Assembly (NCBI GenBank): GCA_030916565.1
Contig: JAUPWL010000003.1
Coordinates: 1-46,720 of the forward strand
Length of the DNA stretch: 46,720 bases
Direction: 5' to 3'
DNA from: Patescibacteria group bacterium
GTDB taxonomy: Bacteria; Patescibacteriota; Saccharimonadia; Saccharimonadales; Saccharimonadaceae
The notes below the pieces were generated by a model. The model saw nothing but the letters and a program-made list of their open reading frames with translations, had not been told where the DNA came from and searched no databases. The stretch's first letter is position 1; every line of letters begins with the position of its first letter. This document shows positions 1-46,720 of this stretch, piece after piece. The translations under genes were made by a program, and so were the position numbers.

Positions 1-1
1 G

Positions 2-232
2 ATCCAGGCCGGTGCGAACAGCTCGGATACGATCACGCTGACCTCGCAGGGCATCGATTGGGATGCGCAGAGCGCCAACATCGACGTTTCGACCAGCGGT
101 TCGGCCTCGTCCACCATCGACACGATGGACACGCTGATCCGTCAGGTTTCGACCGCAGCTGCCGGTTTCGGCGCCGGTCAGAGCCAGCTTCAGTCGGCGG
201 TCAACAACCTGACCAACAATCCCGTTGTCGAG
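2..232 (+). other. Flagellin C-terminal fragment (partial), foreign/chimeric sequence at window start
   Basis: Frame 2 reads IQAGANSSDTITLTSQG...STIDTMDTLIRQVSTAAAGFGAGQSQLQSAVNNLTNN, matching the flagellin C-terminal pattern (..QxGANxxxTI..; ..AxxGAxQxxLxSxxNNL..). Visibly more GC-rich than what follows. Confidence 0.65.
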
Positions 233-2452
233 GATCAGCCAAATATTCTCGTTGTCGGTGATGACGACCAAGCGATCTATGGATTTCAAGGTGCCGATAT
301 TGGTAACATTCTGCAGTTCGAAGAAACCTACCCACAGACGACCAAAATCCCGCTACTTGAAAACTATCGCAGCGTTGCACCGATACTCGAAACCGCTAGC
401 CAAGTCATTGCCCAGAGCGACGAGCGCATCCCGGGCATAGACAAAAGCCTCCAGGCAAAGACGACTGCGCCTGCCGCCATGTCCGAAATTGTCGAATTCG
501 CCACGCCGCACGAAGAGCGAAAATGGATTGCCGATAGCATTCGCGCGCTCCTCGATGCGCATGAAAAACCCTCCGAAATCGCCGTCATTGCACGCAAGCA
601 TAAAGACCTGGAATCGTTGATTGGTTATCTAACTGATAATGACATCGCGATCAATTACGAACGCAAAGAGGATGTGCTTGATGACGAAATTATCAAGCTC
701 GTTGAACATATCGGCGCGGTCGTCCACGTAATTAGTATCGAACAGCACGACGACGCAAATGGCATGCTACCAGAATTACTCGGGCATCCAATGTGGGGCA
801 TCAACCCACGCACGCTATGGGAGATCAGCCTGTCCGCGTATAAAGACCGTAAACAATGGCTTGAAATCATGCCAGACCATGAATCAACCAGCCCACTATT
901 TGAGTGGTTACTCGTGACCGCGGGACAAGCACTCCACCTGCCCCTCGAACGTATGATGGACGTGATTATTGGTAACTCATCACTGATCGAATCATACACA
1001 TCACAACTCAAAGAATACTACTTTTCAAACAGTGAACGTGAGAACAATCTAGCAATGTATACCATCCACCTGGAAAACCTATCCAGTATTCGTAAAAAGC
1101 TTCGTGAGCACTATTCGACGCTGAAAAAGCCACTACTCGGTGACTATCTGAATTTCATGCAAGATAACCGTGCTGCAAAGATCAAAATATCAGCCAAACG
1201 TCATATCGGTGCAGAAGAATCAGCCGTCAAATTAATTAGCGGTCACGGATCAAAAGGCCTCGAATTTAATCACGTGTTTATTGTTAATGCTACTGATTCA
1301 CAGTGGGGAGAAAAGGCAAGCGGCAAAAGTGACACAATCAAATTCCCACCGCACCTCCGGCTCAAACAAAACAGCAATAGTTATAACGAACGACTGCGCC
1401 TGTTCTACGTTGCGATGACTCGTGCACGGCAAGGATTACATATTACGTATGCAAATGAAAACGACAACGGCAAAGAGATGTTGATGGCTGGATTTTTAGC
1501 CGAAAATAATCTGCCGCTGCGGACAATTGAGCACGATGAATCTATAGAAAACCGCGAGCAAGCCGCCGAAAAAGAATGGTACGAACCGATTCTCAGTATC
1601 CCTGATATAACGATTCAACAATACCTCGCACCAGAACTTGCGACCTACAAACTCAGCGCCACGCATTTTACTAATTTCCTCGACGTCAGTCGTGGAGGGC
1701 CACGCAAATTCCTGCTAAATAACATGCTGCATTTTCCGTCTGCACAAAGTTCGGCCGCCAGTTTTGGTAACGCCATTCACAACACGCTAGAAAGAATCCA
1801 TATGCACATGCGTACGCATAATACCCTTATGCCCGAAGAAGACATCATGGCAGAGTTTGAACGGCAGCTAGAGGCATACGCATTTAGTGATGACGAATGG
1901 CAGTATTTCCTCCAGAAGGGCCAAAATATTTTGCATATATTCCTGGCAGAACGAAGTGATATGTTCAACGCCAATCAAATAGCCGAACGGAATTTCAGCA
2001 ACCAAGACGTCACCCTAGATGATGCACGCTTGAAGGGAAAGCTGGACGTACTCGAAATCGATAAAGCGTCAAAAACCGCCAAAGTGATTGATTACAAAAC
2101 GGGTAAACCGCTCGAGTCATGGAGCAAGGGTAGTGAATACGATAAAATGAAGGCTCACCACTACCGCCAACAACTGCTATTCTACAAATTACTGATAGAA
2201 CATTCACGTGATTACCATAACTACACGATGACCGACGGCGAACTACAGTTCGTTGAACCAAACGACGCAGGGCATACCGTCAATCTACCGTTAGGCGATG
2301 TAGACACCGAAGAATTCGAGCGATTCAAACGCCTGGTTGGCATTGTCTGGCAACATATTAACGACCTGTCATTCCCTGACACGTCTCACTACGAACCAAC
2401 CGTTGAAGGCATTAAACAATTTGAGAATGACCTCTTGACGAAAAGTCAATAA
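233..2452 (+). CDS. UvrD/PcrA-like superfamily I helicase, 5'-truncated, with C-terminal RecB-like (PD-(D/E)XK) nuclease motif
   Basis: NILVVGDDDQAIYGFQGA (Walker B/motif III region), LLENYRS, LISGHGSKGLEFNHVFIV, RLRLFYVAMTRARQGL; C-terminal KGKLDVLEID...KVIDYKTGKP. N-terminal Walker A half is missing. Confidence 0.88.
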   Translation, partial: DQPNILVVGDDDQAIYGFQGADIGNILQFEETYPQTTKIPLLENYRSVAPILETASQVIAQSDERIPGIDKSLQAKTTAPAAMSEIVEFATPHEERKWIADSIRALLDAHEKPSEIAVIARKHKDLESLIGYLTDNDIAINYERKEDVLDDEIIKLVEHIGAVVHVISIEQHDDANGMLPELLGHPMWGINPRTLWEISLSAYKDRKQWLEIMPDHESTSPLFEWLLVTAGQALHLPLERMMDVIIGNSSLIESYTSQLKEYYFSNSERENNLAMYTIHLENLSSIRKKLREHYSTLKKPLLGDYLNFMQDNRAAKIKISAKRHIGAEESAVKLISGHGSKGLEFNHVFIVNATDSQWGEKASGKSDTIKFPPHLRLKQNSNSYNERLRLFYVAMTRARQGLHITYANENDNGKEMLMAGFLAENNLPLRTIEHDESIENREQAAEKEWYEPILSIPDITIQQYLAPELATYKLSATHFTNFLDVSRGGPRKFLLNNMLHFPSAQSSAASFGNAIHNTLERIHMHMRTHNTLMPEEDIMAEFERQLEAYAFSDDEWQYFLQKGQNILHIFLAERSDMFNANQIAERNFSNQDVTLDDARLKGKLDVLEIDKASKTAKVIDYKTGKPLESWSKGSEYDKMKAHHYRQQLLFYKLLIEHSRDYHNYTMTDGELQFVEPNDAGHTVNLPLGDVDTEEFERFKRLVGIVWQHINDLSFPDTSHYEPTVEGIKQFENDLLTKSQ

Positions 2453-2545
2453 ACGGTTAAAATAGGTAGTTGGAATACGACTGGGAACGCGTCAATGCAC
2501 CCACGTTTCGTACCTTACAAGTAGTATATTGGAACAGATAGCACG

Positions 2546-2662
2546 GACCTCGTCGCTTAGTGGCAAAGCACCACGCAACTGAATAGCATCTAGCGAGCTA
2601 GATACTGAGAGAATGCGTTCACATGGTCTCCGGGGACACAGGTTCGATTCCTGTCGAGGTCG
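2546..2662 (+). tRNA. tRNA-like gene with expanded/interrupted anticodon arm (isotype unresolved)
   Basis: 7-bp acceptor GACCTCG/CGAGGTC, D-arm GCTT-AGTGGCA-AAGC, T-arm ACAGG-TTCGATT-CCTGT, discriminator G. The region between D- and T-arms is far too long for one anticodon arm and contains ATCTAG-CGAG-CTAGAT. Total 117 nt. Confidence 0.5.
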
Positions 2663-2717
2663 CTTTTCGCCGTTCACACCGTTCGGCGAATCCTACGATT
2701 CATCGAAGGCTACACGA

Positions 2718-2879
2718 ATGGCACGGAAATGCGAAGCGTGCCACGGAAGTGGCACGTGCAAATGTAACGGCACTGGTTGCCCGAAATGTTCAAAATCCAA
2801 AGATTGGTTGAGCGGTAAATACGCCGGGAAATACCTTGGGCAATGCCCAGTGTGTCGCGGCAAAGGCTACATCAACTAG
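2718..2879 (+). CDS. Small zinc-finger protein (DnaJ-type CxxCxGxG motifs)
   Basis: MARKCEACHGSGTCKCNGTGCPKCSKSKDWLSGKYAGKYLGQCPVCRGKGYIN; the longer ORF from 2613 reads through the tRNA-like gene (RGHRFDSC signature). Confidence 0.6.
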   Translation: MARKCEACHGSGTCKCNGTGCPKCSKSKDWLSGKYAGKYLGQCPVCRGKGYIN

Positions 2880-2880
2880 A

Positions 2881-3095
2881 CTTGTGACAGAGGCGCATCG
2901 CGCGTGAAACGTATTGTTTTGCCACGATACGCAGCCCGCAGGTGACAAGGGTGGTTTTTACTCCTTTGCGGCCGCCTTGTGGCGCCTATGATGCCGCGCG
3001 CTGTCACGAGAATGACGGTACACGATCACTGTACTGTCGGCAGAACGGATGGCGGCCTTTCAAGGGGTTGGGGCCGCCATCCGTTTCTGTCATCG
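2881..3095. ncRNA. Candidate structured RNA region (strand uncertain)
   Basis: Long-range stem CTTGTGACAG (2881-2890) / CTGTCACGAG (~3001-3010); GACGGTAC/GTACTGTC; 14-bp perfect stem AACGGATGGCGGCC/GGCCGCCATCCGTT (3044-3057/3072-3085). No convincing ORF. Confidence 0.35.
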
Positions 3096-3157
3096 ATAAG
3101 CTTGCGGCGCATACCATAATGCAGCAAGTGGTAATGAGCAATATACTACTAACACAA

Positions 3158-3182
3158 CGCCCGTCGCATACAGCGGCGGGCG
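3158..3182. terminator. GC-rich hairpin, possible terminator
   Basis: CGCCCG-t-CGC-ataca-GCG-g-CGGGCG followed by atttcattt. Confidence 0.4.
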
Positions 3183-3211
3183 ATTTCATTTATACTAGAC
3201 AATTGATTACT

Positions 3212-4168
3212 ATGACATCATTTTGGAACGAACTACCACGACCGTTTTTTATACTGGCTCCTATGGAGGCAGTCACTGACGTGGTGTTTCGTCATGTCGT
3301 TGCAGCCGCCGCGCCACCTGACATCTATTTTACGGAATTTACCAACGCGACCGGTTGGGCACACGCTGGGGACAAAGCTATCGGTGGACGTCTGATCAAA
3401 ACAGATGACGAACACCCGATTGTCGCACAGCTATGGGGCGCTGATCCAGCATCAATGGAAAAGCTCGCCATGCACTGCGCCAAACTAGGATACGACGGCA
3501 TCGATATTAATATGGGATGCCCCGACCAATCTGCTGTCAAAAGCGGTGGCGGGTCAGGCATGATCAAAAATCCAGAGAATGCTGCGGCGATTATTGCTGC
3601 AGCGAAAAAAAGCGGCCTACCGGTGAGTGTGAAGACACGTTTAGGCTATAGTCGTCTGGATGAATGGCCAGAATGGTTAGGACATCTGCTGCGACAAGAC
3701 ATCGCAAACTTGACGATTCATCTCCGTACCAAAAAAGAAATGAGTAAAGTACCTGCACATTTTGAACTGATTGACGCTATCAAACAACTACGTGATGATA
3801 TCGCTCCGCAGACTCTATTGACCATCAATGGCGACATCAAAGACCGTCAGCAAGGCATAGAACTAGTTGAAAAACATGGCATTGACGGCGTCATGATCGG
3901 TCGTGGTGTATTCCACAATCTGTTTGCATTTGCAACATCTAGCGACTCAAGTAACAAAGACATAGAACTTGGCCTGCTCAACCTACAGCTCAATCTTCAT
4001 GACAAATATAACGTGCAGATGCCACGAAAATTCGACCCTTTGAAACGATTTTTCAAAATCTATATCCGAGATTTTCCAAATGCCGCAGAACTGCGCGATA
4101 CTTTGATGCATACAAAAAATACCGATGAAGTGCGCGATGTGTTAGCAAACTTTACAGTAGATAAGTAA
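3212..4168 (+). CDS. dus: tRNA-dihydrouridine synthase
   Basis: FILAPMEAVTDVVFRHVV, INMGCPDQSAVKSGGGSGMI, VSVKTRLGY, LTINGDI, DGVMIGRG typical of the Dus family; start MTSFWNELPRP chosen over the upstream frame-open start. Confidence 0.88.
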   Translation: MTSFWNELPRPFFILAPMEAVTDVVFRHVVAAAAPPDIYFTEFTNATGWAHAGDKAIGGRLIKTDDEHPIVAQLWGADPASMEKLAMHCAKLGYDGIDINMGCPDQSAVKSGGGSGMIKNPENAAAIIAAAKKSGLPVSVKTRLGYSRLDEWPEWLGHLLRQDIANLTIHLRTKKEMSKVPAHFELIDAIKQLRDDIAPQTLLTINGDIKDRQQGIELVEKHGIDGVMIGRGVFHNLFAFATSSDSSNKDIELGLLNLQLNLHDKYNVQMPRKFDPLKRFFKIYIRDFPNAAELRDTLMHTKNTDEVRDVLANFTVDK

Positions 4169-4533
4169 CTGATACTGTCACGAAGTTACATCTCTGCGAC
4201 AATATCGTCTTAGTAACACTATAGACACTCTCGCCGTTTACGCACGTCCTCGTTGACGTAGCAATGTAGCAAAGAGCTCTATAATCTCCCATGCCGATGA
4301 GTAGCTAACCGTTTCTTGAGATGCGCGAGCTTGTCATTACCGACAATAATAGTCAACTACATGTTAATACTTCCAGATACGGTATGCACTATGCGATAGG
4401 TCCGTGATACCATTTTATAGCCCACCGTCACCTTTACCACTACTTACTGTCTGGTTCTAGCTATGATAACATCTCACAAGTACACCGAACGCAGGACCAA
4501 AGAGGTACAATAGACGTCAGATATTATTGACAG

Positions 4534-5718
4534 CTATAGGCCAATGCCACTCAACAAATTTTGCACACCTCCAGCCATACCAGTAACAAGACTGAGTTGA
4601 GAAAGTATCGCATCAAACGCCGTCATCAGACCACCGATATCACCAGAACCGTTTAGTACGCCAGAAACTTCTGAAATTATTGATGTGAGAAGTGCCATTA
4701 TCGAGGAAATAGTCGAAACGATCGTCTGGATGAACGGCTGCACCATACTTGTAAGCTTCTGTGCCGCCACTGTAATGTCCTGTGAGCTTATACTGGCCTT
4801 AACTTCTTTACAATTCGAGTCAGTACTCGTACCCGTGCTTGAAGATTGGCTTGGGCTTGGGCTAACAGATGGGGCGACATCTCTAGCATAGCGCCCTGCA
4901 CCAGATCGTGAGGTCGAAGATACGCCAGGAGCGGAACTTGGAGTCGAAGTAGATTTTGGACTTGGGCTTGCGCCAATATTTGCATTAAATCCAGACGAAG
5001 TCACGTCAAGCGATGCGCTAAAGGACCAGCTATGGCCAAATACACACTGACCAACCTGAGTAATGCGAGTAATTATATCATTATACGCAGTTTGAATCTT
5101 ACTCAGGACGTCAGTCGCACCAGCAACCGCTTTCGCAATAGCCCCTTGTACCGCTATTACGACGTTTTTCTGGAACCAATCTACAACTTTTTGCACCACC
5201 TTCTGTAAGTTTTCAAGCGTTAATGCACTTTGTACCTTTTCATAAAGTGTTTGTAGCCCCGTAACACCATCCTGGATATACTGCTTTACCTTATTTATAA
5301 CTTCGCACGGAAGCAAAATTGAGCCTTTCAGATACCCCTCACTAAATGTAAGGGAAGCTCCTGCAATAACATCAGGGCTAGCGCTTGGACTCGGGCTTGG
5401 ACTACTAGAGGTAGAAGGCGCACAGGCAATAGAACCTCCCACACCGCTTGCACCACTAGTAATACTTGCGCTTAGGCCATCGCTGCCTACATGAGCATCA
5501 ACTTTTAATCTACTAAGGGTATCTGTTAAACTTTTTGTCATGCGTTTTATCTCGCTGGTTGCCTGCTGCCTCAAATTTTCCATGGCAGTATTCTTTACAG
5601 CCTGCGCTTCAGAATATGATGCCATCGGCCCATATGCTGCAATGAGTAGACTTAAGATACAAAACGCGAACCCTACGAAAAATTTTTGCGATGGCCTGAA
5701 AACAGGTACTGTATACAT
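4534..5718 (-). CDS. Secreted/surface protein with N-terminal membrane segment and Ser/Pro-rich linkers
   Basis: Hydrophobic N-terminus FVGFAFCILSLLIAAYG, low-complexity SPSPSPSASPD and SVSPSPSQSSS tracts. Confidence 0.65.
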   Translation of the reverse strand: MYTVPVFRPSQKFFVGFAFCILSLLIAAYGPMASYSEAQAVKNTAMENLRQQATSEIKRMTKSLTDTLSRLKVDAHVGSDGLSASITSGASGVGGSIACAPSTSSSPSPSPSASPDVIAGASLTFSEGYLKGSILLPCEVINKVKQYIQDGVTGLQTLYEKVQSALTLENLQKVVQKVVDWFQKNVVIAVQGAIAKAVAGATDVLSKIQTAYNDIITRITQVGQCVFGHSWSFSASLDVTSSGFNANIGASPSPKSTSTPSSAPGVSSTSRSGAGRYARDVAPSVSPSPSQSSSTGTSTDSNCKEVKASISSQDITVAAQKLTSMVQPFIQTIVSTISSIMALLTSIISEVSGVLNGSGDIGGLMTAFDAILSQLSLVTGMAGGVQNLLSGIGL

Positions 5719-6027
5719 CTAATTACTCACCTTTAACTGACTTTTGTCATTAAGTGCTGCCTGAACCACATCCTGATCTGATTTTGCCTGCTTTATGCTT
5801 GCATCAAGATTTTCGATGTTCTTTTGAACATCTTCTTTGGTGACAATATGTTCAGTAGTTGCAGTATTACTAGTAGATGTTTTATCACTCTCTCGTTTCG
5901 TGGAGCCAAACAAGACAAATGCAAGGAGGCTAATCACGAGAATCAGCCCAATAGCAGCACCAATACCAATCAAAAAGTTACGATGAGACGGTTGAGTTAG
6001 TTGATCTGTATTATCTGTATTATTCAT
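5719..6027 (-). CDS. Small single-pass membrane protein
   Basis: MNNTDNTDQLTQPSHRNFLIGIGAAIGLILVISLLAFVLFGS; stop immediately abuts the start of the 4534-5718 ORF. Confidence 0.6.
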   Translation of the reverse strand: MNNTDNTDQLTQPSHRNFLIGIGAAIGLILVISLLAFVLFGSTKRESDKTSTSNTATTEHIVTKEDVQKNIENLDASIKQAKSDQDVVQAALNDKSQLKVSN

Positions 6028-6100
6028 ATTTTTATGTTTAAGAAACTCGTATGGCGTAATTTTAACATGAGTATATTCAGCATGCAAGATAGCAGTAATG

Positions 6101-7192
6101 CTAGGCAATAATGTCAACTGGCAGTGAACCGTCAGTCAGTGTTGCGTACGTCGCGACCTGGAACGCAACGCCTGCGTGCAGCGCAGTCGCGTAACGATCC
6201 TGAATCTCTTGGTCGGTTCGTTCGCGACCTGATTCTCGCTCTGGCATTACCGCAACAGCGTAAGCCAACTGCTGGACACGCCAAAAATCAAGGACGAATA
6301 CTTGCGGCAGGTCCTTTGCATCAACAGTTGGATAGCGTTCTGCAAGGAGATTACGTAGTTTTGTCTGAGAGCATGTTTGACCTTGTCCGTACACAACGAC
6401 CAATTCAATTTCATTATGGTCGTCTTTGAGGTTTTTAATGACAGCGACTTTTTCTTCACGACCGCTATTGTCCTGTGTATTCAGGATACTTGTACGAATC
6501 GCGTCGAGGCGTGACACGCCATTACTATTCGCAAAGTACTGATCATCGCCCTGAGTATCAGTCCACGCGTTGAGAGCCTTGTTCATAGACCCTTGGCCAT
6601 ACAAGTCTGTCGAATGCTTGAACAGGGCACTCGTCACACCCGCAACGATTTCACGGTTGTTCGCGCCACATGCAATGATTTCTCGAACCTTATCGTTCGC
6701 GCCACAATCGGTCTTGCCCAGATCTTCTGATCCATGGCCACCTGTATGCGCACCACAATGAATGCCTTGTTTAGCAAATTCTTCAGCGATATACACGATG
6801 TCACCTTCGGGTGATGCACTTTTTTCGTTTAGGGCAACAAACATAGCCAGGGGGGTTGTATAGCCACCGCCTGCGACCTTTGCGCGTTCGTTGTCTTTGT
6901 TGTGTTCGACATTAACAACCTCGAAACCGTCACCGTTCGGCACAGCAATTTCGCTGGTACAGCGACCATCTAGGCAACCGTCATCGTCATGGGTGCACGT
7001 CACGTAACACTCGCCATTAGCAATAATTTCGTGCATTGATTCGGCGATTTCTTTTCGTTGGTTCTCAGGCGTTGCCTGATCGAGATATTTTGCCATGCTG
7101 ATAGGCGAGTCTGGATTGCCGACGCCAGGGGCAGGAATAACCTCTGTCAATTGGCTTGTCAGTGTTTTGTCATTTTCAATAATCGTGGACAT
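6101..7192 (-). CDS. Cadmium-carbonic-anhydrase (CDCA)-like protein
   Basis: Motifs CLDGR, VAGGGYTTPLAMF, CGAHTGGHGSEDLGKTDCG resemble the CDCA pattern CVDGR ... GG ... HGDHSSDMLGCG (Cys/His/Cys metal ligands). Confidence 0.5.
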   Translation of the reverse strand: MSTIIENDKTLTSQLTEVIPAPGVGNPDSPISMAKYLDQATPENQRKEIAESMHEIIANGECYVTCTHDDDGCLDGRCTSEIAVPNGDGFEVVNVEHNKDNERAKVAGGGYTTPLAMFVALNEKSASPEGDIVYIAEEFAKQGIHCGAHTGGHGSEDLGKTDCGANDKVREIIACGANNREIVAGVTSALFKHSTDLYGQGSMNKALNAWTDTQGDDQYFANSNGVSRLDAIRTSILNTQDNSGREEKVAVIKNLKDDHNEIELVVVYGQGQTCSQTKLRNLLAERYPTVDAKDLPQVFVLDFWRVQQLAYAVAVMPERESGRERTDQEIQDRYATALHAGVAFQVATYATLTDGSLPVDIIA

Positions 7193-7332
7193 GTATTCTC
7201 TCACTGTTTTTCCTTGTTTTTTATAAAACCTAATAGTGAATTGTACGCTTATTCAGATATAATGCAAGAACTAGAAAAGGGAATACCGCGCATAAAATCG
7301 CAGTATTCCCTTAATTATATGTAGTGCACGTA

Positions 7333-7755
7333 TTAGCGGCGGTGGCGGCGACGCAGGTCGGCAACCTTCAGGCGAACCGCATGGCGATCAACGAGTTGGC
7401 TAGCTTTTTCTAATTCAACTTGGTCTTTGGCACTGTCGCGGAGTTTAATGGCGCGTTCTAGGGCTGCTTTGGATTCTGATTCAACGATGTCATCACCGCT
7501 GTCAGCTTCATCCACAAGGACACGAAGGCTCTTTGTGTCGACTTCGATCACACCACCGCTGATGGCATAGTAGTCGAGTTTGCTATCAGGATCGCCTTTT
7601 GCATGGCGAACAGCAATCGCACCAGGCACAGCGATACTTACCAGAGGTTCGTGACCAGGAAACACAGCGATTTCACCGGCTGCAGTCGGCAAAACGACCT
7701 CGTATACATCGTCGTTAAGCTTGGTGCCAGTCAAGGTAACTAATTGAAAATTCAT
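7333..7755 (-). CDS. atpC: F0F1 ATP synthase epsilon subunit
   Basis: MNFQLVTLTG...EVVLPTAAGEIAVFPGHEPLVS...YYAISGGVIEV. Confidence 0.88.
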   Translation of the reverse strand: MNFQLVTLTGTKLNDDVYEVVLPTAAGEIAVFPGHEPLVSIAVPGAIAVRHAKGDPDSKLDYYAISGGVIEVDTKSLRVLVDEADSGDDIVESESKAALERAIKLRDSAKDQVELEKASQLVDRHAVRLKVADLRRRHRR

Positions 7756-7895
7756 TAGTGTTCATTATAACAAATTAAATCCATCTTGACACCTGTAATG
7801 GTAGGAATATAATAGCCTCACAGCCCGCACGCCTTACCGATTCTATAAGCGACGGACCGTAATTATGAATCGGACATATTAAAGGAGAGAATACG

Positions 7896-8147
7896 ATGTT
7901 CCACCGTGGACGTCATCATTTTTTCGAGCGTCAAGATAACGCAAACAATGGTTCTACTGAACCAGAAGAAACACTAGTCGTGGCAAGCAGTAGCCGGGAA
8001 TGGCTCGAAAGCCATCCTCTGACCGATGAAGAGCAGCGTGAATTCGAACGTCAGCTGCAAAAAGAAGCCACCAACTCGACAGCGAAAAACCTCGGCAAGA
8101 AAGCCGTTCGCCGCAATATGTGGGATCTACCCGAGGGATACCAATAG
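7896..8147 (+). CDS. Hypothetical small protein, opposite strand within the atp cluster
   Basis: RBS-like aaaggagag upstream of ATG; 83 aa; terminator hairpin just downstream. Confidence 0.6.
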   Translation: MFHRGRHHFFERQDNANNGSTEPEETLVVASSSREWLESHPLTDEEQREFERQLQKEATNSTAKNLGKKAVRRNMWDLPEGYQ

Positions 8148-8167
8148 GGGCGGTTCTCTTAATATCA

Positions 8168-8196
8168 GAAAAGACCGGCATGTGCCGGTCTTTTCT
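8168..8196. terminator. Bidirectional-looking rho-independent terminator
   Basis: GAAAAGACCGGCA-TG-TGCCGGTCTTTTC between the convergent 83-aa ORF and atpD. Confidence 0.75.
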
Positions 8197-8214
8197 TTGT
8201 GACTAGCCTGTAGA

Positions 8215-9642
<1,428 letters not shown>

Positions 9643-9669
9643 TCAGTAGTTTATTGGGTGCTTGTCGTA

Positions 9670-9909
9670 TCATTTTGGACCTCCGCCGATGTTGAAATGT
9701 GATTGCATTTCGTCAGGGAGATGCGGCTGTTCGAATGGACTGAACCGACGCAACAGTTGTGGTCGTTGGAATAATGCCATGCGCGCCATCCGTTCTTCGA
9801 TCATTGTTCGCAAAATCGGTGACATCTGCATTTCCATCTCTGGATGTGCCAATGGCTGTTCGGTCACCGGTACAACGTAGCCGCGATCATTCATCTCGAA
9901 GCCTCTCAT
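9670..9909 (-). CDS. Small hypothetical protein between atpG and atpD
   Basis: 79-aa ORF MRGFEMNDRGYVVPVTEQPLAHPEMEMQMSPILRTMIEERMARM...; overlaps the end of atpG. Confidence 0.5.
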   Translation of the reverse strand: MRGFEMNDRGYVVPVTEQPLAHPEMEMQMSPILRTMIEERMARMALFQRPQLLRRFSPFEQPHLPDEMQSHFNIGGGPK

Positions 9910-10775
9910 TTCATTGCCTCCACACCACCGCTGATTTCGGCGAGTTCCTGGGTAATTGCACCTTGTCGGGCTTTATTCATCGCCAGAGTCAAATCATCAA
10001 TCAAATCATTGGCGTTATCGGTAGCGTTTTTCATAGCTAACATACGCATAATGTATTCAGATGCACGAGCTGTCAAAAGTGCGTGATATACCTGCGCTTC
10101 GATCAATCGATAGGTGACTGCTTCGAGGACTTCTTCGGCGCTTGGTTCAAATTCGGCGGTGCGTACAGCGTCGCTGACCTCTGTTTTTTCGTAGCCCGCA
10201 GGCAAAATTCGTTGCACGGTTGCCTGTTGATTAACGCTCGTGATGAACTGTGTGAACACAACATCAACAACATCAACTTCGCCAGACTCAAATTTCTCAA
10301 TCGCCGTTTCGACGATGGCACGCAACTGTCCTCCGGCTGGGTCGTCAGGTAGATCCTGGTATACACCAGCAACTTCGATACCTTTCACACGCGAAACAAA
10401 TCGGCTGGCACGGCGGCCAATAGTAATAGTCGAGCTTTTGACGCCTGCAGTCTGATCATCGAGCAGCTGTTTAGCGTATAGTTTCAACACGTTCGCATCA
10501 TATGCACCGGCCAGACCTTTATCGGTGGCAATCACAATCAGCAAACGGCCTTTTGTCTTTTCACGGACCTTATACAGTGGATGGCGGTCAGTTTCGCCCT
10601 GATTAGCCAAATGGGTCAAAATTTCGTTCGCCATTTGCGTATAGGGAGTAGAGGCTTTTTCAGCTTCTTGAGCTTTGCGCATCTTGCTCGCAGCAACCAA
10701 CTGCATAGCCTTGGTAATCTGTTTGGTCGATTTGACCGAACGGATACGTGTTTTGAGGGCGCGAGTACTAGGCAT
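9906..10775 (-). CDS. atpG: F0F1 ATP synthase gamma subunit
   Basis: TRALKTRIRSVKSTKQITKAMQLVAASKMRKAQ; C-terminal NDLIDDLTLAMNKARQGAITQELAEISGG. Confidence 0.96.
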   Translation of the reverse strand: MPSTRALKTRIRSVKSTKQITKAMQLVAASKMRKAQEAEKASTPYTQMANEILTHLANQGETDRHPLYKVREKTKGRLLIVIATDKGLAGAYDANVLKLYAKQLLDDQTAGVKSSTITIGRRASRFVSRVKGIEVAGVYQDLPDDPAGGQLRAIVETAIEKFESGEVDVVDVVFTQFITSVNQQATVQRILPAGYEKTEVSDAVRTAEFEPSAEEVLEAVTYRLIEAQVYHALLTARASEYIMRMLAMKNATDNANDLIDDLTLAMNKARQGAITQELAEISGGVEAMK

Positions 10776-10930
10776 TAGTCCTCCTGCTCCGTCGTCGCGG
10801 TATCGTTCACAGCAGCCGGCTCTTCGACAACAACCGCTTCTGGTGCAGGCACGTCAACTTCAAGGTTCTGACGAGCCCTAGCAAGAGCGTTCACAAACTC
10901 CCAACCGTTATTTGACGGCCTTACAACCAT
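10775..10930 (-). CDS. Small hypothetical protein between atpA and atpG (51 aa)
   Basis: Minus strand reads MVVRPSNNGWEFVNALARARQNLEVDVPAPEAVVVEEPAAVNDTATTEQED*; stop overlaps the atpG start (TAATG). Below the ORF-track size cutoff. Confidence 0.5.
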   Translation of the reverse strand: MVVRPSNNGWEFVNALARARQNLEVDVPAPEAVVVEEPAAVNDTATTEQED

Positions 10931-10932
10931 TA

Positions 10933-12468
10933 TTATTCCTCGAATCCTTTCGCGACGGTTTTCGCAACTTTATCCAGGATCTTGGTGCTTGGAGAATCAT
11001 CAGAGATTTTTTCGTCACCCTTGTTCAGTTCCTGCATTTCTTTCTTGTGATCAGTCCAGAGGCGAGTCAATAGTGCAGTCTGGGCTTCTTTGATTTTGGC
11101 AACAGGAACATTATCAAATGCACCGCTGTTGACCGCGTGAATTGATGCAACCTGCTCCCAGACACCCATTGGGCTGTACTGGTGTTGTTTCAACAGTTCA
11201 GTCAAACGCTGACCGCGTTCGATCTGTGATTTGGTTGCTTCGTCAAGGTCACTGCCGAACTGCGCAAATGATGCCAATTCGCGGAACTGCGATAGACCAA
11301 GTTTCAAGTGAGAACCGACAGATTTAACAGATTTCGTCTGTGCGTCACCACCGACACGAGAGACTGACAAACCGGCACTAATCGCTGGACGAATACCTTG
11401 GTTGAACAGGTCTGTTTCCATAAAGATCTGACCGTCAGTGATTGAGATCACGTTGGTTGGGATATATGCAGAGATGTCACCAGCTTGCGTCTCGATGATT
11501 GGCAGTGCAGTCAGTGAACCAGCACCCAATTTGTCAGACAATTTCGCAGAACGCTCAAGGAGGCGTGAGTGCAGATAGAAGACGTCACCAGGGAAGGCTT
11601 CACGTCCTGGTGGACGGCGAAGCAACAGTGACATCTGACGGTACGCAACCGCGTGTTTCGTCAAATCATCGTAGATAATGAGCGCGTGCTTTTTGTTGTC
11701 GCGGAAATATTCACCCATCGCAGTCGCAGCGTATGGCGCGAGGTAGAGTAGTGATGCAGGATCAGATGGACCAGTTGCAACGATGATGGTTTGGTCCATG
11801 ACACCTTCTTCTTTGAGGCGTTCAACCAAACGAGCGATTTTTGATAGTTTCTGGCCAATCGCGACATAGATATTCACCACGCCAGTCTTTTGGCGACCTT
11901 GGTTGATCATTGTGTCGATAGCGATTGCTGTTTTACCAGTTTGGCGGTCACCGATAATCAACTCGCGCTGACCACGACCGATAGGGAACATAGCGTCGAT
12001 AGCAACGATACCAGTCATCATAGGTTCGTGGACGTGTTTACGACCCAAGACACCGATAGCTTCGCGCTCAACCAATCCACGCTGTTTGGTTTTGATCGCA
12101 GGACCACCGTCAAGAGGTTTACCGAGTGGGTCAACCACACGACCAAGTAGTTCTTCGCCAACAGGTACGTCCAGCACCGTACCCTTCAATGTGACCTTGT
12201 TACCAGCAGATACAGACTCGTCGCCACCCAACAGCACGGCACCGATTTCGTCTTCGTTCAAGTTCAATGCGAATGCTTCGACAACGCCATCACGCGTTTC
12301 GATTTGGAGTACTTCGCTGTAACCGGCTGCGCGAAGGCCGTAGACCCATGCGACACCGTCACCCACACGGGTAACGATACCGACGCTTTCAAGGTCGCCT
12401 GATACTTCCAGGGCGCCGATGGCGTCGCGGAGTTCTTTGCTGAGATCTGTGATGGTGAGTTCTGCCAT
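10933..12468 (-). CDS. atpA: F0F1 ATP synthase alpha subunit
   Basis: [61 protein letters not shown]. Confidence 0.97.
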
Positions 12469-12478
12469 AATTTTTTCC

Positions 12479-12868
12479 TTATATCTTGCTTGCTGTTAAT
12501 TGGTCTAGTCGGTGGCGGAGTGTCGTATCCAGCCGCTGGTCTGGTGTTTCGATTCTGACACCGCCCAGGAGACTTTCGTCTACTTCTTGCCGCAGATGAA
12601 CATCTTTGGCGGCGGTTTTGTTCTTTAAATATGCAGTGATGGTATGTTCGGTATCTTGTGAAAGTTCACGTGCACTGGCAATGTCGGCGAGGAGAACGCC
12701 ACGCTGAGCCAGAGCAGCTTCGATGTCACGGACAATCAACGTCACTTCGCGGGTTCGTTTGGATTCAACCAAATAGGCCGCAAGTGGTTTGGCGACATTG
12801 CGCCCAGCCAGCAGTTCGTCAGCAAAATATGCTGCGATTTTCCTACGTGAAAGCCGGGCACCCGCCAT
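12479..12868 (-). CDS. atpH: F0F1 ATP synthase delta subunit (short)
   Basis: Position between atpA and atpF; C-terminal [25 protein letters not shown] matches the delta-subunit C-terminal motif; only 129 aa. Confidence 0.8.
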
Positions 12869-13407
12869 TACGCGTTTTCCTTGACCGCGTCAGCGATAAT
12901 TTTCTTGTCGATATCTTTTGAAACAGCGTTACCTACGACTTTTTCAGTCGCAAGGGCTACCAGTTCAATCATGTCGTTATGAAGTGCTTTGCGCGCTGCA
13001 ATAACGTCCTTTTCCAACTGTTCGTGTGCGTCTTTGACAATTTTCTCGGCACGCGATTTTGCTTTTTCTTCACTCGTCGCGATCATCGCGTTTGCTTCGT
13101 CTTTGGCTGTTGCGACGATTTCTTTCGCCTCTGCGCGAGCCTCTTTCAAAAGCTTGGCTAGTTCTTCCTGTGCTTCTTCGGCTTTCTTTTCAGCAGCTTC
13201 AGCAGCTTTCGTGCCTGCCTCGATCGCTTCTTGGCGATCATCGACGGCTTTCATCAATGGGGGAAAGACGAATTTAGACAGGATGAATACGAGAATCAAA
13301 AATGCGACGACCTGGAATAGCAACATCTGACCGTCAATGCCAAGTGAGGTGAAAATATCACCCGAGGCTTTTTCTGTCGTTGCAAACTGTGTAAATAGGT
13401 TCGTCAT
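12868..13407 (-). CDS. atpF: F0F1 ATP synthase b subunit
   Basis: One TM segment (FQVVAFLILVFILSKFVFPPLMKAVDDRQEAIEAG) then a long charged coiled-coil. Confidence 0.93.
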   Translation of the reverse strand: MTNLFTQFATTEKASGDIFTSLGIDGQMLLFQVVAFLILVFILSKFVFPPLMKAVDDRQEAIEAGTKAAEAAEKKAEEAQEELAKLLKEARAEAKEIVATAKDEANAMIATSEEKAKSRAEKIVKDAHEQLEKDVIAARKALHNDMIELVALATEKVVGNAVSKDIDKKIIADAVKENA

Positions 13408-13423
13408 GTGATTCCTTAACTAT

Positions 13424-13642
13424 TTAGCCGGCTACTGCTTTTGCGATGAAGGCAACAACGATACCGATGATGGCCAAAGAGTCGGCAAAGACGATCGCGG
13501 TGATCATCAATGTACGGATCTGACCTAGTTGTTCTGGGTTACGGCCGAATGCACCCAATGCGCCACCACCGATAACACCAATACCTACTGCCGCGCCCAG
13601 GGCTGGCAATGCGTACGCTAGTACGAAAGCTAATTGTTCCAT
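13424..13642 (-). CDS. atpE: F0F1 ATP synthase c subunit
   Basis: 72 aa, two TM helices, GAFGRNPEQ loop, carboxylate in IVFADSLAIIGIVVAF. Confidence 0.95.
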   Translation of the reverse strand: MEQLAFVLAYALPALGAAVGIGVIGGGALGAFGRNPEQLGQIRTLMITAIVFADSLAIIGIVVAFIAKAVAG

Positions 13643-13677
13643 TTTTTTCTCCTTTTATAATTACCTATATTATACCA

Positions 13678-14511
13678 TCACTCTGTGGATGCCGCCGTCT
13701 TGTTGTGACTATCAGCAGGTGAGTGATCGCGGGATGTGATTTGATCGTGATGATCCCCATGGCTCTCGATTGCGAGCGAGGTAAAAATCACGGTCAAGAT
13801 AAAGAAAACGTAGGCCTGAACGAACCCAATAAAGAGTTCGAATGCCATGAATGGAGGAAGGGCAATGACTGAAACAAATCCGGTTAGTACCGCCAAAATA
13901 ACCAACAAAATTTCACCAGCAAATGCGTTACCGAACATTCGGACGCTCAGCGCCGCGTAGCGTGAAAATTCACCAATGAATTCCAGAATACCTTCGAAAG
14001 AACCAATTGGGTCTTTGATAGGGTTACGGAAATAGCGTTTGAGGCTGCCGATCGGACCATGAGCACGAAGCGCCAGGTACTGAACGGTGAAAAAGACGAT
14101 AATTGCCACAGCAAAGGTAAAGTTCAGATCAGCGTTCACCGCACGAAGCACCGGTACGCCGTTCCATTTGATCGAATCAAGTCCTGGCAGGACACTCATC
14201 CAATAACCAAACAGCATGACAAAAAAGATACTCAGAGCAAGCGGCGCGATTTTGCGTGCGACGGCTTTATCGGGGACCACATCATAGACTTGGCCCAACA
14301 TACCTTCGAACGCCCACTGCGCCAGACCAACAAATCGGTTGTATTTGCGTTTTTTGACTTTACTGACGACATACCCGAATGCGACAAACATCAGCACGAG
14401 GCTGAGAAGCTGCGTCAACATACTATTTGTGACAGGGAAATTACCAATATGAAACAGTGTACCTGCTCCGACATGGATTTCTATTTCACTTGCTGCAAAT
14501 TGTTGAAACAT
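13678..14511 (-). CDS. atpB: F0F1 ATP synthase a subunit
   Basis: LSVRMFGNAFAGEILLVIL and polytopic hydrophobic pattern. Confidence 0.95.
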   Translation of the reverse strand: MFQQFAASEIEIHVGAGTLFHIGNFPVTNSMLTQLLSLVLMFVAFGYVVSKVKKRKYNRFVGLAQWAFEGMLGQVYDVVPDKAVARKIAPLALSIFFVMLFGYWMSVLPGLDSIKWNGVPVLRAVNADLNFTFAVAIIVFFTVQYLALRAHGPIGSLKRYFRNPIKDPIGSFEGILEFIGEFSRYAALSVRMFGNAFAGEILLVILAVLTGFVSVIALPPFMAFELFIGFVQAYVFFILTVIFTSLAIESHGDHHDQITSRDHSPADSHNKTAASTE

Positions 14512-14771
14512 TATTGTTGCTCGTTCGCTTTCTTATAGAGTTGCCTGATGAGAAACGTTGTGACGATAATCCCTACGACCAGTCCGCCGACGGCGAACCG
14601 TGGCTCGGTACCTTGCATACTGTCGATCCACAGTCCCAGTAGTGTACCTCCGAGCGTAGGTATAAACATCCGCCACGTGGTGTCAGCTGCGATCATGAAC
14701 AAAATTAAAGCCGCTGATTTTTCCGGCGGTTTCGGTTTGTCGTCGCTGTTTTTGGCCGCGGCAGAGCTCAT
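14511..14771 (-). CDS. AtpZ/AtpI-like small membrane protein
   Basis: Two TM segments, FIPTLGGTLLGLWIDSMQGTEPRFAVGGLVVGIIVTT; first gene of the atp cluster. Confidence 0.65.
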   Translation of the reverse strand: MSSAAAKNSDDKPKPPEKSAALILFMIAADTTWRMFIPTLGGTLLGLWIDSMQGTEPRFAVGGLVVGIIVTTFLIRQLYKKANEQQ

Positions 14772-14873
14772 TACTCGTATACTTTAACAGATATAAAATA
14801 GGGTGGCAAGTAAAGTGCCCATTATCGATTGTTTTCCAGCCGGAACTCAGCGTTATAGGATACAATCATCATT

Positions 14874-15080
14874 ATGCCACGCAGAAACAGCAAACCGATC
14901 AAACGCGTTCCGTTCACCATCGTGAACAATGATAAAGCCAAAGTACGCTATCCTAACAAACTCGCCGCACAGCGTGCCGCCGAAGAACGCATGCTGCTGC
15001 ACCCAAATCTTGAAATTACTGTCTATCAAGGCCTCGACCGCGGCTGGTACCTCACCCGAAAAAACGTCGAAAACAGTTGA
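14874..15080 (+). CDS. Hypothetical protein (68 aa)
   Basis: MPRRNSKPIKRVPFTIVNNDKAKVRYPNKLAAQRAAEERMLLHPNLEITVYQGLDRGWYLTRKNVENS; coherent basic protein, plausible start. Confidence 0.5.
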   Translation: MPRRNSKPIKRVPFTIVNNDKAKVRYPNKLAAQRAAEERMLLHPNLEITVYQGLDRGWYLTRKNVENS

Positions 15081-15105
15081 CATTCTCTGCTAACAATACT
15101 ATGAT
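15077..15105 (+). promoter_or_regulatory. Near-consensus sigma70-type promoter
   Basis: TTGACA, 17-nt spacer, TATGAT. Confidence 0.7.
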
Positions 15106-15111
15106 TGCGCT

Positions 15112-15365
15112 ACTTTATATGGTGAGGATGTAGGGAACATTGACAAGCAGACAAACACAAGGTGAGTTACCGCTACACGCGCACCCGCGCGCGTAGCACT
15201 ATCTCATCTTGTGTTGGTAGGATACACGAGCAGGGGAAACCCTGAGGATGATCGCCTGTGAGAAACCGGAAGGGGAGTGATGACAATCACAACCACAAGG
15301 GCCGGGCGATTGTCTCGGCGCACCAATGTCACCAGCGACACAAATCGAACGGAAGGCTGAACGCC
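15112..15365 (+). promoter_or_regulatory. Long structured 5' leader of the acyl-CoA dehydrogenase gene (candidate cis-regulatory RNA)
   Basis: ACACAAGGTGAG (15155-15166) pairs with CTCATCTTGTGT (15203-15214), enclosing GCTACaCGCGC/GCGCGcGTAGC; a second long-range stem ATGATCGCC/GGCGATTGT; GTGATgacaATCAC. Confidence 0.45.
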
Positions 15366-16595
15366 ATGACTGAACCAACATTTTCGTTGGAATTGCCCGA
15401 GGAAGTAGCCGACCTGCGCGACTGGGTTCATGAGTTCGCGCTAGAGAAAATCCGTCCGGCAGGACACGAGTGGGACGAACGCGAAGAAACGCCGTGGCCA
15501 CTCATCAAAGAAGCGGCCAAGGTTGGCATCTACACGCCAGAGTTCTTCGCCCAGATGGCATTCGACAAAAGCGGCCTCTTGATGCCGATTGTGCACGAAG
15601 AGCTGTTCTGGGGTGACCCCGGCATCGGACTATCGATTCTGGGCACCGGACTGGCTGCTGCAGCGCTTTCGACGAATGCGTTAGCGGGCGGCAGACCAGA
15701 TCAGTTGCAATGGCTGGCGCCGATGTTCGGTACGCCTGACGACCCCAAAGTCGCGGCGTTCTGTTCATCAGAACCGGGTGCCGGGTCTGACGTTGGCGCC
15801 GTACGTACGCGTGCGCGCTATGACGCAGCAACTGACGAATGGGTGCTCAACGGTACCAAAACCTGGGCGACCAACGGCGGTATTGCGAATATCCATATCG
15901 TCGTCGCATCGGTCTATCCAGAGCTTGGCGCTCGTGGACAGGTGTCGTTTATCGTGCCACCGAACACCCCAGGGTTGTCCCAGGGGCAAAAGTTCAAAAA
16001 GCACGGCATCCGCGCTTCGCACACCGCCGAGGTCATTCTTAACAACGTCCGACTTTCCAGCAACCTCCTGATTGGTGGTATGGAAAGTTTCGAAAAACGA
16101 ATTGCCAAAGTGCGCGCAGGCAGCAGTGCTGGCGGGCAGGCGGCAATGGCGACATTCGAAAAGACACGGCCGTCAGTGGGTGCGATGGGTGTTGGCGTCG
16201 CACGAGCAGCGTACGAATATGCTCTCGAGTACGCCGGTCAGCGTGAACAATTCGGTCGCAAAATCGGTGATTTTCAGGCCATCGGGTTCAAACTCGCTGA
16301 CATGAAGATGCACATCGACGCCTCACGACTGTTGGTCTGGCGTGCGGCCTGGATGGGTGCGAACAACAAACCCTTCAACAGCGCCGAAGGTTCGATGGCC
16401 AAGCTGTATGCAACCGAAACCGCTGTCCGCGTCACCGAAGAGGCAATCCAAATCCTCGGCGGCAACGGCTACACCCGGGATTATCCGGTAGAGCACTGGC
16501 ATCGCGATTCAAAGATCTTGACGATCTTTGAAGGCACCAGCGAGATCCAGCGGCTAGTCATTGCTCGTCGTCTGACCGGCCTGCCGCTCCGCTAA
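15366..16595 (+). CDS. Acyl-CoA dehydrogenase family protein
   Basis: AAFCSSEPGAGSDVGAVRTRA, LNGTKTWATNGG, GVARAAYEYALEYAGQREQFGRKIGDFQAIGFKLADM, ILGGNGYTRDYPVEHWHRDSKILTIFEGTSEIQRLVIAR. Confidence 0.95.
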   Translation: MTEPTFSLELPEEVADLRDWVHEFALEKIRPAGHEWDEREETPWPLIKEAAKVGIYTPEFFAQMAFDKSGLLMPIVHEELFWGDPGIGLSILGTGLAAAALSTNALAGGRPDQLQWLAPMFGTPDDPKVAAFCSSEPGAGSDVGAVRTRARYDAATDEWVLNGTKTWATNGGIANIHIVVASVYPELGARGQVSFIVPPNTPGLSQGQKFKKHGIRASHTAEVILNNVRLSSNLLIGGMESFEKRIAKVRAGSSAGGQAAMATFEKTRPSVGAMGVGVARAAYEYALEYAGQREQFGRKIGDFQAIGFKLADMKMHIDASRLLVWRAAWMGANNKPFNSAEGSMAKLYATETAVRVTEEAIQILGGNGYTRDYPVEHWHRDSKILTIFEGTSEIQRLVIARRLTGLPLR

Positions 16596-16618
16596 CCCGA
16601 AGTAGCGTCTGTTTTGTC

Positions 16619-16667
16619 AAAGCGGCAAGCAGGCAGTGTATTCATACCTGCCTGCTTGTCGCTTTTT
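16619..16667 (+). terminator. Rho-independent terminator
   Basis: AAAGCGGCAAGCAGGCAG...CCTGCCTGCTTGTCGCTTTTT. Confidence 0.8.
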
Positions 16668-16750
16668 CATTTTATTGGTTGGCCCCACGGGGGCTATTTT
16701 TTGTGAAAAAATTGACACAAAAATAAAAACGCAGTATACCCATTACAACC

Positions 16751-17836
16751 ATGGGGGAAATAATAGGGCAGTATTTGCAACGACCGACAGATATCGGCCT
16801 GTATTCAGTGGGGTCAGACATCATCCACCAACCATATGGCCCCGAATACGTCCGAGGCGGCCTGTACGAACTGCGGAACAACACCCTCCGTTTGCGCGCG
16901 TCGAAATACCCCAACGATGTCGAAGCCGTCAAAAGCATCGACAATAATTTTCTCGTATATGACCATACAATGGCGACGCGCAAACTGAACCACCAGCTGC
17001 GCGAACCAATTGGCAAAGACATCCTAGAATGGATGGCATATGCACCTAGTCGCGATATCGAACTGTTTTGTCGCTGGAGTCTCATACGCACCCACCACCT
17101 GACCCAAGCCCTCAATCGGGACCTACCAAGTTTTATTGACACCACACTCAACAAGGCATCTGATTTAGTCGACTCAGGTATGTTTCCTCCGTTCGCTGTG
17201 CCAGTCATCGAATCCGCAACGAAACGCTTCTATATCCAGGGTATGGATACATTTTACAGAGGTGGTTTAAACGCGGTGGGATTCTGCGGGGACGATACTA
17301 TTGCGATGGCCAACCGGTACATCAGCCCAAAATATATGCATTTCGCATCCGGCGGCATGAAAAAAACGATGTTTCACGAATACCTTCATGGGGCAGGTAA
17401 AGACCGTGGATTTTTCTGGGGTATAAAAACAGCGCTCCCGGTCGCACGTATTCTTGAAGAAGCATTCGTCGAGCATTCATCTGTCGTCGCATTCAGTCCA
17501 TCTATCACCAAAAAACCGTTCGTGGTCCATCCCGAAAAACGACGTGGCAGTTGGACCCGCAACAGTACCTATCGGCCAGAACGTACATTCATGGCAAAAC
17601 TGATTGAACATACAGATATCAGATTAGAGCAACTAAGCGAAGCGTATTTCCGTCCACGCGGCGACGATCGAGGGGAGTGGTTGCGCGAGGACATCGAACG
17701 CAAAATAGGTCGGTTTTTTGGATCAAGACACGAGTTTTTTCGGTTCATAGATGAATACGAGATAACGTCGCGGGACAATCGGCCGGACCTTGTCCATGGT
17801 ACAATTCGCACCCTCACGCGCCCTTCCACCACATAA
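16751..17836 (+). CDS. Zincin-like (HExxH) putative metallopeptidase
   Basis: MKKTMFHEYLHGAGKDRG followed ~30 residues later by ARILEEAFVEHSS (possible third ligand Glu). Confidence 0.6.
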   Translation: MGEIIGQYLQRPTDIGLYSVGSDIIHQPYGPEYVRGGLYELRNNTLRLRASKYPNDVEAVKSIDNNFLVYDHTMATRKLNHQLREPIGKDILEWMAYAPSRDIELFCRWSLIRTHHLTQALNRDLPSFIDTTLNKASDLVDSGMFPPFAVPVIESATKRFYIQGMDTFYRGGLNAVGFCGDDTIAMANRYISPKYMHFASGGMKKTMFHEYLHGAGKDRGFFWGIKTALPVARILEEAFVEHSSVVAFSPSITKKPFVVHPEKRRGSWTRNSTYRPERTFMAKLIEHTDIRLEQLSEAYFRPRGDDRGEWLREDIERKIGRFFGSRHEFFRFIDEYEITSRDNRPDLVHGTIRTLTRPSTT

Positions 17837-17921
17837 ATCTTATGCTATAATACCTTCATTCACTATTGTGTTGGTTGGGATAATTTGATATACTAAGTAT
17901 AGTAAAAAAGGGGATAATATT

Positions 17922-18197
17922 ATGAGCGACAGTACTCCGCAGGTCACGATCTACAGCACCAGCTGGTGTGCGTTTTGTCACACAGAGGCGCAGTGGCTCG
18001 ATCACCTAGGTGTCCCGTACATCAAAAAAGACATCGAAGAAGACAAAGCAGCCTACGAAGAATTGATGAGCAAAAACGGCGGATCATATTCAGGCGTCCC
18101 TGTCACTGATGTTGCCGGTACGCTAATCTTGGGATTTGATCGACCAAAACTCCTCGATGCAATCAACGCCAACAACCTCAAACCATCAGCAGTATAA
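17922..18197 (+). CDS. Glutaredoxin / mycoredoxin-like protein
   Basis: VTIYSTSWCAFCHTEAQWLDHLGVPYIKKDIEED, YSGVPVTDVAGTLILGFDRPKL. Confidence 0.88.
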   Translation: MSDSTPQVTIYSTSWCAFCHTEAQWLDHLGVPYIKKDIEEDKAAYEELMSKNGGSYSGVPVTDVAGTLILGFDRPKLLDAINANNLKPSAV

Positions 18198-18211
18198 TCT
18201 CTGACAGTAGT

Positions 18212-18239
18212 AAAAACGTCCGATTTACGGACGTTTTTT
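18212..18239 (+). terminator. Rho-independent terminator
   Basis: AAAAACGTCCGATTTACGGACGTTTTTTA. Confidence 0.8.
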
Positions 18240-18275
18240 ATATTCTGCGCATGATTCAGTTATAATCATCAACCA

Positions 18276-19721
18276 ATGGAAAACGGAGAGTTAGGGTACA
18301 CAGTTGAAGATTATCATGACGGAATACCGCCACGTGCATTCGGTACCGAAACCGAATATACCGACAATAGCGACATTGAACGATTCATCGATGATTACAT
18401 CCATGGTGGCAAAAGCCGAAGACTCGGCTACTTTGTCAATCCGCGCTATATGGTGACTGCAGGTCGGAGTGAAGCCACAAGCGTCATCACCTCTAATGGC
18501 GGCGAAATGTACCTCGACTCAGCGACGTTAGAATATGCCACACCAGAATGCCGAACACCCACAGAAACAACACTCCATGAACGCATAGGCGAATTGATCG
18601 TCAATGACACCGTTCAACAAATCGGACGATGGCGCGATGTCCCCACACCAAAGGTATACAAGCGCGGCGGCTATATAACAGTATGGGGCGATTCGCGTGG
18701 CGCACCATTGCTCCGCGAAACAAGTATTGGTCACCACGAAAATTACAGTAGCAGAAGCAACCTCATGCAGATGGGACAATATGATTTAGAGAGGGACCCT
18801 GCTTTTCGCTTTATGAATACGTTCTTGGTTCTCCGCAAACTCATCGACGGGGCCGGAATGGTCGCAGAAGATCATTTTTCTATCACGCAAAAACCCCGAG
18901 CCATCAATTACTGTGCTCTCGAAAGTAGCACGATGCATGGTAAGAAAAAGCCGTTCCAGCAAAAAGAAGACCGCCTAGAAATCAGGACAGGCGAGGGGAA
19001 CAAGTCAGATTGGGCGAATACTTTCAAAATAGGCCTCACATCACTGGTACTCAGACTAATGGAACACAAACAAATACCCAAAGACATGAATCTCTATGAC
19101 CCTAATGTCGCAATAGCACAGATAGCGCAAAATCCATTGTCAGCAGTGACTCTTGCGTCTGGCGAACGTATGCGGGGCATCGATGTCCTCAGTAACATCG
19201 TCGAATCGGCCTATGATCTGGCCAAAAACTATGACGAAATGCCAGAATACGAAAAGCAAGCCTATGCGGATTTTGTAGAATTTTACGATGATATCCATAA
19301 AATTAATCTCAGGCAACATGACGTATCGTCGCTTTCTGATCGCATCGACTGGGCAGCTCGATATGCGTTTTTGGTGCGCACAAAAGAATATAATGGACTA
19401 TTTACGACCGATAATCTCAAACTAGTACAATACGATCTGCTGTGGGATCAAATCGGCGATCATGACATTGCTCGCAAATGGTTTTCAAAATTCGGCCATA
19501 CGGCGCTGACTGCCACCATCGCACTGCCACCACCAACGCGCGCACAGGCACGAGTCGAACTGATACGCGATCTCGATGCGCAACATAAATTCAAGTACGC
19601 ATCATGGGGATCGGTCAATGCATCTGACGGTACAATTTATGATTTGCGCCACCCACTGCTGCCCGTATATCAAGCACGACCCGAAGCCCCGATAGCACCC
19701 AATAACCGAGATTGGATGTAA
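18276..19721 (+). CDS. PafA/Dop (Pup ligase/deamidase) superfamily protein, copy 1
   Basis: GTETEYTDNSD, NGGEMYLDSATLEYATPECRTP, HERIGE, GHHENYSS, VLRKLIDGAGMV, RLEIRTGEGNKSDW, FKIGLTSLVLRL, RIDWAARY parallel PafA motifs [77 protein letters not shown]. Confidence 0.85.
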   Translation: MENGELGYTVEDYHDGIPPRAFGTETEYTDNSDIERFIDDYIHGGKSRRLGYFVNPRYMVTAGRSEATSVITSNGGEMYLDSATLEYATPECRTPTETTLHERIGELIVNDTVQQIGRWRDVPTPKVYKRGGYITVWGDSRGAPLLRETSIGHHENYSSRSNLMQMGQYDLERDPAFRFMNTFLVLRKLIDGAGMVAEDHFSITQKPRAINYCALESSTMHGKKKPFQQKEDRLEIRTGEGNKSDWANTFKIGLTSLVLRLMEHKQIPKDMNLYDPNVAIAQIAQNPLSAVTLASGERMRGIDVLSNIVESAYDLAKNYDEMPEYEKQAYADFVEFYDDIHKINLRQHDVSSLSDRIDWAARYAFLVRTKEYNGLFTTDNLKLVQYDLLWDQIGDHDIARKWFSKFGHTALTATIALPPPTRAQARVELIRDLDAQHKFKYASWGSVNASDGTIYDLRHPLLPVYQARPEAPIAPNNRDWM

Positions 19722-19762
19722 AGACTACCACCTCTGTAATAATTGCTGTATAATCTCGAGCA

Positions 19763-21235
19763 ATGAGTAGCGTTGAGAGATACAAGGCCGTTGATTATCA
19801 GACCGGCACACCGCCACGCGCGTTTGGTAGCGAAACAGAATTTACTGACAACAGTAACTTCGTTGAACTGTATCTTGCCTATCTCGACAGCTACCATCTC
19901 ATACCAGAACCGACAAACCTCATGAATGTTATTGAAGATTCATATGTCGTGTCATTCAATAATTACGCGAACCCCTATGACGTCACGACAATCAACGGCG
20001 GACGACTGTATCTCGATAGTGAAACGTTAGAATTCGCCACACCCGAATGTAGCTCACCCAAAGAACTTGTCCTCCACGAACGTGTCGGTGAACGCATCAC
20101 GTATGAAACTTTGGCGCGCGCCGCACTACGCCTCAACGAACCAAATTTGAACGTCTTTAAACGCAGTGGCTATGCCAATGTTTATAGCGGTAACAAGATT
20201 CTCATATCTGAGGACAGCGTCGGAAACCACGAAAACTATACGAGTCTGAATGAATTTAGCGCTCTGAATTTTCAAACGTACGCACAGATAATGAAAACGT
20301 ACGAGGACAACAAAAACGCTCAACATTTTGCTGATTTTTTGGCGCTCCGCAAACTGATTGATGGCGTCGGCATGGTCGACAAGGCAGGCTATTCGATTAC
20401 ACAACGCCCTCGTGCCGTTAACTACCGTGATTTCAGTAATATGACTCGTCACGGCAGCAAACGACCATTTTTCCAACACGGCGACCGTATGGAAGTTCGC
20501 TCTGGCGAAGGTAACAAATCGGACTGGGCGACCGAATTCAAATTTGGTCTGACATCACTCGTCCTGCGCCTGATCGAACATGACAAATTTCCTGCAGAAC
20601 TGGCGCTCATGGACCCCACAGGTGACGTCATTACACTCTCACGCAATCCACATGGCAAAGTCATGATGGAATCAGGCAAATTACGCCCTGGCGCAGATGT
20701 ATTAAAAGACATCGTCAACGCCGCCGTCGATCTGGGTCTATCATATCCAGAGTTTCCCAAATACGAACAAAAAGCCGCGGCGGATTTCTATAAATTCTAT
20801 GATGATTTGCAACGCGTCAACCTGCGCGAACATGACGTCACAGCGCTTGCCGACCGTATTGATTGGGCCGCACGCTATGCCTATCTCGTTGCACGCGGTG
20901 CAACCTACGAAACAGCCACATCGACAAACCTCGATGCCGTTCGTGATGATTTGAAATGGGACCAAATAGGCGAACGTGACGTTGCCCGTCGTTATTTCAG
21001 CAAATTCGGCCACACGGCACTGAACGTTTCTATCCTCGGACCCCCACAAACCCGCGCCGCAGCACGTATTCGCACGGCCAAACAACTTGCCGCCAAACAT
21101 AACATCCACGAAATCGACTGGTCGAATATCATATCACGCGATAACATCATCTATTCATTCAACAATCCACTCGATCCGAATGGCGTGACTACCATCGACG
21201 TTCGCACCGTTGGACATCCCAGCGACGAAGAATAG
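19763..21235 (+). CDS. PafA/Dop (Pup ligase/deamidase) superfamily protein, copy 2
   Basis: GSETEFTDNSN, NGGRLYLDSETLEFATPECSSP, HERVGE, NHENYTS, LRKLIDGVGMV, RMEVRSGEGNKSDW, FKFGLTSLVLRL, RIDWAARY; clear paralog of the preceding gene. Confidence 0.85.
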   Translation: MSSVERYKAVDYQTGTPPRAFGSETEFTDNSNFVELYLAYLDSYHLIPEPTNLMNVIEDSYVVSFNNYANPYDVTTINGGRLYLDSETLEFATPECSSPKELVLHERVGERITYETLARAALRLNEPNLNVFKRSGYANVYSGNKILISEDSVGNHENYTSLNEFSALNFQTYAQIMKTYEDNKNAQHFADFLALRKLIDGVGMVDKAGYSITQRPRAVNYRDFSNMTRHGSKRPFFQHGDRMEVRSGEGNKSDWATEFKFGLTSLVLRLIEHDKFPAELALMDPTGDVITLSRNPHGKVMMESGKLRPGADVLKDIVNAAVDLGLSYPEFPKYEQKAAADFYKFYDDLQRVNLREHDVTALADRIDWAARYAYLVARGATYETATSTNLDAVRDDLKWDQIGERDVARRYFSKFGHTALNVSILGPPQTRAAARIRTAKQLAAKHNIHEIDWSNIISRDNIIYSFNNPLDPNGVTTIDVRTVGHPSDEE

Positions 21236-21244
21236 GAATAGCTA

Positions 21245-22678
21245 TCAACTGCGTGTCGGATACTCGCCGGTCACGCATGCCATACAGAGCCCACCGACGG
21301 TCGGGCTAATCGCGCGGCGCAAATTATCTGGCGATATGAACCCTAATGAATCAACATCAAGATAGGCTAGCATTTCCTCGTTGGTCATACGATTGGCAAT
21401 GAGTTCTTTCGGATTGCCAGTATCGATGCCATAGACGCAAGGGAACCGGTGTTTAGGGAACCCAGCCCGCATGTGTACTGTCGTGGCGCCCGCCTGACGG
21501 AGCATCTGAACGATCACGCGGCTATTGGTGCCGCGGACGATCGAGTCATCAACGACAACCACACTTTTGCCCGCAACAAGGTCAGGATTGACACGGAATT
21601 TTAACCACGCAGCATCGATTCGCGCTTCTTGGTTTTCCTGGATAAACGTTCGTCCGACATAGGCGTTTTTGTGAATTGCACGTCGATAGGGGATACCGAG
21701 CGTTTCGGCATATGCAACGGCGCTATCAGACCCAGAATCGGGAACACCAATGACCATATCAGCACTAAAACCATCAGATTCTTGGTCGGCCAAAAACCGT
21801 CCAATATCAAATCGTACATTCTGCACATTGCGTCCCGCTATCGTCGAATCAGGTCGTGCAAAGTAGGCTGACTCCATCGCGCAGAGTGCCATTTTGCCAA
21901 TAGGGATCGGATCACGATAGATCTGATCATATTCAATTGGTTTTCCAGGGGCGATGGTAATCATCATACCCGGTGGCACCTCCACAGCCTGTCCGGCACG
22001 GATACCGAGGCTCGGAATGTGGAGTGCGCTGTCTTCGGATGAAAAATAGAAATACTCGTCATTCGTTGCCTGGACGAGTGGTCGAATACCCCATGGATCA
22101 CGCGCCGCAATCAGGCGATCGCCATCCGATGCAATCAGGCTATAACCGCCAGTCAGGCCACCAAGTACTGCCAGCAGGGCAGCCTTGAAATCTTCGCCCG
22201 TCTCTCCCATGCGTTGATCGATTGCATCCACAAGGTTCTCGACATCGCTTTTTCCGTCGCCTTCCATTTCTTGCATATGACCATTCGTCGCAATCATATA
22301 ATCGAATCGTTTGCTCCCGTGCGGATGAGCACGACGAGCCTTTTCGGCGGCGTCACCACTTTTACCAGCGGTGCTATAACGCGTATGTGCGAGAGCCAAT
22401 GAACCGGCAGGGAATCCGCTCAAGTACGCTCCATTTGCAAATACGCTCGTAATTAACCCTTTATCTTTTTGGGTGTGAAATTTATACCGAGTTCGGCGAC
22501 TATATACCGTAATACCAGCTGCATCTTCACCACGATGCTGCAGCCCAGAAAGCCCACGATAAGCTTTGTCGGCCATTGTCGGATCAGGCTCGCCATCGAG
22601 ACGTATGACCGCAAAAACCCCGCACTCCTCACGTGGGGCATCGTCGTTCTCGAACCCGTTCGGACGCTCGGCAGACAT
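21245..22678 (-). CDS. purF: Amidophosphoribosyltransferase
   Basis: EECGVFAVIRL, YRGLSGLQHRGEDAAGI, ALAHTRYSTAG, VIGVPDSGSDSAVAYAE, KSVVVVDDSIVRGTNSRVIVQMLRQAGA. Confidence 0.95.
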   Translation of the reverse strand: MSAERPNGFENDDAPREECGVFAVIRLDGEPDPTMADKAYRGLSGLQHRGEDAAGITVYSRRTRYKFHTQKDKGLITSVFANGAYLSGFPAGSLALAHTRYSTAGKSGDAAEKARRAHPHGSKRFDYMIATNGHMQEMEGDGKSDVENLVDAIDQRMGETGEDFKAALLAVLGGLTGGYSLIASDGDRLIAARDPWGIRPLVQATNDEYFYFSSEDSALHIPSLGIRAGQAVEVPPGMMITIAPGKPIEYDQIYRDPIPIGKMALCAMESAYFARPDSTIAGRNVQNVRFDIGRFLADQESDGFSADMVIGVPDSGSDSAVAYAETLGIPYRRAIHKNAYVGRTFIQENQEARIDAAWLKFRVNPDLVAGKSVVVVDDSIVRGTNSRVIVQMLRQAGATTVHMRAGFPKHRFPCVYGIDTGNPKELIANRMTNEEMLAYLDVDSLGFISPDNLRRAISPTVGGLCMACVTGEYPTRS

Positions 22679-22770
22679 TTATATTCATCTTAGCATAAGA
22701 ACAAAATGTGGACAAAAATAGTTAAGTGTGATATAATATATAAAGTTCGTCTCCTCACAGAAAGCAGACA

Positions 22771-23055
22771 ATGGAACCTTCCAACTATGTTTACCAAGTA
22801 CCAGGTGATGCCTTGTTCAGAATCATGCAGACAATCGGATTCCTCGGTATCTTCGTCCTCTGCGTCATGGCATTCTGCCTGACTATCGCGTACTGGTCAT
22901 TCCGTATTACCGCACGCGCTATTACCCCCAGGTACCGCTCGGGCAACGAGATCCTGTTCATCAACGAAGACATCAGCCACGGTTTTAGCCTCGATGACTA
23001 TCACGTCGACGAAGGCATCACCGAACTGGAAAAACTGGCAAACAAAGGACGATAG
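22771..23055 (+). CDS. Small membrane protein, hypothetical
   Basis: 94 aa with TM segment TIGFLGIFVLCVMAFCLTIAYW. Confidence 0.6.
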   Translation: MEPSNYVYQVPGDALFRIMQTIGFLGIFVLCVMAFCLTIAYWSFRITARAITPRYRSGNEILFINEDISHGFSLDDYHVDEGITELEKLANKGR

Positions 23056-23060
23056 TCCTC

Positions 23061-23097
23061 ACCCCCGCACGTATCCCATTGGGACAACGGCGGGGGT
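23061..23097 (+). terminator. Hairpin terminator
   Basis: ACCCCCGC...TCCCattGGGA...GCGGGGGT followed by TTTA. Confidence 0.5.
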
Positions 23098-23114
23098 TTA
23101 GTATACTGGTAGTA

Positions 23115-23954
23115 ATGACAAAGCATACGGTTACATTACCGAGTGGCGACCAGGTTGCCTACTGGACCCATAACGACACCAAGAAAAAAACGTTGGTGCT
23201 CGTGCATGGGTTTACTGGGTCACACGAAGGATTCCGCTATCTTGTCCCGCTGTTATCTGACTACCGGCTGGTTATCCCTGATCTGCCAGGGTTTGGCGTC
23301 AGTCCGCTGCCGCACGAACAACTCACACTCCAGCATCTCGGTGGCCTGCTCTGTGATCTTATTCAGGCGCTGGGGCTCAAACAACCGCACCTGCTAGGGC
23401 ATTCGATGGGATCGCTCGTTGTAGCCGAAGCACTGCGCCACAATCCTAAAATCGCACATGAAAAACTGATTCTCATAAGTCCCGTTCCATCACCCATTGG
23501 TATCGCAGATATGCGACGAGCGGGTGCAATGATTAGTCAGCTTTACTACAGCGCGAGTCATCGGTTGCCGGTTGTCGGACCCAAAATTGCGACCAGCAAA
23601 AAAATCACTCAGCTCAGCACAAACATGATCATGACAGCCACCGGCAAACAACTACGCGATGCTATCCATCAACACCACCTGGATAATCTCGATTACATCA
23701 GTAGTATCGGCTGGTATAGCCGCCTGTATCGCCAAATTAATCGCACCGGCATCAGTCGATATCGCCAAGCGTTACGATCATTTGATATCCTGATCATCAA
23801 CGGCGAAAAAGATTCCGTCACACCGCTCAAACACCAAGAAAAAACCGCCCTGTTGGTCGGTGCAAAAATCGTCGTATTAACAGGTGTCGGACATTTGTCG
23901 CATTACGAAATGCCGAACGCCCTTGCGCTCGAGATCAAGAATTTTCTGCGATAA
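23115..23954 (+). CDS. Alpha/beta-hydrolase fold protein
   Basis: LVLVHGFTGSHEGFRYLVPLL, LVIPDLPGFGVS, LLGHSMGSLVVAEAL, GVGHLSHYE. Confidence 0.88.
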   Translation: MTKHTVTLPSGDQVAYWTHNDTKKKTLVLVHGFTGSHEGFRYLVPLLSDYRLVIPDLPGFGVSPLPHEQLTLQHLGGLLCDLIQALGLKQPHLLGHSMGSLVVAEALRHNPKIAHEKLILISPVPSPIGIADMRRAGAMISQLYYSASHRLPVVGPKIATSKKITQLSTNMIMTATGKQLRDAIHQHHLDNLDYISSIGWYSRLYRQINRTGISRYRQALRSFDILIINGEKDSVTPLKHQEKTALLVGAKIVVLTGVGHLSHYEMPNALALEIKNFLR

Positions 23955-25107
23955 CTTGTTCGTATAGTTCAACAAATTTTGGCATCACCATTCGAACGTC
24001 GTGCTGTTTCGCAATTTCCAGGCTACGTTTGCCGAATGATCGACGACGGCGCGGATGGTCTAATAATTGCATGAGTGCTTGTGCCATTGCTTCGATATCG
24101 TCAACGCGCACCAGATAGCCGTTCTGATCGTTCAGACATAATTCGCCCAGCGCGCCTGCATCGACAGCGACGACAGGTTTGCCGCTCGCCATTGCTTCGA
24201 GCATCGCCAGACACTGCAGTTCAGTAGGTGATGGCATGACATAGACGTCGCCCAGACGGTGCAGCTGTATCAAATCTTCGTCTGACACTAGTCCCGTAAA
24301 CGTCACGTTGTCGTTCAGGCGCATTGTTTCAACCAATTCGTGCAGTCCCTCAACCGCGTTACCGTGGCCGACAATCACCGCATGAAAATCATGTCCAGAC
24401 CAGTGTAATAATTCCAGCGCATGGACAAGGATATGCACGTGCTTTTCTTCATCCAAACGACCTATGTAGGTAATCAGTGGTTTATTACGTGGAATATGGA
24501 ATTTTTCGTACAGTTCATCGGCTGGTTTGCCCGGTTTGAATTTGTCCAGATTGATACCGTTACTGATTGCGACGGCGGGCGCCTCAATACGCGACAAATT
24601 GAACAGCCCTAGTGCCGATTCGGTTGGCATAACGATGCGTTTTGTACCGCGATAGAGCAGTGTGCCGTATTCACTCAGAATATAACTGACCGGACGCGAA
24701 ATAGGGGACAGAATTTTGATATTTTTGATCATGTTATCTGGCATGACGTGGTTGGTCGCGACGACAGGTATATTGCGTTTGACCGCTGCCCGCAACATGC
24801 TCAGTCCTACTGTTAACTGCGTTTGGACATGAACAATATCGGGCTGGAATTCATCCAACACGCGACGCATTTCGCGGTCGTAGGTGACAGATACACGGAG
24901 ATTTTTGCGAAACGGTAGGCCGAACGAGCGGATACGCATAATATCGTAATTTTCATCGCGTTCACTATATCCGCGTCCTGTTTGAGATGGCGCAACAACC
25001 AATACTTCATGCCCAAGTGCCGCGAGGCCCTGGGCTAGCGTTCGTCCAGCGGTGGCAACACCGCTCTTCATCGGCCAATGTTGGTCGTTAGCTATTAGCA
25101 CGCGCAT
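23935..25107 (-). CDS. Glycosyltransferase family 4 (GT-B)
   Basis: MRVLIANDQHWPMKSGVATAGRTLAQGLAALGHEVLVVAP, YIGRLDEEKHVHILV, VMPSPTELQCLAMLEAMASGKPVVAVDAGALGEL. Confidence 0.92.
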   Translation of the reverse strand: MRVLIANDQHWPMKSGVATAGRTLAQGLAALGHEVLVVAPSQTGRGYSERDENYDIMRIRSFGLPFRKNLRVSVTYDREMRRVLDEFQPDIVHVQTQLTVGLSMLRAAVKRNIPVVATNHVMPDNMIKNIKILSPISRPVSYILSEYGTLLYRGTKRIVMPTESALGLFNLSRIEAPAVAISNGINLDKFKPGKPADELYEKFHIPRNKPLITYIGRLDEEKHVHILVHALELLHWSGHDFHAVIVGHGNAVEGLHELVETMRLNDNVTFTGLVSDEDLIQLHRLGDVYVMPSPTELQCLAMLEAMASGKPVVAVDAGALGELCLNDQNGYLVRVDDIEAMAQALMQLLDHPRRRRSFGKRSLEIAKQHDVRMVMPKFVELYEQVIAENS

Positions 25108-25197
25108 AAACTTGTTCAAATTATACCACGGTATGGCAAAAACGATGCTTATGGATAGACTTTGACTGACAGCCTATTCTGGTATAATGAATTTTAA

Positions 25198-25473
25198 ATG
25201 CCATCAATTAAACAATTATTCCTGGCGCTCGGCCTAACGATTATCACGTTTGGATCACTGCATCTGATCGTTTCGTACACGTTGATGATCGTTCGCGATT
25301 TCAACGAAGGTAACCTGTTCCGTATTTTGAATTTCCAAAAAGTATTCCCTGGTATCGACCTCGGTTGGAAAAATTTCATCATCAGTAACATCGTCGCCGT
25401 CGGTATGTATCTCGTCTGGGTCGGCGTCATTTGGTACCGCAGTCGCAAAAAATCCACCAACAAAGAATCATGA
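25198..25473 (+). CDS. Small membrane protein, hypothetical
   Basis: 91 aa, two hydrophobic segments; stop overlaps the next start (ATGA). Confidence 0.6.
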   Translation: MPSIKQLFLALGLTIITFGSLHLIVSYTLMIVRDFNEGNLFRILNFQKVFPGIDLGWKNFIISNIVAVGMYLVWVGVIWYRSRKKSTNKES

Positions 25474-26546
25474 GATTATTTTTTGACGCGCGTTATATCC
25501 GTACTGATTTTCACGACGGCATCAGTCGCTATACCGCCGAACTCGGCAACGCACTGGCACGCCATACTCCAGTAATATTCATTATTTCGGACCAGGCACA
25601 GTTACAGTTCCTGCCGGATAACGCCGAACATGTCATGATTCATCCGGTCACCTCGGCCAAAGAGCCAACAACCGCGCTGGTGCTGAATCAATATCGACCT
25701 GATGTGGTTGTATCACCCCTGCAGACAATGGGTTCTGTTGGGCGCAAGTTCAAACTCGTCCTGACACTCCACGACCTAACGTATTACAAACATCGTACGC
25801 CACCACCACAGTACAACCAGATGTTACGGCTACTGTGGCGTGCCTACCATATATCGTACTGGCCGCAACGCCTAACACTCGATATGGCCGACATGATCGC
25901 AACAGTCAGCGAGACGAGTCGACAAGAAATTATTGAAGCCAAACTAACCAAACGGCCAGTGATTGTCGTATCCAACGCAGCGCGTGATCTCGCCGAACTA
26001 ATCGATGGACCAGTAGTACGAGGTGACAACCCACCCAAAAACCTCGTCTATATGGGTGCGTTTTTGCCATACAAAAATGCTGAAACACTCATCCAATCGC
26101 TGGCATATATCACACCCCGTCGCACACTCCACCTGCTTAGCCGTATCAAACCAGCACGAAAAGCAGAATTAATGCGTCTCGTCCCAGAGGGAAGTAATGT
26201 CGTGTTCCACGGAGGCGTCAGCGACGAACAATACGCGCAGATACTGACTGACGATGCCATCATGGTCAGTGCGTCCAAAGCCGAAGGCTATGGACTACCG
26301 CTCGCCGAAGCGCTGGTCCTCGGTGTACCGGCAGTCGTCAGTGACCTCGAAATCTTTCATGAAGTAGCCGGTGACGGTGCACTATTCGCCGATCCCGATA
26401 GTCCGCAAGATTTTGCCGCCAAAATCGCATCACTCGATGACAAAAAATACCGTGAACAAATCACGGCAGCTGGCAAAAAACACATTGGATTATTTAGTTG
26501 GGACAATTCAGCCAAGATACTCCTGGATGCAATAAAAACCCTCTAA
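25470..26546 (+). CDS. Glycosyltransferase family 4 (GT-B)
   Basis: MRLFFDARYIRTDFHDGISRYTAELGNAL, LVYMGAFLPYKNAETLI, MVSASKAEGYGLPLAEALVLGVPAVVSDLEIFHEV. Confidence 0.92.
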   Translation: MRLFFDARYIRTDFHDGISRYTAELGNALARHTPVIFIISDQAQLQFLPDNAEHVMIHPVTSAKEPTTALVLNQYRPDVVVSPLQTMGSVGRKFKLVLTLHDLTYYKHRTPPPQYNQMLRLLWRAYHISYWPQRLTLDMADMIATVSETSRQEIIEAKLTKRPVIVVSNAARDLAELIDGPVVRGDNPPKNLVYMGAFLPYKNAETLIQSLAYITPRRTLHLLSRIKPARKAELMRLVPEGSNVVFHGGVSDEQYAQILTDDAIMVSASKAEGYGLPLAEALVLGVPAVVSDLEIFHEVAGDGALFADPDSPQDFAAKIASLDDKKYREQITAAGKKHIGLFSWDNSAKILLDAIKTL

Positions 26547-26554
26547 AATGCGTA

Positions 26555-26576
26555 GCCCCCGACCGAAGTCGGGGGC
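26555..26576. terminator. Hairpin between convergent genes
   Basis: GCCCCCGAC-cgaa-GTCGGGGGC. Confidence 0.7.
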
Positions 26577-26594
26577 GTTGCACCTTACGAATTG

Positions 26595-27644
26595 CTATCT
26601 GTACTGCAGATTAACCTTGAGAAGCGTGACAATGGCGTCGAGGTTTTCAGTCATGCCGCAATGCGTCATGTTCAGTTGATACACCATCGCATTTGCCTCA
26701 TTCGCCCAAACATTGACCGCATCGGGTTGTTTGACCGTATCGTTACGCAGACATTCAAGGTACATCACTTCGATGCCATGAAGCCCTGTATACGGCAGTC
26801 CACGCCGACCGCTCTCAATCATATCCCTCAGTTCGGAATACCACAGCGAGAAACGATGACCAGAAAGGTTTCTTTTGGCTGAGTCCTGCACCCAATCGAC
26901 AAACTCCCTATAAGTCGTGTCGTGGGACAGCCCTAGTCGCTGCAAATTCTCCCTATCCGGTCGGATGATATTGATCTCCTTTGGCAAACCACCCAATTTA
27001 TTGAGAAGTGGCAAGACCCAAGCAAATACAATATTCGACAGAACACCTGGTCGGAACCAGGTAAAGAAGGGGACAGCAGCTGGCGGCATCGACAGAAAGT
27101 CATCTGCGCCAGTAGGCGAGTCGAAAACAATGAACTGTTTGATTTTGGATTTTACTCCAGCATCAATCCCGTCAATTGCCTGCGTCCCCACCATGCCGCC
27201 ATGCGATGCACCGATGACGATAATTTCGTCATAGACATTAGCCAAGAGGTGCAAGATAACGGTGACCTGCGGAACGATTACCGTCGGACCATCGAATCGG
27301 CGACCAGCATAACGCGCTGCATACACATCGCGCCCAGCAAACAGTGACACAATTGGATCTATCTGATTCTCGCGAGCCAGAATTCCTGGTAGCCACAATA
27401 CTGCTACGCGACGCTGTTTGACCGAACGAATATCGTGATGCTTAATATGTCGGTGCGACACGGAGCCGCCACGATGATGATCAACCCGATATAAATCCAG
27501 ACGACTATCTGGCGAGCGGGCAAATAGTGTATCCAAGGCAAGAATTGCCAATAGAAACACAAGTAACGCCACCACACCGGCAACGACATAACCAACGACC
27601 GTGAAGATCGTCCAAACGACCGACACTGGCCTCACCCCTTTCAA
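26595..27644 (-). CDS. Membrane-anchored alpha/beta-hydrolase-like protein
   Basis: N-terminal TM; IIVIGASHGGMVGTQ nucleophile-elbow-like motif. Confidence 0.6.
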   Translation of the reverse strand: MKGVRPVSVVWTIFTVVGYVVAGVVALLVFLLAILALDTLFARSPDSRLDLYRVDHHRGGSVSHRHIKHHDIRSVKQRRVAVLWLPGILARENQIDPIVSLFAGRDVYAARYAGRRFDGPTVIVPQVTVILHLLANVYDEIIVIGASHGGMVGTQAIDGIDAGVKSKIKQFIVFDSPTGADDFLSMPPAAVPFFTWFRPGVLSNIVFAWVLPLLNKLGGLPKEINIIRPDRENLQRLGLSHDTTYREFVDWVQDSAKRNLSGHRFSLWYSELRDMIESGRRGLPYTGLHGIEVMYLECLRNDTVKQPDAVNVWANEANAMVYQLNMTHCGMTENLDAIVTLLKVNLQYR

Positions 27645-27743
27645 TAGGTGATAGCAAACTGTAAAGATGCATAAAACGTGACATTATCACGTAATAATAT
27701 TACTATAGCATAATTATAATAATTTTACAAGTATATACAGGGG

Positions 27744-28445
27744 TCAGGCGCTAATTGTCGTACCAACAGCCTCGCCAGCAATCGCACGGGCAATATTGTT
27801 TTCTTGCAACAATTCAAACACGATAATTGATTGGTCGTGATCTTCGGCCAGGGCAATTGACGCTTGGTCCATCACCTTGATATCAGGCTGTTCGACAGCT
27901 TCACGCAGAGTCAGGTGATCGAATCGTGTCGCATCAGGGTTCTGATGCGGGTCGCTGTCGTAGACACCGTTCACTTTGGTTGCTTTCAAAATAACGTCAC
28001 AGTCCATTTCAAGCGCCAGACTGACTGCGGCAGTATCTGTTGTCATATATGGTCGGCCGATACCGCCAGCGACGACAACGACGCGGTTCTTTTCGAGGTG
28101 GCTGAGGGCGCGACGATGGGTGAATTGATCAGCAACTTGGTCGGCCTTGATATTGGTCAACGCCCGGGCAGGCAAGCCATGCGCGTTAAACACATCAGCC
28201 AGTGCCAGTGCGTTCATCATTGTCGCCAGCATACCGATATTGTCAGCCGTCACTCGTTGGACGCCGCCGCCGGTCAACTGCGCACCGCGAGCATAATTGC
28301 CACCGCCGATCATCAAAACGATCTGTGCACCCTCGACTTTTTTGATTTCATTGGCGATCCACGCTGCACGTTCTGCATCGAATCCGCCATCAAACTGCCC
28401 CTGCAGTTGTTCGCCCGATAGTTTGAGTAGGACTCGTTTATACAT
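27744..28445 (-). CDS. pyrH: UMP kinase
   Basis: MYKRVLLKLSGEQLQG, MIGGGNYARG, GGIGRPYMTTDTAA, DQASIALAEDHDQSIIVF. Confidence 0.93.
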   Translation of the reverse strand: MYKRVLLKLSGEQLQGQFDGGFDAERAAWIANEIKKVEGAQIVLMIGGGNYARGAQLTGGGVQRVTADNIGMLATMMNALALADVFNAHGLPARALTNIKADQVADQFTHRRALSHLEKNRVVVVAGGIGRPYMTTDTAAVSLALEMDCDVILKATKVNGVYDSDPHQNPDATRFDHLTLREAVEQPDIKVMDQASIALAEDHDQSIIVFELLQENNIARAIAGEAVGTTISA

Positions 28446-28470
28446 TCCTACCAGTATATAATGGAATGAC

Positions 28471-28950
28471 ATGCCAGGCAAAAAAAAGAAAGTTGTGAAA
28501 AAGCCGTCAGCGATCGTTAACCGACGAGCGCGGTTTGACTATGCACTCGATGATGAATTAACTGTTGGGATATCGCTGACCGGACCAGAGGTGCGATCTG
28601 CGCGTGATGGCCATATTCAACTGAAAGGTTCGTATGTACAGCTCCGCGGTAGTGAACTGTGGTTGCAGGGCGCAAGCTTTAGTATCAAATTAAACCAACG
28701 TGGCGAACCGGGCGCACGAACTATCGACGACGCTCCACGCAAACTCCTCGCGCACCGCAAACAAATCGACGCTCTCGCTGCTAGCAAAGCCCAAGGTAAC
28801 ACGATTGTACCGCTACGATTACTGACAACTGGCCGCTATATCAAACTGGTCATTGCAGTTGGTAAAGGTAAGAAAAAGTACGACAAGCGTGAAACCCTCA
28901 AGCGACGCGACCAACAACGCGAAGCAAACCGCGCTATCAAATCGATGTAA
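28471..28950 (+). CDS. smpB: SsrA-binding protein
   Basis: NRRARFDYALDDELTVGISLTGPEVRSARDGHIQLKGSYVQ, RKLLAHRKQID, YDKRETLKRRD. Confidence 0.95.
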   Translation: MPGKKKKVVKKPSAIVNRRARFDYALDDELTVGISLTGPEVRSARDGHIQLKGSYVQLRGSELWLQGASFSIKLNQRGEPGARTIDDAPRKLLAHRKQIDALAASKAQGNTIVPLRLLTTGRYIKLVIAVGKGKKKYDKRETLKRRDQQREANRAIKSM

Positions 28951-28994
28951 TCTGATATACTAACAACGTTCATTCTCAAACGAGGGGTGAAAGT

Positions 28995-29267
28995 ATGTTA
29001 GAACGGGATCGTCGGCGGACACAAACCCGTCGCCATGCCATCAGCGTATTACGACGCCAATGGCTGGCAAAAAACGACATATGGTCAGCATGTGCCAACC
29101 ATGACAAAACTGCCACGCTCGACGGTGATGATTTTTGGTGCGGGGCAACTAATCTGTACTTTGTACCGCCGCCAAGCAACGCACCGTCCTCGTCCGGTCT
29201 TCTGATGTGCTTCGAACCGAAGTGCGAAGGCGTATGGACCACCATCAGTGACCTCACACATCCGTGA
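28995..29267 (+). CDS. Hypothetical protein
   Basis: 90-aa ORF followed by a terminator hairpin. Confidence 0.45.
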   Translation: MLERDRRRTQTRRHAISVLRRQWLAKNDIWSACANHDKTATLDGDDFWCGATNLYFVPPPSNAPSSSGLLMCFEPKCEGVWTTISDLTHP

Positions 29268-29270
29268 GAC

Positions 29271-29295
29271 AACCCCCGCTCGACACGAGCGGGGG
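29271..29295 (+). terminator. Terminator hairpin
   Basis: ACCCCCGCTCG-aca-CGAGCGGGGGT. Confidence 0.65.
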
Positions 29296-29314
29296 TATTC
29301 ATTTGCAAAGGAAA

Positions 29315-29337
29315 AGGGCCCGGCATAACACCGGGCC
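29315..29337 (-). terminator. Terminator hairpin for the minus-strand gene
   Basis: GGGCCCGG-cataaca-CCGGGCCC with a T-run on the minus strand. Confidence 0.65.
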
Positions 29338-29351
29338 CGTTCCACTACCAT

Positions 29352-29714
29352 TTATTCAACATGCGGCATATTCATTCGACGAAATCGTCGGACATTACCG
29401 AGCACTGATTTGTGTCCCAATTGCGAAGTTCGCACACGACCGCCACCCATAACAACCGTCTGAGCCTGGCCGCCGCAGTGATGGAAACAGGCGATCGTCA
29501 TCTCTTCGGGCATCTTTCTTACAGGATCCCGATAAACGACAAGTACCGATCCGGTCGGAATAGCATGGTAATCGCCACGTTGGCACACCAGTGTGATACT
29601 CCTCTCGATTTCACATTCGAAATTGTTGCGGTTCGATTTTTTCCCTTCACCACTGAACCGATAAGATCCCACGATCTCCTGCAAATAGCCCAGCACCCAC
29701 ACCGCATCTGACAT
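29352..29714 (-). CDS. Hypothetical protein
   Basis: 120-aa ORF with terminator downstream. Confidence 0.45.
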   Translation of the reverse strand: MSDAVWVLGYLQEIVGSYRFSGEGKKSNRNNFECEIERSITLVCQRGDYHAIPTGSVLVVYRDPVRKMPEEMTIACFHHCGGQAQTVVMGGGRVRTSQLGHKSVLGNVRRFRRMNMPHVE

Positions 29715-29841
29715 TCATAACCTTTCTATGGTTGGTAGGGAACATTTACTATTATACTCTGCGCTCGTCAGAAATCAGAGAGCTAGATTACATTTCCGGC
29801 CTCATGCGTGCTTCCAGTTGACAAGGTGTTACACTGGATAT

Positions 29842-30633
29842 ATGAAATTGTACTCGTGGAACGTCAACGGCATCCGCGCCGTTGTGAACAAGGGCGAATT
29901 TGCCAAATTTATCGCCGAACAGCAGCCAGATATCCTGTGTTTGCAAGAAACAAAAGCCATGCAAGGCCAAGCGGAAATCGACCTGCCTGAATACACCGAA
30001 TACTGGAATAGCGCCAGCAAAGCAGGCTATAGCGGCACTGCGATTTTCAGCAAAACTCCTGCTATCAGGACTATATCGAATATTCCTGCCGACATCGCCA
30101 GCAAATTCCAGCTCTGCGACACCTACGGCGACACCAACACTGAGGGTAGGATACTAGCAGCTGAATTCAATGACTACTGGGTTGTTAGTGTCTATACTCC
30201 GAACAGCAAAGGCAAATTGGAACGACTAGGCCTCCGCACCGAACAATGGGACAAGGCATTTTTGGCCTACATGAAAGAACTGGAAAAAGAAAAACCGGTG
30301 ATTTTCTGCGGCGATCTGAACGTCGCACACAAAGAAATCGACCTGGCGCGACCAGATGACAACCACAAATCCCACGGATTTACCGATGAGGAGCGTGCTG
30401 GATTCGACGCGATTGTTGATGCAGGATTCGTCGACACATTCCGACTGTTCAATACCGACGGTGACAATTACACCTGGTGGACAGCCTGGGCAAATGCCCG
30501 CGCACGCAACGTCGGTTGGCGTATAGATTATGTCGTTGTCTCTGAATCGATTGCTGATCGGCTAGTTGGCGCATCTATTCACCCTAACCAAATGGGATCC
30601 GACCACTGTCCGGTCAGCATAGAAATTTCATAA
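29842..30633 (+). CDS. xthA: Exodeoxyribonuclease III
   Basis: MKLYSWNVNGIRAVV, DILCLQETKA, FCGDLNVAHKEIDLARPDDN, WWTAWANARARNVGWRIDYVVVS, GSDHCPVSIEI. Confidence 0.95.
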   Translation: MKLYSWNVNGIRAVVNKGEFAKFIAEQQPDILCLQETKAMQGQAEIDLPEYTEYWNSASKAGYSGTAIFSKTPAIRTISNIPADIASKFQLCDTYGDTNTEGRILAAEFNDYWVVSVYTPNSKGKLERLGLRTEQWDKAFLAYMKELEKEKPVIFCGDLNVAHKEIDLARPDDNHKSHGFTDEERAGFDAIVDAGFVDTFRLFNTDGDNYTWWTAWANARARNVGWRIDYVVVSESIADRLVGASIHPNQMGSDHCPVSIEIS

Positions 30634-30704
30634 ATTTTGTGTTATAAATATGCTATTCGGACACTCCGAAGTCCCTTGAACAAGTAAATCAGAGCGGAAC
30701 GAGC

Positions 30705-30917
30705 ATGTACGAACAGGCGCTCGTCGGCTGGGCATGGGTAAAACCCGTGCGAGGCCAATGGGAAGTACACGTATACATTTTGTTTGAAGACGGCTACCTC
30801 CACGAAGGGTACATTCAAACATTCTTTCGCGAACAGCTGGCAATATTCGCAGCCAAAGTTATCACGGCTGCCATGAACCGCACCGATACGAGAGAACGCG
30901 GGCCTATCGATTACTAA
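30705..30917 (+). CDS. Hypothetical protein
   Basis: 70-aa ORF with coherent composition. Confidence 0.4.
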   Translation: MYEQALVGWAWVKPVRGQWEVHVYILFEDGYLHEGYIQTFFREQLAIFAAKVITAAMNRTDTRERGPIDY

Positions 30918-30971
30918 ATGCAATCGATAGTACTGCGCCATTCCAATATACCGACAAAACCTGGAGATACT

Positions 30972-31199
30972 ATGTCAAATCGCAACGATCATGCAGCTGC
31001 ACGGAAACGCAGCAACCTCGGATATGCGCTGGTTTGTATCTTGGCCAGTTTGGCGTTCGTCACTACAGCCAGCTTCCTCGTTGCAAACAGCAATCCGGCA
31101 TTTGTTTTGGCAATCGTCGGCTGGCTGTTGTCCCTCGTGTTTCTATGGAATGCCGACCGATCGTCCTGGCACCCGCTGCGCGACGTCCAATCCGACTGA
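30972..31199 (+). CDS. Small membrane protein, hypothetical
   Basis: Two TM segments LGYALVCILASLAFVTTASFLV and PAFVLAIVGWLLSLVFLW. Confidence 0.6.
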   Translation: MSNRNDHAAARKRSNLGYALVCILASLAFVTTASFLVANSNPAFVLAIVGWLLSLVFLWNADRSSWHPLRDVQSD

Positions 31200-31210
31200 C
31201 TTACATTTTT

Positions 31211-31258
31211 AACCACCCGTGATCGAGCAAAACACCGCTTGGTCACGGGTGGTGTTTT
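31211..31258 (+). terminator. Rho-independent terminator
   Basis: AACCACCCGTGA...TCACGGGTGGTGTTTT. Confidence 0.7.
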
Positions 31259-31307
31259 CATTTCGGCCAATCTGTCATGGTATACTATCCTGCAAAGGAA
31301 ATGACTT

Positions 31308-32066
31308 ATGAACATACATGCCGAACTAGCCGAATTAAATAAAAACCGTGACAACTACCAGTGCCGATCTGACATATTGATTAACGATGTACCGCTGAAC
31401 CGCAAAAATTTAACGGTATTAATCGCTGCCACTGCCGTAGGTAAATCAACAATGACGCAACGCATTCTCGAACTCGCAAAAGAGCAGGGTATCGATGCTG
31501 GCGAAGCAGGCACTGAAACGACTCGGCCACACCGTCTGGACGATGGTCCGACCTACCGGACCGAGGTTCCACACGAAGAAATGATCGAGCGTATCAAGAA
31601 CCGTGATTATCCGAACTGGTCCATTCATCCATCAGGGCATATCTATGCAACAACACCTGAAAGCCTGACAGCAGAGCACAACTTTTTGCCATGTTTGCCA
31701 CAAGGTTATCCTATGCTGAAAAGGGCCGGATTTGCTGCGCTAAACGCATTTTACATCGTGACGCCTGCCGTGGAATGGGATAAACAAATTGAAAACCGTA
31801 AAGGCCTCAAGGATTTCCCGGGTCGATTGGATGAAGCGAAATCATCATTAGAATTCGCGCGCTCGAACCGCAGCATTCGTCCGTTCGTCAGCCTGCCTGG
31901 CCGAGAAGCAATGACACGGTCAGCACAGTTTTTGTTGAATTTCAGTGTCTTTGGTAATAAAAGTGGGTTGTCAACCGAGCACATGCGAGATGATTTTGAA
32001 AAATACTCAACCGAAATGTATCGCTGGGCAATCATCCTCTCCAATGAATATAGCGACAACGCCTAG
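31308..32066 (+). CDS. Guanylate-kinase-like P-loop protein
   Basis: LTVLIAATAVGKSTMTQRIL (Walker A), TETTRPHRLDDGPTYR. Confidence 0.6.
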   Translation: MNIHAELAELNKNRDNYQCRSDILINDVPLNRKNLTVLIAATAVGKSTMTQRILELAKEQGIDAGEAGTETTRPHRLDDGPTYRTEVPHEEMIERIKNRDYPNWSIHPSGHIYATTPESLTAEHNFLPCLPQGYPMLKRAGFAALNAFYIVTPAVEWDKQIENRKGLKDFPGRLDEAKSSLEFARSNRSIRPFVSLPGREAMTRSAQFLLNFSVFGNKSGLSTEHMRDDFEKYSTEMYRWAIILSNEYSDNA

Positions 32067-32491
32067 GGGCGCTGTTCGCCTTTGAAATGCATATCCGCCG
32101 CGCGTGACAAATCATATATCGCCGATCGCACAACGTAGATTCGGCTGATTTTGAGCACGCGCGAACATTCGTTCAATCGTTTGTCGATGTCTGGAGGGAT
32201 GGTAAGAAGAACTGTTTGAATAACTTTGTCATTCGTTGGAGGCTTCATCCAATGTTCTTGAAGTGGCGGTTTATATGCAGAGTAGAGCACTCGGTCAACA
32301 AACGCTGCCGTTCCGTTCAGTATAATATCGTGGTCCGATTCGTTGGTCTGATCGTACGGACCGCGAATAGATGCGAGCAAACGCTTATCGATGCCCAGTC
32401 GGATTTCTGACCCGGGTTTTCTCCAGCGCTGCATATACTCCTCTTCAGTTGTTTTGTACATTGTATAAAAATTTTCGATTGACACAAACAA
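32063..32491 (-). CDS. Hypothetical protein with ribbon-helix-helix-like C-terminus
   Basis: VLLTIPPDIDKRLNECSRVLKISRIYVVRSAIYDLSRA; true start may be the internal MQRWRKPG. Confidence 0.5.
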   Translation of the reverse strand: MFVSIENFYTMYKTTEEEYMQRWRKPGSEIRLGIDKRLLASIRGPYDQTNESDHDIILNGTAAFVDRVLYSAYKPPLQEHWMKPPTNDKVIQTVLLTIPPDIDKRLNECSRVLKISRIYVVRSAIYDLSRAADMHFKGEQRP

Positions 32492-32541
32492 TTCCTGTTC
32501 TACAGCAGGAAATACGTCGATACGGCTATAATAGAATAACT

Positions 32542-33330
32542 ATGGATTTTGCCTACTGGAAAAAACAATCACCGGGAACAGCGTTGTTTCCTGATATTGA
32601 GTGGAATCGTCCTGAACAGCAAGCGCATGCAGGTAAACTGGCGATCGTCGGTGGCAATAAATTGGGCTTTGTTGCTGTCGGCGATGCCTATGCGGTCGCA
32701 TCCGACGCCGGAGTAGGGCAGATTCGCGTTCTACTGCCAAATGTACTCAAAAAATCCGTCCCGGCAATCATCACAGACGCTGTATTCGCACCCGACAATA
32801 TATCTGGAGGATTAGCACGTGATGCAGCTGCGGATATGCACACCCTCAGTGCTTGGGCGGACGCAATGCTACTCATCGGTGACGCCGGCCGCAACAGCGA
32901 AACTGCAATCGTCTACGAGGATTTTATCGAAGATTACAGCGGCCTATTGACCATTACTCGTGATGCGATCGACCTCCTGATGAATTCACCGGAATCATTG
33001 GTCGAACGTGACAAAACACTACTGGTCGTATCATTTGCACAACTGCAAAAACTCTTCACAAAAGTGTACTACCCAAAAATCCTGACATTTAGTATGCAGC
33101 TGCAGCAGCTTGTCGAAACAATTCACAAATTCACAATCACATATCCTGTCACGATCGTCACGTATCATCAAGAACACATTGTCATATCTAGCGGCGGGCA
33201 AGTCGTCACGATGCCGTGGGAAAATCCTATGACTATCTGGAAAGGTGGCGTCGCCACGCAAGCAGCCGTCTATTGGCTATGGAATCCGGGCAAGCCACTC
33301 GAAGCAACGGCAACCAGTCTCATCGCATAG
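32542..33330 (+). CDS. YjeF C-terminal (ADP-dependent NAD(P)H-hydrate dehydratase)-like protein, divergent
   Basis: HAGKLAIVGGNKLGFVAVGDAYAVASDAGVGQIRVLLPN resembles the ribokinase-like NAD(P)H-hydrate dehydratase N-terminal region. Confidence 0.55.
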   Translation: MDFAYWKKQSPGTALFPDIEWNRPEQQAHAGKLAIVGGNKLGFVAVGDAYAVASDAGVGQIRVLLPNVLKKSVPAIITDAVFAPDNISGGLARDAAADMHTLSAWADAMLLIGDAGRNSETAIVYEDFIEDYSGLLTITRDAIDLLMNSPESLVERDKTLLVVSFAQLQKLFTKVYYPKILTFSMQLQQLVETIHKFTITYPVTIVTYHQEHIVISSGGQVVTMPWENPMTIWKGGVATQAAVYWLWNPGKPLEATATSLIA

Positions 33331-33358
33331 AAAAAGGTCCCGACTTGCGGGACCTTTT
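33331..33358 (+). terminator. Rho-independent terminator
   Basis: AAAAAGGTCCCGACTTGCGGGACCTTTT. Confidence 0.8.
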
Positions 33359-33362
33359 GATC

Positions 33363-33509
33363 TCATGACGATGTCGTTACAGGAGCAACAGACACGGCCA
33401 CGAGATCCCACAATGTGCCATGAGAAGGACAGGCGAGCGACATGTAGTCTGGGACGTAGACGGCAATCTCGTCACACAATCCGCATACGTGAATCGTTTT
33501 TGGCCACAT
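33363..33509 (-). CDS. Small Cys-rich protein (48 aa), possible zinc ribbon
   Basis: MWPKTIHVCGLCDEIAVYVPDYMSLACPSHGTLWDLVAVSVAPVTTSS*; AAAAGGTG RBS-like sequence upstream; below ORF-track size cutoff. Confidence 0.45.
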   Translation of the reverse strand: MWPKTIHVCGLCDEIAVYVPDYMSLACPSHGTLWDLVAVSVAPVTTSS

Positions 33510-33611
33510 AAATGACACCTTTTCTACTCGTTGTTCATTGTGTACACCAACAGAGGCATAGGGCTCATTGGTCGTACTATTTTTAACATAAAATTATACA
33601 AATTGCAAAAT

Positions 33612-33635
33612 AAATAGCTCCTCTCGGAGCTATTT
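33612..33635. terminator. Hairpin downstream of tRNA-Leu
   Basis: AAATAGCTCC-tctc-GGAGCTATTT. Confidence 0.6.
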
Positions 33636-33645
33636 TGATAAATTC

Positions 33646-33732
33646 TGGTACCGCGGGCCGGACTTGAACCGGCACGTCCCGAAGGACACAAGATTTTGAG
33701 TCTGGCGTGTCTACCAATTCCACCACCGCGGC
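33646..33732 (-). tRNA. tRNA-Leu (anticodon CAA)
   Basis: Minus strand GCCGCGGTGGTGGAATTGGTAGACACGCCAGACTCAAAATCTTGTGTCCTTCGGGACGTGCCGGTTCAAGTCCGGCCCGCGGTACCA; loop CTCAAAA; encoded CCA. Confidence 0.93.
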
Positions 33733-33890
33733 ATATTGTACCTACTAGATTGATGTCGTTTCAGACAACTCGCCTGACACGTAGCGTGCCTACATATAAT
33801 TTGCGTTTCACGCAGCCACCATCGCAAGCTGATGATATCAATCAATCGCTCTATATTGTATACTATTATCTGTAAGGAAGCCAGTCATAA

Positions 33891-35027
33891 ATGGACCCTC
33901 GGAACAATCGGGCATCAACATCAGACGAATCATCATCGCAACGCGACGCAGCCGCACGGCTTGTCCGCGATCAGTTAGATGCTATCTATAACCAGGATCC
34001 AAAAATCACCACACCGTCTGGCAAAGTCTCTCATTCTGCACGTCCACAACACGTCAAAAGGCCTGAACAGCAGCATACCTCGTCGCAACACACCGCTGCC
34101 GACCCGCACGCAACCGCACAGCACATGAAACAGTACCACAATCAGTGGCAGCAATATTATCAGCGGTATTACGAAAATTACTATGTCGGTCATTTACATA
34201 ACGCCTTAGAAAAAGAAAAAAAGGCACGCCAAACCCCCGAAGAAGCGCATCAAGAAGAAATGGCTGCTATGCGCCAAAAAATCCTCAATAAAGCAAAATC
34301 AAGCGCCAAAAAAGCTCGTAAGAGTCGGCATTTCGTTCCTGTCATGAGTGCAGTTATCGCCGTTGTCGTCGTCGCGTTTTTGCAGTACAACCAAATCATC
34401 ATCGCGAACGTCCAGGCATACGTCAGTCCGGGCGCGATTGATCCGCAAAATATCGTTATCGACCCCAATGCGAGCACTCAGGTTTCATCGGACCCTCGGT
34501 TAATCATTCCAAAAATCAACGTTGATGTACCGGTCATATATAACGTCGGCTACGACCACAACTCTCAAATGGCCGCTATGCAAAAAGGCGTGGCGCATTT
34601 TGCTATTCCGGGTGCCAACAGCGTCCCGGGCCAACTGGGTAACACAGTGTTTTCAGGACATTCCAGTAATGACCTGTTCGACCCAGGCGACTACAAATTC
34701 ATATTCGCTCAATTAGACAAATTACAGCTAGGTGACACCATCTACGTTCACTACAACAGTACTCGTTACACCTACACAGTCACCAAAAAAGAGGTCGTCA
34801 AACCAACCAACGTCAACGCGCTACTGGGCATGGACAACAAACCCAATCTGACACTGATTACCTGCACACCACTCGGCACGGCTACCAACCGATTACTCGT
34901 CAAAGCAGAACAAGTTGCACCAGACCCAACCAAAGCAAAATCCCCAGATGCCATTGCAGCAAACGGTAAAGCAGTCATGGCAGGCAATGGCCCGACTGCA
35001 CTCGAACGTCTATTCGGCGCCCGCTAG
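33891..35027 (+). CDS. Sortase family protein (membrane-anchored)
   Basis: N-terminal TM; LIIPKINVDVPVIYNV, NTVFSGHSSNDLF (His), LTLITCTPLGTATNRLLVKAE (Cys, Arg). Confidence 0.9.
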   Translation: MDPRNNRASTSDESSSQRDAAARLVRDQLDAIYNQDPKITTPSGKVSHSARPQHVKRPEQQHTSSQHTAADPHATAQHMKQYHNQWQQYYQRYYENYYVGHLHNALEKEKKARQTPEEAHQEEMAAMRQKILNKAKSSAKKARKSRHFVPVMSAVIAVVVVAFLQYNQIIIANVQAYVSPGAIDPQNIVIDPNASTQVSSDPRLIIPKINVDVPVIYNVGYDHNSQMAAMQKGVAHFAIPGANSVPGQLGNTVFSGHSSNDLFDPGDYKFIFAQLDKLQLGDTIYVHYNSTRYTYTVTKKEVVKPTNVNALLGMDNKPNLTLITCTPLGTATNRLLVKAEQVAPDPTKAKSPDAIAANGKAVMAGNGPTALERLFGAR

Positions 35028-36485
35028 CTATTCAAGAATCAATTTCGCACGACGTAGTTCAAAACCTTTATCGGTCTTGAGCACACCATAAATATATTTA
35101 CCGTTCGGACTGAGGCTCACGTCTAGGCCTTCGGTAACGGGCATAATATTCTGTTGGTTACCGCCATCAAATTCATAGAATCGTAGCGCCCCACCGTAGT
35201 CTGTCCATAGCATGTACTCATCCAACCATTCCAATTGACGGCCAGCTGCAGGTTGCGACGCCCAGGTTGTCTTGTCGTATTTTTTCAGTTCAATATCGTA
35301 GGTGGCAAAACCATCGGCTAGGTGCGCTACAACAAATCGGCTATTGTGACTCATTTCTACGCTGACAGCGCCCGCAGGAATTGTCTGTTTCGTATATATT
35401 TTTAGATCGGCTTTTTGTGACGGCGTAGGGACGGTGCCTGCCAGGACGGACAGTTGATTACCATGCAAAATCGCGACATATCGACGGTTAAAATACGATC
35501 CCATATCAGCAAACAACGACTGATTATCAGCGGGGTAGGTCGCAATTGTTTGCGGTTCGGCAATATCAATGGCAGCATAGCCAACGGTTCGTTGATTCTT
35601 GTCATTGGCCGCAGTGGCGTACACAATTGTTTTCTCGTCATAGACCGTAAATGATGCAGCCTTTGTAATCAGCGGGCGAGACAACGTCTGATCGTCCAGA
35701 TTCACGCGACGGACAATGTCGTCCGTCTGGACAAAAATTAGTCGATTACCGCCGCCACCAAACAGCACTTTACTCGGCGCAATACCAAATGTCGTACTGA
35801 TATTGATAGATTTTTCGGGTGAGTTGCGCTCCATCCATAACCACTCCGTCTGATTGTCGTTATAGCTATGTCGGATCAGTACTGCGTTCTCGTCACGACT
35901 CCAGCTTTCTGCAATAAACGACTGCGATTTGCCAGCACTTGGCGCAGTATAACTGCCAGCAGGCAATGTCAGATTCGTGTAGCGAACCGTATCGCCCTGG
36001 ATATTCGCCAAAGTAAATGTCGGCTGATCGGCAGCTTCATGCAACAACAAATAGTTTTGTCGTGGTGATGCCAGAGCACCACTAATCGTGACAAATGTTC
36101 GCAAATCCTGTGGCGAAATATCCTTTGGAATCAGACGAGCATAACTTAACCAACCAATCTGGCCAGGATTAATATAGATCGATTTACGCCATTCACGGTA
36201 GCCAGTGCGGTTATATATAGCACTGTGATTACCTGTATCTACGGTCGCTTTGGTATCAGTATTCGAACCAAGCTTTACTTCATCGAGGGTCACAGTCGCA
36301 CCACTTGGAACAGAGGAAAATTGCAATAATCCTCCTTGTTCTAGCTTGCCGTCCTGTTCATTAAAAGAATATCCGAGAACAACGAGCATCAATAGTGCTA
36401 CGATGATCGCAACCGTCAATGTCATAAAGCTATAAACCGCCGTTCGAACGAACGGTTGCCGACGCTTGGAGACTTCGCGCTTCAT
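35028..36485 (-). CDS. PEGA-domain, beta-propeller-like membrane protein
   Basis: N-terminal TM, then LLQFSSVPSGATVTLDEVKLGSNTDTKATVDTGNHSAIYNRTGYREWRKSI (PEGA-like). Confidence 0.7.
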   Translation of the reverse strand: MKREVSKRRQPFVRTAVYSFMTLTVAIIVALLMLVVLGYSFNEQDGKLEQGGLLQFSSVPSGATVTLDEVKLGSNTDTKATVDTGNHSAIYNRTGYREWRKSIYINPGQIGWLSYARLIPKDISPQDLRTFVTISGALASPRQNYLLLHEAADQPTFTLANIQGDTVRYTNLTLPAGSYTAPSAGKSQSFIAESWSRDENAVLIRHSYNDNQTEWLWMERNSPEKSINISTTFGIAPSKVLFGGGGNRLIFVQTDDIVRRVNLDDQTLSRPLITKAASFTVYDEKTIVYATAANDKNQRTVGYAAIDIAEPQTIATYPADNQSLFADMGSYFNRRYVAILHGNQLSVLAGTVPTPSQKADLKIYTKQTIPAGAVSVEMSHNSRFVVAHLADGFATYDIELKKYDKTTWASQPAAGRQLEWLDEYMLWTDYGGALRFYEFDGGNQQNIMPVTEGLDVSLSPNGKYIYGVLKTDKGFELRRAKLILE

Positions 36486-36604
36486 AACCTCCAGTATAGC
36501 AAATATTCGGTAATACTATGCACTGTCGACAATCTATAAAACGCCTATTGCAAAAAAGCTTGTGACTACCTATGATAATGATACATAACCATAAGGGAAT
36601 AGGG

Positions 36605-37558
36605 ATGACGCGCAACGACTCCATCACGATAAATGGTCAGCAATACAACGCCGTGACCGGCTTGCCTGTAAAAGAAGGGCATTCTTCATCGACACACAAC
36701 ACCGATGCAACTGAACGCCGACACCATACTCCCGCAACAAATCTTCATTCGACAGCACAACGTTCTGTGACGCTCCATCGAAAATCATTAAAAAAACCAA
36801 CGCATCGTATTGTTGGTCACGCGCCACATTCACGCACTATATCCGACATCCATCCCGGCGTTCGTCGTTTTGCACCGCATCCTGTTGATGCCGTCAAACC
36901 AAAGCCAGCACCTGTTGTCGAGACTGCGCCTGTAGTGCGCACACACCCTATGGTCGCCCGTGCACACGAGCGATCTGCCGCAAAAGCCCGAACGCTCAGC
37001 GCGCACATTCCGTCAGCCAGCGAACGCAAAGAAGAAGCCGTCGCGCATGCTGTCGCAAATACGCACAAACAAAAACCTCTGCGCAGCCGCATTCAACCTC
37101 GTCAACGCGTCACCGCAATCCTCAGCGCCACTTTTGCACTTGTTCTGCTCGGTGGTTATTTCACGTATCTTAATATGCCATCACTTTCTGTCCGTGTAGC
37201 GGCAGCCCAGGCAGGCATTGATGCAGGTTACCCGAACTATCGCCCTGACGGCTATAGCTTAACCGGCCCTGTCACATATGCAGATAGCCGTGTCAGCATG
37301 CTGTTCAAATCCAACAGCGGTACGCAAAACTTCACTATCAACCAGACAAAAAGTAGCTGGAACAACGAAGCAGTTCTCGACAATTATGTAACACCTCGCG
37401 CAGGCAGTAACTACATTCCGTATAGCGAACGCGGTCTGACCATTTATACCTTTGATGACAACGCCGCATGGGTCAACGGTGGCATCCTTTATACCATCGA
37501 AGGCAATGCGCCACTATCGAGCGAACAGATACGACGAATCGCTACCAGTTTGTTATAA
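36605..37558 (+). CDS. Hypothetical single-pass membrane protein
   Basis: Long basic/Pro-rich N-terminal region, TM VTAILSATFALVLLGGYFTYL, extracellular-like C-terminal domain. Confidence 0.65.
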   Translation: MTRNDSITINGQQYNAVTGLPVKEGHSSSTHNTDATERRHHTPATNLHSTAQRSVTLHRKSLKKPTHRIVGHAPHSRTISDIHPGVRRFAPHPVDAVKPKPAPVVETAPVVRTHPMVARAHERSAAKARTLSAHIPSASERKEEAVAHAVANTHKQKPLRSRIQPRQRVTAILSATFALVLLGGYFTYLNMPSLSVRVAAAQAGIDAGYPNYRPDGYSLTGPVTYADSRVSMLFKSNSGTQNFTINQTKSSWNNEAVLDNYVTPRAGSNYIPYSERGLTIYTFDDNAAWVNGGILYTIEGNAPLSSEQIRRIATSLL

Positions 37559-37568
37559 TTAAGGTTGC

Positions 37569-39098
37569 ATGAAAAATCTCTTTGTACGCCATCGCGAATC
37601 GCGTTACTTGCCTTTACTTGACTGGGCAGCTCTATTGGGTAGTATCGTACTATTCACCGCATTGTCACTACCGACGCTGCTCAACGCCAGTGCCTATTTC
37701 GACGAAGGCTACAGTGCGTATTTAGCCCAGTTCAACCCACTGACTATTGCCGCCTATACTGCACTTGATGTTCATCCTCCGCTGTATTACACGCTCCTGC
37801 ATTTTTGGCAGGGTATTGTTGGCCTGGACATCACCAAACTCCGCCTTCTCAGCGTCATATTCGCCTGGATCGCCATCTTTTTCGGTTGGTTGATCGCGCG
37901 TCGATGGTTCGGCAGACCAGCAACATGGATGACACCCCTCCTCATGGCGCTATCGCCATTATTCATCCGTTATGGTGGCGTTATGCGCATGTATACACTG
38001 GCGCTTGCAATCGCGTTTGCAGGTACCTATGTTCTGCTGCGCGCAGTGAATAGCAAAGGACGCAAATGGTGGGCAGCGTACGCCGTGTTGGTTGCCGCTG
38101 GCATGTGGACGAACTATTTTATGGCGCTCGTATGGATAACACACCTCGTATGGCTCCTATATATTTACCGCAAACAAACCACCATCATGCAATCATGGCG
38201 GCGGTCATTCCTCTGGGCGCTCGTCCTCTATATCGTCTGGCTACCGATGCTGCTATTCCGCTATGGCGAAATTCAATTGTCGGGATTCTGGATTAAACCA
38301 CTCTCCCTTGAAACGCTCGTTTCAACAATCACACAAAGTATCGTATTCCAAAGTGCAGCCGAAACGAAAACCTGGGTCGCAATCGGCGTCATCGTGTTTG
38401 TTGTTGCAATCGTGTTAACCGGACGCCAAGTCTACAAACAACTCGACAAAGACAAAAAGCCCGTATTTCAACTCGTCATGGCCATGTCGTCACTACCAGT
38501 TATTTTATTGACCCTTGGTTCGTTACCACCGCTACGATCATCATACGTGTATCGTTATGTTCTCGTCGCCTCAACATCTGCCGCCGTTTTGACAGCCATC
38601 GTCATTGCATATGCAAAATTCAAACAGAACGACACATTGCTACGAACAGGACTCTATGCGCTCACAATTCTATTGCTCGGCTATGGCGCCGCAAATGTCA
38701 TGATATCAGGCAATCGAAACCTCGATACCAACAGCCAGAATATGCTATCTGGCGTCATGTACGACGTCCATCGTTCGGGGCACAAAGCGCCCGTTATTGT
38801 CCGATCACCATATACATATTACGTCGCTCGCATGTACACATCACCTGACTATAATGTGTATTTCGTTTATAGTAGTAGTTTAGAGAAGGTTGGTTCGACA
38901 AAACCACTCTATGACCACCCAGAAACAAGCATCGTCAATTTTGATGGCCTGAACAAAGTTTGGATCGTTGGCGAAGATGCTCGCTCGGTCGCGGCGCCAC
39001 AGGGCAACTGGGTCAAAAAAGATTATTACAATCACTACGACAATGAAACGAATAAACTAGTCGCCGCTGGCGCCTACTACGAAAGGACAACAAAATAG
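37569..39098 (+). CDS. Polytopic glycosyltransferase (GT39/ArnT/PMT-like)
   Basis: SAYFDEGYSAYLAQFNPLTIAAYTALDVHPPLYYTLLHFW, multiple TM segments. Confidence 0.8.
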   Translation: MKNLFVRHRESRYLPLLDWAALLGSIVLFTALSLPTLLNASAYFDEGYSAYLAQFNPLTIAAYTALDVHPPLYYTLLHFWQGIVGLDITKLRLLSVIFAWIAIFFGWLIARRWFGRPATWMTPLLMALSPLFIRYGGVMRMYTLALAIAFAGTYVLLRAVNSKGRKWWAAYAVLVAAGMWTNYFMALVWITHLVWLLYIYRKQTTIMQSWRRSFLWALVLYIVWLPMLLFRYGEIQLSGFWIKPLSLETLVSTITQSIVFQSAAETKTWVAIGVIVFVVAIVLTGRQVYKQLDKDKKPVFQLVMAMSSLPVILLTLGSLPPLRSSYVYRYVLVASTSAAVLTAIVIAYAKFKQNDTLLRTGLYALTILLLGYGAANVMISGNRNLDTNSQNMLSGVMYDVHRSGHKAPVIVRSPYTYYVARMYTSPDYNVYFVYSSSLEKVGSTKPLYDHPETSIVNFDGLNKVWIVGEDARSVAAPQGNWVKKDYYNHYDNETNKLVAAGAYYERTTK

Positions 39099-40520
39099 AT
39101 GGTGAGGACACGATTTGCGCCCAGCCCGACAGGATTCATGCATGTTGGCAACCTCCGCACAGGATTGTTCGCATGGTTAACCGCGCGACACGCAGGCGGT
39201 GATTTTATTCTGCGCCTCGAAGACACCGATAAAAACCGCGAAGTCGAAGGGTCAGCCGATCATATCCTTGAATGTCTGAACATGCTGGGACTAGAACGTG
39301 ACGAAGGTATCGATGTCGGCGGACCATACGCGCCATACATGCAAAGCGAACGACTCGCTATTTATCGCGAATGGGCGCAGCGGCTGATTGATACGGGCAG
39401 GGCATATGCCGATCCGTATACGGCAGAGCAAGTGCAACAATTCCGCGAACAAGCACAGGCCGAAAAACGTCCGTTCCTATATCGCAACCATCGCCCCGAA
39501 AACCCTCCTACATGGGACGGCACGACGCCACTACGATTCAAATCCGAACCAAAATCATATGAGTGGCATGATGAAGTCATGGGTGATTTGCATGCAGGCG
39601 CCGAAGTTGTTGACGATTTCATTCTGATCAAATCAGACGGTTACCCAACCTACAACTTTGCGCACATCGTTGATGATGCGGCAATGCAAGTCACGCATGT
39701 CATCCGTGGCCAAGAGTTCATTTCAAGCATGCCAAACTATCTCAATCTCTACGAAGCACTCGGCCTCGAACTCCCGATATTTGCCACCATGCCACATATT
39801 CTTAACGAAAACGGCAACAAAAAACTTGGCAAACGTGACGGCGCCAAAGACGTCCTCGAATATGTCCGCGAAGGCTATCTGCCAGAAACATTGCTTAGTT
39901 TCATCGCCACACTCGGATGGAACGATGGCACTGAACAAGAACTGTTTACGCGCCAAGAATTGATCGAAAAATTCACGCTCGACCGTGTCCAACACAGTGG
40001 CGCACGTTTCGACGAAAAACGTCTGCTCTGGATGAACGGGCAGTTCATTCGCCAGCTATCACTTGATGATCTATGGAACCGCGTTGTCGACTTTTGGCCA
40101 GAAGGTGCAGAGAATTCCAATGACGATTATCGTCGCCAAGTCCTCGCACTTGCCCAAGACCGTCTAAAAACATTGCACGACCTACCAACATTGACCAGCT
40201 ATTTCTTTGCCGAACCAACACCAGATTGGTCAATGATTGATGACAATAAACAACTCAGCAAGATAGATAGGGGACGCCTCGTTGAATTACTTGGTGCGAC
40301 AAAAAGTGCTCTTGAATCATCTGATTTTTCTGCCGATGCACTGCAACAAACACTCAACAATCTCCTTGAACAAACAGGGGAAAAACCTGGCACACTATTC
40401 AGCCTGATTCGTTTTGCAATCACATGGGCACCGTTCAGTCCGGCATTGCCAGAAACCATGGAAGTTCTCGGTCGCGACCGCACATTACAGCGTCTGCAAT
40501 CTGCAATCGACGCCGCGTAA
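39099..40520 (+). CDS. gltX: Glutamyl-tRNA synthetase
   Basis: VRTRFAPSPTGFMHVGNLRTGLFAWLTARH, ILRLEDTDKNREVEGS, KKLGKRDGAKDV. Confidence 0.97.
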   Translation: MVRTRFAPSPTGFMHVGNLRTGLFAWLTARHAGGDFILRLEDTDKNREVEGSADHILECLNMLGLERDEGIDVGGPYAPYMQSERLAIYREWAQRLIDTGRAYADPYTAEQVQQFREQAQAEKRPFLYRNHRPENPPTWDGTTPLRFKSEPKSYEWHDEVMGDLHAGAEVVDDFILIKSDGYPTYNFAHIVDDAAMQVTHVIRGQEFISSMPNYLNLYEALGLELPIFATMPHILNENGNKKLGKRDGAKDVLEYVREGYLPETLLSFIATLGWNDGTEQELFTRQELIEKFTLDRVQHSGARFDEKRLLWMNGQFIRQLSLDDLWNRVVDFWPEGAENSNDDYRRQVLALAQDRLKTLHDLPTLTSYFFAEPTPDWSMIDDNKQLSKIDRGRLVELLGATKSALESSDFSADALQQTLNNLLEQTGEKPGTLFSLIRFAITWAPFSPALPETMEVLGRDRTLQRLQSAIDAA

Positions 40521-40570
40521 AAAATCGCTCTATAGTATCTGCACGTCATCTGTTACAATATGCTTAAGCT

Positions 40571-41671
40571 ATGCGAGCAATACGAAGGAATTTTTTGGGC
40601 CGTATTACTACGTGGATGCATGCGCATCATACTACCACTCTTATCATTGCTGGAATTGGCATCATTGCCGCCACGTCTGCCGTCGCAGCAGTATTGGCCT
40701 ATCAACGCCCAGAACGCACGCTGAACGTACCTGTCATCTTGCACAAACCAAAAGCAACACCGGCGCCACAGATATTCTATTCGCCCTTGACCGGTGTTGT
40801 CGTCCCAGACCAAGCCTCAACCCAACAGGCCGTCACAGGTATTATGATCGAGAACAGTCCTGACGCTCGACCACAATCCGGCCTCAAATCTGCCGGTGTT
40901 GTATTCGAAGCCATCGCCGAAGGTGGTATCACACGTTTCCTCGCGCTCTATCAGGAATCAAAACCTGCTCTCGTCGGACCTGTCCGCAGTGTCCGATTGT
41001 ATTATGTTGATTGGCTGGCACCGTTCCAGGCCTCGGTTGCGCATGTTGGCGGCAGCAAATTTGCGCTCGATGAAGTCCGTAACGGTTCGTATCGCGACCT
41101 TGATCAGTTCTTTAACGGGGCTAGCTACTGGCGCGCGACCGACCGCTACGCACCACACAATGTCTATACGAATTTCCAGCGACTCGACGCACTGAACACC
41201 AAAAAAGGCTACGCAACATCAGTCTTTACCGCATGGCCACGCACCGACGGCAAACCTGCCAAAACAGTGACCGCCGGCACTATCAATGTCCATATCAGCG
41301 GCGCACTTTATGACAGTAGCTACGTTTACGATCCAGTCGCGAACAATTACATCCGATCCGAGAGCGGCAAACCGCATCTCGACCGCGAAGGCGGCAACAT
41401 CACACCATCCGTTGTCATCGTCATGGATACTGTAGAATCACGTATCTTCGAAGACGGCTGGCGCGAACAAATTACCACCATTGGCAGTGGCAAAGCGCAT
41501 ATTTTCCAAAATGGCATCGTCACTGAGGCCACGTGGACCAAGAGCGATCGCGGCAGTCAAATCAAATTCACCGATACTACCGGCAAAGAAATTGCATTGA
41601 ACCGCGGTCAAACATGGATTACTGCCGTACCGGCCAACCAGGGCGGCAAAGTCACATGGAGAGTCAAATAA
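40571..41671 (+). CDS. DUF3048-type lipoprotein/membrane-anchored protein
   Basis: SPLTGVVV, GIMIENSPDARPQSGLKSAGVVFEAIAEGGITRFLALYQ, VGPVRSVRLYYVDWL, APHNVYTNF. Confidence 0.85.
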   Translation: MRAIRRNFLGRITTWMHAHHTTTLIIAGIGIIAATSAVAAVLAYQRPERTLNVPVILHKPKATPAPQIFYSPLTGVVVPDQASTQQAVTGIMIENSPDARPQSGLKSAGVVFEAIAEGGITRFLALYQESKPALVGPVRSVRLYYVDWLAPFQASVAHVGGSKFALDEVRNGSYRDLDQFFNGASYWRATDRYAPHNVYTNFQRLDALNTKKGYATSVFTAWPRTDGKPAKTVTAGTINVHISGALYDSSYVYDPVANNYIRSESGKPHLDREGGNITPSVVIVMDTVESRIFEDGWREQITTIGSGKAHIFQNGIVTEATWTKSDRGSQIKFTDTTGKEIALNRGQTWITAVPANQGGKVTWRVK

Positions 41672-43203
41672 TGGCCGAACCTTTCAACAAACCACTCATG
41701 CGCGATTATTGGGCAAAATATCGCTGGCGTACATACGTCATCATTACCACCGCCCAAGCTGCAACAATGTTCGTCATCATTGGGGTCATGGAACTCTTCG
41801 GCATCGTACATGTCGGTTGGATCGGCCTCCTCATTGCAACACTCCTCGCATCACTTGCGCTCAATCTTGTCACCGTCACGTTGGTGCATATCATTGGCCG
41901 TCCGTTTCGCGATCTGGTCCAGGCAATCGTGTTGGTTGCCGGAGAACCAACGTCTGCATCGCCGCCCAACCCAAATCACTACGAGTACGATAACGACGGG
42001 TTCAAAGAAATCCTGCAGACTGTTTATGAACTAGCGGCAAGGGAGACCAAAATTGAACAGCCGCCAGCACCAACACTCGATGCGACGGTACAGGCTGGCC
42101 TGGCCAACATGAACACAGGAATCGTCTTTATGGACGGTGACATGAATATCACGTACTACAACGAAGCCGCCCCCGTTCAACCCGATACCGACGGCAAACC
42201 AGCCCTTGCCGTGTACTTTCCAGAAGACGACACCCTCGAAAAGTGGCTAACCAAAACTGTTCAAAATAAATTGACTGCCGACCACCAGTGGACGCGCGTT
42301 GCCGATCGATTGCCGGGCGAAAAAGACCGACGCATTTTTGATATCGCCGCCAGTTATAGCAAAAAGAGTAGTGCCGAAACAGTTATCGTGTTCCTCAATC
42401 GTACGCATGACTACATGCCCGAAGAAGACGACCTAGACTTCATCTCATTTGCCGCACACGAACTTCGTGGCCCGATTACTGTCATCCGCGGTTACCTAGA
42501 TGTCCTTGCCGATGAACTCCAGCCAGTGCTTCATAACGACCAGTCCGAATTGATGGAACGGTTGATTGTCGCGTCGAACCGATTAAATAGCTATATCAAT
42601 AACATCCTCAATGCAGCACGCTACGACCGTCGCCACCTCAAACTACATTTGTCCGAAGAGAACGTGCAACAAATATATGACCAGATTGCCGATGACATGC
42701 AGATGCGCGCCAGTACTCAGAACCGTGTCCTCGTGACCGACATACCTCCAACGCTGCCAACTGTCGCTGCCGACGCCAATAGTATCGGCGAGGTCATTGG
42801 TAACCTCATCGATAACGCAATCAAATACAGCAATGAGGGTGGGTTAATCCATGTCGTCGCACGACCAACGCCAGGATTCGTTGAAGTGTCGGTAACTGAC
42901 CGCGGTATTGGTATGCCCAATAACGTTATTGCCAACCTGTTTCATAAATTTTATCGATCGCACCGCAGCCGCGAAACAGTGGCAGGTACTGGCATTGGCC
43001 TCTATATATGCAAGGCAATCGTATCGTCGCACGGTGGGTCAATCACGGCGCGCAGTGTCGAAAACGAAGGGTCAACGTTCAGTTTCACGATTCCCATCTA
43101 TGACACCGTCGCCGACAAAATCAAAGCAGGGAATAACAGTAATCTCGCCCTCATCGAGCACGGTAGCGGCTGGATCAAAAATCACTCTATGTATAGGGGA
43201 TAG
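41671..43203 (+). CDS. Sensor histidine kinase
   Basis: Two TM segments; FAAHELRGPITVIRGYLDVL (H-box), IGNLIDNAIKYSNEGG (N), VTDRGIGM (G1), GTGIGLYICKAIVSSHGGSI (G2). Confidence 0.95.
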   Translation: MAEPFNKPLMRDYWAKYRWRTYVIITTAQAATMFVIIGVMELFGIVHVGWIGLLIATLLASLALNLVTVTLVHIIGRPFRDLVQAIVLVAGEPTSASPPNPNHYEYDNDGFKEILQTVYELAARETKIEQPPAPTLDATVQAGLANMNTGIVFMDGDMNITYYNEAAPVQPDTDGKPALAVYFPEDDTLEKWLTKTVQNKLTADHQWTRVADRLPGEKDRRIFDIAASYSKKSSAETVIVFLNRTHDYMPEEDDLDFISFAAHELRGPITVIRGYLDVLADELQPVLHNDQSELMERLIVASNRLNSYINNILNAARYDRRHLKLHLSEENVQQIYDQIADDMQMRASTQNRVLVTDIPPTLPTVAADANSIGEVIGNLIDNAIKYSNEGGLIHVVARPTPGFVEVSVTDRGIGMPNNVIANLFHKFYRSHRSRETVAGTGIGLYICKAIVSSHGGSITARSVENEGSTFSFTIPIYDTVADKIKAGNNSNLALIEHGSGWIKNHSMYRG

Positions 43204-43245
43204 CAACTGGTCAAAATGCTTATTTTGTATTAATATAGTAATACT

Positions 43246-43617
43246 ATGCCGATTAAAACTATTCTTGTTATCGAAGACGACCGATTCATCGGTGAAATGT
43301 ATGTCCGCAGCCTGAAAAAAGCTGGTTATGAAGTCGACTGGATGGTCGGCGGTAACGACGGCCTGATTGCAGCCCGCAATAAAAAATACGATCTGATACT
43401 ACTCGATATCATGTTGCCAGAACGACGCGGCAGCGAAATCATGGATGCGCTTCGCGGCGACAAAGACCTTATTCCTGGCACCAAGGTCATCATTATTACG
43501 AATTTCGAACAAGACGAAGAATCACGCATGGCAATGGAAAGCGGCGCTGATGCGTATTTGATCAAAGCAGAAATCACACCCAAAAAACTGCTTGATGTCA
43601 TTGCCAACCTTGGTTAG
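43246..43617 (+). CDS. CheY-like single-domain response regulator
   Basis: TILVIEDDRFIGEMY, YDLILLDIMLPERRGSEI, VIIITNF, DAYLIKAEITP; no output domain. Confidence 0.93.
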   Translation: MPIKTILVIEDDRFIGEMYVRSLKKAGYEVDWMVGGNDGLIAARNKKYDLILLDIMLPERRGSEIMDALRGDKDLIPGTKVIIITNFEQDEESRMAMESGADAYLIKAEITPKKLLDVIANLG

Positions 43618-43785
43618 ATACCGACATCCGTCCTGGACAACCTCTGTTAATTTTGATAGAGTAGTGAACGAGTGAACCGTAGAGTGCGGACCTATATGGA
43701 TCCTTCGGACCATATGAGCCCTAGCTTTTCTCGGAATAGCGCAAAAATGAGTAAACTAATTTTTGCCGCTTTTCGCTCGAAAAGC

Positions 43786-43860
43786 GGTCTCATCGTCTAA
43801 CGGTTAGGACATCAGGTTCTCATCCTGACAATCCGGGTTCGATTCCCGGTGAGATCACCA
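43786..43860 (+). tRNA. tRNA-Glu (anticodon CTC)
   Basis: GGTCTCATCGTCTAACGGTTAGGACATCAGGTTCTCATCCTGACAATCCGGGTTCGATTCCCGGTGAGATCACCA; loop TTCTCAT; encoded CCA. Confidence 0.95.
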
Positions 43861-43946
43861 TAAGAGACTCATCCTTCATGGATGGGTCTTTTGTTGTGGC
43901 TGCTAAGGTGTAAAGTGTGCTTAATTTAGGCGTTCCAAATTCATTT

Positions 43947-45356
43947 TTAGATAGATCGTAATTCAAACCTTCTGGAAACACTAGGCGTTGATATATTACG
44001 CGATGCATCAATAGATGCGGTATCCCAAATCTTTGGTGCGTTCGACAAAAATTGCATAGCATATTCAATCGAACTTGTTTTCAGCTCTGAGAGCGAGCCA
44101 ATCTCAGTAAGTTGTTTTTGAATGTCATTTGATTCATTGTTTATACTCGTCATATGTTCATGCTTTTCTTCGATAGTGATACCGCCAGATATAAGCATTT
44201 CTACAGTTTTGTTCTTCTTAGCAGTTAACTCTTCAAGCGCCCTGTGAAGCTTTTTTTGCTTTGTACTCAGTATGCGAGTTTCATCACGCCAGACACGTAT
44301 AATCATTTCTTTTAAGAATTTCTCCGTATCAGGATCAGGCTTTAGGGATGCGAGCAAGTTCAAGAATTGTTCATGCATTTCATCTGTCTTTACCGAAGGA
44401 ACATGACACCTTGAGCAGTGATAACGTGGCGACTTTACTCCAGACCCACTCTTTGGGCTACTCCCCGTGAGAGGTTTGTTACAGTCTGTACAAAGCAAGA
44501 AACGGCGTAGTGGAAACTCTGGATTATTCTTCTTATATTTAGCTGCCGTATTTTTATTTTTTTTCAGTAAATCCTGGTTACGATGAAAGACGGCGGGAGT
44601 AATAATACCTTCAAAATCAGAAGAAACAAGCTCACCATTAGTGTGTAGATTCTGTTCTAGCCCAGCGTAAATCGGATTGCGAAGCATTTTACTAATTGCC
44701 TGAATCTGCATCTGTTTGCCATGTGCTGACTTCAAGCCCATTGATTCACACATCTGAATGAGACCCGCCATAGTATGCGAGCCAGTAGAGTACGCCTCCA
44801 GAAAAGCGGCTACTTTGTCTGCAACGCCCTCGACAGGTGCAACAGTAGATTTTCCGAATACATCTCGGACATTCTTCAAGCCCAGAGGTGCCTTGCTCAT
44901 ACGATAGCCCAGACCAGCATGTGCTTTCATGTTTTCCTTAACCCGCTCAGATTTAAGAGAATTATCGTGTTGTGCTAAAACGGCTTCAATATTTTGAATT
45001 AGCTCCTCATTAACATTTTGCTCAAGACTCGAATTGACATTCTTGTATTCCACTCCTAACTTTTTCAAAAGGGCGCGCAGGGCAAAGAAGTCGGTAACGT
45101 TCCTTGTGAGGCGGTCCGTCTGATAAGTGATGAGGTAACTTATTTGACCTTTATTCGCTTCGATATAGGCAAGCATCTTCTTCATGTCTGGACGGTCGAG
45201 CGTTTTTGCAGACACACCGTCATCATGAAATGTTTCAGCAACAAGAACATTATTTCGTGAAGCCCAATCTTGACACATCATCTGTTGAGTATCAATACTA
45301 GCTCCAACTAATTGTTTATCGGTAGATACCCTGAGATATATAACGGCTTTTTTCAT
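43947..45356 (-). CDS. Large serine recombinase (integrase/transposase type)
   Basis: AVIYLRVSTDKQLVGASIDTQQ (catalytic Ser region), YLITYQTDRLTRN, RRFLLCTDCNKPLTG...YHCSRCHV zinc ribbon, C-terminal coiled-coil. Confidence 0.92.
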   Translation of the reverse strand: MKKAVIYLRVSTDKQLVGASIDTQQMMCQDWASRNNVLVAETFHDDGVSAKTLDRPDMKKMLAYIEANKGQISYLITYQTDRLTRNVTDFFALRALLKKLGVEYKNVNSSLEQNVNEELIQNIEAVLAQHDNSLKSERVKENMKAHAGLGYRMSKAPLGLKNVRDVFGKSTVAPVEGVADKVAAFLEAYSTGSHTMAGLIQMCESMGLKSAHGKQMQIQAISKMLRNPIYAGLEQNLHTNGELVSSDFEGIITPAVFHRNQDLLKKNKNTAAKYKKNNPEFPLRRFLLCTDCNKPLTGSSPKSGSGVKSPRYHCSRCHVPSVKTDEMHEQFLNLLASLKPDPDTEKFLKEMIIRVWRDETRILSTKQKKLHRALEELTAKKNKTVEMLISGGITIEEKHEHMTSINNESNDIQKQLTEIGSLSELKTSSIEYAMQFLSNAPKIWDTASIDASRNISTPSVSRRFELRSI

Positions 45357-45706
45357 ACATTACCTGTCTTTATAGGCTTAATACTATCACCATTATCAAC
45401 ATTTTTCGAACCAATATATTTGCGTACAGATAGCCTCACCACTGTTTCAGCGTCCTCGATAAACGATTTTAATTCTTCGTTGGTCATATTATTTGCTTTT
45501 TGCCCCAAGAGCTTACGTGCCTCTTTTACGGAGATTATTAAAGAGTCGCCGAGAATACCAGTCGGGTCATTCAGTTTTGCCACAATTGTCCTTTTCGACC
45601 AGTGAAGCGTTTTAGAGTCTTCACCTCTCAAAAGTTTCCGGGCATGTATTGCTATTAGTTTGCCGAGGTCTGCAGGTGTAGTCCGTAGAATCGAAATAGA
45701 CGCCAT
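45353..45706 (-). CDS. Hypothetical protein coupled to the serine recombinase
   Basis: 117-aa ORF; stop overlaps the recombinase start (ATGA). Confidence 0.6.
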   Translation of the reverse strand: MASISILRTTPADLGKLIAIHARKLLRGEDSKTLHWSKRTIVAKLNDPTGILGDSLIISVKEARKLLGQKANNMTNEELKSFIEDAETVVRLSVRKYIGSKNVDNGDSIKPIKTGNV

Positions 45707-45716
45707 GCAAAAAACC

Positions 45717-45728
45717 TCTTTCGAAAGA
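45717..45728. promoter_or_regulatory. Perfect palindrome TCTTTCGAAAGA overlapping the RBS of the recombinase operon
   Basis: On the minus strand TCTTTCGAAAGAGG precedes ATG by about 10 nt. Confidence 0.4.
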
Positions 45729-45913
45729 TCTTTTGGTTGGCGTCTAATTATTTACTATTATATATGAAAATCAATGGATAAGCAATAGGATTATGGTGTA
45801 CAAAATACACCACCAACCACCACATTTAGCATGTATACAAGAGAAGTACGTTCATGACACCTGTGAGTGTGCCTATCTTTTTTATCGTTAGCAGATAAGT
45901 TATACTAACAATC

Positions 45914-46027
45914 GTCTAAGCTAACAATAAATTTCGTTTGTATCCGGGAATGGGCACCTATTCTCGACAAGCATTGGATGCAAATTCATTGTTGGCTTAG
46001 ACACCTAGAGATAGGTGTCCTTTTTTT
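45914..46027 (+). ncRNA. Candidate small RNA or attenuator leader
   Basis: GTCTAAGCTAACAAT (45914-45928) pairs along its whole length (one G-U) with ATTGTTGGCTTAGAC (45988-46002), followed by terminator GACACCTA-gaga-TAGGTGTC-CTTTTTTT; TATACT -10-like box at 45901-45906. Confidence 0.5.
46000..46027 (+). terminator. Rho-independent terminator
   Basis: GACACCTA-gaga-TAGGTGTC followed by CTTTTTTT. Confidence 0.8.
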
Positions 46028-46061
46028 ATCAAAAATCGTTAGCACTAATCGGGAGATTTTC

Positions 46062-46720
46062 ATGAAAAGCAATGCCGTCGGCGGTATAAAAGCAAATAAG
46101 GGTACGCCGAAACGGTGGTATGCGAAAAATCGTGTCATTTTATTATTAATCATTCTATTCTTTCCCCTTGGCCTGACTTTAATGTGGAAGTATGGTGATT
46201 GGACAAGAAAAACCAAATGGATAATTACCGTTACGGTTGGGCTGATTCTGACCCTGGGCATGATCGGTAGCTACAATGCGGCCCCGTACATCACTGTCAA
46301 TAACGCCAAGAGCAATAAAATAAACACTGATAATAGCGAGTACTTACTTACTGGCGACGTATCGAGCATGAAGGCTTCTACACTCACAATAGAGAACAAG
46401 TCCGTAAATCTTTCTGAAGACTCTGAATTTACATACAGGGTCTCACTATTAGAAGGTGACAACACTTTTCATCTAGTCGCAAATAATGCCAACGGTCAAA
46501 CCGAAAAAGTATTGACCATACATCGTACAACTAAGGCAGAATTTGCAGCCCGAACAGAAGCTGAGAAGCTAGCGGCCGAAAAAAGGGCTCTGGATGAAAG
46601 CAAAAAAGAAGCGGAAGCAATCGCTAAAGCTAAAAAGGATTCGAACAAAAAAACAAACTCTTCATGTTGGTGGATATTTTGTCAAAGTGATGAAGATAAA
46701 GCCAGTCAGGATAAGCTAGC
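46062..46720 (+). CDS. Hypothetical membrane protein, partial (runs off window end)
   Basis: Open frame from ATG at 46062: MKSNAVGGIKANKGTPKRWYAKNRVILLLIILFFPLGLTLMWKYGDWTRKTKWIITVTVGLILTLGMIG...; Lys/Ala/Glu-rich tract near the end. Confidence 0.75.
   Translation, partial: MKSNAVGGIKANKGTPKRWYAKNRVILLLIILFFPLGLTLMWKYGDWTRKTKWIITVTVGLILTLGMIGSYNAAPYITVNNAKSNKINTDNSEYLLTGDVSSMKASTLTIENKSVNLSEDSEFTYRVSLLEGDNTFHLVANNANGQTEKVLTIHRTTKAEFAARTEAEKLAAEKRALDESKKEAEAIAKAKKDSNKKTNSSCWWIFCQSDEDKASQDKL

Follow-up and report, generated by a model that had tools for sequence, protein, structure and literature searches.

The bacterial Y RNA YrlA (RF02553) is a noncoding RNA that harbours a tRNA-like module, and in tmRNA (RF00023) a tRNA-like acceptor, D-loop and T-arm enclose other sequence. 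The ornate RNAs GOLLD and ROOL are large and structured, with unknown function, and GOLLD RNAs sometimes carry tRNAs in a variable linker (PMC12286853). Outside translation, a tRNA-like gene is represented by the Bacillus cereus pseudo-tRNA tRNAOther, which is single, of tRNA size and located beside an island (PMC3399842).

In the window, namely the whole 46,720-nt stretch of DNA analysed here, a tRNA-like element lies in a gap of about 780 bp, bordered upstream by a gene for a UvrD/PD-(D/E)XK helicase-nuclease (hereafter uvrD) and downstream by dus, as identified with Pfam. The RNA predicted for this gap resembles GOLLD and ROOL in being large and structured, but it differs from them in occupying a constant chromosomal position in a family of cellular organisms and in containing non-decoding tRNA-like parts and an ORF; the Rfam models of both gave no match up to an E-value of 5 in the window or 2 in ten relatives. 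Like YrlA, it would place a tRNA-like module inside a noncoding RNA. RF02553 produced a single sub-threshold match, covering adjacent tRNA-like folds in one relative (32.8 versus 69 bits), and no TROVE/Ro60 gene was found in 41 genomes. The element shares with tmRNA the enclosing arrangement, but is 117 nt long and devoid of CCA, and an identity with tmRNA was rejected, as the window region has no RF00023 match and most relatives checked possess a strong tmRNA match elsewhere. In contrast to tRNAOther, it forms part of a locus that is structured and hypervariable. By analogy, the uvrD–dus RNA may work like the GOLLD, YrlA or B. cereus pseudo-tRNA systems; since the defining model matches or partner genes of YrlA, tmRNA, GOLLD and ROOL were not found, we assign it to none of these families. 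In the Rfam scan of the window region, tRNA was the only model at or above its gathering score, and literature searches returned no description of such a locus.

A tRNA-shaped element between uvrD and dus

The element matches the tRNA model RF00005 from end to end with 42.9 bits (cmscan; gathering score 29; E-value 6.4e-6 in the window and 1.1e-7 in the 831-nt region). These limits agree exactly with those proposed in a first-pass annotation, which had also correctly described intact acceptor, D- and T-arms and a perfect six-base-pair hairpin (Table 1). The longer-range pairings that it had suggested, ACCA/TGGT and GAA..GCAT/ATGC..TTC, compete with each other and also with the most favourable predicted fold, in which ACGCA/TGCGT and GTCT-CCGG-GGAC are paired. 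Instead of a 5-bp anticodon stem with a 7-nt loop and U33, this fold displays a 46-nt branched arm, and the 3' end continues with CTTTT after G73. The folding energy of the isolated 117-nt element is unremarkable (z −1.07), and the argument therefore depends on the covariance score for tRNA and on the comparison with relatives.

Table 1. Features of the uvrD–dus gap (window coordinates).
Feature	Position	Strand	Remarks
Promoter-like TTGACG-17-TAAAAT	2435..2463	+	3' end of uvrD; 10/12 matches; likely RNA start
P1 5' arm (AGTAGTATATTG)	2520..2531	+	Proposed long-range closing helix
tRNA-like element	2546..2662	+	cmscan, predicted fold; no CCA
Acceptor stem of the element	2546-2552/2655-2661	+	GACCTCG/CGAGGTC, 7/7 paired
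D-arm of the element	2555-2569	+	D-stem 4/4, GG in loop
Extended branched arm replacing the anticodon arm	2573..2618	+	ACGCA/TGCGT, inner TAG/CTG, 6-bp hairpin (predicted fold)
Perfect hairpin ATCTAG-CGAG-CTAGAT	2588..2603	+	Sequence and predicted fold; inside the branched arm
Small variable-arm-like hairpin GTCT-CCGG-GGAC	2626..2637	+	Predicted fold
T-arm of the element	2638-2654	+	T-stem 5/5, TTCGATT loop
N73 = G; C74	2662; 2663	+	3' end of the element
Cys-rich 53-aa ORF (CxxCxGSG ... CxVCRGKG)	2718..2879	+	Similar to ORFs of G004 and G076
P1 3' arm (CAATATACTACT)	3139..3150	+	Proposed long-range closing helix
Terminator-like hairpin	3158..3182	+	Ends RNA unit ahead of dus; position common to relatives
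−10-like TATACT of dus	3191..3196	+	dus ATG at 3212

With regard to the other signals in the gap, shuffled versions of the region yield similar counts of promoter-like (mean 1.2) and terminator-like (mean 0.8) sites, and position and conservation therefore outweigh the quality of the match. Similar promoter-like elements occur at the corresponding position in the loci L064, L065 and L067, and several relatives have a TTGACA-TATAAT promoter directly 3' of uvrD, together with a common 5' hairpin. Across the genus, a TATAAT-like box is conserved about 10-15 nt ahead of the dus ATG and is preceded by a terminator-like hairpin.

The genome of origin, an incomplete assembly, has 41 tRNA-model matches in total. 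ARAGORN finds 40 other tRNAs, of which 38 encode CCA, and the unit from 2464 to 3190 is present as a single copy. Two further tRNA calls are unusual: a second tRNA-Asp(GUC) (L028:129-215; G000:C52:33831-33914) combines a Leu-like body of class II with C33, a G1-U72 pair and CCA, and may be an odd tRNA or a tRNA-like gene, while a tRNA-Val(AAC) (L027:86-162; G000:C51:11386-11460) carries the unusual A34 anticodon and no CCA.

Variation of the element across the family

The region upstream of dus was collected from 132 genomes of the same Saccharibacteria family, an assignment based on the 16S probe TM7-580F, which we take to be specific for TM7/Saccharibacteria. The probe matched exactly in 8 of 31 relatives, three of them from the family, and had no match in the incomplete genome of origin. 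In 110 of the 132 genomes dus is preceded by uvrD, and 100 gaps exceed 150 nt. A pattern combining acceptor, D-arm and T-arm was searched on both strands and in shuffled sets; the raw counts were 44 on the dus strand, two on the opposite strand and 0.33 per shuffled set. With a score of at least 20, and after removal of one doubtful AT-rich match, 42 elements in 34 genomes were retained. Covariance scans concur with this search and add a few elements, including a sub-threshold tRNA-Sec-like one; this fold (L075:578-670, minus strand; 43 bits, gathering score 47) is one of three tRNA-like elements upstream of dus in its locus. A single gap contains at most three elements (L067). Gaps with a detected element have a median length of 944 nt, versus 700 nt for those without. 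About three quarters of the 132 genomes lack a detectable element, which is thus either dispensable to the locus or diverged beyond detection. In 20 genomes from other families, the region upstream of dus contained neither uvrD nor a tRNA-like element, and downstream of 20 uvrD genes from other families no such element was found, most of them being followed by an ORF start within about 100 nt.

The middle of the element varies widely, from a tetraloop hairpin (L058) to 5- and 8-nt loops and inserts bringing the total length up to 156 nt, and the anticodon arm is absent altogether in L038. A separate arrangement is seen in a tRNA-Gly-like element (L044:799-954), where a long insert closed by CGGCACG/CGTGCCG occupies the D-loop and not the anticodon loop. 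By a lenient test, 10 of the 42 elements have a decodable anticodon arm, compared with 30 of 34 ordinary tRNAs of the genome of origin, and CCA is encoded in four, C74 being present in 40; on these counts, some elements could be real tRNAs. The idea that the anticodon loops are sealed was dropped, as some ordinary tRNAs fold likewise in RNAfold. In contrast to this middle, the ends remain paired. Among the 41 distinct elements, 97.6% of acceptor pairs are standard within elements versus 55.6% when halves are swapped; the scanner requires acceptor pairing, so the former value is partly built in, but the spread of pair types is not inflated by it. For the T-stem, pairing amounts to 98% and falls to 82% on swapping. 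Compared with G004 (L070), the window is 80% identical over the 65 nt of the T-arm and next hairpin, and six of the seven acceptor pairs have changed on both sides, all still being paired. A DNA search within the genus for an ortholog of the element recovered T-arm pieces only.

The larger unit and its exchangeable core

Folding of full-length gaps against dinucleotide-shuffled controls gave a median z of −8.75 (20 genomes, 12 shuffles each), and −9.1 for the window. As only 3 of 35 genomes clearly showed a helix directly enclosing each tRNA-like element, a general test for a long-range closing helix (P1) was used instead. In 50 of 97 gaps, the best long-range helix exceeded those of all six of the gap's own shuffles. 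A P1 of the GACAG type is found in 29 genomes in 15 distinct versions, all of them fully paired, against 77.5% with arms swapped; six positions vary, each with two to four pair types. Relatives thus possess the covarying long-range helix of a structured ncRNA, and the support for P1 in the window is positional: the candidate AGTAGTATATTG/CAATATACTACT scores 27 versus a shuffle mean of 27.6, which is not significant alone, but its offsets are those of the significant P1 in L064 (G003), with the 5' arm 70 versus 71 nt after uvrD and the 3' arm 82 nt ahead of the dus match start in both. The P1 arms might instead be the terminal inverted repeats of a transposon, a reading that we disfavour, the site being fixed and the unit single-copy in its own genome.

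Between these ends, the core turns over rapidly. Of five close species pairs, four have ends that are 72-99% identical and a middle at 52-58%, a level which we take to be about chance for such global alignments; the fifth pair keeps 81%. In L075 and L111, with ends 93-99% identical and a middle at 57%, the middle and its ORF have been replaced, and in the tRNA-like element common to both the changes are confined to the D- and T-loops, the variable region and N73. Such fast turnover suggests diversifying selection or cassette exchange.

The 53-aa Cys-rich ORF of the window has a counterpart in the equivalent position of G004 (L070), with 41% identity, and a distant match in G076, 310 bp ahead of dus. 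The gaps of other genomes contain ORFs of about 50 aa that are unrelated. Gaps such as L075, L142, L131 and L115 hold a second kind of mini-ORF; it codes for about 50 aa rich in Q, A, R and E, probably helical, has strong ribosome-binding sites and no Pfam match above cut-off, and is exchanged with the Cys-rich ORFs between close species.

Interpretation of the locus

The computations show a structured, strand-fixed, family-specific and hypervariable locus whose non-decoding tRNA-like modules are under pairing constraint. The support consists of predicted secondary structure, a constant location and orientation, acceptor and P1 arms that change in a compensatory manner, the disappearance of the anticodon arm and of CCA, and a core that is swapped while the ends stay. 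Very probably, the element is a tRNA-shaped module, and not a codon-reading tRNA, within a large, fast-changing and probably non-coding RNA; that it is a non-decoding part of a structured locus is a conclusion we hold with good confidence. The best explanation, which we consider reasonably probable as a whole, is that the element is a non-decoding tRNA-like module of a strongly structured RNA, encoded by a single-copy gene of about 700 nt lying between uvrD and dus. Of the three options raised in the first-pass annotation, a tRNA-like regulatory RNA comes nearest to this explanation, but the structured uvrD–dus locus had been missed.

Its two other options, a tRNA with a short intron and an inserted pseudogene, find no support. 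ARAGORN makes no call at the element when introns are disallowed; with introns allowed, a check that had been suggested, it reports a 79-nt tRNA-Ser(ACT) with a 39-nt intron, which could in principle be spliced to a genuine tRNA-Ser(ACU). This reading is highly improbable, as it implies a C-A mismatch in the anticodon stem, an A34 and no CCA, and as Ser tRNAs GCU, UGA, CGA and GGA, all present in the genome, already serve every Ser codon, so that the forced anticodon is not needed. No group I intron model appears among the matches in the 831-nt region, weak ones included, in agreement with the initial opinion that the insert looks too short for such an intron, and the same locus in relatives, another proposed comparison, shows unrelated and frequently loop-less arms: some have tetraloops or 5-nt loops, some an insert in the D-loop, and in others the anticodon arm is missing. 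If the elements were tRNA pseudogenes in decay at a hotspot of integration, the hypervariable core would be accounted for, and islands are often flanked by tRNA genes (PMC3399842), but the compensatory changes by which acceptor and T-stem pairing is kept, the single orientation, the strong folding and the covariation of P1 speak against decay, and no long ORFs of the integrase kind were seen in the gaps; we judge it very unlikely.

More weight is due to the possibility that the gap is a small-protein gene, with the RNA structure and tRNA-like parts only controlling the processing, stability or translation of its mRNA. The Cys-rich ORF, which may be the main functional product of the gap, has been retained there in both G004 and G076, and many gaps hold ORFs with strong ribosome-binding sites; against this, an unrelated ORF takes its place when close species are compared, and none is evident in some gaps, on non-systematic reading, which leaves this alternative unlikely, if still one to reckon with. 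Decoys, i.e. non-decoding mimics soaking up tRNA-cutting enzymes or phage factors in an arms race, would explain why acceptor and elbow persist despite the turnover of the anticodon arm and of the entire core, but they leave the large rest of the RNA unexplained, and no phage, toxin or defence link was found; we regard them as distinctly unlikely. Finally, the location of the elements upstream of dus and on its strand would suit a tRNA-mimicking leader through which Dus represses its own gene. This is scarcely credible given the terminator-like hairpin and separate promoter that intervene before dus, and dus genes of other families lack the element.

For the preferred non-decoding module, we can propose that the locus is transcribed as one RNA from about 2470 to 3182, as suggested by the predicted promoter- and terminator-like sites, and that the tRNA-like part adopts the usual elbow of a tRNA. 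It could then be a docking or processing module for partners that read only the acceptor and elbow, such as RNase P, RNase Z or elbow-modifying enzymes, which would stabilise or mature the larger RNA. This mechanism is tentative, and we would sooner doubt it than rely on it. It is conceivable, if somewhat short of probable, that the locus represents an unrecognised class of large RNA in one Saccharibacteria family, with a conserved shell and exchangeable modules replaced between close species as under diversifying selection. In this provisional scheme, the shell would comprise the promoter, 5' hairpin, closing helix and terminator, and the modules the non-decoding tRNA-like domains, hairpins and unrelated mini-proteins. 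If so, streamlined parasitic genomes of about 1 Mb would have used tRNA folds repeatedly to build a cellular RNA without a decoding role for them, and dozens of natural variants could show which tRNA parts a non-translational partner reads. The automatic tRNA annotation at this locus, with its odd Pro, Gly, Val and Phe 'tRNAs', is probably often wrong.

At the start of the contig (window 1-226), a flagellin C-terminal-like frame (Pfam Flagellin_C, E-value 6.1e-5) is fused in frame to uvrD where the Walker B region is expected, and is probably an assembly chimera at the contig edge.
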